Assembly: GCF_000177235.2 (NCBI RefSeq)
Contig: NC_014829.1
Location: 2,294,001 to 2,358,000 of the forward strand
DNA length: 64,000 nucleotides
DNA from: Evansella cellulosilytica DSM 2522
Lineage (GTDB): Bacteria; Bacillota; Bacilli; Bacillales; Salisediminibacteriaceae
Reading direction: 5' to 3'
In this document: in pieces, positions 1 through 64,000 of the stretch
How the letters are laid out: the number at the start of each line of letters is the position of its first letter
Numbering within the stretch: the stretch's first letter is position 1
Translations under genes and position numbers: made by a program
Notes under the pieces: model-generated
Told to the model about the DNA's origin: nothing
Seen by the model: only the letters and a program-made list of their open reading frames with translations
Databases searched by the model: none

Positions 1-399
1 ATGATCAACAACTATGATAAGGGTAATTATGCTAACGTGGAGACTCAACAAAGAGATTTTTACGTTAACACATTATTACATATCCTCAAATCATATGAAG
101 AGGAAATTACATTTAAGTTACTTTCCAATCAAGACATTCGAGATGGCTATAAATTGAAGTTTAATGCAAATGCAATCCTTCGTGCAGACTTTAAGACGCA
201 AATTGACGGAATTGTAAAAGGAGTAGTTAGTGGTGTTTATACGCCTAACGAAGGTAGGGAAATGGTAGACTTACCTCCAATCGAAGGTGGTGATGAAGCT
301 ATTGTAAATGGAACCTTTATCAAGTTAAAGAATGTTGGTCAACAGTATGGTGTGAAAGGTGGTGATAACAATAATGAAGTGGATGAAGATCAAGAATGA
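1..399 (+). CDS. Phage portal protein, C-terminal part (partial)
   Basis: The last 132 residues of an HK97-type portal protein, the ring at the capsid vertex through which DNA passes. The segment reading LRADFKTQ, then GVYTPNEGREMVDLPP, then GGDEAIVNGT is typical of the C-terminal end of HK97 portals. The window opens in frame at an ATG, but this is probably an internal methionine, since full portals are about 400 residues. The stop overlaps the start of the protease gene, as is usual in a packaging/head operon. Confidence 0.85.
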   Translation: MINNYDKGNYANVETQQRDFYVNTLLHILKSYEEEITFKLLSNQDIRDGYKLKFNANAILRADFKTQIDGIVKGVVSGVYTPNEGREMVDLPPIEGGDEAIVNGTFIKLKNVGQQYGVKGGDNNNEVDEDQE

Positions 400-1105
400 A
401 ACTAATGAATCCGTGGATTTTTACATTTATGGTGACATTGTTTCTGATACAGATTGGAAATGGGATGACAGCGATGTAATGCCAAAGGAAATTAGAGAAT
501 TGTTGGATAACCATGTAGGTAAAAAGATAAACTTGTATGTCAACTCGGGAGGAGGGTCAGTTTTCTCCGGACTTTCAATGCTGAATATGTTGAAACGTGC
601 AAGAGAAAAAGGTAGTTACATAACTGCATATGTGGATGGACTTGCTGGAAGTATTGCAAGTGTATTAATATTTGGCGCAAATAAGATTTATTGTCCGTCT
701 AATTCTTACATAATGATCCATCGAGCATGGACTGGAATGTATGGAAACGCTACTGATTTTCTAAAAATGGCAGAAGACTTAGAGAAAATCGATGAGGGAA
801 TCTTAAATACATACAAGGATAATTTAAGGGAAGGCGTTGACATTGAAACCATTAAAGAGATGGTGGATAAAGAAACATGGCTTACAGGCGAGGATGCAAG
901 TAAATACTTTAACATCGAAGTTGTAGAAGAAAATAAAGCAGTTGCATGTGCTTCTGATTATTTCAAGGAGTACAAGAATATGCCTAATGAAGTGTTGGAA
1001 AATGTACAAACGCCTGAAAAAGTATTAGATAGTAAAAACAAGCAAAATGATGAAGAGGTGCAAATTCAAATTGAAGCATTGAAGTTGGAACTGGAATTAA
1101 TCTAG
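374..1105 (+). CDS. ClpP-like prohead maturation protease
   Basis: A ClpP-fold serine protease of the kind that processes phage capsid precursors. Visible signatures are the glycine-rich NSGGGSVFSG segment, the nucleophile serine in GLAGSIAS (about residue 93) and the catalytic histidine in IMIHRAW (about residue 116). The ATG at 374 is chosen because AAAGGTGGTG lies about nine bases upstream; a GTG at 359 is also in frame. It overlaps the portal gene and precedes the capsid gene, the canonical order. About 243 residues, with an acidic C-terminal tail. Confidence 0.9.
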   Translation: MKWMKIKNETNESVDFYIYGDIVSDTDWKWDDSDVMPKEIRELLDNHVGKKINLYVNSGGGSVFSGLSMLNMLKRAREKGSYITAYVDGLAGSIASVLIFGANKIYCPSNSYIMIHRAWTGMYGNATDFLKMAEDLEKIDEGILNTYKDNLREGVDIETIKEMVDKETWLTGEDASKYFNIEVVEENKAVACASDYFKEYKNMPNEVLENVQTPEKVLDSKNKQNDEEVQIQIEALKLELELI

Positions 1106-1154
1106 TTCTATTTTTTATGTCCAAAAATCAAAAAATAACAGGAGGGTATTATAC

Positions 1155-2333
1155 ATGCCAAAAGAATTACGGGAACTATTAAATAAGATCAATACTAAAA
1201 AAGAAGAAGCAAAAGCATTATTAACTGAAAAGAAATTAGAGGAGGCAAAAGCATTAACAACTGAAATCAAGACTTTACAAGAAGAATATGAAGTTGCAGC
1301 GACGGTTTACGAAGAAACTAAAAACCTAGTTCCAGATGAGCCTCAAGCAAAACAAGCAGCTACAGATTTATCATTAGCATTTGCTAAAGCAGTTGTTGGT
1401 AAAGCATCAGAGGAAGAATTTAAGAATCTAATGCAAGAAGGCGCTCCAGAAAAAGGTGGAGTTACAGTACCTAAAGATGTACAAACTCGAATCATTGAGT
1501 TACAACGTAAGTCTTTTGATATTCGTAACTACATCAATGTTGAGCCAGTTAGTACCTTTAAAGGATCTCGCCCAATTGAAGCAAACCAACCAGAAGCGGT
1601 AGGATTTGCATCTGTTGACGAAGGAGCGGCTATCCAAAAGTTACATGAACCTGAGTTCGATGAATTAGAATATGCAATCCGTAAGTATGCAGGTTTTATT
1701 CCACTTACGAATGAATTGCTTGATGATACTGCTGAAAATATCTTAGCTTATATCATCCGTTGGATGGCAAAGAACGAATTAAATACATACAACTATCAAT
1801 TCTTTAACGGTACTGGCAATAAATCTTCTGAGGGAATCATGGTTACTAATGCGCTAGAAGATGCAAAAGTAGAAGTTGATTTTACTGGTACTCCTAACTC
1901 TGTCATCAAAAAGTTTAAAACAACTTTTAATGTTGATTTAGAAGACATTGATAGTGACAGCATGGTGATCATGACAAATGCTACAGGTTATGATTTCATT
2001 GATGGACTAGAAGACAAACAAGGTAAACCTTATTTACAACCTGACGTAACTAAAGCATCTGGTTATAGTTTCTTAGGTAAAGAGATTGTTAAAGTTCCAA
2101 GTAAGTTTTTACAAAATGTTACTGAAGGAGAAGAAGAAAGAACTCCATTTGTAGTAGGTGACTTAAACTTACTTTACACAATGTTTGATCGGAAGCAAAT
2201 GAGTGTTGAGTCCTCTAAAATTGGTGGAACAGCATGGAGAGAAGATAAAACAGAAGTTAAAGGAATCTTTAGATTTGACGGACGAGTAGTAGATGATGAG
2301 TCTGTTAGAATCCTACTTGCTAAATTAGCATAA
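1155..2333 (+). CDS. HK97-family major capsid protein
   Basis: A 392-residue major head protein. Residues 1 to about 70 are a charged coiled coil that fits the scaffolding (delta) domain removed by the upstream protease. The remainder has the HK97 fold, with PKDVQTRIIELQR at the start of the mature region and a C-terminal VGDLNLLYTMFDR segment. A strong AGGAGGGTA ribosome binding site precedes the ATG. Its position after the ClpP-like protease supports the call. Confidence 0.93.
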   Translation: MPKELRELLNKINTKKEEAKALLTEKKLEEAKALTTEIKTLQEEYEVAATVYEETKNLVPDEPQAKQAATDLSLAFAKAVVGKASEEEFKNLMQEGAPEKGGVTVPKDVQTRIIELQRKSFDIRNYINVEPVSTFKGSRPIEANQPEAVGFASVDEGAAIQKLHEPEFDELEYAIRKYAGFIPLTNELLDDTAENILAYIIRWMAKNELNTYNYQFFNGTGNKSSEGIMVTNALEDAKVEVDFTGTPNSVIKKFKTTFNVDLEDIDSDSMVIMTNATGYDFIDGLEDKQGKPYLQPDVTKASGYSFLGKEIVKVPSKFLQNVTEGEEERTPFVVGDLNLLYTMFDRKQMSVESSKIGGTAWREDKTEVKGIFRFDGRVVDDESVRILLAKLA

Positions 2334-2352
2334 GGAAGTTGGTGAATATATC

Positions 2353-2622
2353 GTGATATTGGACTTAGTAAAACAATACTCACGAGTAGATTTTAAAGAG
2401 GATGACTTACTGTTATCCTCTTTAATTTCTCAAGCTGAAGAGTACATAAAAAACGCAACAGGCCATGAGGTCACATATGAGCGTGAATTAGAAAAGTTGG
2501 CAGTTTGTTTATTAGTAAATCACTATTACGATGAACGAGGTATTGTAAGCCACCAACAAGTTAATAAACTTCCACACTCCATTGAATCTGTACTTCAACA
2601 ACTGGAGTTTTGTTATGAATAG
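2353..2622 (+). CDS. Phage head-tail connector protein (gp6-like)
   Basis: A small, mostly helical 89-residue protein directly after the capsid gene. It resembles gp6/DUF3199-type connectors that form the ring beneath the portal, with a helical LISQAEEYIKNATG segment and AVCLLVNHYYDERG. The start is a GTG with only a weak ribosome binding site, and the stop overlaps the next ATG. The assignment rests on position, size and general similarity. Confidence 0.75.
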   Translation: MILDLVKQYSRVDFKEDDLLLSSLISQAEEYIKNATGHEVTYERELEKLAVCLLVNHYYDERGIVSHQQVNKLPHSIESVLQQLEFCYE

Positions 2623-2935
2623 TGGAAAATTAAACAGACCTATTTCCATTAAAGAGGAACAAAGTATATCAGATGGTGGTGGAGGACAAACAACTCAAGA
2701 TGTACTAATTGTTGATAAAACATGGGGAAACATTGCTACGTTGAGTGGCCGGGAACAGTGGCAAGCCCAACAAATGGAGGCACAAGTATCTCATAAAGTT
2801 ACTATTAGATATCGTAATGGTATTAAACGGACTCAATTTGTTTTATACAAGGAGAGGAAGTTTGAAATCCAGTATATTTTTAATCCAAATGAAAGCAATA
2901 CATGGCTTGAGTTGTATTGTATTGAAAGAATGTGA
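2615..2935 (+). CDS. Phage head closure / head-tail adaptor protein
   Basis: A 106-residue beta-rich protein of the SPP1 gp16 / HK97 gp7-like head-tail adaptor group, with a WGNIATLSGREQWQAQQ segment followed by HKVTIRYR. The ATG at 2615 overlaps the stop of the preceding gene, and it is preferred to an upstream in-frame start at 2582 because the sequence before it does not fit the family. It probably plugs or extends the connector before tail joining. Confidence 0.8.
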   Translation: MNSGKLNRPISIKEEQSISDGGGGQTTQDVLIVDKTWGNIATLSGREQWQAQQMEAQVSHKVTIRYRNGIKRTQFVLYKERKFEIQYIFNPNESNTWLELYCIERM

Positions 2936-2939
2936 TTTT

Positions 2940-3374
2940 ATGAGTAAACCATCTATTACAGTAAATGTTGAAGGTGTAGGTGCGACAGTTACTTCGATAG
3001 GATTGTTTAATATGGAGTTAAGAAAAGACTTAATTGCAACCGTAAGAAGCACCTCTAGAGCAATACAACAAGATGGAAAAGCAAATGCGCCAGTATCTAA
3101 GACACCTAAATCAAGAGGTCGAAGTGGTGATTTAAGAAGGTCTATACGCCCGAAATATTTTGATGGTGGGTTGTCCTCAACTGTCGTTCCAAGAAAACCA
3201 AGAGGATCTCATCGCCATTTAGTTGCATATGGAACACAACGAAGAGTTAATAAAAGTGGAGCAAATAGAGGTAGAATGCCTAAAAATCCATTTATGGAAA
3301 AAGCGCAAGAGAATAACGAAAGAAAATACAACAATGAGGTTAGGAGAATAGTTGAACATGACAAAACTATATGA
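2940..3374 (+). CDS. HK97 gp10-like tail-joining protein
   Basis: A 144-residue basic protein resembling the HK97 gp10 / tail-joining family, which connects the tail tube to the head. The start at 2940 (MSKPSITVN) follows the preceding stop by a few bases; the longer open frame from 2745 only overlaps the neighbour. The segment RSGDLRRSIRP is characteristic, followed by a C-terminal NPFMEKA segment. It overlaps the next gene by about 20 bases. Confidence 0.83.
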   Translation: MSKPSITVNVEGVGATVTSIGLFNMELRKDLIATVRSTSRAIQQDGKANAPVSKTPKSRGRSGDLRRSIRPKYFDGGLSSTVVPRKPRGSHRHLVAYGTQRRVNKSGANRGRMPKNPFMEKAQENNERKYNNEVRRIVEHDKTI

Positions 3375-3756
3375 TGCTCAACAAGCTGTATTTAGATGTC
3401 TGAAAGCAGATAACGAATTAAGGAACAGTGTGACTGGTGTTTATGACTATGTTCCAGATTCTACAGAGTTTCCGTACATAGTGTTAGGTAGGGTTTATTC
3501 TACTCCTGCACCGAAAACAAAAACATCTGAAGGAGAAACTATTGAGGTTACATTAGATGTGTGGAGCACTTATAAAGGGAAAAAAGAAACAAGCGATATT
3601 GTGAACTTAATAAAATCAGCATTATTAAGTGAAGAATTTGAGATTGATGAAGCTGATGTAATAGACCAAGAGATTAAAAGTATTGAAATATTAGAAGAAG
3701 ACAATGAACTATTTCATGGAACTGTAGTTTTTGAAATTATATTAGATATGGAGTGA
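3352..3756 (+). CDS. DUF3168-like tail completion / terminator protein
   Basis: A 134-residue protein in the tail terminator position. FPYIVLGRVYSTPAPKTKT followed by VTLDVWST is typical of DUF3168 tail completion proteins. Either the TTG at 3352 (five bases after AGGAG) or the ATG at 3358 (eleven bases after) could start it; the TTG has the better spacing. It precedes the major tail protein, as expected. Confidence 0.8.
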   Translation: MNMTKLYDAQQAVFRCLKADNELRNSVTGVYDYVPDSTEFPYIVLGRVYSTPAPKTKTSEGETIEVTLDVWSTYKGKKETSDIVNLIKSALLSEEFEIDEADVIDQEIKSIEILEEDNELFHGTVVFEIILDME

Positions 3757-3762
3757 TTATTA

Positions 3763-4191
3763 GTGGCGAAAAAAGTAAAAGGTGTTCAATGTAAAATTTA
3801 TGTTGTTGATGATATTGAGTCAGAAAACCCGACAATATTGGCAGGTCAAAGAAATGCAACTTTGAATCGAAGTGCAGAAACTATGGATAGTACGGCTAAA
3901 GACAGTGACGGTGGTTGGAAAGAAAACGAAGCAGGATTTAAAGAGTGGTCAGTAGATGCAGATGGCTTATTAGTAGAATCAGACGATGCCTATGATCTAA
4001 TCGAAGACCGTTTCAATGCTTCGGAAAAAATTGGTGTTATTGCAACACTTCCAAACGGTAAGAAATATCTTGGAACTGCTGTTATTACAGATTTTCCAAT
4101 CGACATGCCTTACGAAGATTTAGCGACATATTCAACAGCATTTACTGGCTCAGGAGCCTTAAGAAAAGAATCAGGAACAGTTGAACAATAA
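3763..4191 (+). CDS. Major tail (tube) protein, TP901-1/phi13-like
   Basis: A 142-residue tail tube subunit. It starts with a GTG shortly after the preceding stop. TLNRSAETMDSTAKDSDGGWKE followed by WSVDADGLL is a hallmark of TP901-1-like major tail proteins. Position between the tail terminator and tail assembly chaperone agrees. Confidence 0.9.
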   Translation: MAKKVKGVQCKIYVVDDIESENPTILAGQRNATLNRSAETMDSTAKDSDGGWKENEAGFKEWSVDADGLLVESDDAYDLIEDRFNASEKIGVIATLPNGKKYLGTAVITDFPIDMPYEDLATYSTAFTGSGALRKESGTVEQ

Positions 4192-4220
4192 TCTATTAAA
4201 TTTAAAGGAGGATTAGAGAA

Positions 4221-4553
4221 TTGAATAATACAATATTAAAATCTAATAAGAATACTTACTTTGTTAAGTATCCTATTAATGCCCACTGTGAAGCTGAAGA
4301 AATTCTAGGCTATCCAATTACGCAATTGAATGATAAAAATGCCGGTATGTTTACTTTCAGAACGTTAATGTACGTTGGACTAAAATACGCTGGTAAAGTA
4401 GTACCTATGGAACAAGCAGGAGACATTATGCAAGAAGTTATTGCTGATAAAGGAATGGAGTATTTTACAAATGAGATAAGTAAGGCCATAAGTAAGAGCT
4501 TAACACAACAGAACAATAATACTTATAAGCATAATAACGGAAAAAAGCGTTAA
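4221..4553 (+). CDS. Tail assembly chaperone, short (G) product
   Basis: A 110-residue helical protein made by translation in the zero frame and ending at TAA 4551. It occupies the site between tail tube and tape measure where siphoviruses encode tail assembly chaperones. A strong AAAGGAGGATT ribosome binding site precedes what appears to be a TTG start. A slippery heptamer lies five codons before the stop region and produces a longer G-T fusion. Confidence 0.85.
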   Translation: MNNTILKSNKNTYFVKYPINAHCEAEEILGYPITQLNDKNAGMFTFRTLMYVGLKYAGKVVPMEQAGDIMQEVIADKGMEYFTNEISKAISKSLTQQNNNTYKHNNGKKR

Positions 4554-4837
4554 CTTACGATGAGATAATTGCCGAAGGGGCACTGTGTTTTGGTTATACA
4601 CCAGAACAAGTAGGCAACTTAACTTATCGTGAGTTTAGTAACTTGATGGAAGCGCATAACGAAAGATTGAAGAATGATTATGAAATGCAAAGAAATGTTA
4701 TTTACAATGCAATTATCAACGCAAATCGAAAGAAGAATTCTAGAATTGTTCCTTTGTTTCCAAAAGATGAAGAAAAAAGTACAGAGGAAATTATCGATGA
4801 GAGAGAAGAACTGTTTGGCGAGAATGTTCGTATTTAA
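4221..4837 (+). CDS. Tail assembly chaperone, G-T product by -1 frameshift
   Basis: The downstream open frame (TYDEIIAEGALCFGYTPEQV onward) has no good start of its own and lies in the -1 frame relative to the G protein. A perfect slippery heptamer A_AAA_AAG at 4541-4547 joins them, giving about 205 residues. In siphoviruses the G and G-T forms are made in a fixed ratio and bind the tape measure protein during tail assembly; that role is from family knowledge. The fusion itself is inferred from the sequence. Confidence 0.87.
4541..4547 (+). promoter_or_regulatory. Slippery heptamer A_AAA_AAG for -1 ribosomal frameshift
   Basis: The zero-frame codons AAA AAG follow a codon ending in A, giving the X_XXY_YYZ form used by dnaX and many phage tail chaperone genes. 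Translation resumes with GCG TTA ACT TAC in the -1 frame. Confidence 0.85.
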
Positions 4838-4879
4838 ACGGTTCTTTTTGTTTTTTTGTAAAGAAAATAGGTGGTACTT

Positions 4880-5005
4880 TTGAATGAGAAAAAGATATTG
4901 GAAGCGATAAATTGTAAAAAATGTGGAAAATTACTTGGTAAATTAAAAGGTGAAATTGAGATCAAATGTACTAGATGCAAAACAATAAATGAATTTATAA
5001 AATAA
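4880..5005 (+). CDS. Com-like small zinc-ribbon protein
   Basis: A 41-residue protein with two CxxC pairs (CKKC and CTRC) and a basic composition, matching the Mu Com-like zinc finger family. Mu Com is an RNA-binding activator of mom translation. It starts at TTG 4880 with AGGTGG five bases upstream. It lies between the tail chaperone and the tape measure gene. No mom-like DNA modification gene is visible in the window, so its target is unknown. Confidence 0.72.
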   Translation: MNEKKILEAINCKKCGKLLGKLKGEIEIKCTRCKTINEFIK

Positions 5006-5058
5006 AAAACAATTAGAGGCTCATGAAGCCCTTATCACAATGTGAGGGGGTGAATTGA

Positions 5059-7290
5059 GTGGCTCTAATTGTAAAGATTGGTGCAAATTTAACAAGCTTT
5101 GAAAAAGAGATGAAAAAGTTAACAAAAGATGTTAACAAAGTTGGTGGGAAACTTCAAGATATCGGCGGTAAATTAACAGCAGGTATCACACTTCCTTTGG
5201 CGGCTATTGGTGGATTAGCTGTAAAAACTGGTATGGATTTTGAATCATCAATGTCACAAGTTGCGGCTATAAGTGGTGCTACTGGTGACGAGTTATCAGC
5301 ATTAGAGAAGAAAGCAAGAGAAATGGGTGCTACGACTCAGTTTAGTGCTACTGAAAGTGCAGACGCATTATCTTATATGGCATTAGCAGGTTGGGACACA
5401 CAGGAAATGATTAATGCACTGCCAGGTGTTTTAGATTTAGCGGCAGCAGGAGCCTTAGATTTAGCAAGTGCTTCGGACATTGTGACAGATATGATGTCTA
5501 TGTACGGAATGTCGGCAGATCAAGCTAGTAAAGCCTCAGATATTTTTGCAAAGGCTCAATCATCATCGAACACAAATGTAGAACAACTTAGTGAAGCGTT
5601 AAAAATGAGTGGGGCAACTGCTAATGCTGCTGGTATGGATTTAGAGCAGACTTCAGCTATTTTAGGTGTTTTTGCTAACAACGGTTTGAAAGGATCTAGC
5701 GCTGGTACGGCATTAGATGCAATGTTTCGTGACCTTAGAAATTCTGTCGAAGATGGTGCAATTGCCATAGGCGATAGTTCGGTTGCTGTTTATGATGCCG
5801 AAGGGAATATGCGTTCAATGGCAGATATTATGGCCGATGTTGAAAAAGCAACTGAAGATATGGACGATGCGACAAGAGATGCAGCTTTATCAAGTGTCTT
5901 TCAAACTCAAGCATTAAGAGGAGTAAATGTTTTACTGGGTGAAGGTACTGATGCAATTTATGATCTTGAACAAGGATTATATGATGCAGATGGAGCAGCA
6001 AGAGATACTGCTGAAACGATGAATGACAATCTTGCAGGTCGTCTAAAAGAAATGAAAAGCGCATTTGAAGAAGTAGGAATAGTTATCTATGAAAACTTAC
6101 AACCGGCATTAGAAAAAATCGTTTCGTTTATAAAAAGTTTAGCTGATGGATTCAATAAATTGTCACCAAGTACTCAAACACTAATTATTGGATTGGCAGC
6201 CATTGCAGCAGCCATCGGGCCAATTTTAATGGTTGTTGGTACGATGATTATACTCTTTGGTAAGTTGTCAGCAGCTTGTGCGATTTTAGGTATTAGTATG
6301 GCGGCGGCTTTTTGGTGGGTACTTGCAATAATAGCAGCACTTGCAGCAATTGTTGCGGTAGTTGTTTACTGGGAACAAATAAAAGAATTTTTTGTAAATT
6401 TATGGGAATATTTAAAATCTATTTTCTTTGCTGCATTAGAGTGGCTAGACGACAAAACAAATGGAACTTTTTCAAAAATTGTCGAATTGATAAAAAAATA
6501 CCTGAATATGGCACTTGATACGGTGAAAATAATATGGAATTGGGTAAAAGATTTATTTAAAAATGCCCTAGATTTCTTGAAATCACTGGTTAAGGGAGAT
6601 TTTCAGGGAATGAGAGACTCCATTTCAAATATCCTATCTAGTACCAGAGAAATGATTTCAAATGTCCTATCTAACATTAAGAATTTCTTTAAAAATTTAA
6701 TCGGTGATGCAGTAGATATAGCCATTAGTTTATTTCAAAATTTAAGAAATAAGGCTTCAGAGAACTTTGAGAAATTGAAAAATATCATTATGAAGCCGGT
6801 AAACTGGATAAGAAATAGCATAGCCGATGCCTTTGGAAACATGAAAGATACTGCCCTTGGAGCGTGGGAGGGCATTAAATCTGGTATGAAATCAGCGATA
6901 AATTTTGTGATCAAAATGATTAATAAATTTATTGGTGGATTTAATAAGCCAGGAAAATTATTATCCAAAATTCCAGGTGTTAGTGTTCCTGAGATACCTG
7001 AAATTCCATTATTGGCAACTGGTGGTGATGTATTCGGTAGTGGTTCCGCAATCGTCGGAGAGGCAGGGCCTGAGTTATTGCAAAAGAGTGGTTCAAGTGT
7101 CAAAGTTACTCCTCTTTCATCACAAGAAAAAGCTGGAGGGATTGGAGGAGCTATGGGTGGAGGTACTTATGAATTTAACGTTTCCATACCATTGGATGGT
7201 GAAACAATTGCAAAGAAAACTGTTAGATTTACTTCAAGGGAGTTAGAAAAGATGAGAGTAGGTAGAAGGAGGTCATTAGGCACAACATGA
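5059..7290 (+). CDS. Phage tail tape measure protein (TP901 family)
   Basis: A 743-residue tape measure protein that sets tail length. The N-terminal third has the TP901 core (FESSMSQVAAISGATGDELSALE and FSATESADALSYMALAGWD). A hydrophobic region around residues 375-440 contains probable membrane-spanning helices used at DNA ejection, followed by amphipathic repeats and a Gly-rich C-terminal end. GTG start with GAGGGGGTG upstream. It overlaps the Dit gene by four bases. Confidence 0.93.
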   Translation: MALIVKIGANLTSFEKEMKKLTKDVNKVGGKLQDIGGKLTAGITLPLAAIGGLAVKTGMDFESSMSQVAAISGATGDELSALEKKAREMGATTQFSATESADALSYMALAGWDTQEMINALPGVLDLAAAGALDLASASDIVTDMMSMYGMSADQASKASDIFAKAQSSSNTNVEQLSEALKMSGATANAAGMDLEQTSAILGVFANNGLKGSSAGTALDAMFRDLRNSVEDGAIAIGDSSVAVYDAEGNMRSMADIMADVEKATEDMDDATRDAALSSVFQTQALRGVNVLLGEGTDAIYDLEQGLYDADGAARDTAETMNDNLAGRLKEMKSAFEEVGIVIYENLQPALEKIVSFIKSLADGFNKLSPSTQTLIIGLAAIAAAIGPILMVVGTMIILFGKLSAACAILGISMAAAFWWVLAIIAALAAIVAVVVYWEQIKEFFVNLWEYLKSIFFAALEWLDDKTNGTFSKIVELIKKYLNMALDTVKIIWNWVKDLFKNALDFLKSLVKGDFQGMRDSISNILSSTREMISNVLSNIKNFFKNLIGDAVDIAISLFQNLRNKASENFEKLKNIIMKPVNWIRNSIADAFGNMKDTALGAWEGIKSGMKSAINFVIKMINKFIGGFNKPGKLLSKIPGVSVPEIPEIPLLATGGDVFGSGSAIVGEAGPELLQKSGSSVKVTPLSSQEKAGGIGGAMGGGTYEFNVSIPLDGETIAKKTVRFTSRELEKMRVGRRRSLGTT

Positions 7291-8054
7291 TAAATTTTAA
7301 TGGTTATGATTTAAGCTCTTACTTTAAAGTTAACAGTATTAAACGCCCTATAATGCCTCCTCAACAGTTTGCAACAATTAATATAGCGAATCGACCAGGA
7401 GTTATAGTAGGAAATGAAAAAGACGCTGCTTTTGCTATTGAAGTTGGAGTAATAGTAAAAGAAAAGAGTTTAGATTTATTAAGAAAAAGAATCAGAATGA
7501 TTGCATCTAAATTAAAGGGAAAAGGAAAGTTAATTTTTTCAGACGAACCAGATATTTATTACAATGTAATAGTACAGGACACAGACTTAGAAGAAATTTT
7601 AAGTATAGGTCAAGGGACTATATTATTTTTTGCTCATGATCCATATGCATATGGACAGGAAATACAAGAGGGAGTATCTGTATATCCAACTACAGTGTTC
7701 TTAACACCATTTATGATATCGGAGTATGAGACTTCCTCATCATTGATATTAAATGGAGGTACAGTGGAAGCTGATCAAATATTTGAAGTAACTTTCCACC
7801 AATCGGTAAATGAATTTCGCATAACACACCAAGAACAAGGGAAATACATACGCTTAATGCACGGCTTTAATGTTGGAGATGTGCTTGTTATTGATTGTAA
7901 GAATGAAGTAATTCGAGTAAATGGGACAAGAATTAATAACAAATTAACATTCGATAGTGACTACTTTAAATTGCAAATTGGTGAAAATACATTAACCGTA
8001 TCTCCAAGTGTTTCTAATGATACGGTTATTCGTTATGAACCAAGATACTTATAA
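7287..8054 (+). CDS. Distal tail protein (Dit)
   Basis: A 255-residue siphovirus distal tail / tail component protein. The N-terminal MINFNGYDLSSYFKVNSIKRP and the central LIFSDEPDIYYN plus FFAHDPYAYG segments are typical of Dit, which forms the hub at the tail tip. It overlaps the tape measure stop (ATGA). Tal normally follows Dit directly, whereas here several genes and a recombinase cassette separate them. Confidence 0.87.
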   Translation: MINFNGYDLSSYFKVNSIKRPIMPPQQFATINIANRPGVIVGNEKDAAFAIEVGVIVKEKSLDLLRKRIRMIASKLKGKGKLIFSDEPDIYYNVIVQDTDLEEILSIGQGTILFFAHDPYAYGQEIQEGVSVYPTTVFLTPFMISEYETSSSLILNGGTVEADQIFEVTFHQSVNEFRITHQEQGKYIRLMHGFNVGDVLVIDCKNEVIRVNGTRINNKLTFDSDYFKLQIGENTLTVSPSVSNDTVIRYEPRYL

Positions 8055-8068
8055 TGGAGGGATGATAT

Positions 8069-8212
8069 TTGATTATAGTGGAATCTATTAAAAATCAAGT
8101 AGATATAGATTTAAATATTAACAATATTGAAATTGAAAAAGTACACATTGAAACTCTTTCATACTTCCTAACTCCATTCTTCATTTTGGAAGAGCATAGG
8201 GAGGTTGAATAA
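8069..8212 (+). CDS. Small phage hypothetical protein
   Basis: A 47-residue frame starting at TTG 8069 with ATGGAGGGATGA upstream. It fills the gap between Dit and the next gene exactly, ending one base before the next TTG start. The sequence is acidic with a hydrophobic centre (LSYFLTPFFILEE). No family was recognised. Confidence 0.6.
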   Translation: MIIVESIKNQVDIDLNINNIEIEKVHIETLSYFLTPFFILEEHREVE

Positions 8213-8530
8213 TTGGAGTATAGAACAAAGCAAAATGATACAAAAAATGCTATGAAAGTACGGTTCTACAATAAAGAGAATGAGCCATTGAATCTTGAAA
8301 ATTTAGATGTTCAATTCATCATGGTCAAGTCTTTTCGTAAAGAACCTAAAGTGAAACGTACCATAGATACAAAAGAAAATAACATAGCCTATGTCGTTTG
8401 GGAAGTCGGAGATACAGACGAGGTAGGCTTATTTCGTGCTGAATTTAAAGTAACATACGCAGACGGTAGGCGTGAAACCTATCCGAATCAAGGTTACATA
8501 AACGTACATATTGAAAGTGAGGTTGGATAA
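8213..8530 (+). CDS. BppU N-terminal-like baseplate protein
   Basis: A 105-residue beta-rich protein. The NDTKNAMKVRFYNKENEPLNL opening and the FRAEFKVTYADGRRETYPNQGY segment resemble the N-terminal domain of baseplate upper (BppU)-type proteins that attach fibres to the tail tip. It starts at TTG 8213 after GGGAGGTTG and overlaps the next gene by one base. Here the domain stands alone rather than fused to a fibre. Confidence 0.65.
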   Translation: MEYRTKQNDTKNAMKVRFYNKENEPLNLENLDVQFIMVKSFRKEPKVKRTIDTKENNIAYVVWEVGDTDEVGLFRAEFKVTYADGRRETYPNQGYINVHIESEVG

Positions 8531-9060
8531 TGGCTTTTCAAGATAAAGAGATTTTAAGAGATAAAAATGGAAAACCTATTCCGCAAGTGTGGAATGAAGA
8601 TATACAAGACTATGAACCTTATGATCCTAAAAATCATGTGACAAAAGTTAAAGATGAGAAATTAAACGATTTAGAAACAAAATTAGATGCCTTAATTACT
8701 CGTCAAGATGGAGAATACAAAACCAAACTAACTGGGAGTAATATTGAAAACGTAACCTTCCATAACGCAGCGACTACTCCGGCAAAAGGAAATGAATTTG
8801 ATGTTGGAGGTTTTAAGACCCTCACTATATCAATCAGAGGAACTTCCACAAGCAGAACCTTGCAATTTAAAACTGTAGAGTACGATGGATTTGAACGTAC
8901 TATTGCAGGGTTAAGAATGAGTGATTTTAAAATAGATACACAGACCACTGGCAATTCAGAAATATGGCAGTTTGATGTAACAGGGTTGAATAAAGTTATT
9001 GTTGATTTAACCGCAGTGTCAGGTGGAAGTGTATTTGTTAAAGGTCGGGTGGTGGCTTAA
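8530..9060 (+). CDS. Phage tail-tip / fibre-associated protein
   Basis: A 176-residue protein starting in overlap with the previous stop. The first 30 residues form a linker (RDKNGKPIPQVWNEDIQDYE), followed by a short coiled coil and then a beta-rich domain of about 110 residues (FDVGGFKTLTISIRGTSTS). The layout fits an accessory baseplate or fibre subunit. No exact family is claimed. Confidence 0.55.
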   Translation: MAFQDKEILRDKNGKPIPQVWNEDIQDYEPYDPKNHVTKVKDEKLNDLETKLDALITRQDGEYKTKLTGSNIENVTFHNAATTPAKGNEFDVGGFKTLTISIRGTSTSRTLQFKTVEYDGFERTIAGLRMSDFKIDTQTTGNSEIWQFDVTGLNKVIVDLTAVSGGSVFVKGRVVA

Positions 9061-9984
9061 ATGAGGGGTATAGGTGTAGCAAAGCAGATTGAACGAGATT
9101 TGATTGAAACTAATAAATCTACAAGAGTTTTTATTCAGTATGTTAATGCAAGTCTATTCGCAGTTTGGATAAAACCACATAAAAGCAGGTGGATATTTTA
9201 CAACATTTCCAAGCACACAGACGTAAGTATTAACGTTGATGTATGGCGAATAGTGAGCGTTTGGGTATCAGACTTAAACGTCGATTCGCCAGTTGGAAGT
9301 GCAGGAGCAAATAGGGTAAATCCAGTTAACTTAACTATATCTAATTCACAATGGGAGTATGCAATCAGACCCATTGGTGCGCCTGATTTTATGGGTGGTT
9401 TTCACGGGGATGAATTACTTCAAAATGTTCTTTTCTTAGCAGATGGCAAGTCAGTATCTTTGCAAGGGTTAGAATGCAATAAATTTGAAATAGTTCAAGA
9501 TACATTGTTATTTGATCCAACAGATGGAACTACAGAGTTAGCTAAAGTCAATGTACGACACGTTTTCACTCCCGATGGTTTAAGATTAATTTCAAAAATA
9601 AAGTGGACTAATTCAACGACTATTGATTTAGCTTATGCATCAATGCTTCCGTTACAACGTGGAGCAACAATTACCAACCGATTTAGATATATTGACAAAG
9701 CGGTAGAACACGCAATTGGTTCAACAGGTCACGGAGTTCCAGGAGAGAATAGCTATGGTTTGGATATTTATAATACTAATAACAAATTAGGGATAAATAT
9801 GGAAATAAAACCTTCTTGGTTTAATAATTATGAGCATGCGGAAGGTCGAGGAATTAGAGTTTCTGACGCTTCACAATATAACAAAGTATATCCAACAAGG
9901 GTTCATTCTACTACACCCGAACAAGTTTCAGAAGGTGATGTTTGGGAATCTGATTCTTTTATTGAGATTTGGTACAAAGAATAA
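9061..9984 (+). CDS. Putative tail fibre / receptor-interaction protein
   Basis: A 307-residue, largely beta-strand protein immediately after the preceding stop. It carries many aromatic and asparagine residues and no membrane segments. Its position in the baseplate cluster suggests a structural or receptor-contact role; this is inference from context, and no domain was recognised. A weak hairpin followed by a T run near 10048-10071 could end the transcript. Confidence 0.5.
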   Translation: MRGIGVAKQIERDLIETNKSTRVFIQYVNASLFAVWIKPHKSRWIFYNISKHTDVSINVDVWRIVSVWVSDLNVDSPVGSAGANRVNPVNLTISNSQWEYAIRPIGAPDFMGGFHGDELLQNVLFLADGKSVSLQGLECNKFEIVQDTLLFDPTDGTTELAKVNVRHVFTPDGLRLISKIKWTNSTTIDLAYASMLPLQRGATITNRFRYIDKAVEHAIGSTGHGVPGENSYGLDIYNTNNKLGINMEIKPSWFNNYEHAEGRGIRVSDASQYNKVYPTRVHSTTPEQVSEGDVWESDSFIEIWYKE

Positions 9985-9990
9985 TCCAAC

Positions 9991-10012
9991 TAACTGATAT
10001 GTCCAGTATCTT
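9991..10012 (+). repeat. 22-bp direct repeat, copy 1
   Basis: Begins TAACTGATATG and ends CAGTATCTT. An exact second copy lies at 10451-10472 in the same orientation. A degenerate third version (TAACTGA, eight bases, AGTATC) is near 10390. The repeats bracket a 438-bp segment upstream of a tyrosine recombinase. Confidence 0.85.
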
Positions 10013-10192
10013 ATACATTTGTGTGTATTAAGAAGAATGGAAGAAGGAGCGCTCATGATGGGTGCTTTTTCTTATGATACATGATAATTAAAATGAAAGT
10101 AAAATACTTCTTGATATCGTCATTACTTAAAGTTATATTATTCTTAATAAAGAACAAAATAGTTCTTTTCTAAGAATGTGTGGTGATCATTG

Positions 10193-10357
10193 ATGAAGTT
10201 TGTAAGGCGATGCGAGGAAATGTATTACAACTTTCGGAGTAATTATTTTATGAAAAAGCACATCAATGAGACGGATAAGGATAAAAAGAAGCGATACTAT
10301 CGAAGGTCTAAAGAATTCAATGATAAATATTTAAAGTCTAAAGGTATTAGCTCATGA
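10193..10357 (+). CDS. Small basic hypothetical protein inside the repeat-bracketed segment
   Basis: A 54-residue protein rich in Lys, Arg and Tyr, starting at ATG 10193 with GTGGTGA upstream and ending in a strong terminator. It is the only gene between the two 22-bp direct repeats. The net positive charge would suit nucleic acid binding, but no family was recognised. Confidence 0.5.
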   Translation: MKFVRRCEEMYYNFRSNYFMKKHINETDKDKKKRYYRRSKEFNDKYLKSKGISS

Positions 10358-10378
10358 ATATGAGCTTTTTCTTTTTAT
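10347..10378 (+). terminator. Rho-independent terminator
   Basis: AGCTCAT and ATGAGCT arms with a short loop, followed by TTTTTCTTTTT. The left arm overlaps the stop of the 54-residue gene. Confidence 0.8.
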
Positions 10379-10450
10379 AAAAACCCAGTTAACTGAAACA
10401 CATTAGTATCCATAAACGTTGTTCTATAGCCATTTGTATATAAACGGAAG

Positions 10451-10472
10451 TAACTGATATGTCCAGTATCTT
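10451..10472 (+). repeat. 22-bp direct repeat, copy 2
   Basis: Exact second copy of the repeat at 9991-10012, in the same orientation, lying between the small gene and the XRE repressor. Confidence 0.85.
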
Positions 10473-10520
10473 GGAAAATTAATCTTAAAAATTAACACAA
10501 AGAAAAGAGACTAGCATTCG

Positions 10521-10727
10521 TTAGTCTCTTTTTAATTCTAGTACATCTGATATGTCACATTCTAACACTTCGCAAATCTTTGCCAGGTTGTCTAAGGGTA
10601 ATCGTTGGGTTTGATTGCGGCACATTTCATTAACTGATGGTTGTCGTATTCCTGTCAACCTAGATAACTCATGTTGTGACATATCCCTTTCATTTAGTAT
10701 TTTGTCAAGTTTAATTAGAACACGCAT
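10521..10727 (-). CDS. XRE-family HTH regulator (YozG/HTH_26-like)
   Basis: A 68-residue single-domain Cro/C1-type regulator. The helix-turn-helix is MSQHELSRLTGIRQPSVNEM, followed by LDNLAKICEVLECDISDVLEL. It is divergent from the tyrosine recombinase gene, and the spacer holds two near-identical operator-like sequences. A hairpin (AGAGACTA / TTAGTCTCT, 10505-10530) overlaps the end of the gene and may act as its terminator. It probably represses both genes; this is inferred. Confidence 0.85.
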   Translation of the reverse strand: MRVLIKLDKILNERDMSQHELSRLTGIRQPSVNEMCRNQTQRLPLDNLAKICEVLECDISDVLELKRD

Positions 10728-10758
10728 AGTACAATCCTCCTATTTTTACCAATAACTA

Positions 10759-10815
10759 TTGATACGTTTAGCGTATTATATTATACTCTAAATATCAATA
10801 CGTTATACGTATCAA
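10759..10815. promoter_or_regulatory. Paired operator-like repeats between XRE and recombinase genes
   Basis: TTGATACGTTTAGCGTATTA at 10759-10778 and, in inverted orientation, a 20-mer at 10796-10815 (reverse complement TTGATACGTATAACGTATTG) match at 17 of 20 positions. Each is itself partly palindromic (ATACG / CGTAT). The spacing and position fit binding of the XRE protein at divergent promoters. Confidence 0.7.
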
Positions 10816-10841
10816 TTTAAAAAAAGGAGGAGGAATTGAAA

Positions 10842-11684
10842 ATGAAATTATCAGAACTATGGTTGCACTACGAACAAGATAAAACGCTAGAAAACTACTC
10901 CAAGAAAACACTTAAATCATATAGATTAGAATTGGGTTTGCTGATTAGATTTTTAGGAGACATGGAAGCTGAGGACGTTACAATATTCCATCTAAAAAAT
11001 TATTTAATAGAAGAGCAAAAACGTTTAAAACCAAGTAGTTTCCAACACCGATGTAAATTTATTCGTTCTTTTTTTCGGTGGGCGCATGAATATGATTTAC
11101 TCAGTAAAAATCCAGCTATTAAAGTTAAAATGCCAAAAGACCATTACAGAATACCAAAACCAGTTAATGAAGAAACATTGGAATTATTAAGAATAGCATC
11201 TAAGTCTCCTTTGGAAGGTCTATTAGTGGAGTTTATGTATAGTGCAGGGGTTCGTGTTGGTGAAGTGTACAACCTAAATAAAAAGGATTTTAACTTTACA
11301 AACAGATCAGTATATGTATTTGGTAAAGGTGATAAAGAGCGTGAGGTATACTTTTCTAAACGAGCAGAGATTTGGATTCAAAGATATTTCGATTCAAGAC
11401 AAGACGAAGAAGAATGCTTTATCTGTTCAAAAAATAAACCTTATAGAAGAATGAGCATTGACCAAATTAGATGGCATTTTAAAAAATTAGCAAGAAAAGC
11501 AGAGGTAGACGAGAATGTTTATCCGCACAGACTAAGACATAGTTACGCAAGTCACCTAATTAATCGGGGTGCATCTTTAGAAATGGTGAGAGATATGCTC
11601 GGCCACAAACGAACTGAAACAACTAGGGTGTATACATTATTACATGGAGACAAGCGACGAGAAGAATATAGAAAGTATTTTTAA
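10842..11684 (+). CDS. Tyrosine recombinase (XerC/integrase-like) within the tail module
   Basis: A 280-residue site-specific recombinase with N-terminal SAM-like core-binding and C-terminal catalytic domains. Visible catalytic residues are R138 (AGVRVGE), K162 (GKGDKER), H229-x-x-R232 (HRLRH), H255 (GHKRTE) and Y264. ATG 10842 is chosen with GGAGGAGG eight bases upstream; TTG 10836 is too close. It is separate from the prophage integrase at the selC end and sits between tail genes, which is unusual. It is accompanied by its own divergent repressor and 22-bp direct repeats. Confidence 0.9.
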   Translation: MKLSELWLHYEQDKTLENYSKKTLKSYRLELGLLIRFLGDMEAEDVTIFHLKNYLIEEQKRLKPSSFQHRCKFIRSFFRWAHEYDLLSKNPAIKVKMPKDHYRIPKPVNEETLELLRIASKSPLEGLLVEFMYSAGVRVGEVYNLNKKDFNFTNRSVYVFGKGDKEREVYFSKRAEIWIQRYFDSRQDEEECFICSKNKPYRRMSIDQIRWHFKKLARKAEVDENVYPHRLRHSYASHLINRGASLEMVRDMLGHKRTETTRVYTLLHGDKRREEYRKYF

Positions 11685-11711
11685 CTCACATTTTGTGAGT
11701 TATTTTTTTTG
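11682..11711 (+). terminator. Terminator after the recombinase gene
   Basis: AACTCACA and TGTGAGTT arms around TTT, followed by ATTTTTTTT. It begins at the recombinase stop and isolates the cassette from the downstream spike gene. Confidence 0.85.
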
Positions 11712-11742
11712 AACAAAAATATTCATAGAAATGGAGGTTGTT

Positions 11743-14700
11743 ATGTACCTTCTCAATAAAAATGAAGAGATCATTACCACTTTGGGCGTTGATAAACGTC
11801 CTTTTTTTAATGACCTACATACAGAAAAACTAAATAGTGAAAATACTTTTGAATTTTCTATACCAGCAAATATTGAACATACTGAAGATGTAATAGAAGG
11901 AAATTATGTTGTTTTCCGTGATTCAGATCATAAGTATCAAATGTTTGAGATCATTGAAGTTGAAGAAACTCATGAAGATTCTTTGGTTAAGGTTGTCTAT
12001 TGCGAAAACGTTTTTACAGAATTAAATGATGACATTATAGAGGATAAACGTCCAAATAATGTGACCGCGCATTTTGCATTAACACAAGCGTTAGAAAACA
12101 CACGTTGGCAAGTTGGCAATGTAGATGATTTAGGATTAAATAGTACAAATTTTTATTATGATAGTGTTTTAGGTTCTATACAAAAAATACTAAATACATG
12201 GAATGCAGAAGTTCGTTTTCGTGTAGAAGTTTCAGCAAATGCTATCTCAGGTCGTTATGTAGATATTGTAGCACAAAGAGGTAACGACACTGGTAAACGC
12301 ATTGAATATGGGAAAGACATTGAAAGTATTAAAAGAACAGTAGATGCTAGACATGTTAAAACGGCACTTTACGGAAGAGGGAAAGGAGAGGAAACAGAAG
12401 CAGGGGGTTACGGTAGACGTATCACCTTCGAAGAAATCAATAATGGGAAAAAGTGGATAGGAAATGAAGAAGCAAGACAACGGTGGGGAAGAATTGATTC
12501 AAACGGAATAAAACGACATCGCTTTGGCATCTTTGAAGATTCAGATGAAGAAGATATACATATCTTACTAGAAAAAACTGAAGCAGAATTAGAAAAAGTA
12601 AAAGAGCCAATAATTAGCTATGAGATTGATGCAGTAGACTTAGAACAATTTGGTTTAGATCATGAAAAAGTTCGGTTAGGTGACACTGTAATAATTATAG
12701 ATAGAGAATTTAAGCCTGAATTAAAACTGAAAGCAAGAGTCGTTGAAATAAGAAGATCACTAACTGAGAAAGAGAGTTCTTCTTTTATTTTAGGTAATTT
12801 TCTTTCTATGTTAACTGATGATGATCGCTTAGACAGATTAGAAGCAAAGTTTTCAGATAGAAGTGGTGTATGGGATAGTAAATATACCCCTGGAAATCCA
12901 GTAGATACATCATGGCTAGATGGTGCAATTGATGTTCTTAATAATCGTTTCAATTCCTCATTATCAAATTGGTGGACAGATGATGATGGAAATATTGTTT
13001 TTGAAGCAAAGAATGGTAATAGTGCCATGCAATTAAGTGGTGATGGATTCCGTATTGCAAATGAAAAACATCCTGTTACGGATGAATGGAATTGGAGAAC
13101 ATTTGGAACAGGCGAAGGTTTTACAGCAGATGAAATAAAGGTAGGTAAACTACGCTCAAGTTTAATACAACTTGGTGCTGCATCAACATTTGAGGATGGA
13201 TACAACCCTTATACACAGTTTTATAGATCAGCTAGTTTATCACCACATCAATTGGCTAATATGCCATTAAAATATGAAAATGGAGGCTTTATGTCTCCGC
13301 AATATGGAAATTACCTAGAAGTAGATGAGGATTTACACATTGGTTATACAACTGTCATCGCTAGTGGTAATGGATCAATAAATGTCCAACTTAGAAGAGG
13401 ACATAGTTCGAGTGGAGAATTAGTAGTAGAACGTAATTTTTCCTTATCCGAAGGTGAAAATTATTTGAATTTAAATTTTGTCTTGGAGCCTGGTGACTAT
13501 ACATTACAAGCAAATCCAACTGTTTCCTGCTTTCGTAGTAGCAGTGGAGTCACGTATCCATATGACAATGGTATCTTTAGGTTTGTTGGCTCCTCTTCAG
13601 GCGATTCTTTTTATTACTATTTGTACGATTTAGAGGTATCCGGTTCGGGTCTAAGAAATACTCGTTTAAGCACAAATAGACAATCAGATGGCACAACAAT
13701 ACCTAGAGGGACTTACATAAACGAATATGGTGTTTACACAGGAGAAGTACAAGCAGAACAAATTAAAGCAGGGACTATAACGCAATCGGGATTACGCAGC
13801 ATTGTGTTGGAGCAGGGCGAAGTTAAGTCTTTCTATGACGACAGGTTATCTATGACATTTGGACAATATAGGCTTAATTTCTTCTCTCGTGATGGTGGAG
13901 ATATTGGATATTTCGGGCCTAATAATATTGTTGACAACCCTGACATACAAGGGTTAGCAATGGTTACCGAAAGAGATTATATTAGCATTGGTCGAAGTGT
14001 TAGTAACATCATAAGACCATCTTTTAGAATGTCTAATTATAATCGCAGTACTATGGTTGCCGGATCATACGAATCATCTACTAATGGGTCTGTATTAGGT
14101 CTTTATGGTAATTCTTACATTTGGGGTGGTGGAAATGATCATCGTTCGACCGACCAACCATGTATAATACTAGACCAGGGATCTATAAGTAATGGAGCTA
14201 ATACCGTATTAAACTATTTTGGTGGTGTCCATACGAGAACACAAGCCACATGGGAAGTCCGTTGGAATTCTAGTACAACAACTCATAGTACGAGAATTAG
14301 AGCTACAAATAATGCAGTAGAGTTCGGTGCAAATGTAACTGATTTATGGGGCGGAGCTATACGTGGCCCTGAAGGGAATAGGTATTACGAAAATAATACT
14401 GGGGATGCAACATTGTTCGGAGATCGAATATATTTAGTAGCAAATGGAATTAGACGAGATTCCAGTGGACGTGGTTTCTATATCGGAACATGGGATGGTG
14501 GCGATGTCCACATTACCAATGGTAATGGCTATAACGCTGGTGATGGAATAGTGTACAGGGATGTACGCGCGTCAGGTTTTATCGAAGCATCGTCTGTCAT
14601 TTATAAAGATAACATAGAAAGATACGAAGACAATGCTACTGCTATAATTATGAGTTTAAACCCATCTTCTTACTATCTTAAAGAAGATTTGGAACATGGT

Positions 14701-14883
14701 ATTTATGATAAAAAACGTCTAGGGTTAATTGCCGAAGAAGTACCAAGTTTATTTAGAAATGAAGACGCCATTAATTATAACTCAGTTATGATAGCATTGT
14801 TAAAAATGAATCAAGAACAGCAAGAAAGAATAGAAGAATTGGAACAAAAAGTTGAAGACTTGGAATTAGCAATAAGTGTGTAA
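11743..14883 (+). CDS. Tail endopeptidase/spike (Tal-like) with C-terminal S74 chaperone domain
   Basis: A 1046-residue tail tip protein. The first ~370 residues match the prophage tail endopeptidase / minor structural protein region (YLLNKNEEIITTLG, NEEARQRWGRIDSN). The middle is beta-rich spike sequence. The last ~110 residues (VIYKDNIERYEDNA, LGLIAEEVPSLF, coiled-coil end) are a peptidase S74 intramolecular chaperone that trimerises and self-cleaves in fibre proteins. ATG 11743 has GGAGG five bases upstream; the ATG at 11731 lies before that site. It is separated from Dit by the recombinase cassette. Confidence 0.88.
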   Translation: MYLLNKNEEIITTLGVDKRPFFNDLHTEKLNSENTFEFSIPANIEHTEDVIEGNYVVFRDSDHKYQMFEIIEVEETHEDSLVKVVYCENVFTELNDDIIEDKRPNNVTAHFALTQALENTRWQVGNVDDLGLNSTNFYYDSVLGSIQKILNTWNAEVRFRVEVSANAISGRYVDIVAQRGNDTGKRIEYGKDIESIKRTVDARHVKTALYGRGKGEETEAGGYGRRITFEEINNGKKWIGNEEARQRWGRIDSNGIKRHRFGIFEDSDEEDIHILLEKTEAELEKVKEPIISYEIDAVDLEQFGLDHEKVRLGDTVIIIDREFKPELKLKARVVEIRRSLTEKESSSFILGNFLSMLTDDDRLDRLEAKFSDRSGVWDSKYTPGNPVDTSWLDGAIDVLNNRFNSSLSNWWTDDDGNIVFEAKNGNSAMQLSGDGFRIANEKHPVTDEWNWRTFGTGEGFTADEIKVGKLRSSLIQLGAASTFEDGYNPYTQFYRSASLSPHQLANMPLKYENGGFMSPQYGNYLEVDEDLHIGYTTVIASGNGSINVQLRRGHSSSGELVVERNFSLSEGENYLNLNFVLEPGDYTLQANPTVSCFRSSSGVTYPYDNGIFRFVGSSSGDSFYYYLYDLEVSGSGLRNTRLSTNRQSDGTTIPRGTYINEYGVYTGEVQAEQIKAGTITQSGLRSIVLEQGEVKSFYDDRLSMTFGQYRLNFFSRDGGDIGYFGPNNIVDNPDIQGLAMVTERDYISIGRSVSNIIRPSFRMSNYNRSTMVAGSYESSTNGSVLGLYGNSYIWGGGNDHRSTDQPCIILDQGSISNGANTVLNYFGGVHTRTQATWEVRWNSSTTTHSTRIRATNNAVEFGANVTDLWGGAIRGPEGNRYYENNTGDATLFGDRIYLVANGIRRDSSGRGFYIGTWDGGDVHITNGNGYNAGDGIVYRDVRASGFIEASSVIYKDNIERYEDNATAIIMSLNPSSYYLKEDLEHGIYDKKRLGLIAEEVPSLFRNEDAINYNSVMIALLKMNQEQQERIEELEQKVEDLELAISV

Positions 14884-14898
14884 AGAGGAGGGATAGAA

Positions 14899-15066
14899 TT
14901 GGACAATAGTACTATGATTCAGAAAAACAAAGTAATTATGGACAAGGTGGCATTGGAGTTAGGTCATAAAGAGCTAGTAATTTTACAAATGCAATCACAG
15001 ATTGAAGATTTAATCGAAGAAAACACTAGATTAAAGAATGAAGCAGAAACCAACAACGCTAAATAA
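14899..15066 (+). CDS. Small coiled-coil phage protein
   Basis: A 55-residue frame with a TTG start and AGAGGAGGGA upstream. The second half is a charged heptad region (IEDLIEENTRLKNEAE). Small proteins of this kind often occur between spike and holin genes in Bacillus phages. Function unknown. Confidence 0.6.
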   Translation: MDNSTMIQKNKVIMDKVALELGHKELVILQMQSQIEDLIEENTRLKNEAETNNAK

Positions 15067-15106
15067 TAGCGTTATTTTTTATGTCTAAAATCAAGGCGGT
15101 GATGTA

Positions 15107-15307
15107 TTGGAGTGGTTATTACAAATCATTAATGAGTATGGATTCACGGTTGCTTTAGTTTGCTATGTCATATGGGACAGCCGACAACGAGAGGGTAGAT
15201 TCATTGAGCGAGAAAACAAGTACATCTCAATTATTGAATCTGTGAAAGAAATTAAGAACGATGTTGAGGATATTAAACAAGATTTAAAGGAAAAATTCAA
15301 TAAATAA
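15107..15307 (+). CDS. BhlA/UviB-like holin-associated protein
   Basis: A 66-residue protein with one N-terminal membrane helix (about residues 3-24) and a charged C-terminal tail containing QREGRFIERE and a coiled coil. This is the BhlA/UviB family found in Bacillus phage lysis cassettes. TTG start after AAGGCGGTG. It is followed by the amidase. Confidence 0.85.
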   Translation: MEWLLQIINEYGFTVALVCYVIWDSRQREGRFIERENKYISIIESVKEIKNDVEDIKQDLKEKFNK

Positions 15308-15321
15308 AAGGGGGAATTACA

Positions 15322-16002
15322 ATGGTTAGAATTATGATTGATCCGGGGCATGGTGGAAGTGATCCAGGGGCAGTTGCAAACGGACTAATGGAAAAAACAT
15401 TGGTGTTAGACATTGGTAAACGAGTACGTAAATTGTTAGAGCAATACGAAGGTGTAGAAGTACGAATGACACGTACAAATGATACTTTTGTTTCTCTGTC
15501 AGATAGAGCAAAAATGGCTAATGAGTGGAAAGCTGATTACTTTGCATCTATACACGTTAATGGTGGCGGTGGAGAGGGATATGAAGACTTCATACATAGC
15601 AACCTTTCCAACTCATCACAGACGGCTAAATACAGAGATACTATGCACAGTGAAATTATGAAACAAATTGGCGGCAGAAACAGAGGTAAGAAGAAAGCAA
15701 ACTTTGCAGTGTTAAGGGAAACTGCTATGTCGGCTATCTTAACTGAAAATCTATTCATTGACAATTCTAGTGATGCAGCAAAACTAAAACAATCTAGTTT
15801 TCTAGATAAAATTGCACAAGGACATGTTAATGGATTTGTTAAACTGTTTAACTTAAAGAAAAAGCCGAGTCCTAAGCCATCAAAGTCTAATGGTGAATTA
15901 TATAAGGTACAAGTTGGTGCGTTTGCTAACAAATCAAATGCAGATAGACTAGCAGCAGAGTTAAAGTCAAAAGGTTACTCAACCTACATTGTAAAGGAGT
16001 AG
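15322..16002 (+). CDS. Endolysin: N-acetylmuramoyl-L-alanine amidase with SPOR domain
   Basis: A 226-residue Amidase_3 endolysin. Zinc ligands and the catalytic region are visible at H10 (DPGHGG), E24 (LMEKT), H78 (ASIHVN) and the glutamate of AILTENLF. After a Pro/Lys linker the last ~38 residues are a SPOR domain (YKVQVGAFANKSNADRLAAE) that binds denuded glycan strands. It cleaves the bond between MurNAc and L-alanine at lysis. AGGGGGAAT precedes the ATG. Confidence 0.95.
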   Translation: MVRIMIDPGHGGSDPGAVANGLMEKTLVLDIGKRVRKLLEQYEGVEVRMTRTNDTFVSLSDRAKMANEWKADYFASIHVNGGGGEGYEDFIHSNLSNSSQTAKYRDTMHSEIMKQIGGRNRGKKKANFAVLRETAMSAILTENLFIDNSSDAAKLKQSSFLDKIAQGHVNGFVKLFNLKKKPSPKPSKSNGELYKVQVGAFANKSNADRLAAELKSKGYSTYIVKE

Positions 16003-16009
16003 TGATAAT

Positions 16010-16255
16010 ATGGATATATTAGAATACATAGTTTCAGAGTTGTTGTATCTTATACCTGCTTTAATGGTACTAGGTAAGATCATTAAAAAAGGTCAATACA
16101 TAAACGATAAACATATACCAGTGGTATTGTTAATTGTCAGTGTTTTATTTGCAAATTTAATACTAGGATTAAGTCCCGAATCATTTATACAAGGGATATT
16201 AATTGCAGGTGCGAGTGTATTTGGCCATCAGTTGCTAAAACAATCTAAAGAGTAG
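16010..16255 (+). CDS. Phage holin
   Basis: An 81-residue membrane protein with two or three hydrophobic segments (LLYLIPALMVLGKII, VVLLIVSVLFANLILGL, IQGILIAGASVFGHQLL) and a short charged C-terminus. Directly behind the endolysin gene, it fits a holin that permeabilises the membrane. A strong terminator follows. Confidence 0.85.
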   Translation: MDILEYIVSELLYLIPALMVLGKIIKKGQYINDKHIPVVLLIVSVLFANLILGLSPESFIQGILIAGASVFGHQLLKQSKE

Positions 16256-16263
16256 AAATCTAA

Positions 16264-16296
16264 TAAAGAAGGATGAAATAAATCATCCTTCTTTAC
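16264..16296. terminator. Terminator at the end of the late operon (bidirectional)
   Basis: AAAGAAGGATGA and TCATCCTTCTTT arms with a six-base loop, followed by ACTTTT on the plus strand. It also ends the small minus-strand frame that starts at 16370. Confidence 0.85.
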
Positions 16297-16370
16297 TTTT
16301 GACCTTTTTGGATTGTTTCTCTCAGTGATTCACTTGGAGATTTACCATCTTTTGTGTTTCGAAATATCAT
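16293..16370 (-). CDS. Very small (25-residue) hypothetical peptide
   Basis: MIFRNTKDGKSPSESLRETI followed by QKGQK, with a strong GAGGAGG site seven bases before the ATG. It ends at the bidirectional hairpin and is downstream of the 16389-16862 minus-strand gene. The strong ribosome binding site suggests it is translated. Function unknown. Confidence 0.45.
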   Translation of the reverse strand: MIFRNTKDGKSPSESLRETIQKGQK

Positions 16371-16388
16371 AATAACCTCCTCATTAAA

Positions 16389-16862
16389 TTATTCAATTAC
16401 ATATCGCTTATCTATCCTTAGTTTTACTGCTAAATCATTAAAAGTTTCTACGTAATCCGTTTCTACTGAAGAGTCAAAAATTCTCATACTTTGAAGATAA
16501 GATTGTATTTGTATGAGATTCGTATTGATTTGCATTTCATCTAGATTATGATAGTTTAACTTGTCATTCCATTTGTCGCTGTATTCATTAAACTTATTCG
16601 AAGCCTTCTGAAAATCACACTCTGCTTCAAAGCAATCATCCAATAATAGTAATAACTCTCTAGACTCTTCTCTAAATTGAACCTTCTCTTCCTCTGTCAT
16701 TTTCTTCGCCTGTTCTTCTTCTCTTATTTCTTGAGTAGTGGTACTTCGAACGGTCGGCTCATCTTCTGAGTCTGCGCTAATACTACTTACAATTGAGATA
16801 ATGGCTATAACTAAAACAAATCCACATAATACAAGAACTCTTTTTATTGGAAAGTTGGACAT
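16389..16862 (-). CDS. Hypothetical membrane-anchored protein
   Basis: A 157-residue protein with one N-terminal membrane helix (VLVLCGFVLVIAIISIVSSI) and an extracytoplasmic charged, helical C-terminal region. GGAGGAG precedes the ATG. It is encoded opposite to the late operon in the lysogeny region, so it may be a lysogenic conversion or surface-exclusion protein; this is inference from position. Confidence 0.6.
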   Translation of the reverse strand: MSNFPIKRVLVLCGFVLVIAIISIVSSISADSEDEPTVRSTTTQEIREEEQAKKMTEEEKVQFREESRELLLLLDDCFEAECDFQKASNKFNEYSDKWNDKLNYHNLDEMQINTNLIQIQSYLQSMRIFDSSVETDYVETFNDLAVKLRIDKRYVIE

Positions 16863-16952
16863 AAGTATACACTCCTCCTATTTGGATATATATACTTATT
16901 TTACCATTTGTATTTTACTTATTTGTAAATTATTCCAAATATTTTTCACATG

Positions 16953-16981
16953 AAAAAAGCTACCCCTTCAAAAGTAGCTTT
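16953..16981 (-). terminator. Terminator of the YolD-like gene
   Basis: On the minus strand, AAAGCTAC and GTAGCTTT arms are followed by a T run. It lies about 115 bases beyond the YolD-like stop. Confidence 0.7.
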
Positions 16982-17094
16982 GTCCACGCATTTTCAGATT
17001 TTTTTATTACACCTCATGTTTTGGAAACGTAATACAATTAAAGTATATCATTCCACTATTTGTAAAAGTTTGTCTAAAAAATGTATTATTTTGA

Positions 17095-17451
17095 CTAAAT
17101 TCCTTCTGAATATATTGACATAGAGTTTATAGTGTCAATTTGAATATATTCTATATCTCCGTTTTTATCTTTTACATGTAACCTCTTAATTACGTGATCT
17201 ATATAATTTACATACCCTGTAAATTCCTCAAAAAATCCATTTCTCCAGTAATTAAATGTTAATTGACTATTAGTCTCAATCGCTTCAAAAATAATGTACT
17301 CATATTCTTCTAATTTCTGTTCATCTATAATAGGTTTTTGATGTTTCTTACTTTTATGTTTTAATTCCCTCAACATGCCAACATGCTCTGGCAACATCAT
17401 TGCAGTCCATTTGATTGTTCCTCTGTCTCTGTTTTTACTTGTATCATTCAT
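17095..17451 (-). CDS. YolD-like protein
   Basis: A 118-residue member of the YolD family, recognised by DRGTIKWTAMMLPEHVGMLREL near the N-terminus and ITFNYW-type sequence in the middle. In B. subtilis yolD accompanies the Y-family polymerase gene uvrX in SPbeta and is SOS controlled. No polymerase gene follows here, so it stands alone. A perfect LexA-type palindrome lies about 45 bases upstream of the start. Confidence 0.85.
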   Translation of the reverse strand: MNDTSKNRDRGTIKWTAMMLPEHVGMLRELKHKSKKHQKPIIDEQKLEEYEYIIFEAIETNSQLTFNYWRNGFFEEFTGYVNYIDHVIKRLHVKDKNGDIEYIQIDTINSMSIYSEGI

Positions 17452-17496
17452 GTATCTCCCTCCTTCAAATTAGATTACCCAATTTACAAAAGAATT

Positions 17497-17516
17497 ACAA
17501 GAACGTTTGTTCTTGT
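17497..17516. promoter_or_regulatory. LexA (SOS) box upstream of the YolD-like gene
   Basis: ACAAGAAC GTTT GTTCTTGT is a perfect inverted repeat containing the Bacillus LexA core GAAC-N4-GTTC. It is positioned to repress the minus-strand yolD-like gene. Confidence 0.75.
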
Positions 17517-17759
17517 TTTTGGGATTGAGGATCAACTTGTCGAAAAATTAAAGTTAAATTATATAGGATTAGCGCCTCGACAATTACACACTCTCACAAT
17601 ATAATTAAAAATATAGGAATTTTTCATTGCCATAGTTTATGTGAAAGTTGTAGATTTTTGATGTAATATGCCAACTTATTTTTATTGATTTATATGGTAT
17701 GATTAAAAGTACATAGGACAAGCAATGATGATCTCTTTTCTGGGAGAGGAGGGATTATA

Positions 17760-17897
17760 GTGGAAGTATTAAGTTTGGTTGTGTTATTGAGTGTTGCTTT
17801 AATACTCACAATTAAATTTGTATTTAAATCTAAGAGCAATGGAACAAAAGTAACAATTAACATATCTGTCAATGATAATGAACAAATTAAAAAGTAA
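17760..17897 (+). CDS. Small single-pass membrane protein
   Basis: A 45-residue frame starting at GTG 17760 with GAGAGGAGGGAT upstream. Residues 3-23 form one membrane helix, followed by a short polar tail (TVTINISVNDNEQ-like). Its own strong ribosome binding site and a downstream nested hairpin support it as a gene. Function unknown. Confidence 0.55.
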   Translation: MEVLSLVVLLSVALILTIKFVFKSKSNGTKVTINISVNDNEQIKK

Positions 17898-17978
17898 CCC
17901 CACCCCCGCCAAGGTTAAGGTTACTTAATCAGATTTCAGAACCAACATTGTTGTTAGTCCTATTTCAAATATATTAAG

Positions 17979-18012
17979 ATGACATAGTGGGGATACCACC
18001 GTGTCATTTTTT
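17979..18012 (+). terminator. Terminator with nested stems
   Basis: ATGACA / TGTCAT outer arms and GTGG / CCAC inner arms followed by TTTTTT. Confidence 0.7.
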
Positions 18013-18184
18013 AACGACATTTATAATGTCATTATATACAAAAAATATGTTCCAGTAAACTTAAAATAGCGTGTTTTAAAATAACGGTTAAAAAACACAT
18101 ATTTGTCTTGTCCGAAAACATAGGCTATTACTAGCGTAAAGCATAGTATTAGCCTTTTCGCTTAGATTCCCTCAAGTAGTACCG

Positions 18185-18418
18185 TCAAAATTCCTCATTT
18201 TCGATAGTATCACTACTATCAATTACCTCATATAAATCATCAACTTTGACTCCTAGCAGTAATGCCAATTCAAATAATTTATCAATTCTAGGAAAAGCCT
18301 TTCCATTCTTCCATTTTCCAACCTGTTCTCGTGACACTCCTAGTTTGTCGGCCACAAATTTTATCTTTAATCCTCTTGTTTCTATACATTCTCCAATTTT
18401 GCTTTTAAGTTTAATCAT
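18185..18418 (-). CDS. XRE-family repressor (C1-like)
   Basis: A 77-residue single-domain regulator: KFVADKLGVSREQVGKWKNG is the helix-turn-helix, followed by RIDKLFELALLLGVKVDDLYEV. ATG 18418 is preferred because AGGTG lies six bases upstream; ATG 18424 and GTG 18427 are also in frame. It is divergent from the ribbon-helix-helix/FtsK-like operon and probably controls it or lysogeny. Confidence 0.87.
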   Translation of the reverse strand: MIKLKSKIGECIETRGLKIKFVADKLGVSREQVGKWKNGKAFPRIDKLFELALLLGVKVDDLYEVIDSSDTIENEEF

Positions 18419-18558
18419 TATCATCACCTAATAATATATTTCGCTGTAAAGTGGGACAACCCTTTAAAATTTATAATTATCAAAAATGAGAACTTTTAGT
18501 TATAGGTCAAGCAATAGCGATAATATCATTTACTAACATCAAGAAAGGGAGTGAGCAA

Positions 18559-18837
18559 ATGAGTAAAAACAAATGGGTACGTTCTATTAGTTTTAATAAG
18601 AAAAATGAAAAAGATATTGCTAGGTTAAAGTTAATTGGAAAAAAGTCATTCTCAAGGTTCATTAAGAAGTTACTAGACGATGAAATAATTAGGCGAGAAT
18701 CGGAAGTACCTAGCAATACTACTAAAAGCGATACACCACAGATGAAACAAAGGGTAATAACAAACAGTAGATCAAAGCCGATAAGACCAAAGCAGCAATC
18801 CAATAAACCATTTAATCCAATGTTAGGGAGAAAATAA
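18559..18837 (+). CDS. Basic DNA-binding-like protein upstream of the FtsK-like gene
   Basis: A 92-residue very basic protein. The N-terminal part (WVRSISFNKKNEKDIARLKL, then SFSRFIKKLLDDE) resembles a short ribbon-helix-helix fold, and the C-terminal half is polar and unstructured. It is three bases from the ATPase gene, so the two are probably co-transcribed. It could serve as a DNA-recruitment partner; that is inference. Confidence 0.6.
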   Translation: MSKNKWVRSISFNKKNEKDIARLKLIGKKSFSRFIKKLLDDEIIRRESEVPSNTTKSDTPQMKQRVITNSRSKPIRPKQQSNKPFNPMLGRK

Positions 18838-18839
18838 CC

Positions 18840-20039
18840 ATGCTAATTGAAGTCTTGTTAGGTGGTGCAGTGTGGGCTGGTGCTGAGGCAATGAAACGTG
18901 GTGTTACAGATAAGCAGAAGTTAGATCGCATTTTTCGAAAGTGTGGATTGTATGTAAAATACAACGGTAAAGAAGAGACACCAAAGTTTATTAGATCTAA
19001 TCAAAAAGAATCCTATACTGAGTATGTCTATCGAATTCCAGAGGGGTTAGGATTTAAAGATTTTGAGAAGAAAAGAGAAATTATAGAGGATAGTTTAAAT
19101 AGTAGTAACAATAACATTACGCTATCAGATGTAAAGAAGTTTGACATAAAAGGTGATTATAAAAAACAAATCAATGAAATTAAGAAAAGTAAAATACAAC
19201 AAAAAGAAATTGTTATGACTTATAACAAATTACTTACAGTAAAAGTTTTTAATCAACCTTTAACAGACTATCTTCCATATGAAAATACTTGCGGAGGTTG
19301 GAATGTACCAATAGGTGTTACACGAACTGAATTTATTAAACATGATTTTGAAAAAATAATGCATATGGTGGTAGCCGGTACAACTAGATATGGAAAGTCA
19401 ATTTTCTTAAAAAATGTTATTACAACATTATTACTTAATCAACCTAAAAACGTTTCATTTACATTAATTGATCTAAAAGGTGGATTAACATTTAATCGTT
19501 TTAGCCAATGTCCACAAATACAAAACAACACAAGTGAGCCAGAGGAATCATTAGAAGTGTTACAAATAATTAATTCACAAATGGATGAAGTAATGGAATA
19601 TTTGAAGCAAAACAATTATGAGAATGTTCAAGAGGCAAAGATTCCAAACAGACATTATATCATTATTGATGAAGGGGCAGAACTCGCACCAGGTATAGAA
19701 AAGGATAAGGATTTGAAAGCAATTAAAAATGATTGTGAGGTTATTCTGTCACGAATAGCAAGGATAGGAGGCGCTTTGGGGTATCGGTTGATATATGCAA
19801 CTCAGACACCCTATAGTGAAGTGTTAAACCATAACATTAAACAAAACTGTGATGCAAAACTATGCTTTAAATTACAAACAGATAAGGCTAGTGAGGTTGT
19901 ATTAGGGGAAGGAATTACAGACGCACACCATTTACCTTTTATTAAAGGTCGTGGAGTTTATCTAACTGATAGAAAGCATATTGTACAGACACCAATGATT
20001 GAAAATGATTACATCGAGGGAGTGGTGAAAGGTGTTTAA
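18840..20039 (+). CDS. FtsK/SpoIIIE-like DNA translocase ATPase
   Basis: A 399-residue single-motor ATPase. Walker A is GTTRYGKS (180-187), Walker B is HYIIIDE (272-278), and the VNLKGG-like strand appears as LIDLKGGLTF. There is no large N-terminal membrane region, only a short hydrophobic start. Gram-positive plasmid and phage FtsK-like proteins of this size act as coupling proteins. Related genes occur after the lysis cassette in some B. cereus-group siphophages (family knowledge). It overlaps the next gene by eight bases. Confidence 0.85.
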   Translation: MLIEVLLGGAVWAGAEAMKRGVTDKQKLDRIFRKCGLYVKYNGKEETPKFIRSNQKESYTEYVYRIPEGLGFKDFEKKREIIEDSLNSSNNNITLSDVKKFDIKGDYKKQINEIKKSKIQQKEIVMTYNKLLTVKVFNQPLTDYLPYENTCGGWNVPIGVTRTEFIKHDFEKIMHMVVAGTTRYGKSIFLKNVITTLLLNQPKNVSFTLIDLKGGLTFNRFSQCPQIQNNTSEPEESLEVLQIINSQMDEVMEYLKQNNYENVQEAKIPNRHYIIIDEGAELAPGIEKDKDLKAIKNDCEVILSRIARIGGALGYRLIYATQTPYSEVLNHNIKQNCDAKLCFKLQTDKASEVVLGEGITDAHHLPFIKGRGVYLTDRKHIVQTPMIENDYIEGVVKGV

Positions 20040-20544
20040 TCGAGTGCAAACTGTTGGTACAATCTCAGAGTTTATGGAAACAGGAACAGATAGAGAGTTA
20101 AAAAGAGAACTAAAAAAGTTCAATAAAAAGGCAGCTACACACGGCTTTAAAGCGACTCTCACAACGCTTGTAACAGGTGTAACTGCTATAAGTATAACTA
20201 ACAATCTATTCACTAACCATGCTTATGCGAGTGGCATGGATGCTATTCCTGTTGTATCTATTCCAGGTAGTGAGTACGTAAAAGGAGCAGCAAAAGAAAA
20301 AATTGTAGAGGCATTTATGCCGTTAGTTGATATGATACAAGCGTTGAGTTATCCAATAGCATTGGTAATGCTAACTGGTGGGGCGTTAATGTTTATGATA
20401 AATCAAAAGGATAAAGGTATTGGATTGATACAAAACGCTTCAATAGGCTATATTCTTGTGCAACTGATGCCATTGTTAATGAATTTGCTGGTGGGAATTG
20501 GTGAAACTGTTGCGTATGGAGTACCTGTTAGTTTGTTTATATAA
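20032..20544 (+). CDS. VirB2/TrbC-like small membrane protein
   Basis: A 170-residue protein starting at GTG 20032. A first hydrophobic segment ends in HAYASGMDAIP, which looks like a signal peptidase site about 65 residues in. Two further membrane helices follow (ALSYPIALVMLTGGALMFMI and GYILVQLMPLLMNLLVGIG). This matches the layout of VirB2/TrbC pilins. Translational overlap with the FtsK-like gene suggests a joint role. The pilin call is by architecture, not by a conserved motif. Confidence 0.6.
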   Translation: MFNRVQTVGTISEFMETGTDRELKRELKKFNKKAATHGFKATLTTLVTGVTAISITNNLFTNHAYASGMDAIPVVSIPGSEYVKGAAKEKIVEAFMPLVDMIQALSYPIALVMLTGGALMFMINQKDKGIGLIQNASIGYILVQLMPLLMNLLVGIGETVAYGVPVSLFI

Positions 20545-20555
20545 GTATTTATAAT

Positions 20556-20592
20556 TTGAGGATGGTGGAGAATAATCACCTTCCTTTTTCTT
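20556..20592 (+). terminator. Terminator after the FtsK/VirB2-like operon
   Basis: GGATGGTG / CACCTTCC arms followed by TTTTTCTTTT. Confidence 0.7.
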
Positions 20593-20694
20593 TTGTCCTA
20601 ATCAATATTTTCAAAAGTATTCAACCACCTATTCAAAATTAATGAAAATTTTCAGTTGTCACCAAACTGACGACAACTAAAAAAAGAGATCACT

Positions 20695-20925
20695 TTAATC
20701 GGTGGTCTCTTTTTCGTCTTCTTTAACTAACTCAATAACATCTTCAATGTTGCAATTTAGGTATTCACATATATTGATAATTACAGATAATGCAACATTC
20801 TCTCCTTTTGACATTTTTGCAAGAGTAGATGGAGATATTTTTAAGTCCCTTTTTAAATCTGATCTAGTCTTATCCTTCCTAATTAATGTAATTTCTAATG
20901 GCTTATAACTAGCACGTAGAGGCAT
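20695..20925 (-). CDS. XRE-family HTH regulator
   Basis: A 76-residue Cro/C1-type regulator: KTRSDLKRDLKISPSTLAKM is the helix-turn-helix, followed by ICEYLNCNIEDVIELV. ATG 20925 is chosen with GGGTG six bases upstream; a GTG at 20934 is in frame. It is divergent from the 21133-21922 operon, whose promoter region carries an inverted repeat that it may bind. Confidence 0.85.
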   Translation of the reverse strand: MPLRASYKPLEITLIRKDKTRSDLKRDLKISPSTLAKMSKGENVALSVIINICEYLNCNIEDVIELVKEDEKETTD

Positions 20926-21026
20926 ACAATACACCCTTTCTTTTGTCTTATAAATAAATTATATAACACTCTAATGTAAAAATACCACTTTTTGTATTAA
21001 AAATTTGATAAGTTATACTTTTTATT

Positions 21027-21066
21027 CGATAAAGTGTTGACTTATCGTTTTGTTATGATGTATATT
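21027..21066 (+). promoter_or_regulatory. Promoter with overlapping inverted-repeat operator
   Basis: A -35 TTGACT (21037-21042) and -10 TATATT (21061-21066) with an 18-base spacer lie ahead of the 21133 gene. CGATAA (21027-21032) and TTATCG (21042-21047) form an inverted repeat across the -35. This fits control by the divergent XRE protein. Confidence 0.65.
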
Positions 21067-21132
21067 AAGTACAAGAAATCGAACTTAAAGTATGTGAAAT
21101 ACAATTATTAAATAACTGAGGAGGAAATTAAA

Positions 21133-21417
21133 ATGGAAAAAGCAACTAACCTAACTGTCGTAAAAGAGGAAAGCAAAAACTTAGAGGGGTACATTGACAT
21201 TAAATTAACTGTCTCAGAAGAGTCAAAAAGCTTGATTGAATTAATACAAAAGGTAGAAAGTCTAAACAATACGCTACCTGGTGATGAAGTGAAATTATTG
21301 GTTGAGGCAAACGGGAAATTAAAACCTATAGAAATACATGATATTTCAGCAAATCTTGGAACAGTATTTAATACTGATACTGAGGAAGTTGTTTGTAAAG
21401 ATGGTGAGCGATTATGA
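21133..21417 (+). CDS. Hypothetical phage protein, first gene of a three-gene operon
   Basis: A 94-residue acidic protein after a clear GAGGAGG site. Hydrophilic with no membrane segment. It overlaps the next gene (ATGA). Function not recognised. Confidence 0.65.
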   Translation: MEKATNLTVVKEESKNLEGYIDIKLTVSEESKSLIELIQKVESLNNTLPGDEVKLLVEANGKLKPIEIHDISANLGTVFNTDTEEVVCKDGERL

Positions 21418-21674
21418 GAAAGGCTGTTCCTTCCAAAGTTGTTGAATTAGAGCACGGTGTAATTATTGAAACTTTTAAATGGGAACATGATCAAAAGTTA
21501 TTCAATTTTGTTTATAGCGTACCAGAGCAAATTGCAATTGAAGATGGTTTTGCCTTTGAAGCAGGAGCTTTGTTTGGCGGTAATCTTGATTTAATTGATT
21601 CTATCCATGCAGTAAGAGTTAAAGATGGATACCTCACAATTGAGGGATTAAAGGATAGGGAGGCTTCACGATGA
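21414..21674 (+). CDS. Hypothetical phage protein, second gene of the operon
   Basis: An 86-residue protein, mixed alpha/beta, starting in overlap with the previous stop and overlapping the next start. No motif recognised. The tight overlaps imply translational coupling of all three genes. Confidence 0.6.
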   Translation: MRKAVPSKVVELEHGVIIETFKWEHDQKLFNFVYSVPEQIAIEDGFAFEAGALFGGNLDLIDSIHAVRVKDGYLTIEGLKDREASR

Positions 21675-21922
21675 TCAAAAGAGGCAATTACTATATGTTT
21701 GAAGAGCCAAATAAAACTAGAAAAGATATGGCTGAGGTATTAGTGAAAGGGTTAGGTAGATCATTGACTGATTTAGAAGCTAGGATAATTTACTGGTTAG
21801 GTGATTGTTGTCCAGATACAAGAGGAGTGTTATTGGATTTGTTTAAGGAGTACAACAAGGAAATTGAAACATTGAATGGAGAACTTAGTGATCTAGAAAA
21901 AAAGGTTAGACGGGGAGTTTAA
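21671..21922 (+). CDS. Hypothetical phage protein, third gene of the operon
   Basis: An 83-residue protein ending in a coiled-coil-like segment (YNKEIETLNGELSDLEKKV). It contains WLGDCCPDTRG with a vicinal cysteine pair. Function unknown. A perfect hairpin (GGGGAGTT/AACTCCCC, 21911-21927) overlaps its stop between this gene and the convergent integrase. Confidence 0.6.
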   Translation: MIKRGNYYMFEEPNKTRKDMAEVLVKGLGRSLTDLEARIIYWLGDCCPDTRGVLLDLFKEYNKEIETLNGELSDLEKKVRRGV

Positions 21923-21935
21923 CTCCCCTTAAACC

Positions 21936-22910
21936 CTATTCAAATAAACTCTTGATTGCAGAAAACTGATTATGGCGTTTCTTAACATCTGTATTTGCCA
22001 TTTGTACGTAATGGTTAGTCATATGGAGTGTTGTATGTCCTAGAATTGATTTTAGTGAAAATGGATCACCGCCATTCATAATGTATAATATAGCACCTGA
22101 ATGTCTCCATATGTGAGGACTAACTTGCTTATTAATACCTGCTGCTTTTCCATAGTCCATTAGAGATTTTCTAACAGTGTTAGCTGATAGAACTTGTCCA
22201 TCATAAGTAAGGAATAATATCTCTTGTTCAAAATCACTTGTTTCATTAATGTATTCTTGAAGGAGTTTTGATGTTCTTGTTGATATTGGTACAAATCTAT
22301 CAACCTTTGTTTTGGTTCCATCTGCTTCAAGTTTTATTACTCCATTTCTTAAATCAACATTTTCACGCTTAATAGCTAAAAGCTCGCTAATTCGAGCCAT
22401 ACTATCAAGCATAGTAAAGAATAAAACTTTATCACGGAAACCAGCATAATAATCATCGTTAATTTGACTTAGTAATAGTTTGATTTCTCGTGGAGACAAT
22501 GCATCTACTTCTTTTTGTGGAGCTTTAACAGGTTTAAATTTCTCATGTATTGGCTGGTCTATCCAACCTTCTTCATAACTATATCGTAAAAATGCACGAA
22601 TAGTTCGAAGTCTAATGTTAACTGTTGATGCTTTTAGACCTAAATCATTTAACATGTAATTTCGATATTCAAGAAAGATTTCAGTAGTCATTTCATCTGC
22701 CATAAGATCACGTTCAAGAAAGTCCAGTAAGTATTTAAAGTGTACATCATAATCAAATAGTGTTTGCTTAGATAAACCTTCACTTTTCTTAAATAATAGA
22801 AAACGCTCATACATTTCAGTTAGTGACAGGTTGATCTTATTTTGTTTTTTTACTCTTGTAGAATCAGTAAACCTTTTACCTTTTTTCATTTTTGTTCTTT
22901 CTCTTAACAT
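21936..22910 (-). CDS. int: Prophage integrase (tyrosine recombinase)
   Basis: A 324-residue tyrosine recombinase. Catalytic residues are R173 (MARISEL), K200 (DGTKTK), H266-x-x-R269 (HIWRH), H292 (GHTT) and Y301. A Phage_int_SAM-like core-binding domain covers about residues 30-115. A strong AGGAGG precedes the ATG. It ends the prophage 175 bases from the 3' end of tRNA-Sec, so selC is the likely attB. Confidence 0.93.
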   Translation of the reverse strand: MLRERTKMKKGKRFTDSTRVKKQNKINLSLTEMYERFLLFKKSEGLSKQTLFDYDVHFKYLLDFLERDLMADEMTTEIFLEYRNYMLNDLGLKASTVNIRLRTIRAFLRYSYEEGWIDQPIHEKFKPVKAPQKEVDALSPREIKLLLSQINDDYYAGFRDKVLFFTMLDSMARISELLAIKRENVDLRNGVIKLEADGTKTKVDRFVPISTRTSKLLQEYINETSDFEQEILFLTYDGQVLSANTVRKSLMDYGKAAGINKQVSPHIWRHSGAILYIMNGGDPFSLKSILGHTTLHMTNHYVQMANTDVKKRHNQFSAIKSLFE

Positions 22911-23085
22911 AATAAAAACCTCCTATAAAATGGTTATAGAAGGTAGCTAAACATTATTTACACCCAAAGGACTAGTCGCCAGTATTAAAAAGGTCTAGTA
23001 AAAAAGTTTATTTTAAACCTTTGGGGATAAATTAATTTTATAGATATGAGCAATCACCGACAAACGCCGTCATATCAACGTTGTT

Positions 23086-23112
23086 TGGCGGGACCGTGTG
23101 GGAATCGAACCC
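23086..23112. other. Probable attachment (attR) region in the 3' end of tRNA-Sec
   Basis: The tRNA 3' end (T arm, acceptor strand and CCA) faces the integrase gene, the usual arrangement for integrases that use tRNA genes. The core length is unknown because the other att copy is outside the window. The preceding 22,911-23,085 stretch has no gene but contains CCCAAAGG and CCTTTGGGG, which could be arm-type sites. Confidence 0.55.
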
Positions 23113-23182
23113 ACCGAGCTTGGCACGCAAGCCCCTGAAGGTTTTGAAGACCTCGGCAAACACCAGTTACACAACCGGCCCC
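23086..23182 (-). tRNA. selC: tRNA-Sec (anticodon TCA)
   Basis: A 97-nt tRNA read on the minus strand. The acceptor arm GGGGCCG pairs with CGGTCCC, followed by G and an encoded CCA. The anticodon loop CTTCAAA carries TCA within a GAGGT/ACCTT stem, a long variable arm follows, and the T arm is GTGGG-TTCGATT-CCCAC. The eighth acceptor pair appears as a G/A mismatch. The length and long variable arm are typical of selenocysteine tRNA, and selB, selD and selA are nearby. Confidence 0.93.
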
Positions 23183-23204
23183 ATGTGATAATGACACGTT
23201 TTAC

Positions 23205-23233
23205 ATTATATAATTTGATATAAAGAAAATCAA
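23205..23233 (-). promoter_or_regulatory. Sigma-A promoter of selC
   Basis: On the minus strand TTGATT (23233-23228) and TATAAT (23210-23205) are separated by 17 bases. A start near 23198 would lie about 16 bases before the mature tRNA 5' end. Being upstream of the tRNA, the promoter is not affected by prophage insertion at the 3' end. Confidence 0.75.
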
Positions 23234-23372
23234 TCAAATGATTTGATACTTCAATTATATGTCCTATCCCACCTTCATTAGTGTTTCCTAATGTTTTCTT
23301 GTTTTCACAATGAATATAAAATGATAGAATTTAATATTAATAGAATAAATGAATTTAGTTAGGGAGTATAGG

Positions 23373-24143
23373 ATGGATGTTATCGTTTTTGATTTAGAAA
23401 CGACAAGGAATATGAATCGTAGTTCAATGCAATATATTATAGAGATTGGTGCGGTTAAACTTGTGAATAGAGGTGGAAAACTCTCCTATCATTCTCGTTT
23501 TCAAGCTTACGTGCTACCACCAAATAAATACGTGAGTAAAGCAGATAGAGAGTTTATTCATGCCTCCAAAATGGATTTTAAACATGCAAAGAAATTAAGA
23601 GATACGATGCGTCAATTCATTCATTGGATTGGAAATAAACCTTATTATTTATGTGCTTGGAGTACTTCTGATTTGCATATTTTAGTGAGAAACTATGTGT
23701 ATGGACAAAAATATAATCTTAGTTGGATTGAAAACTATAATGATCTACAACAAAAGTTTGGTGAAATGATAAATATTAATAGACAAATATCTTTGACCGA
23801 TAGTTTAAAGATGTCTGGGATAAAACTCGAAGGCAATCAACATAGTGCGATTGATGATGCAATGAATACGGCAAAAATTTTATTGACATATCAATCACAT
23901 ATCCCACTAGACATGAATAGTCAGTCAAGTCTCTTTTCTCAGTTTGTTGTTTTCCTTTATAGTAAATGCTCAAGCTGTAATGAAGTGAAATATTATACAG
24001 AGTTTCCTATAAAAAAGAGAGGTAAGTCCAATCGGGGAAAATGTAATGAATGTCTCGTGAAAAAAAGACGATATAAGAAACTAATGAAACTTGTAAAAAC
24101 ATTAAGACACGTCATGTATAGTAAAAGATGCAATGAACATTAA
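23373..24143 (+). CDS. DEDDh 3'-5' exonuclease domain protein with C-terminal zinc ribbon
   Basis: A 256-residue protein. ExoI is FDLETT (D7, E9), ExoII lies around AWSTSDLHIL and ExoIII is HSAIDDAMNTA, the KapD/DnaQ-like exonuclease pattern. After residue ~190 there is an unusual basic tail with CSSC and CNEC pairs that looks like a zinc ribbon. ATG 23373 follows AGGGAG; a more upstream ATG at 23349 lacks a site. It is divergent from selC and is the first host gene after the prophage. Confidence 0.82.
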   Translation: MDVIVFDLETTRNMNRSSMQYIIEIGAVKLVNRGGKLSYHSRFQAYVLPPNKYVSKADREFIHASKMDFKHAKKLRDTMRQFIHWIGNKPYYLCAWSTSDLHILVRNYVYGQKYNLSWIENYNDLQQKFGEMININRQISLTDSLKMSGIKLEGNQHSAIDDAMNTAKILLTYQSHIPLDMNSQSSLFSQFVVFLYSKCSSCNEVKYYTEFPIKKRGKSNRGKCNECLVKKRRYKKLMKLVKTLRHVMYSKRCNEH

Positions 24144-24145
24144 GT

Positions 24146-24175
24146 CTAGTTTGCAAATAAAAACTAGGCTTTTTA
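24146..24175 (+). terminator. Terminator after the exonuclease gene
   Basis: CTAGTTT and AAACTAG arms followed by GCTTTTT. Confidence 0.75.
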
Positions 24176-24334
24176 TATTTCACGTACAACTAGAATAGCT
24201 TCGTAATAAACAAATAAGTATTCTTTAAAATTCCCCCTACACTAACCTTCGTAATCAAACATACTATCCGTGCTGAACTCTATGTTAAAATGAGTTTGGA
24301 CAATGGAGAGAGTGAAACGAAGTGAGGGATCATA

Positions 24335-26224
24335 ATGACAAAGCAATATTATACGATTGGAATGGCCGGTCATGTCGACCACGGAAAAACATCATTAACA
24401 AAAGCGCTAACAAATATAGAGACAGACAGGCTAAAAGAAGAAAAAGAAAGAGCGATTTCAATAGAACTAGGCTATGCACCTTTAAAAATAGATGAAAACA
24501 CGCAAGTTTCTATTATCGATGTCCCAGGCCACGAAAGGTTTATTAGGCAAATGATTGCCGGTGTTGCTGGAATTGACCTTGTCATACTTGTAGTTGCAGC
24601 AGATGAAGGGGTAATGCCTCAAACAGTTGAGCACCTACAGATACTCCAATTACTTGGTATACATAGAGGATTAATCGTTGTTACAAAAATGGATCTAGTA
24701 GAAGAGGACATGAAGGAGCTTATTGAAGCAGACATATTTGAAAAAATAACAGACACTTTTTTTGAAGGAACAGAATTGTTATTTGTAGATAGTGTTTCAA
24801 AAAAAGGAATTCCCGAGCTAATACGAAAAATGGAAGAATATTTAAAAGATGTACCTGTTCGAAATGCAAGCGGTCCGTTTCGTTTACCAATAGATCAAGT
24901 TTTTACCGTACATGGACAAGGGACAGTAGTACGTGGGACAGTTTACGAAGGGGAAGTGAAGGAAGGAGAGGTGTTAGAGCTTTTACCTCAACAGAAGAAA
25001 GTTCGCGCACGACAGTTACAAGTGCACAATGAAACACAGTCTCTAGGGCGAGCGGGTCAAAGACTAGCGATTAATGTAGGCGGAATAGCAAAAAATGAAG
25101 TGAAACGTGGGGATGTTCTAGTATCTACTCAATATTATACTTCTACTAAAACAATTGATGTTTGTTTAGATACATTTGAATCATTAAAGTTTTCGTTAAA
25201 ACAGCGGAATGCTATTAAGCTTCATCTTGGAACTGCAGAGGTATATGGGAAAATTGTATTCTTTGATCGTAATGAGCTTACAGCTGGTCGACACGTGTTG
25301 TGCCAACTCCGATTAGATCAACCTGTTGTTACGAGAAGGGGAGACCGCTTTATTTTGAGAAGACCTACTCCCGTCGAGACGGTAGGAGGCGGCTTTGTTA
25401 TTGATCCAAACGGGGAAAAATATAAGTTTGGTGAAAGAACAATTGCGTTGCTTTCTAGAAAAAAAGAAGGTACTCCTGAAGAACGTATTATAGACGTGTT
25501 AAAAGTGAATAAAAGTATGACATTACAGGAGCTTGAAAAAGAAGCGAGTGTACCTGCCACAGAATTGCAGGAAATCGTCACGAAACACCCTCATTCTCCA
25601 TTTAGAAAGCTTCAAAATCAATACATGCTAAAGGATGTCTATGATGAGTGTATTCATATGCTTACTATCGAGCTAAATGATTACCATAATAAATTTCCCC
25701 TTCGTGAAGGGAAAAACAAAGCAGAATTAATGCAACAATTTAACGTTTACGGATCAAGTGTAATCGAGGCAGTAATTGAAGAAGGGATCGTTACGAATGT
25801 TTTCAAGAAAAATAAACAATTTATTGCTACTTATGACTTTTCTCCATCATTCCCGAAGCAATGGGAAAGAAGAATGAACCAAGTTATTTTAGCGATGGAA
25901 AAAGAAGGTCTACAAGTTAGTCCATTTACTGATCTTGTAAATAACGCAGGAATTCCACTTGAGTTACAAGAGGAGTTACGCCATTTTCTCTTACGAACTT
26001 CCAAAGTTATTGAACTAGATGAAAAGCATATTTTATCTAAAACAGCATTCGAGGCTGCTGTGCAAAAAGTGAAAGAGAATATAGCTGATAAATTTGATTT
26101 ACAAACAGCAAAATCAGTTTTAAATATATCAAGAAAATATTTGGTTCCACTACTCGAAGCTTTTGACGAACAAAAAGTAACAAAAAGAGAAGGGAACGAG
26201 CGAGTGTTTTTGGATAATAAATAG
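24335..26224 (+). CDS. selB: Selenocysteine-specific elongation factor SelB
   Basis: A 629-residue GTPase that delivers Sec-tRNA to UGA codons marked by a SECIS hairpin. G1 is GHVDHGKT (12-19), G3 is DVPGHERF and G4 is TKMD. EF-Tu-like beta-barrel domains follow, and the last ~200 residues are winged helices that bind the SECIS ([13 protein letters not shown] region). GTGAGGG precedes the ATG. It lies 1.2 kb from selC and near selD and selA. Confidence 0.97.
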
Positions 26225-26361
26225 TACTGTATGCATTTTAGTTGCCGAACATAATATATTATATTAATATAGGTATAAATCCCTAGATCAATTAGACTAA
26301 TGATATTTGTTCAGGGCTCTCTATTTTTTAAATGCCTCGGAAAGGAAAGAGGTCAAATGAA

Positions 26362-27381
26362 ATGCATACAAACATGAGTAAGTATGATCTGTTTAAATGG
26401 AGATTATATTTATGGAGCTACCCGATTATTATAGCAGCTTTGTGCTCAAATGTTTTGCAGTGGCAAAATTATAGTAATTTAATGAAATCAATAATTATCT
26501 TCTTAATAATATGGAATACCGTTGCATGGTTTTTATTATTTAAAAGAAAATACTTCAAGACTGTTGAGATAATAAGCTTATGTATAATAAGTATTACTTA
26601 TTTGTTTGTTTATGAAAGAGTATTATCTCAATTAAATGTCTCAGCTTATCTCTCGATGGAGCTCTTATTTTGGACACCGTTAATTTTTATTTATATTTTT
26701 ATTGTGCTTAAAGGAAAAAAAGGTTTCATTTATGCATTAACATTATGGATCATCACACTATGTGTACACATGTTCTACTCGTTAGATTTACCTAATGAAG
26801 TTAATTACTCATATATACAGTTTCATTTTTCAAGTATTATGTATATTACTTTTCTTTTATTTTCGCAAGTAATTTTTAGGTCATTTATTGAATCGGAAGT
26901 TATTGAAAAATATGCCTTCAAGGATTTCCTGACAGGAATTAATAACCGTAGAATGATGTATTCGTATTTAAAATCTGAAATAAAGAATAAAAAAGAGCTC
27001 ACAGTTATTTTTTTCGATATTGATCACTTTAAAAAGATTAATGACCAACACGGACATTTTATTGGTGATGAGATATTAAAAGAAGTGACCAACGTTGTAT
27101 TAACACGATTAACTAAAAACGAAACATTTGGACGGTGGGGTGGAGAAGAATTTATCATTGTTAGTAAAGGAACAGGTCTAGAAAATACGATCACACTCGC
27201 AGAAGAAATAAGAAAAACGATTAAAGATCACTCTTTTACAAATAAACTCCAAGTTACTTGTAGCTTTGGTGTAAAGCAGTTTCAGTATAATGACACATTA
27301 AACTCGTTTTTAAGTGAAGCAGATAAAGCACTATATTTAGCAAAAGAAAACGGAAGAAATAAAGTAGAAGTAACAAAATAG
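26362..27381 (+). CDS. Membrane diguanylate cyclase (GGDEF)
   Basis: A 339-residue protein with about six membrane helices in the first 180 residues and a C-terminal GGDEF domain. The active-site motif is GGEEF (260-264), with the FFDIDHFKKIND metal/substrate segment upstream. It should make c-di-GMP. No RxxD inhibitory site is obvious just before the motif. ATG 26362 is chosen because AAAGGAAAGAGG precedes it. It sits between selB and selD but has no evident link to selenium. Confidence 0.88.
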   Translation: MHTNMSKYDLFKWRLYLWSYPIIIAALCSNVLQWQNYSNLMKSIIIFLIIWNTVAWFLLFKRKYFKTVEIISLCIISITYLFVYERVLSQLNVSAYLSMELLFWTPLIFIYIFIVLKGKKGFIYALTLWIITLCVHMFYSLDLPNEVNYSYIQFHFSSIMYITFLLFSQVIFRSFIESEVIEKYAFKDFLTGINNRRMMYSYLKSEIKNKKELTVIFFDIDHFKKINDQHGHFIGDEILKEVTNVVLTRLTKNETFGRWGGEEFIIVSKGTGLENTITLAEEIRKTIKDHSFTNKLQVTCSFGVKQFQYNDTLNSFLSEADKALYLAKENGRNKVEVTK

Positions 27382-27400
27382 AGCCATGTGGCTCTATTTT
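27378..27400. terminator. Bidirectional terminator between GGDEF gene and selD
   Basis: ATAGAGCC / GGCTCTAT arms around ATGT, followed by TTTG on the plus strand. The two genes converge here. Confidence 0.7.
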
Positions 27401-27414
27401 GTTATGGTAATGAC

Positions 27415-28470
27415 CTACTTCACATAAATTTGTTTTTCTTTCGGTTCATGTACGGTACCGATGATAGTAGCTTTAGAAACAGCGTTTTCGTTTAATTGTT
27501 GCACATATTGTTCAGCTTGTTCCTTCGGTAAACTAATAAGAAGGCCCCCCGATGTAATAGCGTCACATAGAATGAGGTGGTCAATGTCAGTAAGAGACGA
27601 CTCAAAGGAAATTTTTTCCTTTAACCAAGCGTAATTTGCTTTACTTCCTCCTGGAATGACACCTTGGTGTGCAAGCTCTTTCGTTCCGTTTAGCAAAGGC
27701 ACATGATCAAACAGTATATCGAAGCTAACCTTACTGCCACTTGCCATTTCAAAAGCATGGCCCATTAACCCAAACCCCGTAATATCTGTTACAGCGTGAG
27801 GAGTGAACGATTGTAACGTTTCACATGCGATGCGATTTAACTCTGCCATCGTCTCTGTCACAGCGGTTGTTTGTTCCACACTTGTTTTGTCTCGTTTTAT
27901 ACCTGTAGTTAGAATTCCAACACCAATTGGTTTAGTAAGAACGAGTGCATCACCTGGCTGTGCACCAACGTTTTTAAAAATGCGTTCAGGGTGTACTACT
28001 CCAGTTACACTTAATCCAAATTTCGGTTCTTGATCATCAATAGAATGTCCACCTGCAATCACGGCACCAGCCTCATCGACTTTATGAGCAGCCCCTTTTA
28101 AAATTTGAGCAAGCATTTCGTGAGGTAATTTTTTTATAGGGAAACCAACGATATTAAGAACCGTTTTCGGAATACCGCCCATTGCATACACATCACTTAA
28201 CGCATTTGCAGCTGCAATTTGACCAAACATGTATGGATCATCAACAATAGGTGTAAAGTAATCGACAGTTTGAATAAGTGCAATTTCATCGGTCAACTTG
28301 TAGACACCACCATCATCTGATGTTTCATGACCTACGAGTAAACGCTCATCATTATTTGACTTCGGTAAATGGCGCAGTACCTGCGCCAGGTCACTAGGAC
28401 CAATTTTACATCCTCAACCAGCCTTTGAGGACATAGCTGTTAATCTAAATTGCTTATCGTGTTGATCCAA
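27415..28470 (-). CDS. selD: Selenophosphate synthetase SelD, itself a selenoprotein
   Basis: Makes selenophosphate from selenide and ATP. The ordinary open frame begins at 28296, but the N-terminal glycine loop lies upstream across an in-frame TGA at 28416-28414. Reading it as Sec gives AGUGCK, the SelD active site, with U at residue 19 and the usual Lys. The full protein is 351 residues from TTG 28470, preceded by AAAGGAGGTG. Further motifs are GGHSID and DITGFGLMGH. A SECIS-like hairpin follows the TGA. Automatic callers may truncate it. Confidence 0.95.
28370..28388 (-). promoter_or_regulatory. Bacterial SECIS hairpin in selD mRNA
   Basis: TGGCGCAG and CTGCGCCA form a perfect 8-bp stem with loop GTA, starting 26 nt after the TGA, so the loop begins at +34. 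A G at the first loop position and a loop 16-37 nt from the UGA fit the bacterial SECIS consensus. A smaller GGTC/GACC hairpin lies just before it. Confidence 0.7.
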
Positions 28471-28547
28471 TGAAAACACCTCCTTTACTAATACATTACA
28501 TAAAGAGAACGAGTTTGTCTAAATGGAAGTAATGAGAAGTATTATTT

Positions 28548-28576
28548 TTGATTTATTTACAATGCTATTATAGAAT
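28548..28576 (+). promoter_or_regulatory. Sigma-A promoter of the SelW-like gene
   Basis: TTGATT (28548-28553) and TAGAAT (28571-28576) with a 17-base spacer, about 45 bases before the start codon, in the intergenic region divergent from selD. Confidence 0.65.
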
Positions 28577-28620
28577 GTACTTGTACTAAGCACAAAAAAT
28601 TTATAAAGGGGACATGTCAC

Positions 28621-28857
28621 ATGGCTTACAAAATGACAGTTGAATTTTGCCAACAGTGAAACTATGCACCTAAAGCTGCGAGTTTCGCAGAAGAGCTATT
28701 TAATCATTTCCGAGCAAACATTACAAACCTAAACTTAGTTGCAAGTTCAGGTGGTGCATTTGAAGTGTTTGTTAACGGTGAAAAAGTTTATTCAAAATTG
28801 GAAACAGGTCAGTTTCCATCTACTGAAGAAATAATTAAAATAATGGAATCAAGTTAA
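28621..28857 (+). CDS. SelW-like (Rdx family) selenoprotein, CxxU
   Basis: A 78-residue selenoprotein that a standard caller would miss, because codon 13 is TGA (28657-28659). Reading through gives CQQU at residues 10-13, replacing the CxxC/CxxU redox motif of the SelW/SelT/SelH thioredoxin-like family. The downstream SGGAFEVFVNGEKVYSKLET and TEEIIKIM match the conserved part of SelW proteins. AAAGGGGAC precedes the ATG, and a SECIS-like hairpin and a terminator follow. Probably a thiol oxidoreductase. Confidence 0.92.
28676..28690 (+). promoter_or_regulatory. Bacterial SECIS hairpin in the SelW-like mRNA
   Basis: CTGCGA-GTT-TCGCAG is a perfect 6-bp stem with a three-base loop beginning with G at +23 after the TGA. 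It shares the CTGCG/CGCAG stem type and GT-starting loop with the selD hairpin. Confidence 0.75.
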
Positions 28858-28860
28858 AAA

Positions 28861-28887
28861 AAGACCTCGTTTTTCGAGGTCTTTTTT
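28861..28887 (+). terminator. Terminator after the SelW-like gene
   Basis: AAGACCTCG / CGAGGTCTT arms with a T5 loop, followed by TTTTT. Confidence 0.9.
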
Positions 28888-28975
28888 ATTATAGTAATTG
28901 TGAAGTAAATGAAGTGTACGGAACGAAATAGATAAGAACGTAGGAAAGCAAATGACGAGTGTTGTTCGAAGTCTA

Positions 28976-29580
28976 ATGCTACCCGATAAATTGAAATTGA
29001 GCAGATGAAGGTCATCATACAAAGGCTATGCTACCCGACAAAACGAAGTTGAGCAGATGAAGGTCATCATACGAAGCCTATGCTGCCTGAAAAATTGAAA
29101 CCGAGCATGCTACCCGACAAAACGAAACCGAGCAGATGAAGGTCATCATACGAAGTCTATGCTGCCTGAAAAATTGAAACCGAGCAGATAAAGGTCATCA
29201 TACGAAGTCTATGCTACCCGACAAAACGAAACCGAGTAGATGAAGGTCATCATACGAAGTCTATGCTGCCTGAAAAATAGAAACCGAGCAGATAAAGGTC
29301 ATCATACGAAGTCTATGCTACCCGACAAAACGAAACCGAGTAGATGAAGGTCATCATACGAAGTCTATGCTGCCTGAAAAATAGAAACCGAGCAGATAAA
29401 GGTCATCATACGAAGTCTATGCTACCCGAAAAATAGAAATCGAGCAGATGAAGGTCATCATACGAAGTCTATGCTACCCAAAAAAATGAAATCGAGCAGA
29501 TGAAGGTCATCATACGAAGCCTATGCTACCCGAAAAATAGAAACCGAGCAGATGAAGGTCATCATACGAAGCTAATGCTA
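28976..29580. repeat. Tandem array of 52-bp units of two alternating types
   Basis: Eleven full 52-bp units plus one 27-bp truncated unit, each beginning ATGCT and containing GGTCATCATACGAAG. In the centre of the array, type A units (ACCCGACAAAACGAA) alternate with type B units (GCCTGAAAAAT). The unit length is not a multiple of three, and no open frame runs through. No unique spacers exist, so it is not a CRISPR. It lies between the SelW-like gene and selA. Confidence 0.93.
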
Positions 29581-29649
29581 AAAATTTCTGTTAGGGATTC
29601 GCAGAGTTCAACGTTAGTTAAAAAACAACGAGACATTTCATAAAAGAAA

Positions 29650-29925
29650 AAAAGAGTGGCCGTATAGACCACTCTTTTTCTTTAGAGTTGATACTCGCTT
29701 CATCTGGGGTAAAGTCGATGTTAATCTTCTGGAAACACCTCATTTATTATCGTATTATTTTCCTTGAATGTTTGTTGCTTGTTACTTGTTCAAGCGAACC
29801 ACCCCTCAAGGTTTTTTTACGATAAATCCCTTTGACGCTGTATCACTCTCGTAAAAGGAATCATTGACTCCCTCTACACTAGTTATGATGTCCTTCTATA
29901 AGAAATTAATGTTTGGAAAATTTTT
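29650..29925 (-). ncRNA. Candidate structured RNA element, copy 1 of a tandem duplication
   Basis: About 275 bp related to copy 2 at an offset of 314 bp. Read on the minus strand it has a TTTTACGA/TCGTAAAA stem, a CCTTGA/TCAAGG stem enclosing GCTTG/CAAGC, a conserved unpaired stretch containing ATCGACTTTACCCCAGA, and a final AGAGTGG hairpin with a T run that resembles a terminator. The strand and RNA status are inferred; no clear sigma-A promoter was found. Confidence 0.45.
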
Positions 29926-29964
29926 CATTTTTTTATTTGAACTAAATAATTATGTATACTAAAA

Positions 29965-30230
29965 AAAGAGTGGCCGAATAGGCCACTCTCCTTTAGAGAT
30001 ACTCGCTTCGTCTGGGGTAAAGTCGATGTTTGTCTTTCGCCAACACCTCATTTATCATTTCGTTTTTTAATCCTTGAATGTTTGTTGCTCGTTACAAGTA
30101 CAAGCGAACCACCCCTCAAGGTCTTACGAATGATGAACCCTTAGTTGCTGTATCTCTCGTAAAAGGAATCATTGATCCCTTCTACACTATTTATGATGTT
30201 CATAATCGCAAAAATGATGTATGGAAAAAT
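29965..30230 (-). ncRNA. Candidate structured RNA element, copy 2
   Basis: Second copy of the element. The same stems are present with compatible changes (GCTTGT/ACGAGC in place of GCTTG/CAAGC). The stretch AACATCGACTTTACCCC to GAGTATC is almost identical to copy 1, with a single change. The copies differ by small indels elsewhere. It ends 24 bases before selA, which is encoded on the other strand. Confidence 0.45.
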
Positions 30231-30253
30231 AATGAAATTGGAGAGGAAATGAA

Positions 30254-31666
30254 ATGACACAACCAATTCGATCAATCCCTGCTATGCATGAAGTGCAGAA
30301 AACGGACGTATATAAAAAACTTAGCAATGATATTCCGACACTTATATTAAATAATTGGATTAAAGCTTCTATTGAGAATACGAGAAAAGATATTTTAAAT
30401 AATCGAGAAAATTATGAAGATGTATCGAGAATAGACCATATACGGAAAATTACGGAATACTTAATAAAACAATCCAATCATTTTTCTCCATTCAGGCTCC
30501 AAAAAGTAATTAATGGTACTGGAACTGTGTTGCACACAAATTTAGGTAGAGCACGTCTCAGTGAAACTGCAATGAAACGAGTTGTTGAAACATCAGCGAA
30601 TTATAGTACCCTTGAATATGATGTAGAGAAGGGAGAGAGAGGCTCACGCCATGATATTATTCAAGACCTGTTATTAAAAGTGACAAACAGCGAAGCCGCC
30701 ATGGTAGTAAACAATAATTCCGCTGCAGTCTACTTTATATTAAAAGCACTTTGTCAAGATAAGGAAGTTATCGTATCTAGGGGAGAATTAGTTGAAATTG
30801 GTGGTTCTTTTCGTGTTTCAACGATTATGGAAGAAAGTAGAGCAAAACTAGTAGAAGTTGGGACTACAAATAAAACCCACGAATTTGACTACAAAAACGC
30901 TATTACTGATGAAACAAAAATGCTGATGAAAGTACATACGAGTAATTTTAAAACGGTTGGATTTACAAAGGAAGTTTCATCTAAAGGCCTTAAAAAGATT
31001 ACCCAACAAACAAATAAAGAAATAATTATTTATGAAGATTTAGGAAGTGGCTCACTTTACCCTTTTCAGCATAATGGTATCGGTGACGAACCGGTAGTGA
31101 AAGAGGCGTTAAAGCATGCAGATGTTGTTTCTTTTAGTGGGGACAAGCTCCTTGGTGGTCCACAAGCAGGCATTATAGTAGGAAAGAAAGATATAATAAA
31201 TAAATTGAAAAAACATCCACTAGCGAGAGTGTTAAGGGTAGATAAAATGACACTAGCTGCATTAGAAGCGACGCTACAACAGTATTTATTTGGTCAAGAG
31301 CTACAAATACCTACGATAAGAGATGTCCTGCAATCAAAGGATGATGTTTTATCAAAAGCAATGACATTTTTAGAAAATTTAAATCAAAACAGTAATGTAG
31401 GCGGAGAAATAGCGAGTGATTTCTCTTATGTTGGTGGAGGAACGATGCCTACAGAAAAACTACAAACATATGGTGTAATTTTAAAATCAGAGCATTACTC
31501 AGCTAATCAACTCGAGAAAAAGTTAAGAGGCGGGGAAACTCCCGTAATTACACGTATGAAAGACGGACATGTTTTCATCGATTTTCGCACGATTACTACA
31601 GAAGAAATTGATGTATTATTAGAGTCTGTAAAAAAAGTATGTAGTAATAGAGATAAACTACAGTAA
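30254..31666 (+). CDS. selA: L-seryl-tRNA(Sec) selenium transferase SelA
   Basis: A 470-residue PLP enzyme that converts Ser-tRNA-Sec to Sec-tRNA-Sec using selenophosphate. The N-terminal helical domain (IPAMHEVQK) recognises the tRNA. The motif NGTGTVLHTNLGRA lies near residue 95, and the PLP lysine is K298 in FSGDKLLGGPQAG. The length is normal for bacterial SelA. TTGGAGAGG precedes the ATG. It is separated from selD and selB by the repeat region rather than being in an operon. Confidence 0.97.
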   Translation: MTQPIRSIPAMHEVQKTDVYKKLSNDIPTLILNNWIKASIENTRKDILNNRENYEDVSRIDHIRKITEYLIKQSNHFSPFRLQKVINGTGTVLHTNLGRARLSETAMKRVVETSANYSTLEYDVEKGERGSRHDIIQDLLLKVTNSEAAMVVNNNSAAVYFILKALCQDKEVIVSRGELVEIGGSFRVSTIMEESRAKLVEVGTTNKTHEFDYKNAITDETKMLMKVHTSNFKTVGFTKEVSSKGLKKITQQTNKEIIIYEDLGSGSLYPFQHNGIGDEPVVKEALKHADVVSFSGDKLLGGPQAGIIVGKKDIINKLKKHPLARVLRVDKMTLAALEATLQQYLFGQELQIPTIRDVLQSKDDVLSKAMTFLENLNQNSNVGGEIASDFSYVGGGTMPTEKLQTYGVILKSEHYSANQLEKKLRGGETPVITRMKDGHVFIDFRTITTEEIDVLLESVKKVCSNRDKLQ

Positions 31667-31756
31667 ATAAAGGAATAGCTACACTCGTTATACACACTAT
31701 TATAGTAATTCAAGGCTTTTCAATTAATTGTCTGCGACAGATCAAAATTTATGACA

Positions 31757-31797
31757 TGAAAAGGGGACTCAAATGAAATTTTTGAGTCCCCTTTTCA
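31757..31797. terminator. Strong hairpin terminator (selA / sspP)
   Basis: A perfect 17-bp stem (TGAAAAGGGGACTCAAA and its complement) with a 7-nt loop, directly beyond the sspP stop on the minus strand and with T-rich flanks on both sides. Confidence 0.85.
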
Positions 31798-31799
31798 TT

Positions 31800-31940
31800 T
31801 TATCCCTCACCGTTAGTTTGTGATACTTGATTTCGCTTCTTTACTTTGTGGGAGCCAGACAAAGGTGCAGGTTGGCTTGCACTATGGTGGTTTTTAGGTG
31901 AATTTCTTCGTTGATCTTTATAAGTGTTTCTTTCTGTCAT
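31800..31940 (-). CDS. sspP: Small acid-soluble spore protein P
   Basis: A 46-residue protein matching SspP (CotL) of B. subtilis, with NSPKNHHSAS, then QPAPLSGSHKVKKRNQ. AAAGGAGATGTGA precedes the ATG. In B. subtilis sspP lies beside sspO and the aconitase gene, and the same set occurs here. Expressed in the forespore in that species. Confidence 0.88.
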   Translation of the reverse strand: MTERNTYKDQRRNSPKNHHSASQPAPLSGSHKVKKRNQVSQTNGEG

Positions 31941-32119
31941 ATGTCACATCTCCTTTATCGGGTAGACTACAGCTGAAAATGATTTTTTCATCAGCTTCAA
32001 GCACATCATTTATTTTTCTCGTAAAAAAATAATTCATGCTGCACAAACAATGGTAAGTATTTTTTCTTATTTTCTGATAAAAATAAATGTGAAGTTATAT
32101 GTTAAGAGGGGGAGCAAAA

Positions 32120-32374
32120 ATGCCATACCATAAAAATAAACGCCAAGCATTTGAAGCTGCACAACAAGCTTACGTACAATTGCAAGAAGCATTTGAAAGT
32201 ATGCATTACGAAGACCCAGATTATGGTCACCAGCAAAAACTAGCTGGTCAGGAGTTGGATGAAGCAATTCAGGCTATTCAAAAAGCACATGTTACAGCAT
32301 CAGAACATCAACGAAAACAATTAGAAAAATATTCTGCCGATGTAGCAAAGTATAAACAACAATTACAGGAATAG
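32120..32374 (+). CDS. Hypothetical Gln-rich helical protein
   Basis: An 84-residue hydrophilic, helical protein (AAQQAYVQLQEAFESMH, then SEHQRKQLEKYSADVAKYK). ATG 32120 is chosen with AGAGGGGGAG upstream. Small Gln/Ala-rich proteins of this type occur near ssp genes in Bacillaceae, but no family is assigned. Confidence 0.7.
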   Translation: MPYHKNKRQAFEAAQQAYVQLQEAFESMHYEDPDYGHQQKLAGQELDEAIQAIQKAHVTASEHQRKQLEKYSADVAKYKQQLQE

Positions 32375-32385
32375 TAATCACGTTT

Positions 32386-32432
32386 AAAGGGCGACTCAAT
32401 AGGTGAAACCACCCTGCTGAGGTCGCCCTTTT
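32386..32432 (+). terminator. Hairpin terminator
   Basis: AAAGGGCGAC / GTCGCCCTTT arms with an inner GGTG/CACC-type pairing, then TTTATTAG. Related in pattern to other terminators in the window. Confidence 0.7.
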
Positions 32433-32512
32433 ATTAGTGAATGCAGTATGCTCGCACATTGCTTATAAGATGAACCCACAAATAAATAAGCTTTATCACC
32501 CTATACACTAAA

Positions 32513-32653
32513 TCATTGACGTTTCTTCGTTTTTTTGTTGAATTGACGCTGTTTAGCGCTTAACGGATCATTTACGTGTCCTTTTTCATACACACCTTCA
32601 CCCTGTGTTTTTGCATCGTTCATTCCAGGACGAGTATTCATCTTTTGCTCCAT
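32513..32653 (-). CDS. sspO: Small acid-soluble spore protein O
   Basis: A 46-residue protein with GMNDAKTQGEGV near the start and SAKQRQFNKKTKKRQ at the end, matching SspO (CotK). The start at 32653 follows TGGAGGTG; a longer in-frame start at 32725 lacks a site. It is divergent from acnA, exactly as in B. subtilis. Confidence 0.9.
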   Translation of the reverse strand: MEQKMNTRPGMNDAKTQGEGVYEKGHVNDPLSAKQRQFNKKTKKRQ

Positions 32654-32898
32654 TATTAACACCTCCAGGATTAGTTTGTGTTTAAAATAGCGGTTTAAAG
32701 AAGGAAAAAAATGAGAAATAAACATCCTTTTTATACAAATTTATTTACTAACCTAAAGTGTTAATGATAATCTAGTGGAGGGCATTTTCAATTTATGAGC
32801 GAATACTTTTAATGGAAATATGAGTATAAAATATTGAATCATATTACGAGTACTATTTCATAATAATGAATTTGTGTCCAATTTTTGAATAAAGGTTT

Positions 32899-32927
32899 TA
32901 GACAATTTTGAATTTCTATTATAGAAT
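32899..32927 (+). promoter_or_regulatory. Probable sigma-A promoter of acnA
   Basis: TAGACA (32899-32904) and TAGAAT (32922-32927) with a 17-base spacer, about 24 bases before the ATG. AGGAGGG lies between. Confidence 0.6.
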
Positions 32928-32950
32928 ATTAAATATAGGAGGGAATACAT

Positions 32951-35668
32951 ATGGCAAAAGATTCTTTGTACAATTCTAAACGTACGTTTGAAACTAATGG
33001 TAAAACGTACACTTATTTTGATCTAAAAGCAATCGAAGAGGCTGGAGTTGGAAATGTTAGTAATCTACCTTACTCGATAAAAGTTCTTTTAGAATCTGTG
33101 TTACGTCAATATGATGGAAAAGTAATTAAAGAAGAGCATGTTGAAAACCTTGCTAAATGGGGAACAGCGGACGTGAAGAACATCGACGTTCCGTTTAAGC
33201 CTGCCCGTGTTATTTTACAAGATTTTACTGGGGTTCCTGCAGTTGTTGACCTTGCTTCTTTAAGAAAAGCAATGGCTGATTTTGGTGGAAATCCAAATCA
33301 AATTAATCCTGCAATCCCTGTAGATTTAGTCATTGACCACTCAGTTCAAGTCGATGAATTCGGAGCAGCTAACTCACTACTTCGTAATATGGAATTAGAG
33401 TTTAAAAGAAATGAAGAGCGTTATAAGTTTTTAAGCTGGGCTCAAAAATCCTTTGATAACTACCGAGCAGTTCCACCAGCTACAGGTATCGTTCACCAAG
33501 TAAACTTAGAATATCTTGCAAACGTTGTCCAACATGAAGAAAAGGACGGAGAAGTAGTAGCATTCCCAGATTCTTTAGTTGGTACTGATTCACATACAAC
33601 GATGATTAACGGCCTTGGTGTACTTGGGTGGGGTGTAGGTGGTATTGAGGCAGAAGCTGGAATGCTTAAGCAGCCATCTTATTTCCCTGTTCCTGAAGTA
33701 ATTGGTATGAAATTTGTCGGATCCATGCCTGAAGGTGCAACCGCTACTGACTTAGCTTTAAAAGTAACACAAGTATTACGTGAGAAAAAAGTGGTTGGTA
33801 AGTTCGTCGAGTTCTTCGGACCTGGTATCGCAAACATGACCCTTGCAGATCGTGCGACGATTTCAAACATGGCACCTGAATATGGTGCGACGTGTGGTTT
33901 CTTCCCAATTGATGACGAAACATTAAACTACTTACGTTTTACAGGTCGAAGCGAAGAACTAGTAAGCTTAGTAGAACAATATACAAAAGCAAATGGTATG
34001 TTCTATACAGCAGGGAATGACGATCCAACATTTACTGATGTTGTAGAACTTGATTTATCAACAATCGAGCCTAACCTTTCTGGTCCAAAACGTCCACAAG
34101 ATTTAATTCCACTATCAAATATGAAAGACGAGTGGAGAAAAGCGTTAACAGCACCAGTAGGTAATCAAGGTTTTGGTTTATCAGAAGATGAAATTAATAA
34201 AGAAGCAACTGTTCAACATCCGAATGGTAAAGCGTCTACTTTAAAAACTGGCTCAGTAGCTATTGCGGCTATAACTAGCTGTACAAATACTTCTAATCCT
34301 CATGTAATGATCGGTGCAGGTTTACTAGCTAAAAATGCAGTAGAAAAAGGTTTAGAAGTTCCTGAGTATGTAAAAACAAGTTTAGCGCCTGGTTCAAAAG
34401 TAGTAACAGGCTATTTGGAAGATGCTGGGCTCATGCCTTATTTAGATCAATTAGGCTTCAACTTAGTTGGGTATGGTTGTACGACATGTATCGGAAATAG
34501 TGGTCCACTACCAGCCGAAATAGAAGCTGGAATTGCTGAAAATGACCTTACAGTAGCTTCTGTATTAAGTGGTAACCGTAACTTTGAAGGACGTATTCAT
34601 CCTTTAGTTAAAGCAAACTACTTAGCTTCACCTCCATTAGTAGTTGCTTATGCATTAGCTGGAACAGTTGATATTGATGTATATAACGAGCCATTAGGTA
34701 AAGGGAAAAATGGTGAAGATGTATATTTCAAAGATATTTGGCCAAGTCATGCAGAAATTCAAGCATCAATGGAAAAAGCAGTGGCACCAGAATTATTTAA
34801 GAAGGAATATGAGCGTGTGTTCGATGATAATGAAGAGTGGAATAAACTTGAATCTCCAGATGAAGAGCTATATACGTGGGATGAAGATTCAACGTATATT
34901 CAAAATCCTCCATTCTTTGAGAACTTATCTCCTGAGCCTGAGGATGTTAAAGAGCTAAAAGGACTTCGAGCAGTTGGTAAATTTGGTGACTCTGTAACAA
35001 CGGACCATATATCTCCTGCAGGTTCAATTGCAAAAGACAGCCCGGCTGGTAAATATCTCATGGAAAAAGGCTTAAAGCCTGCTGACTTTAACTCATACGG
35101 TTCTCGTCGTGGTAACCATGAGGTAATGATGCGTGGTACATTTGCAAACATTAGAATTAAAAACCAACTAGCACCTGGAACTGAAGGTGGTTATACGACA
35201 TACTGGCCAACAGGCGAAACAATGGCCATTTATGACGCATGTATGAAATATAAAGAAGAAGGTACTGGTCTTGTAGTTCTTGCTGGTAACGACTATGGTA
35301 TGGGGAGTTCGCGTGACTGGGCTGCAAAAGGTACAAACTTGTTAGGAATAAAAACTGTTATTGCAGCTAGCTTCGAACGTATCCATCGTAGTAACTTAGT
35401 GCTTATGGGTGTGCTTCCTCTTCAATTTAAAGAAGGTGAAAACGCAGATACACTCGGTTTAACTGGTAAAGAACATTTCGAAGTCAAGGTTACTAATGAC
35501 ATTAAACCTCGTGATTATGTAATAGTGGTAGCGAAGGATGAAGAATCAGGTAAAGAAACAACGTTTGAAGTTCTTGCCCGTTTTGACAGTGAAGTAGAAA
35601 TTGATTACTATCGTCACGGCGGTATTCTTCAAATGGTACTTCGTAACGCTTTACAAGAAGTAAAATAA
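32951..35668 (+). CDS. acnA: Aconitate hydratase AcnA
   Basis: A 905-residue aconitase of the TCA cycle that interconverts citrate and isocitrate using a [4Fe-4S] cluster. Cluster cysteines are in SCTNTSNP (about residue 445) and [13 protein letters not shown]. The C-terminal swivel domain has [11 protein letters not shown]. The length matches B. subtilis CitB (909). In B. subtilis this protein also binds iron-responsive RNA elements (known). The gene is monocistronic with a terminator after it. Confidence 0.98.
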
Positions 35669-35680
35669 ATATTTTGCTAA

Positions 35681-35709
35681 AAAGAGTCCTGTATAAGGGC
35701 TCTTTTTTT
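35681..35709 (+). terminator. Terminator after acnA
   Basis: AAAGAGTCC / GGGCTCTTT arms (one G-T pair) followed by TTTT. Confidence 0.85.
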
Positions 35710-35838
35710 ATTTAGTATATTTTGTATCGAAAATGCGGAGAAAAGTATTCACCAAAAAGACACTTGTCTTTTACAGAATTATTAGTCATTATTAAATTGT
35801 GACACTATTCACATAAAAACATTTAGTAGGAGGCTAGT

Positions 35839-36993
35839 ATGAAGTTAATATTAAAATTACTTTTAGGAATTATAGCTGGTATTGTTATTGGTCTAATTAA
35901 TTTTACTTTTATTACGCAGCTTTTTGTAACCTTAAAAGATATCTTTGGACAGTTTATTGGTTTTATCATCCCATTTATCATTTTCTTTTTTATCGCTTCT
36001 GGAATAGCAAAACTTGGTCAACATTCAGGAAAAATAGTTGGGTTAACAGTTGGAACCGCTTATTTATCTACTTTTTTAGCTGGAATACTTGCATTTCTCG
36101 TTGCTATTTCTGTAATTCCACTATTGAATGCTACTGAAAGTACTATTCCTGAAGAGGCGAGTATTGGAGGATTCTTTAGTCTAGAAATCGCCCCATTAAT
36201 GGGGGTAATAACCGCACTAGTAATGGCTTTCCTATTTGGTATTGGAATTGCGAAAACAAATAGTAGCACATTACAAAAAGTTGTCGATGAAGGAAAAAAC
36301 ATTATTGAATTAGCCATTAAAAAAATTATCATTCCGTTGTTACCTTTTTATATCGGCGGTATTTTTGTTCAGTTAGCTGCTGAAGGTACTGTCTTTGAAA
36401 CATTAAAAGTGTTTGCAGTAGTATTAGTTGTTGTCATTATGACTCATTGGGTTTGGTTACTTGTGCAATATGTTACAGCTGGGTCTATTACGAAACGCAA
36501 CCCATTCTCATTATTAAAAACAATGCTGCCAGCTTATTTTACCGCATTAGGTACAATGAGTAGCGCTGCAACAATTCCAGTGACACTAAAACAAGTAAAG
36601 GAAAATGATGTAGATGACGATGTCGCAAACTTTGGTGTACCTTTATGTGCTACGATCCATTTATCAGGAAGTGTTATTACTATCGTTTCCTGTGCCGTTG
36701 CGGTAATCGTCGTGTTAAATGGCTCTGCAGTGCCAAGTTTTATAGAGATGCTTCCTGTTATTGCGATGCTAGGTATTATAATGATTGCAGCGCCAGGAGT
36801 TCCAGGTGGAGCTATTATGGCAGCTCTTGGTGTTTTAACATCGATGCTCGGATTTAATGAAGTGGCAATCGGATTAATGATTGCGTTGTATATGGCACAA
36901 GATAGTTTTGGAACAGCTACGAATGTAACAGGGGATGGGGCAATCAATTTAATTATTAATCGATTTGTAAAAAATAAGAATGCCGTTGATTAA
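35839..36993 (+). CDS. Dicarboxylate/amino acid:cation symporter
   Basis: A 384-residue transporter of the DAACS (Glt/SstT-like) family with eight or so membrane helices and two re-entrant loops. The serine-rich HP1-like stretch TALGTMSSAATIPVTLKQ and the C-terminal DSFGTATNVTGDGAIN are conserved substrate and Na-binding segments. It likely imports C4-dicarboxylates or acidic amino acids with Na or H. AGGAGGCTAGT precedes the ATG. Confidence 0.92.
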   Translation: MKLILKLLLGIIAGIVIGLINFTFITQLFVTLKDIFGQFIGFIIPFIIFFFIASGIAKLGQHSGKIVGLTVGTAYLSTFLAGILAFLVAISVIPLLNATESTIPEEASIGGFFSLEIAPLMGVITALVMAFLFGIGIAKTNSSTLQKVVDEGKNIIELAIKKIIIPLLPFYIGGIFVQLAAEGTVFETLKVFAVVLVVVIMTHWVWLLVQYVTAGSITKRNPFSLLKTMLPAYFTALGTMSSAATIPVTLKQVKENDVDDDVANFGVPLCATIHLSGSVITIVSCAVAVIVVLNGSAVPSFIEMLPVIAMLGIIMIAAPGVPGGAIMAALGVLTSMLGFNEVAIGLMIALYMAQDSFGTATNVTGDGAINLIINRFVKNKNAVD

Positions 36994-37089
36994 CTGAAGC
37001 AATTTAATAGTCATTACGACAAAAAGATAGAGGCTGTTTCAAAACTATTGGAAGTTTTTTCAATGACTCCACTCACCCCGCGACTACTA

Positions 37090-37138
37090 TAAGAAAAGAC
37101 TAAAAACGAGCTTAAAGCTCGTTTTTAGTCTTTTCTTA
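37090..37138. repeat. Perfect 24-bp inverted repeat (terminator-like)
   Basis: Arms 37090-37113 and 37115-37138 are exact complements with a single central A, read TAAGAAAAGACTAAAAACG and on. It may terminate the symporter transcript. The stem is much longer than a normal terminator and there is no separate T run. Confidence 0.85.
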
Positions 37139-37154
37139 GAAGCAGTGGAATTTC

Positions 37155-37207
37155 GCCGTAGTTCTTAAAGTACTAGTGAGTTCTCTTCTCACTAGTACGC
37201 ACGGCGG
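37155..37207. repeat. Nested hairpin (11-bp perfect inner stem, 6-bp outer stem)
   Basis: GTACTAGTGAG and CTCACTAGTAC around TTCTCTT, enclosed by CGCCGT and ACGGCG. No open frame. Together with the 24-bp inverted repeat it fills the 354-bp gap between the symporter gene and the 37348 gene. Confidence 0.75.
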
Positions 37208-37228
37208 TATTTATACTTCTCTTATAAA

Positions 37229-37332
37229 AAAACCACTTATAGTGGTCTTTAAGGGATTGCGGCGGCTACGCACATTGCTTAGAGGTTGACTCAAAAGGTA
37301 AAAAATCGCCCTTTTGAATCAACCTCTTTAAA
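37229..37332 (+). repeat. Dispersed intergenic element, copy 1
   Basis: Contains ACCACT/AGTGGT, CTTTAAGGG, GCACATTGC and a terminator-like AGGTTGACTCAAAAGG / CCTTTTGAATCAACCT stem. The same order of blocks occurs at 51320-51432. Confidence 0.65.
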
Positions 37333-37347
37333 TATGCATATCAATAA

Positions 37348-37707
37348 TCATATTTCAGACAAATGGGCATGAACATATTCAGGTAATAAATGTTTATCTT
37401 TTATAGAGTGGTTATCCTCATACGACTTATAGGAAAATAATGTTTCTCCGTTATCAAGCGCTGTTAATTCTAATATATAGTCATCATTTTTCCCCTTCGT
37501 TTCTAATTTTAATGTGATAGCCCCCAGTTTTAATACGTAAAAGTTAAAGACAAGTCCTAGAAGTGTTTTTGTTTTCTTTTTACTTTCAGGGTTAGCGATA
37601 ATTAAATTGGTTAATTCTTTCATTCTTATTGGACGTTTTTCTTCTTTTTTAAATAGATCTGATACGCTTTTACCGAGATGCTTTAGTTGATCTAAAAATT
37701 GACTCAT
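37348..37707 (-). CDS. Hypothetical protein
   Basis: A 119-residue soluble protein, basic N-terminal half (KSVSDLFKKEEKRPIRM) and beta-rich C-terminal half (KLETKGKNDDYILELTALDNGE). The start at 37707 follows GGAAGAG; the longer frame to 37749 lacks a site. No family recognised. Confidence 0.65.
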   Translation of the reverse strand: MSQFLDQLKHLGKSVSDLFKKEEKRPIRMKELTNLIIANPESKKKTKTLLGLVFNFYVLKLGAITLKLETKGKNDDYILELTALDNGETLFSYKSYEDNHSIKDKHLLPEYVHAHLSEI

Positions 37708-37864
37708 ACACACTCTTCCTTTCTTTTTAGTTAGTGTATGTACATACACTAAAAAAAATATGCAATCCTTTATTTCCTTTTAAAGGATTACATAGTAATT
37801 GATACGTCCAATCATAATAAAAATAAATGGCTGTTTACGTAAAATATGTTGCTTTTTAAAATTG

Positions 37865-38035
37865 GTGATTCGAAAGGTGGCGACTCCAGCGACGAGCGTT
37901 ACATCACGATTAAGCTTCGAGTTGTCTCGACTATACTACTCCAGAGCGTTGCATGTATAGGAGAGTCAGGTTGAGAGCTGAAGATCCATCGGGGTGGTGA
38001 GGGATAGCAATGGCTCCGTTCGTTGTAAAATTAAA
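37865..38035. other. GC-richer intergenic block with internal direct repeat
   Basis: No open frame was recognised in the 37,750-38,089 gap. The block contains ACTCCAG(N4)AGCGTTACAT-like and ACTCCAGAGCGTTGCAT sequences 55 bp apart, and GGTGGTGAGGGATAGC further on. It is richer in G+C than its surroundings. It could be a remnant repeat or an RNA; neither can be decided by eye. Confidence 0.4.
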
Positions 38036-38089
38036 ATTTATGCGAAAAGAGCCAAATAAATGATTTACTGTTGAAAGGAGAAGATATTG

Positions 38090-38224
38090 ATGGGCAGGCA
38101 AAAAAAAGGTAATGCTAACGCACAACGTAATAACAATAAAAAGAAACAAGGGAAGACAAATCATGCTTCTGAATTAGAAACGTTTGCAGAAGTAGAATCG
38201 AAGCGACGTCATGAAGATCACTAA
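38090..38224 (+). CDS. Small basic, Asn/Lys-rich protein
   Basis: A 44-residue protein (MGRQKKGNANAQRNNNKKKQ, then an acidic ELETFAEVE tail) with AAAGGAGAAG five bases upstream of the ATG. The composition recalls small spore proteins, and several ssp genes are close by, but no family is claimed. It may be co-transcribed with the DUF421 gene 21 bases downstream. Confidence 0.6.
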   Translation: MGRQKKGNANAQRNNNKKKQGKTNHASELETFAEVESKRRHEDH

Positions 38225-38245
38225 AAACATTAAGTAGGTGTAAAA

Positions 38246-38965
38246 ATGTTTGATTTTTGGACAGGCGCTGAAGGTCTTCCAGTTTATGGATTTATTATTA
38301 GAGCATGTATCGTTTACATCTATGTTTTTGTATTAATTAAAGTATTAGGACAACGCTCGATGTCTACATTAAATCCTATTGATTTTCTATTCGGTGTCAT
38401 TATTGGTGATGTGATTGGAGAACCGTTGGCTGATGGAGAAGTTCCGTTAGGTGGACCGTTAGCTGCTGCTGCATTTATAGGCGGTATACACCTATTTTTA
38501 TCATACATTTCTTTAAAAATGCCAAGGTATAGAAGAATTATTGAAGATGAACCAATTTTATTAATTGAGAAAGGGCACATTTTACACGAAGAGCTCCAAA
38601 AAGCAAAGGTTACTGTCGATTCATTGCTAATGGACTTAAGGTTTAATAATGCCATTGATTTAATGGAGGTTGACTATGCAATCCTTGAGTCAAATGGACA
38701 AATAAGTGTTATCAAAAAATCTAAATATGACTCTCTAACACCGAATGATATGGGACAATCGCCAGTTTCAAAAGGATATCCTTCTGTCATTATTGAGGAT
38801 GGTCTTATTATTGAGGCAAATTTGAAGAAGTTTCACGATAGAGCATGGTTACATCGTACGTTAAAACAACATGGATATAATGATGCTACAGAAGTGTTTT
38901 TAATGATGCTAGATAATGCTGGAAATGTATATATAAGTGGGAAAAATGAAAGCCAAACGGTTTAA
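38246..38965 (+). CDS. DUF421 (YetF-like) membrane protein
   Basis: A 239-residue protein with three N-terminal membrane helices (LPVYGFIIRACIVYIYVFVL, then LFGVIIGDVIG, then AAAAFIGGIHLFL) and a cytoplasmic alpha/beta domain. RSMSTLNPIDFLFGVIIGD is the DUF421 signature. B. subtilis has several paralogues; some act in spores or during germination. AGTAGGTG lies upstream. Confidence 0.9.
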   Translation: MFDFWTGAEGLPVYGFIIRACIVYIYVFVLIKVLGQRSMSTLNPIDFLFGVIIGDVIGEPLADGEVPLGGPLAAAAFIGGIHLFLSYISLKMPRYRRIIEDEPILLIEKGHILHEELQKAKVTVDSLLMDLRFNNAIDLMEVDYAILESNGQISVIKKSKYDSLTPNDMGQSPVSKGYPSVIIEDGLIIEANLKKFHDRAWLHRTLKQHGYNDATEVFLMMLDNAGNVYISGKNESQTV

Positions 38966-39040
38966 TTCGCCTTCAATGATGTATGAAGATAACTTTATTA
39001 GGTTAATAATGGTTATAAATACGCATTGAGGTGATGAATG

Positions 39041-39172
39041 ATGAATAAGAAGAAAATGCGATTTGATGAACTAATTAGAGCAAACAAACAAGAATTAATG
39101 AAGAATCCAAAAGAGTTGGAAAAAATTGAAGAAAGATTAGATAAGAAGCATATGGATCGACTTCTTTCGTAA
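39041..39172 (+). CDS. FbpB-like small basic protein
   Basis: A 43-residue protein (FDELIRANKQELMKNPKELEK, IEERLDKKHM) that fits the FbpB family. In B. subtilis FbpB assists the sRNA FsrA in iron sparing and is controlled by Fur. GAGGTG lies seven bases before ATG 39041. No convincing Fur box was seen. Placed between DUF421 and sspN. Confidence 0.75.
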   Translation: MNKKKMRFDELIRANKQELMKNPKELEKIEERLDKKHMDRLLS

Positions 39173-39255
39173 TGAGAGAACATAGTGTAAATTTTGTAAG
39201 CTTACATACTTGTCCTGCTTTAGGCAATATTAATTGTATGGAAGGAGGATGGGAT

Positions 39256-39399
39256 ATGGCTTCAAAATTTACGAAATTTCAAAAATTCCGACCAGACCAC
39301 CTAGGAACACAACCGAGAAAAAGTGATTCTAATAACGGGAAAAAAATGAACACGAAGGGTAACGATCACCCTGATTATATCCCACCAAAAGGAAAGTAA
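39256..39399 (+). CDS. sspN: Small acid-soluble spore protein N
   Basis: A 47-residue protein with FRPDHLGTQPRKSDSNNGKKM, matching SspN (PSHLGTKP...NKGEKM pattern). The start at 39256 has GGAAGGAGGATGGG upstream. In B. subtilis sspN is followed directly by tlp, whereas here tlp lies 8 kb away. Confidence 0.83.
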   Translation: MASKFTKFQKFRPDHLGTQPRKSDSNNGKKMNTKGNDHPDYIPPKGK

Positions 39400-39423
39400 T
39401 TAGAAGTAAATAAACGAAATAAT

Positions 39424-39464
39424 AAGGCTGGCTTATAAGGTTCTTTTACCATTAAGCCAGCCTT
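39424..39464 (+). terminator. Terminator after sspN
   Basis: AAGGCTGGCTTA / TAAGCCAGCCTT perfect 12-bp arms with an inner GGT/ACC pairing. Confidence 0.8.
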
Positions 39465-39485
39465 AAAGCTATGAGGGAGACTACA

Positions 39486-39593
39486 GTGTCATTAAAAGAC
39501 AAGCATTCATCAATTGCTGTAGAGAGAGAATACCATATTTATTATTTTGATAAAAAAAATGAAGGAAAGATTAATATAGCTTGTCAAAAATGA
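39486..39593 (+). CDS. Possible 35-residue peptide
   Basis: GTG start six bases after GAGGGAG, encoding a short polar sequence with EREYHIYYFDKK. It lies between the sspN terminator and the VanZ-like gene. Supported only by the ribosome binding site. Confidence 0.3.
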   Translation: MSLKDKHSSIAVEREYHIYYFDKKNEGKINIACQK

Positions 39594-39646
39594 ATAATCA
39601 TTAGATAATAAATGTAGTATTTAGCGCATGATTTGAGGTGTCTTAT

Positions 39647-40138
39647 TTGGGGGAGAAAACAAAAAAGCAAAAAGGATACCCATTTGCAGGATGGTTACTA
39701 TTTATTTATTTAATTGTGCTCCTGTACATCACTCTTTTTGCATGGAACTATGGTGCATCATTGGGGAATGAGGGACCAGGTGGGAGGAACTACAATTTAA
39801 GTCCTTTTTATAGTATTTACCGTATATATGAATATGGGACACTTAGCATGAAGATAAACATTTTATTAGGAAATGTTTTACTTTTTGTTCCTTTCGGGTT
39901 TTTACTCCCCTTCTTCAGGGAGAGGTTTAAAACGAGTAAGAAAGCCGTTCGTTTTATGCCGGTAGTTTTTTTAGCAACGATTTTGTCATTCTTTATTGAA
40001 ATAAACCAATTTATTTTTACACAAAGGGTGGCAAATGTAGACGATGTAATATTGAATACATCCGGTGCGGTTATTGGCTTCCTATTATATCGAGCTATTC
40101 GTGGGATTGTAACACGTACTTCAATAAGTATTAAGTAA
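39647..40138 (+). CDS. VanZ-like family membrane protein
   Basis: A 163-residue membrane protein with four helices. NYNLSPFYSIYRIYEYG, NVLLFVPFGFLLP and ANVDDVILNTSGAVIGFLL are typical of VanZ-like proteins. TTG 39647 is chosen because GAGGTG lies six bases upstream, although a GTG at 39638 is in frame. The function of the family is poorly known beyond teicoplanin resistance in enterococci. Confidence 0.87.
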   Translation: MGEKTKKQKGYPFAGWLLFIYLIVLLYITLFAWNYGASLGNEGPGGRNYNLSPFYSIYRIYEYGTLSMKINILLGNVLLFVPFGFLLPFFRERFKTSKKAVRFMPVVFLATILSFFIEINQFIFTQRVANVDDVILNTSGAVIGFLLYRAIRGIVTRTSISIK

Positions 40139-40262
40139 AACAATTCTTCTATTTGTCCTAAGATTCTTTCCTAGAAGAATTTATAATGTGAATTGTAAAT
40201 ATCGTATACCACTAATGGATTATCCTTGTCTTTACGTCAACAACGCCAATAAAAGAGATGAG

Positions 40263-40299
40263 AAAAGCAGCCTTCTATATTTCAGAAGGCTGCTTTTTT
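40263..40299. terminator. Terminator (VanZ-like and TVP38-like genes converge)
   Basis: AAAAGCAGCCTTCT / AGAAGGCTGCTTTT arms with a short loop, T-rich on both sides. The hairpin overlaps the last codons of the minus-strand gene. Confidence 0.85.
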
Positions 40300-40943
40300 C
40301 TTGTTTGTGACTCCATTTGTAAATTGATTCTTTTTGTCCAATAACGATATGCTGTATATACAATCGAGATGAAGACCCCATATATGAGAATCATATATAC
40401 AATTTCTATAGGATTTGTAACGATAGTATGACCTACTAATGCAAACAGTGTCATTGCAGGAATCTTCCCTAATCCGGATGCGATTGAATAAGAGAGAAAG
40501 GGAACTCTACTTAACGCTGCATACGCATTAATTAAAATGGAAGGGATAACAGGAATCATTCTTAAAACTGTTATACTCATAAACGCGTTACGTTCAAAGA
40601 GAACGGTTATTTTTTTTGTTATAGTATAGCGTAGCAGAATTTTATTCCCAAACTTGTCAAAGCCACCGTAACGGATCATAGCAAAAAATATCATTGATGC
40701 AAAAGTGGAACCCATCCAAATGATAAATGCACCTAATATCGGACCGTAAACGGCTCCAACTACACCGCCAACGAGTGGATATGGGATAACAGGAAATAAT
40801 GACATGAGTGTAGCGATGACAGTTGTAACAATGACATAGTCTCGTTCGTTGTTTTGAACCCAGTGTAGGAGAGGTTCATGATATAGGACGAGTAGGGCTA
40901 CGATAATGACCATTGAAAAAAGAACGAATAGTTTTCTATACAT
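40275..40943 (-). CDS. TVP38/TMEM64 family membrane protein
   Basis: A 222-residue SNARE-associated/DedA-like membrane protein with about five helices. FPVIPYPLVGGVVGAVYGPILGAFI-type sequence and FMSITVLRMIPVIPSILINAYAALS are the family hallmarks. AAGGAGTAAATG precedes the ATG. A second member of the family is encoded at 53996-54700. Confidence 0.88.
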   Translation of the reverse strand: MYRKLFVLFSMVIIVALLVLYHEPLLHWVQNNERDYVIVTTVIATLMSLFPVIPYPLVGGVVGAVYGPILGAFIIWMGSTFASMIFFAMIRYGGFDKFGNKILLRYTITKKITVLFERNAFMSITVLRMIPVIPSILINAYAALSRVPFLSYSIASGLGKIPAMTLFALVGHTIVTNPIEIVYMILIYGVFISIVYTAYRYWTKRINLQMESQTRKKQPSEI

Positions 40944-41112
40944 ACATTTACTCCTTTTTTTGTGCCAATAAAATTATACAACAGATTTAGGACAAGGTGT
41001 ACATCTTCTCGTTGACTACAAAATTTTGGGATTTCAATTTTATTTATCATGGGACATCTTCATTGAACGTAAACTTAAATGATGAAGATTAGCGGCAAAA
41101 GGGAGTGAAATC

Positions 41113-42399
41113 ATGCAAATTCACATTGTTGAATCGGGACAAAATCTTTATGGTATAGCTCAAGCATATGCTGTTTCAATGGAAGAACTGATCCAAGCAA
41201 ATGAAATTCAAGATCCAAATAATTTAGTTGTGGGTCAAAGTCTTGTTATACCTATTGTTGGCTCCTTCTATTGGGTGCGGCAAGGTGATAGCATATTTAG
41301 TATTGGTCAACGTTTCGGAGTCCCTCCACAGCAATTATCAGAAATAAACCAAATACCAATGGAATCTGCTTTACCAATTGGACTACGTATTTATATACCA
41401 CCACGGCCAAAGACGCCAGCCGAAGTAAACGCTTATATCGAACCTCTTGGTGGTGAAGTTACTAGTACACTAATTGAAGCGGCTCAAAACCGTTCTCCTT
41501 ATTTAACTTATTTAGCCCCATTTAGTTACCAGTTAAATAGAGACGGTACTTTACAAGCACCACCACTAGATAACATTCCAGCTATAGCAAATGAAAATAA
41601 TGCAGGTCTTATGATGGTTATAACGAATTTAGAGGAAGGTGCATTTAGCGAAGAAGTAGGTGCGGCCTTATTAACTAACGAAGCTGCACAAAACACGCTT
41701 TTAGATGAAATTATTAGAATTGCTAATGAAGTCGGTTATGAGGATATTCACTTTGATTTTGAATATTTACGAGTAGAAGACCGGGAACGTTATAATTTAT
41801 TTCTTCAAAAAGCAGCTACGAGACTAAGGGAACAAGGCTTACTTATTTCTACCGCATTAGCACCGAAAACAAGGGCTGATCAGCCAGGACAATGGTATGA
41901 AGCGCATGATTACCGTGCTCACGGAGAAATAGTAGACTTCGTCGTATTAATGACATACGAGTGGGGATATAGCGGTGGTCCACCAATGGCTGTATCTCCA
42001 ATAGGACCAGTTAGGGATGTCATAGAGTATGCACTAACCGAAATGCCAGCTGAAAAAATCATGATGGGGCAAAATTTATATGGATACGATTGGACCTTAC
42101 CGTTTGTACCTGGTGGTCAATATGCTGCAGCAGTGAGTCCAAATAGGGCAATCAGAATTGCCTACGAGCAAAATGTACCTATCCAATATGATACAGAAGC
42201 ACAAGCACCATTTTTTACTTACGTGGATGACAGTGGTGCAGAACATGAAGTATGGTTTGAAGATGCTAGAAGCATACAAGCAAAAATAGACCTCATAAAG
42301 GAATTAGGTTTACGAGGTATAAGCTATTGGAAGCTAGGTCTACCATTCCCACAAAATTGGTTACTGATATCCGATCAATTTGATATAAGAAAATTTTAG
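41113..42399 (+). CDS. Spore cortex-lytic GH18 glycosidase with LysM repeats (YaaH/SleL-like)
   Basis: A 428-residue enzyme. Two LysM domains occupy about residues 1-45 and 50-95 (VESGQNLYGIAQAYAV; VRQGDSIFSIGQRFGV). A GH18 barrel follows, with the catalytic DIHFDFE motif (E217). The layout is that of YaaH/SleL N-acetylglucosaminidases, which degrade cortex fragments in germination. No signal peptide, as usual for spore-coat-targeted members. GGGAGTGA lies upstream and a strong terminator downstream. Confidence 0.92.
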   Translation: MQIHIVESGQNLYGIAQAYAVSMEELIQANEIQDPNNLVVGQSLVIPIVGSFYWVRQGDSIFSIGQRFGVPPQQLSEINQIPMESALPIGLRIYIPPRPKTPAEVNAYIEPLGGEVTSTLIEAAQNRSPYLTYLAPFSYQLNRDGTLQAPPLDNIPAIANENNAGLMMVITNLEEGAFSEEVGAALLTNEAAQNTLLDEIIRIANEVGYEDIHFDFEYLRVEDRERYNLFLQKAATRLREQGLLISTALAPKTRADQPGQWYEAHDYRAHGEIVDFVVLMTYEWGYSGGPPMAVSPIGPVRDVIEYALTEMPAEKIMMGQNLYGYDWTLPFVPGGQYAAAVSPNRAIRIAYEQNVPIQYDTEAQAPFFTYVDDSGAEHEVWFEDARSIQAKIDLIKELGLRGISYWKLGLPFPQNWLLISDQFDIRKF

Positions 42400-42400
42400 A

Positions 42401-42443
42401 AAAAAGTATCAAAAGGTTCAACAATGCCTTTTGATACTTTTTA
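42401..42443 (+). terminator. Terminator after the GH18 gene
   Basis: AAAAAGTATCAAAAGG / CCTTTTGATACTTTTT perfect arms. Confidence 0.88.
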
Positions 42444-42491
42444 TTAGTTTCGCTTGTTTGTCAAATGATTGTTTATCTGAATAAAAACGTG

Positions 42492-42989
42492 CTAGATAAG
42501 CTTAGACATGTAGTATTCATCGAAGTATTCCCCATCGATGAGTAAAGAGTCCCTTTTAGTTCCTTCTATTTCAAATCCCATCTTTTTATACAGTGATAAA
42601 CCTGCTCTATTTTCGGTAACGACAGTTAATTCTAATCGATGGATATTATTCTTTTTAGACCAGCTTTCCAATGATTTGAACAATTGTGTCCCTATTCCTT
42701 TAGCCCTGAATCTATGTAATACACCCGTTACTATATAAGCTGAATGCCTATTCCTCTTAGCATTACCACCGATAACAATTATATAGCCAACAAGCTCATC
42801 CCCATGATCAGCTAATAAAATCGTTGCGTTTTCACTTTTGCTTATATTTTCAATTATTTTCATTTGTTGTTCTCGTTTTATATTCCTCTCGCCAGGCTCC
42901 CATAGCATAAATTCAGCATTTTCTTCTATTTGATTTGTTAGCTTTATAAAGGCTTCAGAATCAGTAGTCTCAATTTCTCTTATTAACAT
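42492..42989 (-). CDS. GNAT family N-acetyltransferase
   Basis: A 165-residue acetyltransferase. The acetyl-CoA binding segment is VTGVLHRFRAKGIGTQLFKSL, and ENRAGLSLYKKMGFEIEGTKRD is the C-terminal signature. It resembles small RimJ/PhnO-like GNATs; substrate unknown. GGAGGTAGACC precedes the ATG. Confidence 0.88.
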   Translation of the reverse strand: MLIREIETTDSEAFIKLTNQIEENAEFMLWEPGERNIKREQQMKIIENISKSENATILLADHGDELVGYIIVIGGNAKRNRHSAYIVTGVLHRFRAKGIGTQLFKSLESWSKKNNIHRLELTVVTENRAGLSLYKKMGFEIEGTKRDSLLIDGEYFDEYYMSKLI

Positions 42990-43316
42990 AGAAGGTCTAC
43001 CTCCATGATCATAGTTTTTGATAAATATCTAGGTTGGTGACAGATGAAGTCTCTTAAAACTATCGTATCTGTTTTGATAGGCAGTGTCACGTCATTTAAC
43101 AGCAATAATAATCGTATATGTTCATATCATAGAAAGCATCTCTGGAATTCCCTACACTTCAGCTGAAAATTTGATTGTAAAAAACAATAACATAATACAA
43201 AAAAGACTAGCCATCATCTCTATTTTCGTGTATATTTCGATTAGCGAAGGAAATTCTTCAGCAACTTGGTACAAACAGACAATTACTAAAAGTAACTAAA
43301 AAGAAGGTGAATGGGG
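42990..43316. other. Intergenic region without a supported gene
   Basis: Contains the divergent upstream regions of the GNAT and EamA genes. A 71-residue open frame at 43084-43299 has no ribosome binding site and no recognisable sequence, and is not called. No hairpin or repeat stood out. Confidence 0.4.
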
Positions 43317-44225
43317 ATGCTCAACAAAAAACCTTGGCTCATCTATTTAATGCTAGCTTTAGCAACAAGTAGCTGGGGAAGTGCGTTTATAGCAGGAAAC
43401 TATGCCACTAGGGATTTTGATCCTATCACGGTTGCCTTTTTACGTTTTTTCTTTGCGGCAATTATTTTAATTCCATTAATGCTTATAAAGGAAAAAAATC
43501 ATGTTTTACCGAAGGGGAAAGAATGGTTTTTATTAGCATCATTAGGCTTAACAGGAATAGCACTGTATAACATTTGTTTTTTTATTGCTACAAAGGAAGC
43601 ACCTATCGTAAAAAGCTCCTTATTTATCGCATCTAATCCTGTATTAATTATCATTTTATCTGGTTTTTTCTTAAAGGAAAAAATAACGTCCAGAAATATA
43701 ATTGGCTTAATCCTTGCATTAGTAGGAGCAGCTATTATTATTACAGAAGGAAATTTTATGGAAGTTATTCGGGCTGGATTTCAACCAATAGACATCGTTT
43801 TATTTATTGCAGTCATATGTTGGGCGCTATATAGTGTTTTAGGAAAGGTTGCACTTCAACGGTTTTCATCATTAGAAAGTACCACATACGCCGTCGTTTT
43901 TGGCACACTTATGTTATTGCCATTTGCAATGATCGAAGGGGAATGGAATGAGTACATACAAGCAACCACACTAACGTGGGTATCTATTCTACATATGAGT
44001 ATCATTGTTTCTGTCATAAGCTTTATTATGTATTACCAAGGAATACGTACAATTGGTGCTGCTAAAGCATCGATATTTATCAACTTAATGCCTTTGTCTG
44101 CAGTAATATTAGCTATTTTACTTTTAGATGAACCATTATTACCTATTCATATCGTTGGAGCAGCCTTCGTCTTGACGGGAGTAACGATCGGAACTAGGCC
44201 AAAACGAAAAAAAGTTAACAGTTAA
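43317..44225 (+). CDS. EamA/DMT-family transporter
   Basis: A 302-residue permease with ten membrane helices in two EamA repeats (WGSAFIAGNYATRDFDPITVAFLRF; CWALYSVLGKVALQRF). Members export metabolites such as amino acids or purines; substrate unknown. ATG 43317 is seven bases after AAGGTG; the ATG at 43311 overlaps that site. Confidence 0.9.
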   Translation: MLNKKPWLIYLMLALATSSWGSAFIAGNYATRDFDPITVAFLRFFFAAIILIPLMLIKEKNHVLPKGKEWFLLASLGLTGIALYNICFFIATKEAPIVKSSLFIASNPVLIIILSGFFLKEKITSRNIIGLILALVGAAIIITEGNFMEVIRAGFQPIDIVLFIAVICWALYSVLGKVALQRFSSLESTTYAVVFGTLMLLPFAMIEGEWNEYIQATTLTWVSILHMSIIVSVISFIMYYQGIRTIGAAKASIFINLMPLSAVILAILLLDEPLLPIHIVGAAFVLTGVTIGTRPKRKKVNS

Positions 44226-44292
44226 ATTTTCACACCCTTGTTATTTGACGAATATAATAAAAAAAACAGCTCGAATAACAGGGGGGATTGGT

Positions 44293-44511
44293 GTGCCTAC
44301 GAAAGATTATGAACGGTTCTCTGGACAAGAGCTTGAAAACTATTATAAGCGAATACAAAACTATATTGAACAAGGTTTTCGTGCAGACGGTTTAAAGGAA
44401 GAACTAGAGCTTATTTATGATGCTTTAACAAAAACTGACGATGTAAAAATAAAAGGAAAACAGAAATATTTAAAGGAAATTGAATACTATTTACGAACAA
44501 TCCGCCTATAA
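44293..44511 (+). CDS. Small hypothetical helical protein
   Basis: A 72-residue charged helical protein (PTKDYERFSGQELENYYKRI, GLKEELELIYDALTKTDD). GTG 44293 has GGGGGGATTG upstream, and the longer frame from 44245 has none. It precedes the AAA+ gene. Function unknown. Confidence 0.55.
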   Translation: MPTKDYERFSGQELENYYKRIQNYIEQGFRADGLKEELELIYDALTKTDDVKIKGKQKYLKEIEYYLRTIRL

Positions 44512-44688
44512 AAGCTGGGAATGCTATCTTCGCATGACCAGTTTTTTGCTTTTTTAGCTGTTAAACTGACATTCTATTTTCGTAATCGTACGCGTCCATA
44601 CCGTTTTCCAATGGTTATGGAAAAAAGTATATATTTTTCTTCCTTTATTAAGCTTTGGTACAATGATGTTAGAAAGCAGGTGGGACTA

Positions 44689-47016
44689 GTGAATAAAGAA
44701 AATCATGGAAAACATATAGATGTTACCGTCGAAGAATGGATGCAATATCCTTATAGCAAATTAAAGGAAGCAGAGATTGTAAGAGCACTTAGTGAATCGG
44801 AGCAAATAAACGCGAGTCAATACAGTAGTGTAATAAAAGCAAGATTGTTAGCAATGGCCGCAGTGAGTAGGTATCAGCGTAAGCAAAGCTTTGACATAAA
44901 AGTAGAAACAAGAATAAATGAAGCGTGGGAAGAAAAAGAGGATAAATATGTTTGTGAAGCTGTTGTGTATTTATACTCCTTTTTACTTAATGAAACAATT
45001 TATAAACAAGGCTTTCCTAAAATAAGAGAAACGGATCATAGTCAAGGCAAAAAGAAAACGATAGCTCGCGTACAGGAAATGATCGAAGAAGGGATAAAAG
45101 AAGTAAATAGCTTAATACAATTGCTAGAACGGTATGAAGAGGCAGTACAAAAAGTAAGTGACAATACCGAAGAACTAGTTTCAAATGGAATTAATATCTT
45201 AAAAAAGCTACAGCAACAAAACATTGAAACAGTGGATATTATTAAGCAATATGAGTCAACTATTTCTGGCATTTACTTTTCAAAAGAAAAACATAAGCTT
45301 TTTCATGAGGCGTTAGAACAACTCACGATAACCTCCACTGAGTGGAATGAATGGCAAGCTTCTATTGATCGCGAGGAAGAGGAAAAAGGCTTAAAAAAGC
45401 TACACACAATGATAGGAATGGAGGAAGTGAAGAAGAAGGTTCATCAATATTATTATTATTTATTATACCAAGAGGAACGGAGAAAGCATGGTTATCGGCT
45501 TCAAAGTGAACCTTCTCTCAATATGATACTAACTGGAAATCCAGGTACAGGGAAAACAGAGTTAGCACGCTTACTCGCAAATATTTACTTTGACTTAGGT
45601 GTGTTACCTCGTGAAGAAGTCATCGAAGTGGATCGTTCTCAACTTGTCGGTGCCTACGTTGGACAAACTGAAGAAAAAACGATGAATGTGATAAAAGAGG
45701 CTATCGGTGGGGTGTTATTTATAGATGAAGCATACAGCTTAAAAAGAGGAAGTGCAACTGGGACAGACTATGGCCAGACGGCAATTGATACACTCGTTTC
45801 TGCTATGACAGGGGAATATGCTGGTCAATTTGCAGTGATTATGGCCGGATATCCTGAAGAAATGAGATCCTTTTTATGGAGTAATCCTGGTTTAAGAAGC
45901 AGGTTTCCCGAGAGCAATCATATTCATTTAGACGATTATTCTACTGAAGAGCTTTTAGAGATTGGTGAACAAATGGCACTCGATAATGACTTTTCGTTTA
46001 CATCTGGTGCTGTAAGAGAATTAAAGGAAAGAATAGAGCAAGAACGGGTTGATGAAAGCTTCGGTAATGCGCGAACTGTAAAAAATATCGTACTAGATGC
46101 AATCTTTGAAAAAGGGGCGGCAGTTGCAAAGACGAAGCAATTTACAACAGAAAATTTTATTTTGTTAGATAGTGAATCCTTTGAAAAAAAGAATCATCAA
46201 AAGCAAAATACGTTTACAGCTGAAGAACAGTTACAACAGCTTATAGGGTTAAAAGAAGTGAAGGAGCAAGTGAATACGCTCGCTTCGTTCGTTAAAGTAC
46301 AAAATATTCGAAAAGAGAAGGGGCTACGAACAACACCTATACAGCTTCATGCTATTTTCACCGGTCCACCAGGGACAGGTAAAACAACAGTAGCAAAAAT
46401 ATATGGTCAAATTTTATATGAACTAGGGCTTTTAAAAAGAGGGCATCTTGTCATTGCTGGCAGAAGTGATCTTGTTGCAGCTTATGTTGGTCAAACAGCT
46501 ATTAAAACAAAAAAAATGATAAAGCAAGCATTAGGTGGTGTATTGTTCATTGATGAAGCATACTCTCTCGTTGCAAGAGGAGATCAAGACTTCGGAAAAG
46601 AAGCAGTAGATACATTAGTAGAAGAAATGACGAAGCATAATGAAAACTTAGTAGTCATTCTAGCAGGCTATGACGAAAAGATGGGACCATTGATGGGGAG
46701 TAATCCAGGTTTAAAGTCACGCTTTAAAAAAACAATTACTTTTCCTCATTATTCTTCAGAGGAGCTCGTAGACATTTTGATTTTTTATGTCAATGAGCTC
46801 GGATATAAAATTGACCAAGTAGTGGTGGACGCTTTAAATGAAGTGATAAAGGAGGAGCAACCAGACGGCAATGCACGTGCAATGAAAGATATGGTGGAAG
46901 ATGCTATACAAAGACAAGCATATCGAATTATCCAGCAAAAAAAGGATAATGAGGCTTCTTTGACGAAGTTGGAATTGGATGATTTTTCAATATTAGTTAA
47001 GGGAGAGAAGAAGTAA
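44689..47016 (+). CDS. Tandem AAA+ ATPase, SpoVK/CbbX-like
   Basis: A 775-residue protein with an N-terminal helical region and two complete AAA+ modules of the SpoVK/CbbX type. Walker A motifs are GNPGTGKT (283-290) and GPPGTGKT (559-566), with GVLFIDEAYSL Walker B in each and a YVGQT pore-loop-like sequence. B. subtilis SpoVK has only one module. GTG 44689 is preferred: AGGTGG lies five bases before it, and the longer frame from 44521 has no ribosome binding site. The stop overlaps the thioesterase ATG by one base. Confidence 0.87.
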   Translation: MNKENHGKHIDVTVEEWMQYPYSKLKEAEIVRALSESEQINASQYSSVIKARLLAMAAVSRYQRKQSFDIKVETRINEAWEEKEDKYVCEAVVYLYSFLLNETIYKQGFPKIRETDHSQGKKKTIARVQEMIEEGIKEVNSLIQLLERYEEAVQKVSDNTEELVSNGINILKKLQQQNIETVDIIKQYESTISGIYFSKEKHKLFHEALEQLTITSTEWNEWQASIDREEEEKGLKKLHTMIGMEEVKKKVHQYYYYLLYQEERRKHGYRLQSEPSLNMILTGNPGTGKTELARLLANIYFDLGVLPREEVIEVDRSQLVGAYVGQTEEKTMNVIKEAIGGVLFIDEAYSLKRGSATGTDYGQTAIDTLVSAMTGEYAGQFAVIMAGYPEEMRSFLWSNPGLRSRFPESNHIHLDDYSTEELLEIGEQMALDNDFSFTSGAVRELKERIEQERVDESFGNARTVKNIVLDAIFEKGAAVAKTKQFTTENFILLDSESFEKKNHQKQNTFTAEEQLQQLIGLKEVKEQVNTLASFVKVQNIRKEKGLRTTPIQLHAIFTGPPGTGKTTVAKIYGQILYELGLLKRGHLVIAGRSDLVAAYVGQTAIKTKKMIKQALGGVLFIDEAYSLVARGDQDFGKEAVDTLVEEMTKHNENLVVILAGYDEKMGPLMGSNPGLKSRFKKTITFPHYSSEELVDILIFYVNELGYKIDQVVVDALNEVIKEEQPDGNARAMKDMVEDAIQRQAYRIIQQKKDNEASLTKLELDDFSILVKGEKK

Positions 47017-47432
47017 TGCTAGTATCTTCAGAAGAAATAGCTGTGCGATATGCAGAAACAGATCAAATGGGTGTTGTTTACCATGCAAATTATTTAATTT
47101 GGTGTGAAATAGGCAGAACAAAATATATTGAAGCATTAGGCTATAAATATGCAGATTTAGAGAAAATGGGTGTGTTATCTCCTGTTACAAGTTTACAGAT
47201 GAAGTATCACTATCCTGCTAAGTATGGTGAATCAATCACAGTAGAGACATGGGTGGAATCATATAACGGTATTCGTGTTATTTACGGTTACGAAATTACC
47301 AATTCATTAGGCCAAAAGTGTTTAACAGGGACAAGTGAGCATGTATGTGTAAAAAAAGACACATTTAAACCTATCTCTATTAAGAAACATTTTCCAGAGT
47401 GGCATGAATCCTACGAAAAGCATAAAAAGTGA
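47016..47432 (+). CDS. yneP: Acyl-CoA thioesterase (YneP/YbgC-like)
   Basis: A 138-residue hotdog-fold thioesterase. YAETDQMGVVYHANYLIWCE contains the catalytic aspartate of the 4HBT class. The start overlaps the AAA+ stop. In B. subtilis yneP follows sspN-tlp and precedes yneQ; here it precedes tlp. Confidence 0.88.
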   Translation: MLVSSEEIAVRYAETDQMGVVYHANYLIWCEIGRTKYIEALGYKYADLEKMGVLSPVTSLQMKYHYPAKYGESITVETWVESYNGIRVIYGYEITNSLGQKCLTGTSEHVCVKKDTFKPISIKKHFPEWHESYEKHKK

Positions 47433-47509
47433 AAGGAATAATTTTTCTGAATAGATTGCCTCTTAAAGTAAAAACTATCATAGAATTACATATGAAAGGG
47501 GCAAAAAGT

Positions 47510-47737
47510 ATGGCAAAGCCAGACAATCGTAAAAACAACGTAGAGAGACTTCAAAAGATGGTAGAAAATACGAAGGAAAATATGGAAGCTGCTAGAGAAA
47601 CGATGGATAATGAACATTTATCAGCTTCAGATAAAGCTGCAATTGAATCGAAGAATCACCGTCGTGAAGAAAGTATAGAGAGCTTTAAGGCGGAAATTGC
47701 TGACGAAAAAAGAGATCGTGAAAACGGAGAAGTTTAA
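47510..47737 (+). CDS. tlp: Small acid-soluble spore protein Tlp
   Basis: A 75-residue hydrophilic protein (AKPDNRKNNVERLQKMVENT, then KENMEAARETM, then SDKAAIESKNHRREESIESF) that matches Tlp. ATG 47510 follows GAAAGGGG. The upstream part of the open frame from 47429 is not part of it. A terminator follows. Confidence 0.92.
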   Translation: MAKPDNRKNNVERLQKMVENTKENMEAARETMDNEHLSASDKAAIESKNHRREESIESFKAEIADEKRDRENGEV

Positions 47738-47744
47738 TCCTATG

Positions 47745-47781
47745 AAGACAAGAAACGCATCATGTTTCTTGTCTTTTCTTC
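47745..47781 (+). terminator. Terminator after tlp
   Basis: AAGACAAGAAAC / GTTTCTTGTCTT arms followed by TTCTTC. Confidence 0.85.
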
Positions 47782-48018
47782 TTTTAATATATAGGCTCTG
47801 TTTAAGGCTATTATTCATATTCAAGAAAAGGTGCGAAACGCCTGGAATAGCATTAGCTGAAAATCAAGAGGAAAACGAGAATCTTAAGCGAAAATCAACA
47901 ACAAAGTTTACCATATCTATTTAAAAAGTATGTAAGATTAGTTTACGCTCTAGCTCATTTTTATTGAAATGGTATCCCTTTTACTTGTTATAATAGAAAT
48001 ACGGAAGGGAGTAGTAGA

Positions 48019-48330
48019 ATGGCTTTTGGAATAAAAAGAGAAGAATTAAACAACTGGAAGAAAGCCGCTAAAAATGAGGAAATAGCCTTCATTACTCATT
48101 TTTGGTATGACCCTCGTTTCCCTGGTTGTACGACAGTTACAAAAGTGGCGTGCGCGAACATGGCAAAGCTCATTCGCTGGGGAGAGCGTTATGGCTTAAA
48201 AAAAGAATGGATACATAAACGGAACGATTTCCCTCACTTTGATTTGCTCGGTGAAAGGCAGAAGGAAATATTAAAGATGGAGAATAAGTTTGAGCAACTT
48301 CAAAGATTAGAAGAGAAAAAGAAAGGATGA
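48019..48330 (+). CDS. yneQ: YneQ-like protein
   Basis: A 103-residue protein. ITHFWYDPRFPGCTTVTKVA and WGERYGLKKEWIHKR match YneQ of B. subtilis, a short protein of unknown function found next to yneP. GGAAGGGAG precedes the ATG. Its place after tlp supports the assignment. Confidence 0.8.
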   Translation: MAFGIKREELNNWKKAAKNEEIAFITHFWYDPRFPGCTTVTKVACANMAKLIRWGERYGLKKEWIHKRNDFPHFDLLGERQKEILKMENKFEQLQRLEEKKKG

Positions 48331-48336
48331 AGAAAT

Positions 48337-49164
48337 GTGATTGATTTACAAACAGAAATTATTACAGCTTTACAAGTAAAACCATCTATTGATGCAAAAC
48401 AAGAAATTAGGGATCGGATTCAACTAATAAAAGCTTATTTAAAAAAATCAGGCCTTAACGGGTATGTACTAGGTATATCAGGTGGACAAGATTCAGCACT
48501 AACTGGAAAGTTGATTCAACTTGCAATGGAAGAGCTTAATGACGAAGAAAATACTAAAAAATATACTTTTTATGCTATGCGGCTACCATATGGCGTTCAA
48601 CAAGATGAGGATGATGCACAGCAAGCGCTTAGCTTTATTAACCCGTATCACCGGCTCACTGTTAATGTAAAACCTTCAGTAGATGCTTCTTTTGAGCAAT
48701 TTAAAAAAGCAACTGGCGAGGCATTAACTGATTTTGTTAAAGGTAATACGAAGGCACGAGAACGAATGAAGGCACAGTACGATGTAGCAGCACATTATGG
48801 CTGCTTAGTTGCAGGAACAGACCATGCAGCGGAAGCAATTACGGGGTTTTATACGAAATTTGGTGATGGTGCCTGTGATATAACGCCTATTTTTGGGTTA
48901 AATAAACGCCAAGGGAAGATTTTATTACAAGCACTAGGTGCACCAGAAATACTATATACGAAAGCACCGACAGCTGATTTAGAGGATGATAGACCAGCTT
49001 TACCAGATGAAGAAGCTTTAGGAGTTACATACAATCAAATTGATGATTATTTAGAAGGAAAAGATATTGATGAAGGTGCTAAAAAAGTAATCGAAAGACA
49101 TTATGTAAAAACAGAGCATAAACGTCAGCTTCCTGTCACGCTTTATGATCGGTGGTGGAAATAA
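48337..49164 (+). CDS. nadE: NH3-dependent NAD+ synthetase
   Basis: A 275-residue enzyme that amidates deamido-NAD with ammonia and ATP. The PP-loop is SGGQDS (48-53). Further conserved parts are [53 protein letters not shown] and [14 protein letters not shown]. The length matches B. subtilis NadE (272). GTG start. It overlaps the open frame of the next gene only by the latter's upstream extension. Confidence 0.97.
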
Positions 49165-49165
49165 T

Positions 49166-50041
49166 TTGAGTAAAAAACATCATTCCGAGCTACTTGCTGA
49201 CTTACATATGCATTCAACAGCCTCTGATGGAGGATACTCACCGTCACAGTTAATGGAAAAGTGTATCAATAACCACCTATCTATCGTGTCGTTAACAGAT
49301 CACGATACTACTGCTGGTGTGATAGAGGCGATGAAAGTTGCTAAAGAGCATCACTTGCGATTTATTCCTGGAATTGAACTTTCGACTCGAATTAAAAACA
49401 CACATGTTGATATATTAGGGTATGGTATAGATCCTCACAACAAGTCTCTATTGTCCACGATTACGTTTCACCAGCAAATGCGGATCGAAAGAATGAAGAC
49501 AATGATTGAGAAGTCAAATGAGCAAGGACTATCAGTCACCTTTAACGAGGTAGCGGAGCTTGCGAAAGGGGATACTTTTTCACGACCACATCTCGCACAA
49601 ACGTATGTGAAAAAGGGGTATGTGAAGGATGTAAAAGAAGCGTTTGATCTTTACTTAGCTAATGGCAAACCTTGCTATGTTGAAAAGGAAGATGAAATGA
49701 CTCCGCAAGAGGCCATTGAACTTGTCCATCAAGCTGAAGGAATAGCGATTGTTGCTCACCCAATTTTTTATTCTTTAGATGAAGATATTTTTGAATGGCT
49801 TACAGTACATCACCTAGATGGTATTGAAGTATATCATCGTGATCATGACGATGATGCAATAGACCGTTTTCTAAAACTAGCGAATAGAGCGGAGGTTGCT
49901 AGAGGAAAAAAGGTTTTTATTACAGGTGGATCTGACTTTCATCATGAATCATTTGGAAGAGAAGGGGAGAACATCGGTATAACTAAGCTACCATATGAGA
50001 TTGGAGAGCAAATATATAAAGCTGTTAGAAACAAAATTTAA
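49166..50041 (+). CDS. PHP-domain phosphoesterase
   Basis: A 291-residue metal-dependent phosphoesterase of the PHP family. Metal-binding motifs are DLHMHSTASDG near the start, SLTDHDT, GIELST, VAHP and SDFHHE. Homologues (YciV/RNase AM-like) hydrolyse 3',5'-nucleoside bisphosphates or short RNA. TTG 49166 has GGTGGTGG upstream and lies two bases after nadE; an ATG at 49145 would overlap nadE. Confidence 0.9.
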   Translation: MSKKHHSELLADLHMHSTASDGGYSPSQLMEKCINNHLSIVSLTDHDTTAGVIEAMKVAKEHHLRFIPGIELSTRIKNTHVDILGYGIDPHNKSLLSTITFHQQMRIERMKTMIEKSNEQGLSVTFNEVAELAKGDTFSRPHLAQTYVKKGYVKDVKEAFDLYLANGKPCYVEKEDEMTPQEAIELVHQAEGIAIVAHPIFYSLDEDIFEWLTVHHLDGIEVYHRDHDDDAIDRFLKLANRAEVARGKKVFITGGSDFHHESFGREGENIGITKLPYEIGEQIYKAVRNKI

Positions 50042-50052
50042 ATCCCATAACG

Positions 50053-50098
50053 AAAGGCTGACTTTTCAGGTAGACTTTTACCTGTTGAGTCAGCCTTT
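50053..50098 (+). terminator. Terminator with two-part stem
   Basis: AAAGGCTGAC / GTCAGCCTTT outer arms and CAGGTA / TACCTG inner arms. Confidence 0.8.
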
Positions 50099-50221
50099 AA
50101 GTATTGTACAGAACGGATAGACCAGGCGCTAGTATTCAACCTTCTGACCTCATTTTAGAATAATCACATATCTAGGCTAATCGGAATACGATGTATGGAT
50201 GAAGTTGAGGGAGGGAGATTA

Positions 50222-51283
50222 TTGAAAACATTTATTAACGGACATACAAGTGAAGGATTTTTTAGTTTATTAAACCAATTTTGGTCAGACTATAAAATTT
50301 ATGTAGTATCAGGTGCAACAAGTAAATCAAGAAGTAAGCTCTTATCGGAAGTCGCATCTGAATTACGACATAAAACTAATGTGGAAATACTGCTTCACCC
50401 AAATGATGGGGAGACAGTTGATGGCATTGTGCTAAAAGATAAAAAAGCACTTTTAATATCAGATAACGGACCGTTATATCCGAGCAGCAGATATTACGGA
50501 TTAATAGATCATGTAATAAATTTAAACGATTGTTTTACAACAAATAATCATTATTCACTTGCTGAAGTGAAAAAGCTCATGAATGAAGTGGATGGTCATC
50601 GCTTTCAAGCATATAAAAGTTTTGCAAAAGGTAGAGAAATCCACGAAAAAAAAGAGAGTATTTATTTATCTGCGATGAATTTTAAAGCAGCGGATGAAGC
50701 AGCAGATGAAATAATGAATGAATGGATAACACGTATTAGTGTTCCGGAAGAGAATCCGATAGTTACACAACGATTCTTCGGTGCTGCTACTGCTTTTGGA
50801 CCTATCAATTATATTAACGACATAACAGCAGATGTAAACAATCGTATTATTATTAAAGGACGTTCAGGAAGTGGGAAATCAACATTAATGAGAAAAATTG
50901 GTGACGCAGCTGAAAAAAAGGACGTAACAGTTCATTATTATCCTTGTGCACTAGATCCTAACAGTTTAGATATGATTATTATTCCTGCACTTTCATTTGC
51001 AATTGTAGATGGAACAGCTCCGCACATTATTAATGCAGAACGTGATGGCGATCGAATATTGGATATGTTTACGAGATGCATTGATCCGATAATTGAAGAA
51101 GATAACGATGAACTATTAGATCAAATAACTTATGATTATAAAAAGACGATGAAACAAGGAACAGAGCACCTTCACAATCTAATAAACGTCGAAGAAAATA
51201 TTGAAAATATACTAATGGAAAATGTAGATGAAAAAAAGTTAATGGTCAACAAAGTCCATATAATTGATCTTATAAATGAATGA
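50222..51283 (+). CDS. P-loop ATPase with duplicated halves, first P-loop degenerate (PRK06851-like)
   Basis: A 353-residue protein of an uncharacterised Firmicute nucleotide-binding family built of two similar halves. The second half has a good Walker A (GRSGSGKST, 213-221) and FAIVDGTAPHI. The first half shows the matching fold (FINGHTSEGFFSL, then VVSGATSKSRSKLL) but its P-loop is degenerate and lacks the Gly-Lys-Ser. TTG 50222 follows GAGGGAGGGAG and gives the family's usual start. Confidence 0.75.
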   Translation: MKTFINGHTSEGFFSLLNQFWSDYKIYVVSGATSKSRSKLLSEVASELRHKTNVEILLHPNDGETVDGIVLKDKKALLISDNGPLYPSSRYYGLIDHVINLNDCFTTNNHYSLAEVKKLMNEVDGHRFQAYKSFAKGREIHEKKESIYLSAMNFKAADEAADEIMNEWITRISVPEENPIVTQRFFGAATAFGPINYINDITADVNNRIIIKGRSGSGKSTLMRKIGDAAEKKDVTVHYYPCALDPNSLDMIIIPALSFAIVDGTAPHIINAERDGDRILDMFTRCIDPIIEEDNDELLDQITYDYKKTMKQGTEHLHNLINVEENIENILMENVDEKKLMVNKVHIIDLINE

Positions 51284-51319
51284 TAATATGAAATAAGAAA
51301 GAATTGGCTGTCAAAAACG

Positions 51320-51432
51320 CCGCGCGCCCACTATAAGATTTATAGTGGGCTTTAAGTGTTGCTTATGCCCCGTACATTGCAGGTTGGCTCAAAAGGTAAA
51401 AACTTGATCCTTTTGAGTTCAACCTTTTTTAA
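51320..51432 (+). repeat. Dispersed intergenic element, copy 2
   Basis: GCCCACTATAA / TTATAGTGGGC perfect hairpin, CTTTAAGTG, GTACATTGC and an AGGTTGGCTCAAAAGG / CCTTTTGAGTTCAACCT stem ending in TTTTTT. Same block order as 37229-37332. The last stem also works as the terminator of the ATPase gene. Confidence 0.7.
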
Positions 51433-51467
51433 CGAAAGATAAGATAACTTTGCTGTCACTAAGAACT

Positions 51468-51495
51468 TTGACAAAAAAGTAGTAAACTTTATGCT
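51468..51495 (+). promoter_or_regulatory. Probable sigma-A promoter with long leader to the MFS gene
   Basis: TTGACA (51468-51473) and TATGCT (51490-51495) with a 16-base spacer. The leader to the ATG is about 225 nt with no obvious gene, AT-rich, and without a riboswitch that could be recognised. Confidence 0.55.
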
Positions 51496-51726
51496 ATTAT
51501 GACAACCTAACTGTTAGGATTACTGTAAAAAAAGTCGGATATATATATTTCTTTTGTGCAAATAGTTCCGTATAGTATATAAAGTATCGTACATATAATG
51601 TTATCTTTGAATAATAAAAAGTACTTACCACAGATTGTTTAAGTAACAGAATCACTGCTCGAAAGTTTTATTATAAAAATATAATTTTCTTATTTAATGG
51701 ATAGTGAAGAAAGGTGATACAAACGA

Positions 51727-52905
51727 ATGCAAACATGGAAACTTAAAGGAATGTTATTTTTCTTCCATTCCTCAATGACTATTTTAATAAGTTATTTACC
51801 AGTATATTTTCAAGCACTAGGACTTGAAGGTTCTCAAATTGGTCTTTTATTAGCTGTAGGTCCAGCTGCAGCTATTATTGCACAACCTTTTTGGGGATTT
51901 ATGAGTGATAAGTGGAAAACTGTGAAACGTATCCTTCTTATTTGTTTTTCCGGTGCTTTAGCAGTTGGTTTTATTATGTTTCAAGTCACAGAGTATTTAT
52001 TACTCATCCCAGTCATTTTTTTGTTTTATTCCTTCACTTCTCCTGCTGGTGGGTTAGGGGACAGCCTAGCCCAAAAAATATCAGTGCAGCACGGCGTTTC
52101 ATTTGGAAGCATTAGAATGTGGGGCTCAATCGGTTTTGGTACTTCATCATTAGCAGGCGGTGTATTATTAACGCACATCGGTATCTTGAATATTTATTAT
52201 TTGTTTGCTTTTTTCATTTTAATGGCGTTATTTTTATGTTTCTTAGCACCAGATAGTGAACCTTCAAAAAAACCAGTTCAATTGCTATCAGCAGTGAAGC
52301 TGATAAAGGATAAAAAGTTACTCATATTTTTATTGATGATTTTTGCAATTGGTTTATCTCATAGGATTAACGATTCTTTTATTAGTTTGTATATCGTTGA
52401 ACTTGGAGGGAACGAGACATATATTGGCGTTTCTTGGTTTTTAGGTTTATCAACAGAAGTGCTGACTTTTGCACTAAGTGTCTATTGGTTAAAACGATAT
52501 CACTTATTAACGTATATATCTGTTGCTGCAGTGATTTACTTTATAAGATGGGTGCTACTAGCCTTTGTACCTGATGCTAACTTTCTTTTAGCAGTACAGG
52601 TGTTACACGGAATAAGCTTTGGTTTATTTTACTTATCTGCATTTCAATTTGTGTCACGATTAGTTCCAGAAGAATTAGAATCAACAGGTCACCTTTTGTT
52701 TATTTCTATTTTCTTTGGATTCGCAGGTGTAATTGGCTCTATACTTGGTGGGAACATTATGAGTATGTTTAACTTAAGAGTACTTTATGGGATAATGGCA
52801 GGCTTAGCTCTGATTGGTTTAGTAGGTTCTCTTTTATACCGAAAGTTCTATTTTAATACGGAGCAAGGACAAAATGAATTAAAGCATATAAGCTCTACGG
52901 AATAA
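51727..52905 (+). CDS. MFS transporter
   Basis: A 392-residue major facilitator with 12 membrane helices. PFWGFMSDKWKTVKRILL is the loop 2-3 signature, and FGSIRMWGSIGFGTSSLAGG resembles the MFS_1-like/LacY-NupG group (as in PPP permeases). Substrate unknown. GAAAGGTGATA precedes the ATG. Confidence 0.9.
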   Translation: MQTWKLKGMLFFFHSSMTILISYLPVYFQALGLEGSQIGLLLAVGPAAAIIAQPFWGFMSDKWKTVKRILLICFSGALAVGFIMFQVTEYLLLIPVIFLFYSFTSPAGGLGDSLAQKISVQHGVSFGSIRMWGSIGFGTSSLAGGVLLTHIGILNIYYLFAFFILMALFLCFLAPDSEPSKKPVQLLSAVKLIKDKKLLIFLLMIFAIGLSHRINDSFISLYIVELGGNETYIGVSWFLGLSTEVLTFALSVYWLKRYHLLTYISVAAVIYFIRWVLLAFVPDANFLLAVQVLHGISFGLFYLSAFQFVSRLVPEELESTGHLLFISIFFGFAGVIGSILGGNIMSMFNLRVLYGIMAGLALIGLVGSLLYRKFYFNTEQGQNELKHISSTE

Positions 52906-52919
52906 ATAAATACACGTAT

Positions 52920-52966
52920 AGAGGTTAACTCAAGGTCAAATACTCACCTTCCGAGTTAACCTCTTT
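52920..52966. terminator. Terminator between convergent genes
   Basis: AGAGGTTAACTC / GAGTTAACCTCT arms with an inner GGT/ACC pair, T-rich on the plus strand. Confidence 0.82.
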
Positions 52967-52967
52967 G

Positions 52968-53951
52968 TTATACCGAGTCACCGATATTACTTTCATTATA
53001 ACCTTCTTCTATTATGATATCGTCGTTCTGTAGCGCTTGAGTAAAGGCCGCTTCTATTTCATCAACCGCATCAATACTCTCTTTAATTATTGCGTATGTT
53101 CCTGGTGCAATCGTCATATACAGTGGAAAGCTGTTTTGTTTAATCTTTATTGCAGAAGCATCATAAATGGGGAATTGCTTTGAAAAGTCCTTTTTCATAC
53201 CGAAAGCAATGGCATAAATATAATTCAACGTTAACCACGAATTATTTTCTACTGCTGCTTTATTTTTTAAGTAAAGCTTATATTGGCTTAATTGTTGGGT
53301 GATTTCCCACCCTTTGTTTGTTTTTAGAGGCATAATAGCACATGCTAATAACAACGTTATACTGCCAGATAAATATAAAATGCCTATAAGGGGAACAAAA
53401 AACAAATATACACTGCCTAAAATTAAAAAAAGAAAAGAAAAGGAGCCGGTTATCCAACGTTTTGTAGGTATCTTCTTAGAGATTAACCCTTCTGTCTCTA
53501 ATTGGGCTTTTAATAAATTCTCCCACTTTTTACAGCTTTCAAGAAATTTAGCTTCTCCTTCTCGGTCGAAAGTATAGCTTTGTAGATCAGAAGGGTAAAA
53601 CACGCCATTTTTACCTACATCATAAAACAACCATTGAATTAAATAAGCATCATCATTAGAAATGAAAGATGGATCATTCGTTCCGATGCAAAAATAATAT
53701 TCCTGTCTAACTTCGTCAAACTGAAGCTGAATAAACTCTTTTTTAACGAGATATAATAAACTTGCTACTAAATGTCTTGAAGATACACCAATATTTTGAA
53801 AGAAGTACGCTGCTAATGTCGGAGACAAATTTTCTAGCTTTTCTATATCAAATTCTATCATTTTACTTTTAGCACGATAGTGACTCATTAACGTATAACA
53901 TAAAACAGAACAAAAAATAAATAACGTTATATAGGTGAATACCGCATTCAT
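52968..53951 (-). CDS. DUF2207-like membrane protein, lacking the N-terminal domain
   Basis: A 327-residue protein with an N-terminal helix, a cytoplasmic winged-like segment (LSPTLAAYFFQNIGVSSRHLVASL, LLYLVKKEFIQLQ), and two membrane helices around residues 165-205. The order matches the C-terminal part of DUF2207 proteins, which normally have about 550-600 residues. The extracellular N-terminal half is absent. GAGGGAAAC lies upstream. Confidence 0.65.
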   Translation of the reverse strand: MNAVFTYITLFIFCSVLCYTLMSHYRAKSKMIEFDIEKLENLSPTLAAYFFQNIGVSSRHLVASLLYLVKKEFIQLQFDEVRQEYYFCIGTNDPSFISNDDAYLIQWLFYDVGKNGVFYPSDLQSYTFDREGEAKFLESCKKWENLLKAQLETEGLISKKIPTKRWITGSFSFLFLILGSVYLFFVPLIGILYLSGSITLLLACAIMPLKTNKGWEITQQLSQYKLYLKNKAAVENNSWLTLNYIYAIAFGMKKDFSKQFPIYDASAIKIKQNSFPLYMTIAPGTYAIIKESIDAVDEIEAAFTQALQNDDIIIEEGYNESNIGDSV

Positions 53952-53995
53952 CGTCCTAGTTTCCCTCCTAATAATAGTAATATTACAGATCTATT

Positions 53996-54700
53996 CTACT
54001 TATCTCTTAAACGTAAAGTTCCGTGCCGTTGACCAAGACTAAAATATAAAAGGAACACTACTGAAAAAATGATATATAATGACAAATACATATTGAAGTA
54101 GCCTTCTCGAATCCAAAATGGAGCTGAAATTAAGCTCAATAGCCAAATCATGGAGATATTGCCAATGATGCTAGACCAAATGTATTGATAAGTAGTGATT
54201 GGGCTCAACGCTGCAGCTACTGATATGATGTTACTTGGCATAATAGGTATACTTCGCAATACAATGATAACTAAAATGCCATATTTAGAAACGAGTCTTA
54301 ATACGCGTTCAAGTTGTTCCTTTCGTTTATTCCAAAAGTGTTCAATCCACTTACCACTAAAAGATTTTGTCAATAAATAACAAAATATACTACTAAGAAA
54401 AGTACCTAAAAAGCTAAATATAAAACCTTCGATTAATCCGAAGGAAATGAAATGGATAAGAATGACGACTAAAATAGGAAATATTGTGACAACACCTTGC
54501 ACAATCATTAGAGGCAGTGTAATCCATAATAGTTGATAGCCAATCTCCTCGTATAAATAATCAGTAAAATAACTAATGTCTTCTTGTCTTAAGTATGTGA
54601 TCCATTCCCAATCAATGATAAGGATAATGACTAGTATACTTATAAGGAGAAAAGCTAATTTTCTAAGTATAGTAGGATTGTGGAATAATTTTGAAAACAT
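53996..54700 (-). CDS. TVP38/TMEM64 family membrane protein (second copy)
   Basis: A 234-residue membrane protein with family segments FPILVVILIHFISFGLIEGF and LVIIVLRSIPIMPSNIISVAAALS. Distant from the copy at 40275-40943. GGTGAAACATC lies before the ATG. It may be in one transcription unit with the DUF2207-like gene downstream. Confidence 0.85.
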   Translation of the reverse strand: MFSKLFHNPTILRKLAFLLISILVIILIIDWEWITYLRQEDISYFTDYLYEEIGYQLLWITLPLMIVQGVVTIFPILVVILIHFISFGLIEGFIFSFLGTFLSSIFCYLLTKSFSGKWIEHFWNKRKEQLERVLRLVSKYGILVIIVLRSIPIMPSNIISVAAALSPITTYQYIWSSIIGNISMIWLLSLISAPFWIREGYFNMYLSLYIIFSVVFLLYFSLGQRHGTLRLRDK

Positions 54701-54879
54701 GATGTTTCACCTTCCGATGCCGTCTATTTGAGACCCATCTAAGTATTCTAATTCTATTATAGCGAAAATAGGTGATAATGACCGAAAAAATAATGTATCC
54801 TAGCGAATCCATTAAAGGAGTCTGTAGTATAATTGAACTGTGATAGGGTTATATGTAGTGAAACGCTAGGATGGAAAAG

Positions 54880-55356
54880 TTAAAACCGTTCTTCCGATTG
54901 CTGACTTTTGCGTAACAGAAGAGCTCTTATAATAAAGCCAACAGCTAAGCCAGGAAGTAAAAAGAGCATTGGCAAAAATACAGGTCCAATTAAAACACCA
55001 AACAGTGTAAATGTGTGGGAATAAATAAGTCCAACAGTCACGAAATAAGCGCCAAATGCAAATGGAAAGTACATATATGGTGATGGAGAATTAGCATCTT
55101 TATGCGCATCCCACAGTGAAAACATATAAAGACAAGGATAAAACATAAGCCATTGATAGTCGGTTACGTGAATCGCATCCTCGATGTTTCCGTTAAATGA
55201 ATGAACAATCGCAACATTAAAATTGCTTTGAACATTTACGATAAACTCAGCTAAAATAAATACAATACCTTTTAAATACTGTTTGTTAAGTAGTTGACCG
55301 AAGCCAGGTAAAGCAATGCTCCAAAATAAAGGTTCATAATTCTTCGTTTTCTTCAC
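54880..55356 (-). CDS. Hypothetical membrane protein
   Basis: A 158-residue membrane protein with about four helices. The opening SIALPGFGQLLNKQYLKGIVFILAE resembles the TM2-like proteins of Bacillaceae. GTG start preceded by GAGGTG. It follows the 35-residue frame at 55369-55476 by 12 bases. Confidence 0.7.
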   Translation of the reverse strand: MKKTKNYEPLFWSIALPGFGQLLNKQYLKGIVFILAEFIVNVQSNFNVAIVHSFNGNIEDAIHVTDYQWLMFYPCLYMFSLWDAHKDANSPSPYMYFPFAFGAYFVTVGLIYSHTFTLFGVLIGPVFLPMLFLLPGLAVGFIIRALLLRKSQQSEERF

Positions 55357-55368
55357 TGTAAAGCACCT

Positions 55369-55476
55369 CTATTGACTCAACGTTTTTGCTCTAGAATAGA
55401 GGGGGAAATGCTGTGAAGAAATATACTTACCTTTGTATAAATGTTTTTGTTTCATTAATAAATCATATTTTCCCAT
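55369..55476 (-). CDS. Small hypothetical peptide (35 residues)
   Basis: MGKYDLLMKQKHLYKGKYIS and a short C-terminal tail, with AGGAGGT five bases upstream. It is probably the first gene of a two-gene unit with the membrane protein downstream. Function unknown. Confidence 0.5.
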   Translation of the reverse strand: MGKYDLLMKQKHLYKGKYISSQHFPLYSRAKTLSQ

Positions 55477-55561
55477 ATTAACCTCCTATAATTATATAGT
55501 CATGTGGATTTATAGTGTTTACTAAATGGGAAATATTATTTCGTAGAGAAAAAAATAAATG

Positions 55562-56389
55562 TTAAGAAGGACTTTGTATTTCTTTTTCTATATATCGTTT
55601 AAAACAATACATGACAAAACGGTGTAGTAAACTTTGACTCATTCGGTATATTGACCACGGTAATGCAGGGCAGAAATGAATAATTGCTGTATACAATTCA
55701 CGTTTATTTGGTGACACAACAAAAAGAAACCTTCCATTATTTCTAACTGAGGATTTTCCTTTTTTCTTTAAAATGCCACCGATAATTTTTAATTCAGTGA
55801 TGGATGAATGGTGTATCGTTTTATTAAATTTAAAAACTAATAATGGGTATTTGATTGGACGAAAATGAAATGAATAGTATGGAAATGATTCCTTGACAAT
55901 AATTCCTCTAAAAAAAGTTGGTAACCAGGAAAAATATGCCTCCATATATGTTTTCGCAAGATGATTATAGCTTGTGCGCGGAAGATTATATTTCTGAATA
56001 GAAGTTATTGTTTTTTCACTTCTTAAGTACCGAGGTTTTCTTTTATTGGAATCTACACGAATGATTCCATTATTAGAATATGGAACAATTGACTTTTCAT
56101 CCTCTTTCCATATAAAGAATTGCTTATTCTGTATAGATGAGAGGTAGTAGATGAAATATATAAACATCTCAGAAAAATGAGAGGCGTTCCCTTGTAAAAA
56201 ATGATCACGATTTAAAATATGCTGTGATAATATAATTTCATCATATTGTTGTATTAATGGATAGAAATAATCTACAGAAAATAGCACTTCATGAAATGGA
56301 ATAATAGTGATATGCTTGACTTTAGAAGGAAACAACTCTTTTATATTACTTTCTGTATCCGAAGTGAAAACTAAGGTAGATTTAGCCAT
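55562..56389 (-). CDS. Hypothetical protein, 275 residues
   Basis: A soluble protein rich in aromatic residues and lysine (YFYPLIQQYDEIILSQHILN, YMEAYFSWLPTFFRGIIVKE). No domain recognised. GGGTTGGGGAAATGG precedes the ATG. It may be lineage-specific. Divergent from the YwpF-like gene. Confidence 0.6.
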   Translation of the reverse strand: MAKSTLVFTSDTESNIKELFPSKVKHITIIPFHEVLFSVDYFYPLIQQYDEIILSQHILNRDHFLQGNASHFSEMFIYFIYYLSSIQNKQFFIWKEDEKSIVPYSNNGIIRVDSNKRKPRYLRSEKTITSIQKYNLPRTSYNHLAKTYMEAYFSWLPTFFRGIIVKESFPYYSFHFRPIKYPLLVFKFNKTIHHSSITELKIIGGILKKKGKSSVRNNGRFLFVVSPNKRELYTAIIHFCPALPWSIYRMSQSLLHRFVMYCFKRYIEKEIQSPS

Positions 56390-56582
56390 TTCCCCAACCC
56401 TTTCAGTGTTTTATTCTAAATTCAAGACTACCGAATAGAACGTGGAAAGTAAAACATTTAAATATTAATGTTCCAGTAAAAAAATGAAAAAGAAGAAGAA
56501 AAAAGCAATTTAAAAAAAGGTTTTTACATACTAAAGACGAATTATTTTATTTATAGGTTTTAATTGGAGGTGTTATGTAGCT

Positions 56583-57095
56583 TTGAAAACATTTAAACTC
56601 TGTTCACTTGCTATGCTTTTTGATAATGAAGAGCTGCAAGATGATAAGCTTTATCAAGGGAAAGATATTCCGTTAGTAGATGGATTAATTATAAATAAAG
56701 AAGAAGCCGAGAAAAACTGGCTTATTGAAGCAGTATTGACAAATGAGTGGAAGCCTTTTTTTGATGAATATGAAGCGAACCAACAGCAATTCATGACAGA
56801 GGTCACTATTACTAAGAAAACAAACGATCCTGCAACACTCGTCTGCAAAGTACTTCACGTTCATAAATTAAAAGAGTATATATCCGTTCATTTTGAAGGT
56901 GTTTTAGTAATGAAAAAGGATGATTTATCAGATATGCTCCTAAAAAATTTAATTAATGAAGGGTATTCTGGTGAAGCATTATTTAAGGAATTCAAAAAAA
57001 GGAAAAGAGATCGTGGAAAAGCAATTCAAGGTATTTTGAATACTGCATATGAGCAAGTGAAGCAAAAAGGTTTTTATGATGAAGAACCATCTTAA
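56583..57095 (+). CDS. ywpF: YwpF-like protein with C-terminal extension
   Basis: A 170-residue protein. KTFKLCSLAMLF, DIPLVDGLIINKEEAEKNWLIEAVL and TEVTITKKTNDPATL match YwpF of B. subtilis (about 135 residues). The last ~45 residues (LFKEFKKRKRDRGKAIQGIL) are a basic helical extension. TTG start after GGAGGTG. Function unknown. Confidence 0.8.
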   Translation: MKTFKLCSLAMLFDNEELQDDKLYQGKDIPLVDGLIINKEEAEKNWLIEAVLTNEWKPFFDEYEANQQQFMTEVTITKKTNDPATLVCKVLHVHKLKEYISVHFEGVLVMKKDDLSDMLLKNLINEGYSGEALFKEFKKRKRDRGKAIQGILNTAYEQVKQKGFYDEEPS

Positions 57096-57268
57096 ATGTT
57101 ATATTATGGTGAGCTTGTTTATTGAAAATCTCTATTCGCATAGATTGTTATTTTTAAGAATATTTATTTAGTCAAATAAAGCCCTTTTTTTTACAAAAAC
57201 AGCCTATTGAAAAGAAACGTCTTCTTTGATTGAAGGCGTTTTTCATAGTTAGGGAGGTAGAAACACGG

Positions 57269-60200
57269 ATGAAACATGCTAACAAAACAAACATTACTAT
57301 TGTCAAATATGAACCAACACATGCGAAGGCTGTTGCAAAAATGTGGAATGAAAGCAGTGAGGGATGGGGGGGACATTCAGAGGTTAAAACAGAAGAGGAA
57401 GTTCGTATTCAAGAGGAGAACTCCACTAATATAATTACCTATATTGCTTTTGACGGTGATGAGGCTGTTGGTTACTGTGGATTATCGGAATATCGTGAAG
57501 ATGTAGGCTCTCTGTATGTTCCTTTATTAAATGTAAGAACAGATTACCATGGTAAAAAAATTGGAAAGCAATTACTACTTAAGGCGTTAGAAGAAACCAT
57601 CGATCGTGGGTGGCCACGCCTTGACTTAAATACGTGGCCGGGCAATACAAAAGCGGTACCACTTTATAAAAAGTGTGGTTTCTTTTGGGAAAATAGAGAT
57701 GATTCTGTCCACTTAATGAATTTTTTACCAACAGTATTAAATATTCCTGCATTTACTTCATTTTTCAATAAGACAAATTGGTATGAGCATAGTGTTCGTG
57801 CAATAGAAGTTGAGCCCGACGGTAGAAAAGAAGGCGATTTTGAGCTGTACGATTACTTCTGGAAACATGAGGGAGATTCTCTACATGTCGCAATTGAAAA
57901 AACAGGGCGAGGCATTTGTGAAGTCAAGACAAACGAGTATGCGATTTCTATGCACTTAGATAGCCACAAAGTTATTTACGGGAAAGGGTATCCTGTCAGA
58001 TTTCGAATAAATAATTATACTAGAAAGCCATTACATATAAAACTAGCAGGAATCAATCAAGATAATATCGAGTTTCCAATGTTCGTACAATCGGAAGTTT
58101 CAAACTCCGATGTATTAGAGGGCTCTTTTATCTTGTCGGAAACGAATAAGTTACAAAGCTCAAAAAAAACACACCCAACAATTACCGCTAATGTGTGGAT
58201 TAATGATCAAGAGCTTATATTAAAAACGGGAATTCTACCTATCGCACCAGTAAAGTGTATTGGAAAAACAACTGGAACATTCAGTATATTAAACAGAGAG
58301 CAATTAGCGTATATTGAGCTTGAAAATAACTGTAATAGTGATGTGACGCTATTTTTCCGATTAAATAATCATGAAGGAGTGACTTTTGGTCAAGAAAGAT
58401 GGCAAGTCGACCTTACAGCACACCAAAGAACAACCATTCCTATTCCATATACGCTTTCGAGAGCAACATTTTATAATGAAAATATTGCAATGACAATGGT
58501 AGATAACAATAATAATATTTCTTTTAGTCAGCAGCTCACTTTCCCATTTCATTCACCAGGCTTTCCGTTACATGGGGAATGTTTAGAATACTATCATTTG
58601 TTTCATGGTTTTACTCATATTTCTATCAAGAAAGAGACGAACGAGCTGTTGTACGAGCGTGGGCAAAAAAATAGTAGCGAATATACATTTCATTACCCTA
58701 AACTTGGTAAGCCTTTCTCAGAGGAATTTTCTATTGCATCACCAATCGATGTGAAGTTTTATGTGAAAGCGCATTGTGTAGGGGTAGTATTAACATATGA
58801 ATCAAGAGATTTTCCTCACGTGTTTCTTCACCGAGAAGTGGAACTAACTGGCGATGGCATAATGAGTCAGCAATATGTGATCGAAAATAAAGGGGATAAA
58901 GCTTTAAAAAACCTGCAATTAAATTATGCCCATTCGTTCTCCTTAGAGGATGCACACATTCCCTACGATGGACAAATCGTTTATATACCTGGTACGTTGC
59001 ATAGTGAGGTTATTTATTGGGAAGACAAGAAATTGACCGAAAATTGGCTGCTGTCACATGCAGGAAATAAACATTCTGCACTCATTTGGGAAGAACATGT
59101 TCCTATTCACTTTCAGCATTGGCATCATCAATATTTTGAAGAATGTTTTCCTGAGATCGATTCAGGAAAACGAGTGAAGTCACAAAAGATGTGGTTTGGA
59201 CAGCAAATATTTTCGTCAGTAGATGAAGTGAGAGAATTTGCGAATCAAAAATCGAAAATCATTACTACAAATGAAGAACCATTAAGCTTTTCGATAAAGG
59301 GTTCTCCAATTATCAAAAATGAAGCAATAGTAACGTTTCAACCATTCGTAAAAAAGAATGTGGACCTTGATCTAACAATTCTAAGTAATGAGGGTAATTT
59401 TGCGCATTCCATTACACGCTCAAAATCCGAGCCTTTATCGGCCTTTAATGTTCATATACCTGTTAAATCGGAAAATGTGATGTCTGTTCAATTAAAAGGA
59501 ACATTATCATCACAGCATGTTGATAAACAATTAGTTTTGTTTCAAGAAACAACTACCTCTGTAAAAACAGAGGAAAAAGTGGTCGATGGACATCATACGT
59601 ATGAAATTTCTAATGATATTTTCACACTTAAATCAGCACCAAGCTTTTTCCCAAGTTTTTATTCTTTGACTGATTCGGAAACAGAGTGGTTGGCTTCTTC
59701 TTTTCCAACCCCTATTTCAAAGTCATGGTGGAATCCTTGGGTAGGTGGATTAAGCTTTGGAATTGAGTATTTACTGCAAAGGAAAATGCTTGATCTCCCT
59801 TCGAAAGCAAAATTTGTAACCGTTTTTGATCAGTATAGTGAAGAGTGGACTGGGATTCAGATCACTACGATTGTGGAAGATCATCCTAAATATGAGGGAT
59901 TAACGTTCCACCAATTTGCGGTAACTAGACCTGGTATACCAGTACTTGCTTTTTTCACCCTTTTAGAACAAAATGTTGGAAAGCATTTCTATGGTACGAT
60001 TGAAAGAACGTATTTTAATTTATCTCAAGGAGAAAAAATAGGTGACCTTACTATTCATGTAAATGACCAAGAATCGCAAGCTTTTCAGCATCATGCTCAT
60101 GAGGTTGATCTATATCATTTAAAAGATGCTTTATTCGAACGGAAGGGGATAAAAAACAAGCTTCACTTTATTCCGAATAAAAGTATAGAGGATGTAGCCA

Positions 60201-60388
60201 CCTACATGAACAAAGAGGTAATTTTAGGGGCGGCAGAACAGCCATTGTACACTAAAAACGGTGAAACTGAAATAACCGAACCGCATTTTTTTGTTTTATC
60301 AGAGCACACTTATAAACTAGGCGATTATCACTCTTTACGCTCATTAAGGTTTACTATAGAAAGGAAGAGTTCGAGTGAAAATAATTGA
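57269..60388 (+). CDS. Large protein: GNAT domain fused to a ~880-residue beta-rich region
   Basis: A 1039-residue protein. Residues 1-155 are a GNAT acetyltransferase (VRTDYHGKKIGKQLLLKALE, then NTWPGNTKAVPLYKKCGFF). The remainder is beta-rich, with Asn-rich strand repeats and no signal peptide or membrane helix; the C-terminal part (WWNPWVGGLSFGIEYLLQRK) recalls carbohydrate or peptidase accessory folds. ATG 57269 follows GGGAGG. It overlaps the amidohydrolase gene by 14 bases, so the two are likely coupled. Substrate unknown. Confidence 0.75.
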   Translation: MKHANKTNITIVKYEPTHAKAVAKMWNESSEGWGGHSEVKTEEEVRIQEENSTNIITYIAFDGDEAVGYCGLSEYREDVGSLYVPLLNVRTDYHGKKIGKQLLLKALEETIDRGWPRLDLNTWPGNTKAVPLYKKCGFFWENRDDSVHLMNFLPTVLNIPAFTSFFNKTNWYEHSVRAIEVEPDGRKEGDFELYDYFWKHEGDSLHVAIEKTGRGICEVKTNEYAISMHLDSHKVIYGKGYPVRFRINNYTRKPLHIKLAGINQDNIEFPMFVQSEVSNSDVLEGSFILSETNKLQSSKKTHPTITANVWINDQELILKTGILPIAPVKCIGKTTGTFSILNREQLAYIELENNCNSDVTLFFRLNNHEGVTFGQERWQVDLTAHQRTTIPIPYTLSRATFYNENIAMTMVDNNNNISFSQQLTFPFHSPGFPLHGECLEYYHLFHGFTHISIKKETNELLYERGQKNSSEYTFHYPKLGKPFSEEFSIASPIDVKFYVKAHCVGVVLTYESRDFPHVFLHREVELTGDGIMSQQYVIENKGDKALKNLQLNYAHSFSLEDAHIPYDGQIVYIPGTLHSEVIYWEDKKLTENWLLSHAGNKHSALIWEEHVPIHFQHWHHQYFEECFPEIDSGKRVKSQKMWFGQQIFSSVDEVREFANQKSKIITTNEEPLSFSIKGSPIIKNEAIVTFQPFVKKNVDLDLTILSNEGNFAHSITRSKSEPLSAFNVHIPVKSENVMSVQLKGTLSSQHVDKQLVLFQETTTSVKTEEKVVDGHHTYEISNDIFTLKSAPSFFPSFYSLTDSETEWLASSFPTPISKSWWNPWVGGLSFGIEYLLQRKMLDLPSKAKFVTVFDQYSEEWTGIQITTIVEDHPKYEGLTFHQFAVTRPGIPVLAFFTLLEQNVGKHFYGTIERTYFNLSQGEKIGDLTIHVNDQESQAFQHHAHEVDLYHLKDALFERKGIKNKLHFIPNKSIEDVATYMNKEVILGAAEQPLYTKNGETEITEPHFFVLSEHTYKLGDYHSLRSLRFTIERKSSSENN

Positions 60389-61241
60389 TGCCCATATACA
60401 TTTATCACATATTGAGTCTTTTCAGTATACTGCCAAAAAATTATCACACTTAGATTATTCCTTGCGAGGATTAACGAAAGAAATGGAAGAAAATAATGTG
60501 GTTTTAAGTATTGGAATGGGGCTAAGGGAATTGGAAGGTGGAGAAGGATTTCCAGATAGTAAGCCCCCCACACCAATGGCTTTAGATATGTTAAAAACAC
60601 CAGATAAGAGAGTCGTTCATTGCGCAGGTGTTAATCCTTATCGCCTCGGAAAAATGGAATTATATCAATTAGAAAAGCAGCTTTTACAGCCGGAGGTCGT
60701 CGGTATAAAAATATATTTAGGTTATTACCCTTTTTATGCTTACGATTCTGTTTATGACCCTGTTTATAAACTTGCGAAAGATTATCAAGTTCCTGTCGTT
60801 TTTCATACTGGTGATACATATTCTGAGCGCGGATTGTTAAAGTACGCACATCCGTTAACGCTAGATGAGGTTGCTGTGAGACATCGTGATGTCACGTTCG
60901 TTATGGCTCATTTTGGTGATCCCTGGATGCTTGATGCCGCAGAGGTTGTATATAAAAATCGTAACATGTTTGCTGATTTGTCAGGGCTGATTGTAGGGGA
61001 TAACAAAGAAGTCACGCGTATCATGAATACCCCTCACTTTTTTGATCACTTCAAGCATGCACTTGCATTTTGTGATCACTATGACAAGTTGTTATTTGGA
61101 ACGGATTGGCCATTAGTGCGTATGGAACCTTACATCAAATTTGTGAAACACTACATTCCTTCAGCAGCTTGGGACGATGTTTTTTATAAAACTGCTCTCC
61201 GCGTGTTTCCTAAAATCAAAAGTAGAATTCAGGAATTGTAG
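60375..61241 (+). CDS. Amidohydrolase (Amidohydrolase_2-like)
   Basis: A 288-residue TIM-barrel hydrolase. Metal ligands are visible in DAHIHLSH, VVFHTGD, MAHFGDPW and LFGTDWPL. GTG start inside the preceding gene. The overlap suggests a shared pathway with the GNAT fusion protein. Substrate unknown. Confidence 0.85.
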   Translation: MKIIDAHIHLSHIESFQYTAKKLSHLDYSLRGLTKEMEENNVVLSIGMGLRELEGGEGFPDSKPPTPMALDMLKTPDKRVVHCAGVNPYRLGKMELYQLEKQLLQPEVVGIKIYLGYYPFYAYDSVYDPVYKLAKDYQVPVVFHTGDTYSERGLLKYAHPLTLDEVAVRHRDVTFVMAHFGDPWMLDAAEVVYKNRNMFADLSGLIVGDNKEVTRIMNTPHFFDHFKHALAFCDHYDKLLFGTDWPLVRMEPYIKFVKHYIPSAAWDDVFYKTALRVFPKIKSRIQEL

Positions 61242-61273
61242 GTGGTCTGCCATCTGACCACCATTTAGGAGAG

Positions 61274-61657
61274 TTATTGGACGCGACGTTCTCTTTCATT
61301 TTCACTATGTCCGACAAAGAAACGGATGATGAGTTTACTTACTTGGTTTTTTAAGTGTGCATTTAAATATTTTGCTGTTAAAACGTATCCCCTGAAAAAA
61401 AATGTATACTCAGAAAAGGTTTGGTCGTGTTCGTTTAACTGTACCTTTAAACCTATTTCTTTCATCCTTGCTTTCGTATCATAAAGCTCTTTACTGAGCA
61501 CGTATAACGTTCGTTCAAGCAAATGGATATATGGTCCTTTGAGTTTTACCGGTGATTGATCGATGCGCATTAAATCTTTTTCTAACACCTTTCGGGCCAA
61601 CTCAAATAAGATGTAGCATTCACTTAACTGTTCTTCTTCTTCCGTGAGCTTGGCCAT
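61274..61657 (-). CDS. YhjD-like protein
   Basis: A 127-residue charged helical protein. LARKVLEKDLMRIDQSPVKL, KGPYIHLLERTLYVLSKEL and YTFFFRGYVLTAKYLNAHLK resemble YhjD of B. subtilis. yhjD is part of the LexA regulon in B. subtilis (established knowledge), and a perfect LexA-type palindrome lies about 85 bases upstream here. AAAGGAGTG precedes the ATG. Confidence 0.7.
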   Translation of the reverse strand: MAKLTEEEEQLSECYILFELARKVLEKDLMRIDQSPVKLKGPYIHLLERTLYVLSKELYDTKARMKEIGLKVQLNEHDQTFSEYTFFFRGYVLTAKYLNAHLKNQVSKLIIRFFVGHSENERERRVQ

Positions 61658-61728
61658 GTATGTTCACTCCTTTTTTGACTAGTTCTCTAGAAAGGGAATT
61701 GTGATTTCTCACTATGAAATATATGCAA

Positions 61729-61768
61729 GTATAATAAAAATAGAACACACGTTCTATTTTTATTATAC
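61729..61768. promoter_or_regulatory. Perfect 18-bp palindrome with LexA-like core
   Basis: GTATAATAAAAATAGAAC, ACAC, then the exact complement. The centre AGAAC-N4-GTTCT fits the LexA box. On the minus strand TTGACT lies upstream of a TATAAT within the left arm, so the operator overlaps a promoter for the YhjD-like gene. Confidence 0.75.
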
Positions 61769-61896
61769 TACTGATTTATAGAAAATAGTCAAGGGAATTT
61801 GTATTTTTCCATCGCAAAAAAAAATTACACTAGCCTTCATAAAGGTAAGTGTAATTTAACAAGGCAGTATAAAGTTTGTACCGATTCTAGTTTTTT

Positions 61897-62607
61897 CTAT
61901 GCTTCTCCAGCCAAACGAGGGAACATAATATTATTTTCTAGATGAACGTGCTGGAACATGTCTGACTCTAGTTGTTCTAGCCGTTGGAAGGTCATTTTGT
62001 ATGTTGTACAAGCCCCTTCTGGTAAGGTAAAATCAGAAGTGACTTGGCGCATTTGTTTTAACAAGTTACCAGCTTCTTCGTGCTCAGCTTCAAGCTCATC
62101 AATTTTGCTTAAAGCCGCACTCCGGTCAGTTTCCATATTGCTCTCATCATATTGGCGAATAGCAGGGAAAACAAATTGTTCTTCTTTCACCATGTGATGC
62201 TCAAGCTCTGTTTTTAAGCTGTGATACAAACGGTGAAGCTCTGCTAATTCTGGGTGACTATCACCGTGAACTCTAAAAATCTTTGTTACATAAAAGCTTA
62301 AGTCGGGCAACTCCTCCACGAGATAACGGTGGTGTCGGTGAATCACATGATCTATTAAAATCGAATAAGGGGCAGAAGTCCAATCTTCTTCATCTAGTGC
62401 CTTCATATCAACTGCTTGATCATATAGGCTTTGCAGAGATGTCAAAATTGAAGCTTCATCTAGTCCTTTTTCTTCAATTGCTTCGTGGATGGGGCGATTA
62501 CCGCCACAGCAAAAGTCAATTTTATGTGTTTTAAATAGTTCGTCTGAGCGTGGGACACGAATAACGATATCTCTTACTTTAGTGTCTCGTGTAAAAACTG
62601 TTTCCAT
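61897..62607 (-). CDS. ric: Iron-sulfur cluster repair di-iron protein (Ric/ScdA)
   Basis: A 236-residue Ric/ScdA/YtfE protein that repairs Fe-S clusters after nitrosative or oxidative damage. The N-terminal DUF542 has FCCGGNRPIHE (Cys33-Cys34). Hemerythrin-like His/Glu ligands are at IDHVIHRHHRYL, HHMVKEEQFVFP, EAEHEEAG and HVHLENNIMFP. ATG 62607 follows AAAGGAGG; the longer frame to 62658 has no site. Confidence 0.93.
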   Translation of the reverse strand: METVFTRDTKVRDIVIRVPRSDELFKTHKIDFCCGGNRPIHEAIEEKGLDEASILTSLQSLYDQAVDMKALDEEDWTSAPYSILIDHVIHRHHRYLVEELPDLSFYVTKIFRVHGDSHPELAELHRLYHSLKTELEHHMVKEEQFVFPAIRQYDESNMETDRSAALSKIDELEAEHEEAGNLLKQMRQVTSDFTLPEGACTTYKMTFQRLEQLESDMFQHVHLENNIMFPRLAGEA

Positions 62608-62665
62608 TAAGAAAGCCTCCTTTAAATAAGTTATCTTTATCATAAAGGTTAGAGTCAAACTTGTC

Positions 62666-62681
62666 GGTGATATGGCTCACC
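62666..62681. promoter_or_regulatory. FNR/CRP-type palindrome upstream of ric
   Basis: GGTGA-N6-TCACC is a perfect inverted repeat about 60 bases before the ric start. FNR sites are TGTGA-N6-TCACA, so three of the five bases in each arm match. Control by oxygen or NO is plausible but inferred. Confidence 0.45.
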
Positions 62682-62736
62682 TTGGAGAAGTTTGTATTAA
62701 AAACATGAAATAATATATAAAATAGGAGAGATTAGT

Positions 62737-63432
62737 ATGAAAAAGACGGTATTTTTAATGTGTTTATGTATTAGTGTGATTGTTAGTGCGTGTGGTCGAG
62801 AAGAGGAATTAGAACAAGGAGATAGTCTAGGTGAACTACCACAAATGAATGAAACGGTTGCTGATAATGAAATAGAGGCAATTATACATACGAACATGGG
62901 AGAGATTCAGATCAAGTTATTTCCGGAGCATGCACCGAAAACGGTAGAAAACTTTGTCACTTTAAGTGAGGACGGCTATTATGACGGTGTTATTTTTCAC
63001 CGAGTCATTGATAATTTCATGATTCAAGGCGGAGACCCTACAGGCACTGGCGCTGGAGGAGAAAGCGCATTCGGTGGCACATTTGAAGACGAATTTTCAC
63101 CGGCATTAGCACACTTCCGCGGGGCTCTTTCAATGGCGAACATAGGGGAGCCAAATACAAATAGAAGTCAGTTCTTTATTGTCCAAGCGGATAACTCTGA
63201 AGTCGAAGAGTATTTAGATTATTTAAAAGGGCAAGGGGGAGTATTCCCTGAAGAAGTAGTGGACTTTTATACTGAAGTAGGAGGCACACCACATTTAGAC
63301 AATGGTCACACAGTTTTTGGTCACGTCATTGGGGGAATGGACATTGTTGATACAATTGCTGGGGTACCTACAGGAGTGAATAACCGTCCGTTAGAAGATG
63401 TAATAATAGAAATGATAGAAATAAATCAATAA
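62737..63432 (+). CDS. Peptidyl-prolyl cis-trans isomerase, cyclophilin-type lipoprotein
   Basis: A 231-residue lipoprotein: signal peptide with lipobox VSAC (C19), then an acidic linker and a cyclophilin domain ([45 protein letters not shown]). It should aid protein folding on the outer face of the membrane. AGGAGAGAT precedes the ATG. Confidence 0.93.
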
Positions 63433-63440
63433 ATCTTTTA

Positions 63441-63491
63441 TAAGAAAAACGTTATAACAGTTTTCACGAAGCTGTTATAACGTTTTTCTTA
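63441..63491 (+). terminator. Terminator after the cyclophilin gene
   Basis: A perfect 20-bp stem beginning TAAGAAAAACGTTATAACAG, with an 11-nt loop. Confidence 0.88.
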
Positions 63492-63512
63492 AATAAATTA
63501 CCTTATAAAAAC

Positions 63513-63555
63513 AGAAAAACCAACTTTAAGAACCCCTTCTTAAGGTTGGTTTTTC
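63513..63555 (-). terminator. Terminator of the 63618 gene
   Basis: AGAAAAACCAACTTTAAGA pairs with TCTTAAGGTTGGTTTTTCT (one G-T pair); it lies beyond the minus-strand stop. Confidence 0.8.
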
Positions 63556-63617
63556 TATCATGTAATGTATGAGCAACGTAATATATGTTGACGCTCATCA
63601 TTAATAAGTAATTACTA

Positions 63618-63803
63618 TTAATCACGAATACAAAAATATGCCATTGCGACTAAAGTTGCGAAAGCTAATATGACAAATGGACCGTCCATTAATGTACCAC
63701 TAGCAGCACCGTTTTCTTCTGCTGTATCTGCAAGAGCAACTGCAAATGGTGTAAATAGAAGTAAAAGTGCAAGTACAGATGATGTGAAAAAACGTTTTAG
63801 CAT
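63618..63803 (-). CDS. Small exported/membrane protein
   Basis: A 61-residue protein with a signal peptide ending ALA, a short polar segment and a C-terminal membrane helix (GPFVILAFATLVAMAYFCI). The start follows GGGGGGCT. No family recognised. The remaining 200 bases of the window hold nothing that could be called. Confidence 0.6.
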   Translation of the reverse strand: MLKRFFTSSVLALLLLFTPFAVALADTAEENGAASGTLMDGPFVILAFATLVAMAYFCIRD

Positions 63804-64000
63804 AATAAAGCCCCCCTATTTCCCTTTGAATCGTACTAGTTTATTATAGAGGGCATTTAGGAATCACGCAATTGAAATGTGAACAAATGGAGAAGTTATT
63901 ACAAAAACAGAAGAATATTTAAATATATATAGAAAGAAATGAAGGTTAATGGTATTCTTTTCTTACGAATACACATTGCAATATTTTGTCGAAATAGCAG

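Follow-up and report, generated by a model that had tools for sequence, protein, structure and literature searches.

Two probable selenoprotein genes, selD and a SelW-like gene, beside a selenocysteine decoding set in Evansella cellulosilytica

The selD gene of Evansella cellulosilytica DSM 2522 and a small SelW-like gene lying head to head with it are, with a probability of about 95%, ordinary bacterial selenoprotein genes in which an in-frame UGA codon is read as selenocysteine (Sec). Both genes are located in a stretch of 64,000 nucleotides (the window; positions 2294001-2358000 of the source genome, a single contig of 4,681,672 bases), and coordinates given below are those of the window unless a genome label precedes them. 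This reading is based on the reading frames, their homology, the invariance of the Sec position, covarying hairpins, a full decoding set and co-occurrence with SelB. Insertion of Sec, and binding of SelB to both hairpins, would be expected from the established biology of these systems. The two genes are new members of known selenoprotein families; the present analysis adds the like-formed covarying hairpins, the family-wide presence of a Sec-containing SelW, and the absence of a TGA-containing formate dehydrogenase from 13 of 27 genomes. No paper on Evansella selenoproteins was found in the open-access library searched.

Three collections of genomes were used for comparison. The family set comprised 35 genomes from the family of the source organism. 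The named set came from a scan in which 103 relatives were found and the best 80 loci were kept; these are mostly from Bacillaceae genera and are the nearest relatives by sequence. Four genomes were common to both sets. The third collection consisted of 398 Bacilli genomes, in which profile matches over the cut-off were recorded for SelB and Rdx. The source genome is labelled G000, and other G numbers denote relatives.

Read-through frames and the sel locus

The selD gene (selenide, water dikinase) occupies 27415..28470 on the minus strand and encodes 351 aa from a TTG start at 28470, with GGAGGTG just upstream. Translation of the TGA at 28414-28416 as Sec19 gave the active-site loop SKAGUGCKIGPSD. 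The upstream extension of 58 codons and the AGUGCK site, as originally predicted, were borne out by a match to TIGR00476 of 419.6 bits (cut-off 125) over residues 9-318 of 351, and the protein also matched PF00586 and PF02769, the AIRS N and C domains. When aligned with PDB 3u0o, the AGCGCK of that structure fell on AGUGCK, placing the active-site Cys opposite Sec. No difference was seen from Sec-containing selenophosphate synthetases of TIGR00476, which share the loop. SelD is the second most frequent selenoprotein family in Table 3 of PMC5029168.

The SelW-like (Rdx) gene is found at 28621..28857 on the plus strand and encodes 78 aa, with AAAGGGG upstream of the ATG at 28621 and a TGA at 28657-28659; its read-through translation is EFCQQUNYAPKAASFAEE around Sec. 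The predicted 78-residue frame with CQQU matched PF10262 (Rdx) with 82.7 bits (cut-off 22.6) over residues 4-75 and TIGR02174 (CXXU_selWTH) with 71.6 bits (cut-off 34.2), and scored 80.0 against NF041051, under the cut-off of 88. CQQU was aligned with the CTQC of PDB 2fa8. Alignment to the SelD and SelW families, the check that had been proposed, thus gave matches across both read-through frames, covering nearly the whole domain in the SelW-like protein. In its CxxU motif, length and near-full domain match, the small protein showed no visible difference in anatomy from the SelW-like family. It would be a small thiol/selenol redox protein of the Rdx family, as judged from the established biology of its relatives. 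SelW-like proteins with CxxU are given as a bacterial selenoprotein family in the accessible text of PMC9312934 and PMC13188914, and are among the two most widespread selenoprotein families in the marine survey of PMC2398784, as far as its accessible text goes. In Table 3 of PMC5029168 the family comprises 35 organisms, compared with which more members were found here, in Bacilli. The accessible part of PMC1794560 describes SelW-like proteins as having few or no Cys homologues among Sec users. Relatives of the protein were also present in 29 plasmid records, 28 of them below 60% identity.

The original prediction placed a complete selA, selB, selC and selD set within the same 8.6 kb, and this set was recovered between 23086 and 31666. 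The selC gene (tRNA-Sec, anticodon TCA) lies at 23086..23182 on the minus strand, with an Rfam score of 60.2 bits. An open reading frame with a profile match identified each of selB (Sec-specific elongation factor, 629 aa; 24335..26224, plus strand) and selA (L-seryl-tRNA(Sec) selenium transferase, 470 aa; 30254..31666, plus strand). In the proposed mechanism, SelD would make selenophosphate while itself carrying Sec in its N-terminal active-site loop, SelA would convert Ser-tRNA-Sec to Sec-tRNA-Sec, and SelB would deliver the latter to a UGA that has, further downstream and in frame, a SECIS hairpin whose apical loop contains GU.

The region 28471..28620 lies upstream of both selD and the SelW-like gene, which are divergent, and the head-to-head position of the two suggests co-regulation with selenium supply. 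When 8-mers were counted in this intergenic region across 59 loci, the top word (45 loci) was the ribosome-binding-site word, and TAGTATAA-like words and TGAGTGAA were found in 31-33 of the 59 loci. In every one of the 80 named loci the SelW-like gene was followed on its own strand by selA, at less than 1 kb in 77 and at 2.8, 4.0 and 7.2 kb in the rest, and selD was divergent upstream in 62 of the 80 (at 1.8 kb in L105). Among the 28 family genomes, 26 have divergent Rdx and selD matches at a distance of 132-413 bp; the exceptions are G031 and G033. Across Bacilli, Rdx was within 20 kb of selB in 14 of the 53 genomes having both, which makes the link with the sel locus a feature of the clade.

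Several other elements were observed at the locus. A GGDEF diguanylate cyclase gene (26332-27381) lies between selB and selD. A terminator-like hairpin with a T-rich end follows the SelW-like gene (28856..28890, plus strand); it was recognised by eye and is absent from the hairpin-scan list. Between the SelW-like gene and selA there is a tandem array (28976-29580) with a 52-bp unit, present in 9.1 copies at 29107-29580 and as variants before that. About 37 kb of prophage-like sequence, whose capsid, tape-measure and similar labels were assigned by eye, adjoins selC and takes up positions 1-23164 of the window. Its integrase (21936-22910, minus strand) adjoins the tRNA-Sec gene, which is intact on the right side of the stretch, and a perfect direct repeat of 84 bp was found at 23081-23164 (most of selC) and at the far end (G000:C1:2280199-2280282).

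Conservation of the UGA codons and of the hairpins

The SelW set contained 107 sequences, 103 of them distinct, after a truncated remnant (L028 of G015) had been dropped. All 103 distinct sequences had Cys at -3 and TGA at position 0. Rdx was matched in 28 of the 35 family genomes. In 27 of these the TGA occupies the CxxU position, and the remaining match, in G015, is a truncated remnant with a TGA elsewhere. All 80 named loci had CxxU with TGA, as CMQU (53), CMMU (24), CQQU (2) or CMKU (1). The selD profile scored over the cut-off in 28 of the 35 family genomes, and 27 of these have the TGA; among the 80 named loci the gene was seen in 63, and no selD lay within reach in the other 17. The resulting 91 loci (28 family and 63 named) represent 87 genomes when the shared four are counted once. 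The active-site residue was U in 90 loci and C in one (G015), or U in 86 of 87 genomes. A missing U or C at these positions in homologues, or loss of the frame in close relatives, had been named as grounds for giving up the idea of two selenoproteins decoded by adjacent Sec machinery; the conserved U and the kept frame support it instead.

Each gene has a SECIS-type hairpin 3' of its UGA. That of selD (28369..28389, minus strand) has the loop GUA, GUN in relatives, 33 nt from the UGA, and that of the SelW-like gene (28673..28693, plus strand; CUGCGA-GUU-UCGCAG) has its loop about 21-22 nt from the UGA. The consensus forms are (G)RCGCRA-GUN-UYGCGY for SelD and CYGCRA-GUU-UYGCRG for SelW, with GU within the loop in 87 of 87 SelD and 102 of 103 SelW sequences. 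Synonymous choice was constrained over these regions: in SelW, codon entropy dipped at codons +6 to +11, with AGT for all 101 Ser at codon +8 and GCG for 99 of 103 Ala at codon +7, and in selD it was low from about codon +8 to +14, with GAC for all 80 Asp at codon +8. The six pairs of the SelW stem were standard in all 103 sequences, with variants at one pair (CG 59, TA 39, TG 5) and at another (GC 99, AT 4). A SelD pair that is silent on both sides was A-U in 71 of 87 loci and G-C in 15, with one mismatch.

Covariation was assessed on an alignment that pools the SelW and SelD hairpins, and the within-gene pair counts above were made separately. Among 58 distinct pooled hairpins, pairing was kept in 99.7% of 348 cells. 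Double changes occurred in 79 cells, compared with 12.7 +/- 2.9 after shuffling, and none of 500 shuffles reached 79; the pooled score fell from 0.583 to 0.248 or less once the partner was slid. Two of the five measures did not exceed shuffling: the number of pairs changed on both sides was reached by 48 of 500 shuffles and that of further pair types by 30 of 500. On the SelA tree of the 80 loci, a quick method gave at least 12 changes of pair type at SelW -5/+5, at least 4 at SelD -1/+1 and at least 13 at SelD -6/+6.

The hairpins resemble published bacterial SECIS elements, as far as their sequences and predicted folds go. The bSECIS model, as set out in the accessible part of PMC13188914, has a small loop at a distance of 16-37 nt from the UGA, with G within the first two loop nucleotides and U directly after it, a stem of at least 4 pairs and an energy limit of -7.5 kcal/mol. 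Both hairpins share the spacing, the small GU loop and the stem length with that model. The selD hairpin fits it (-12.9 kcal/mol, spacing 33, loop 3, stem 8); the same fit was found at 11 of 1388 TGAs on the plus strand of the window and at none of 25 control frames of at least 100 codons ending in TGA. The SelW hairpin alone, at -5.8 to -6.5 kcal/mol, is weaker than the published limit, while its loop and spacing fit, and it failed our in-house coding of the model, which takes perfect stems only. Folding of 45 nt beyond the UGA gave -7.8 kcal/mol, and over 42 nt 99 of 103 sequences reached -7.5. Formate dehydrogenase genes of relatives have such hairpins too: at 13 loci, all with TGA, the loop was GGUCU (12) or AGUUU (1). 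GU in a small loop, common to these hairpins and to those of SelW and SelD, is in keeping with the bSECIS model.

It is hardly credible that the two TGAs terminate translation or arose as sequencing errors, with the frames being pseudogenes or short genes of their own. The table-11 frame of selD (27415-28296, minus strand; 293 aa) does begin at a TTG downstream of the TGA, as this explanation would have it. Against it stand the TGA at the active-site position (103 distinct sequences for SelW, 86 of 87 genomes for selD), the covarying hairpins and the absence of a model hairpin from the control frame ends, a comparison in which the SelW hairpin likewise failed.

A search of the genome for other frames bearing the hairpin had been suggested, and it returned the two known ones and weak matches that were rejected. 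Model R1 was built from the SelW and SelD hairpins, and the broader R2 adds those of formate dehydrogenases. With R1, the top two matches in the source genome were the known hairpins (27.2 and 26.9 bits), both of them in its training set, followed by weak matches at 17.0 and 16.3; 150 of 585 first-look candidates were scored. R2 recovered both known hairpins, with four weak matches besides (18.1, 17.8, 17.6 and 15.3 bits). Together the weak matches of R1 and R2 make five distinct sites; four lack a TGA at 12-44 nt upstream, and at the remaining one there is no usable frame. At E <= 2, R1 gave no match at the Sec-formate dehydrogenases of family genomes; it is thus not a general SECIS detector, and its negative result is worth little.

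A third candidate selenoprotein of the source genome, found by a family search, lies outside the window (G000:C1:1436616-1437176, L228). This Prx-like AhpC-TSA_2 protein contains TGUPIC, whose Sec falls opposite the first Cys of CPFC in two homologues from rhizobia, and has the strong ribosome-binding site GGAAGGAGG before its ATG. A hairpin (CUCGCGC-AGUU-GCGUGAG, -10.1 kcal/mol) is located 25 nt after the UGA. Neither R1 nor R2 listed this hairpin, a further sign that both models are incomplete. The gene is directly downstream of one with sigma-70 regions 2 and 4.

Distribution of selenocysteine use

SelB was over the cut-off in 29 of 35 family genomes and in 85 of 398 Bacilli; Sec use is therefore a minority trait in the class and the rule in the family of the source organism. 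The earlier view that selenoproteins are uncommon in Bacillaceae was overstated, given these family genomes and a Sec-SelW in the best 80 loci of 103 relatives in the named scan. Rdx was present in 56 of the 398 Bacilli, and SelB accompanied it in 54 of these 56, compared with 31 of the 342 genomes without Rdx. A TGA was contained in 57 of the 60 Bacilli Rdx matches (two of them with two TGAs), a count of presence and not of the CxxU position; the three without were from G035, which has a second copy with TGA, G323 and G159. The two Rdx genomes without a SelB match were G159 and G140. The latter genome is 100% complete and its Rdx (G140:C5:181797-182018) has a TGA, and the surrounding 19 kb contained no further sel match. 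Within the family, Rdx was absent from all 5 near-complete genomes without SelB over the cut-off. G017, a genome that is 76% complete, has TGA-containing formate dehydrogenases, yet its SelB, SelD and Rdx were not over the cut-offs.

This co-occurrence also bears on whether UGA might be read by near-cognate suppression, with Trp or Cys inserted in place of Sec. Nothing specific speaks for such a reading, and it is very unlikely in view of the absence of Rdx from the five genomes just mentioned, the selA, selB, selC and selD genes beside both frames, and the location of the TGA exactly at the catalytic position. Decoding as Sec is the preferred reading for both genes.

It had also been expected that gene callers would truncate selD and miss the SelW-like gene. 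In one annotated relative, Cytobacillus spongiae (NZ_CP089998.1), only the second part held: selD was annotated at full length (1062 bp, spanning the TGA), and the SelW frame had no gene in the annotation table as listed, which is incomplete. Proteomes of this group may consequently lack SelW.

Role of the SelW-like protein and maintenance of the Sec trait

The most likely role of the SelW-like protein is that of a general thiol redox partner. Its place between selD and selA raises another possibility, namely that it is part of the selenium supply and passes reduced selenium or electrons to SelD or SelA. The gene order described above is in agreement with this, as are the Sec in SelW at all 80 named loci, its absence from the five family genomes without SelB, and G015, where truncation of SelW accompanies a Cys-containing SelD. 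Nevertheless, 31 of the 85 SelB genomes in Bacilli have no Rdx, the linkage of Rdx to selB across the class is loose, and the synteny of the named loci is not independent evidence, because these loci are the nearest relatives by sequence. A function in selenium supply is accordingly judged unlikely, and a general redox partner is preferred.

Among the 27 family genomes with both Sec-SelD and Sec-SelW, there were 13 (G000, G001-G005, G007, G008, G012, G014, G020, G022 and G027) whose formate dehydrogenase alpha matches, listed in full, did not include one with TGA. There are two such matches in the source genome, neither of which contains TGA, and none at all in G022. Thirteen other genomes had at least one match with TGA, and the single match of G011 was outside the matches listed. 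In the 13 genomes TGA was checked in Rdx, SelD and formate dehydrogenase, and AhpC-TSA was covered in the source genome only. The selenouridine synthase profile TIGR03167 had no match in the source genome at E <= 1e-3 and was over the cut-off in 21 of the 35 family genomes. The idea that formate dehydrogenase or SelD is the main keeper of the Sec trait, which appears in the accessible parts of PMC1794560 and PMC13188914, has to face these 13 genomes.

G015, a sister genome of the same genus, provides a single case of what looks like a recent loss of Sec use (L219, G015:C18:149000-158500). Its SelD has Cys at the active site and a relic hairpin scoring 24.8 bits, and the first 25 SelW residues, including CxxU, were not matched in the stretch examined. 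The genome keeps selB and selA, the latter cut by the end of the stretch. It is conceivable, though improbable, that in Bacilli without a Sec-formate dehydrogenase SelW would keep the Sec code alive as a selenium-supply partner of SelD, and that loss of SelW would start decay of the type found in G015.

A small Sec protein is widespread in this clade, nearly always with Sec and tied to SelB, which fills in the picture of selenium use in Bacilli and gives ready experimental access to what SelW does.
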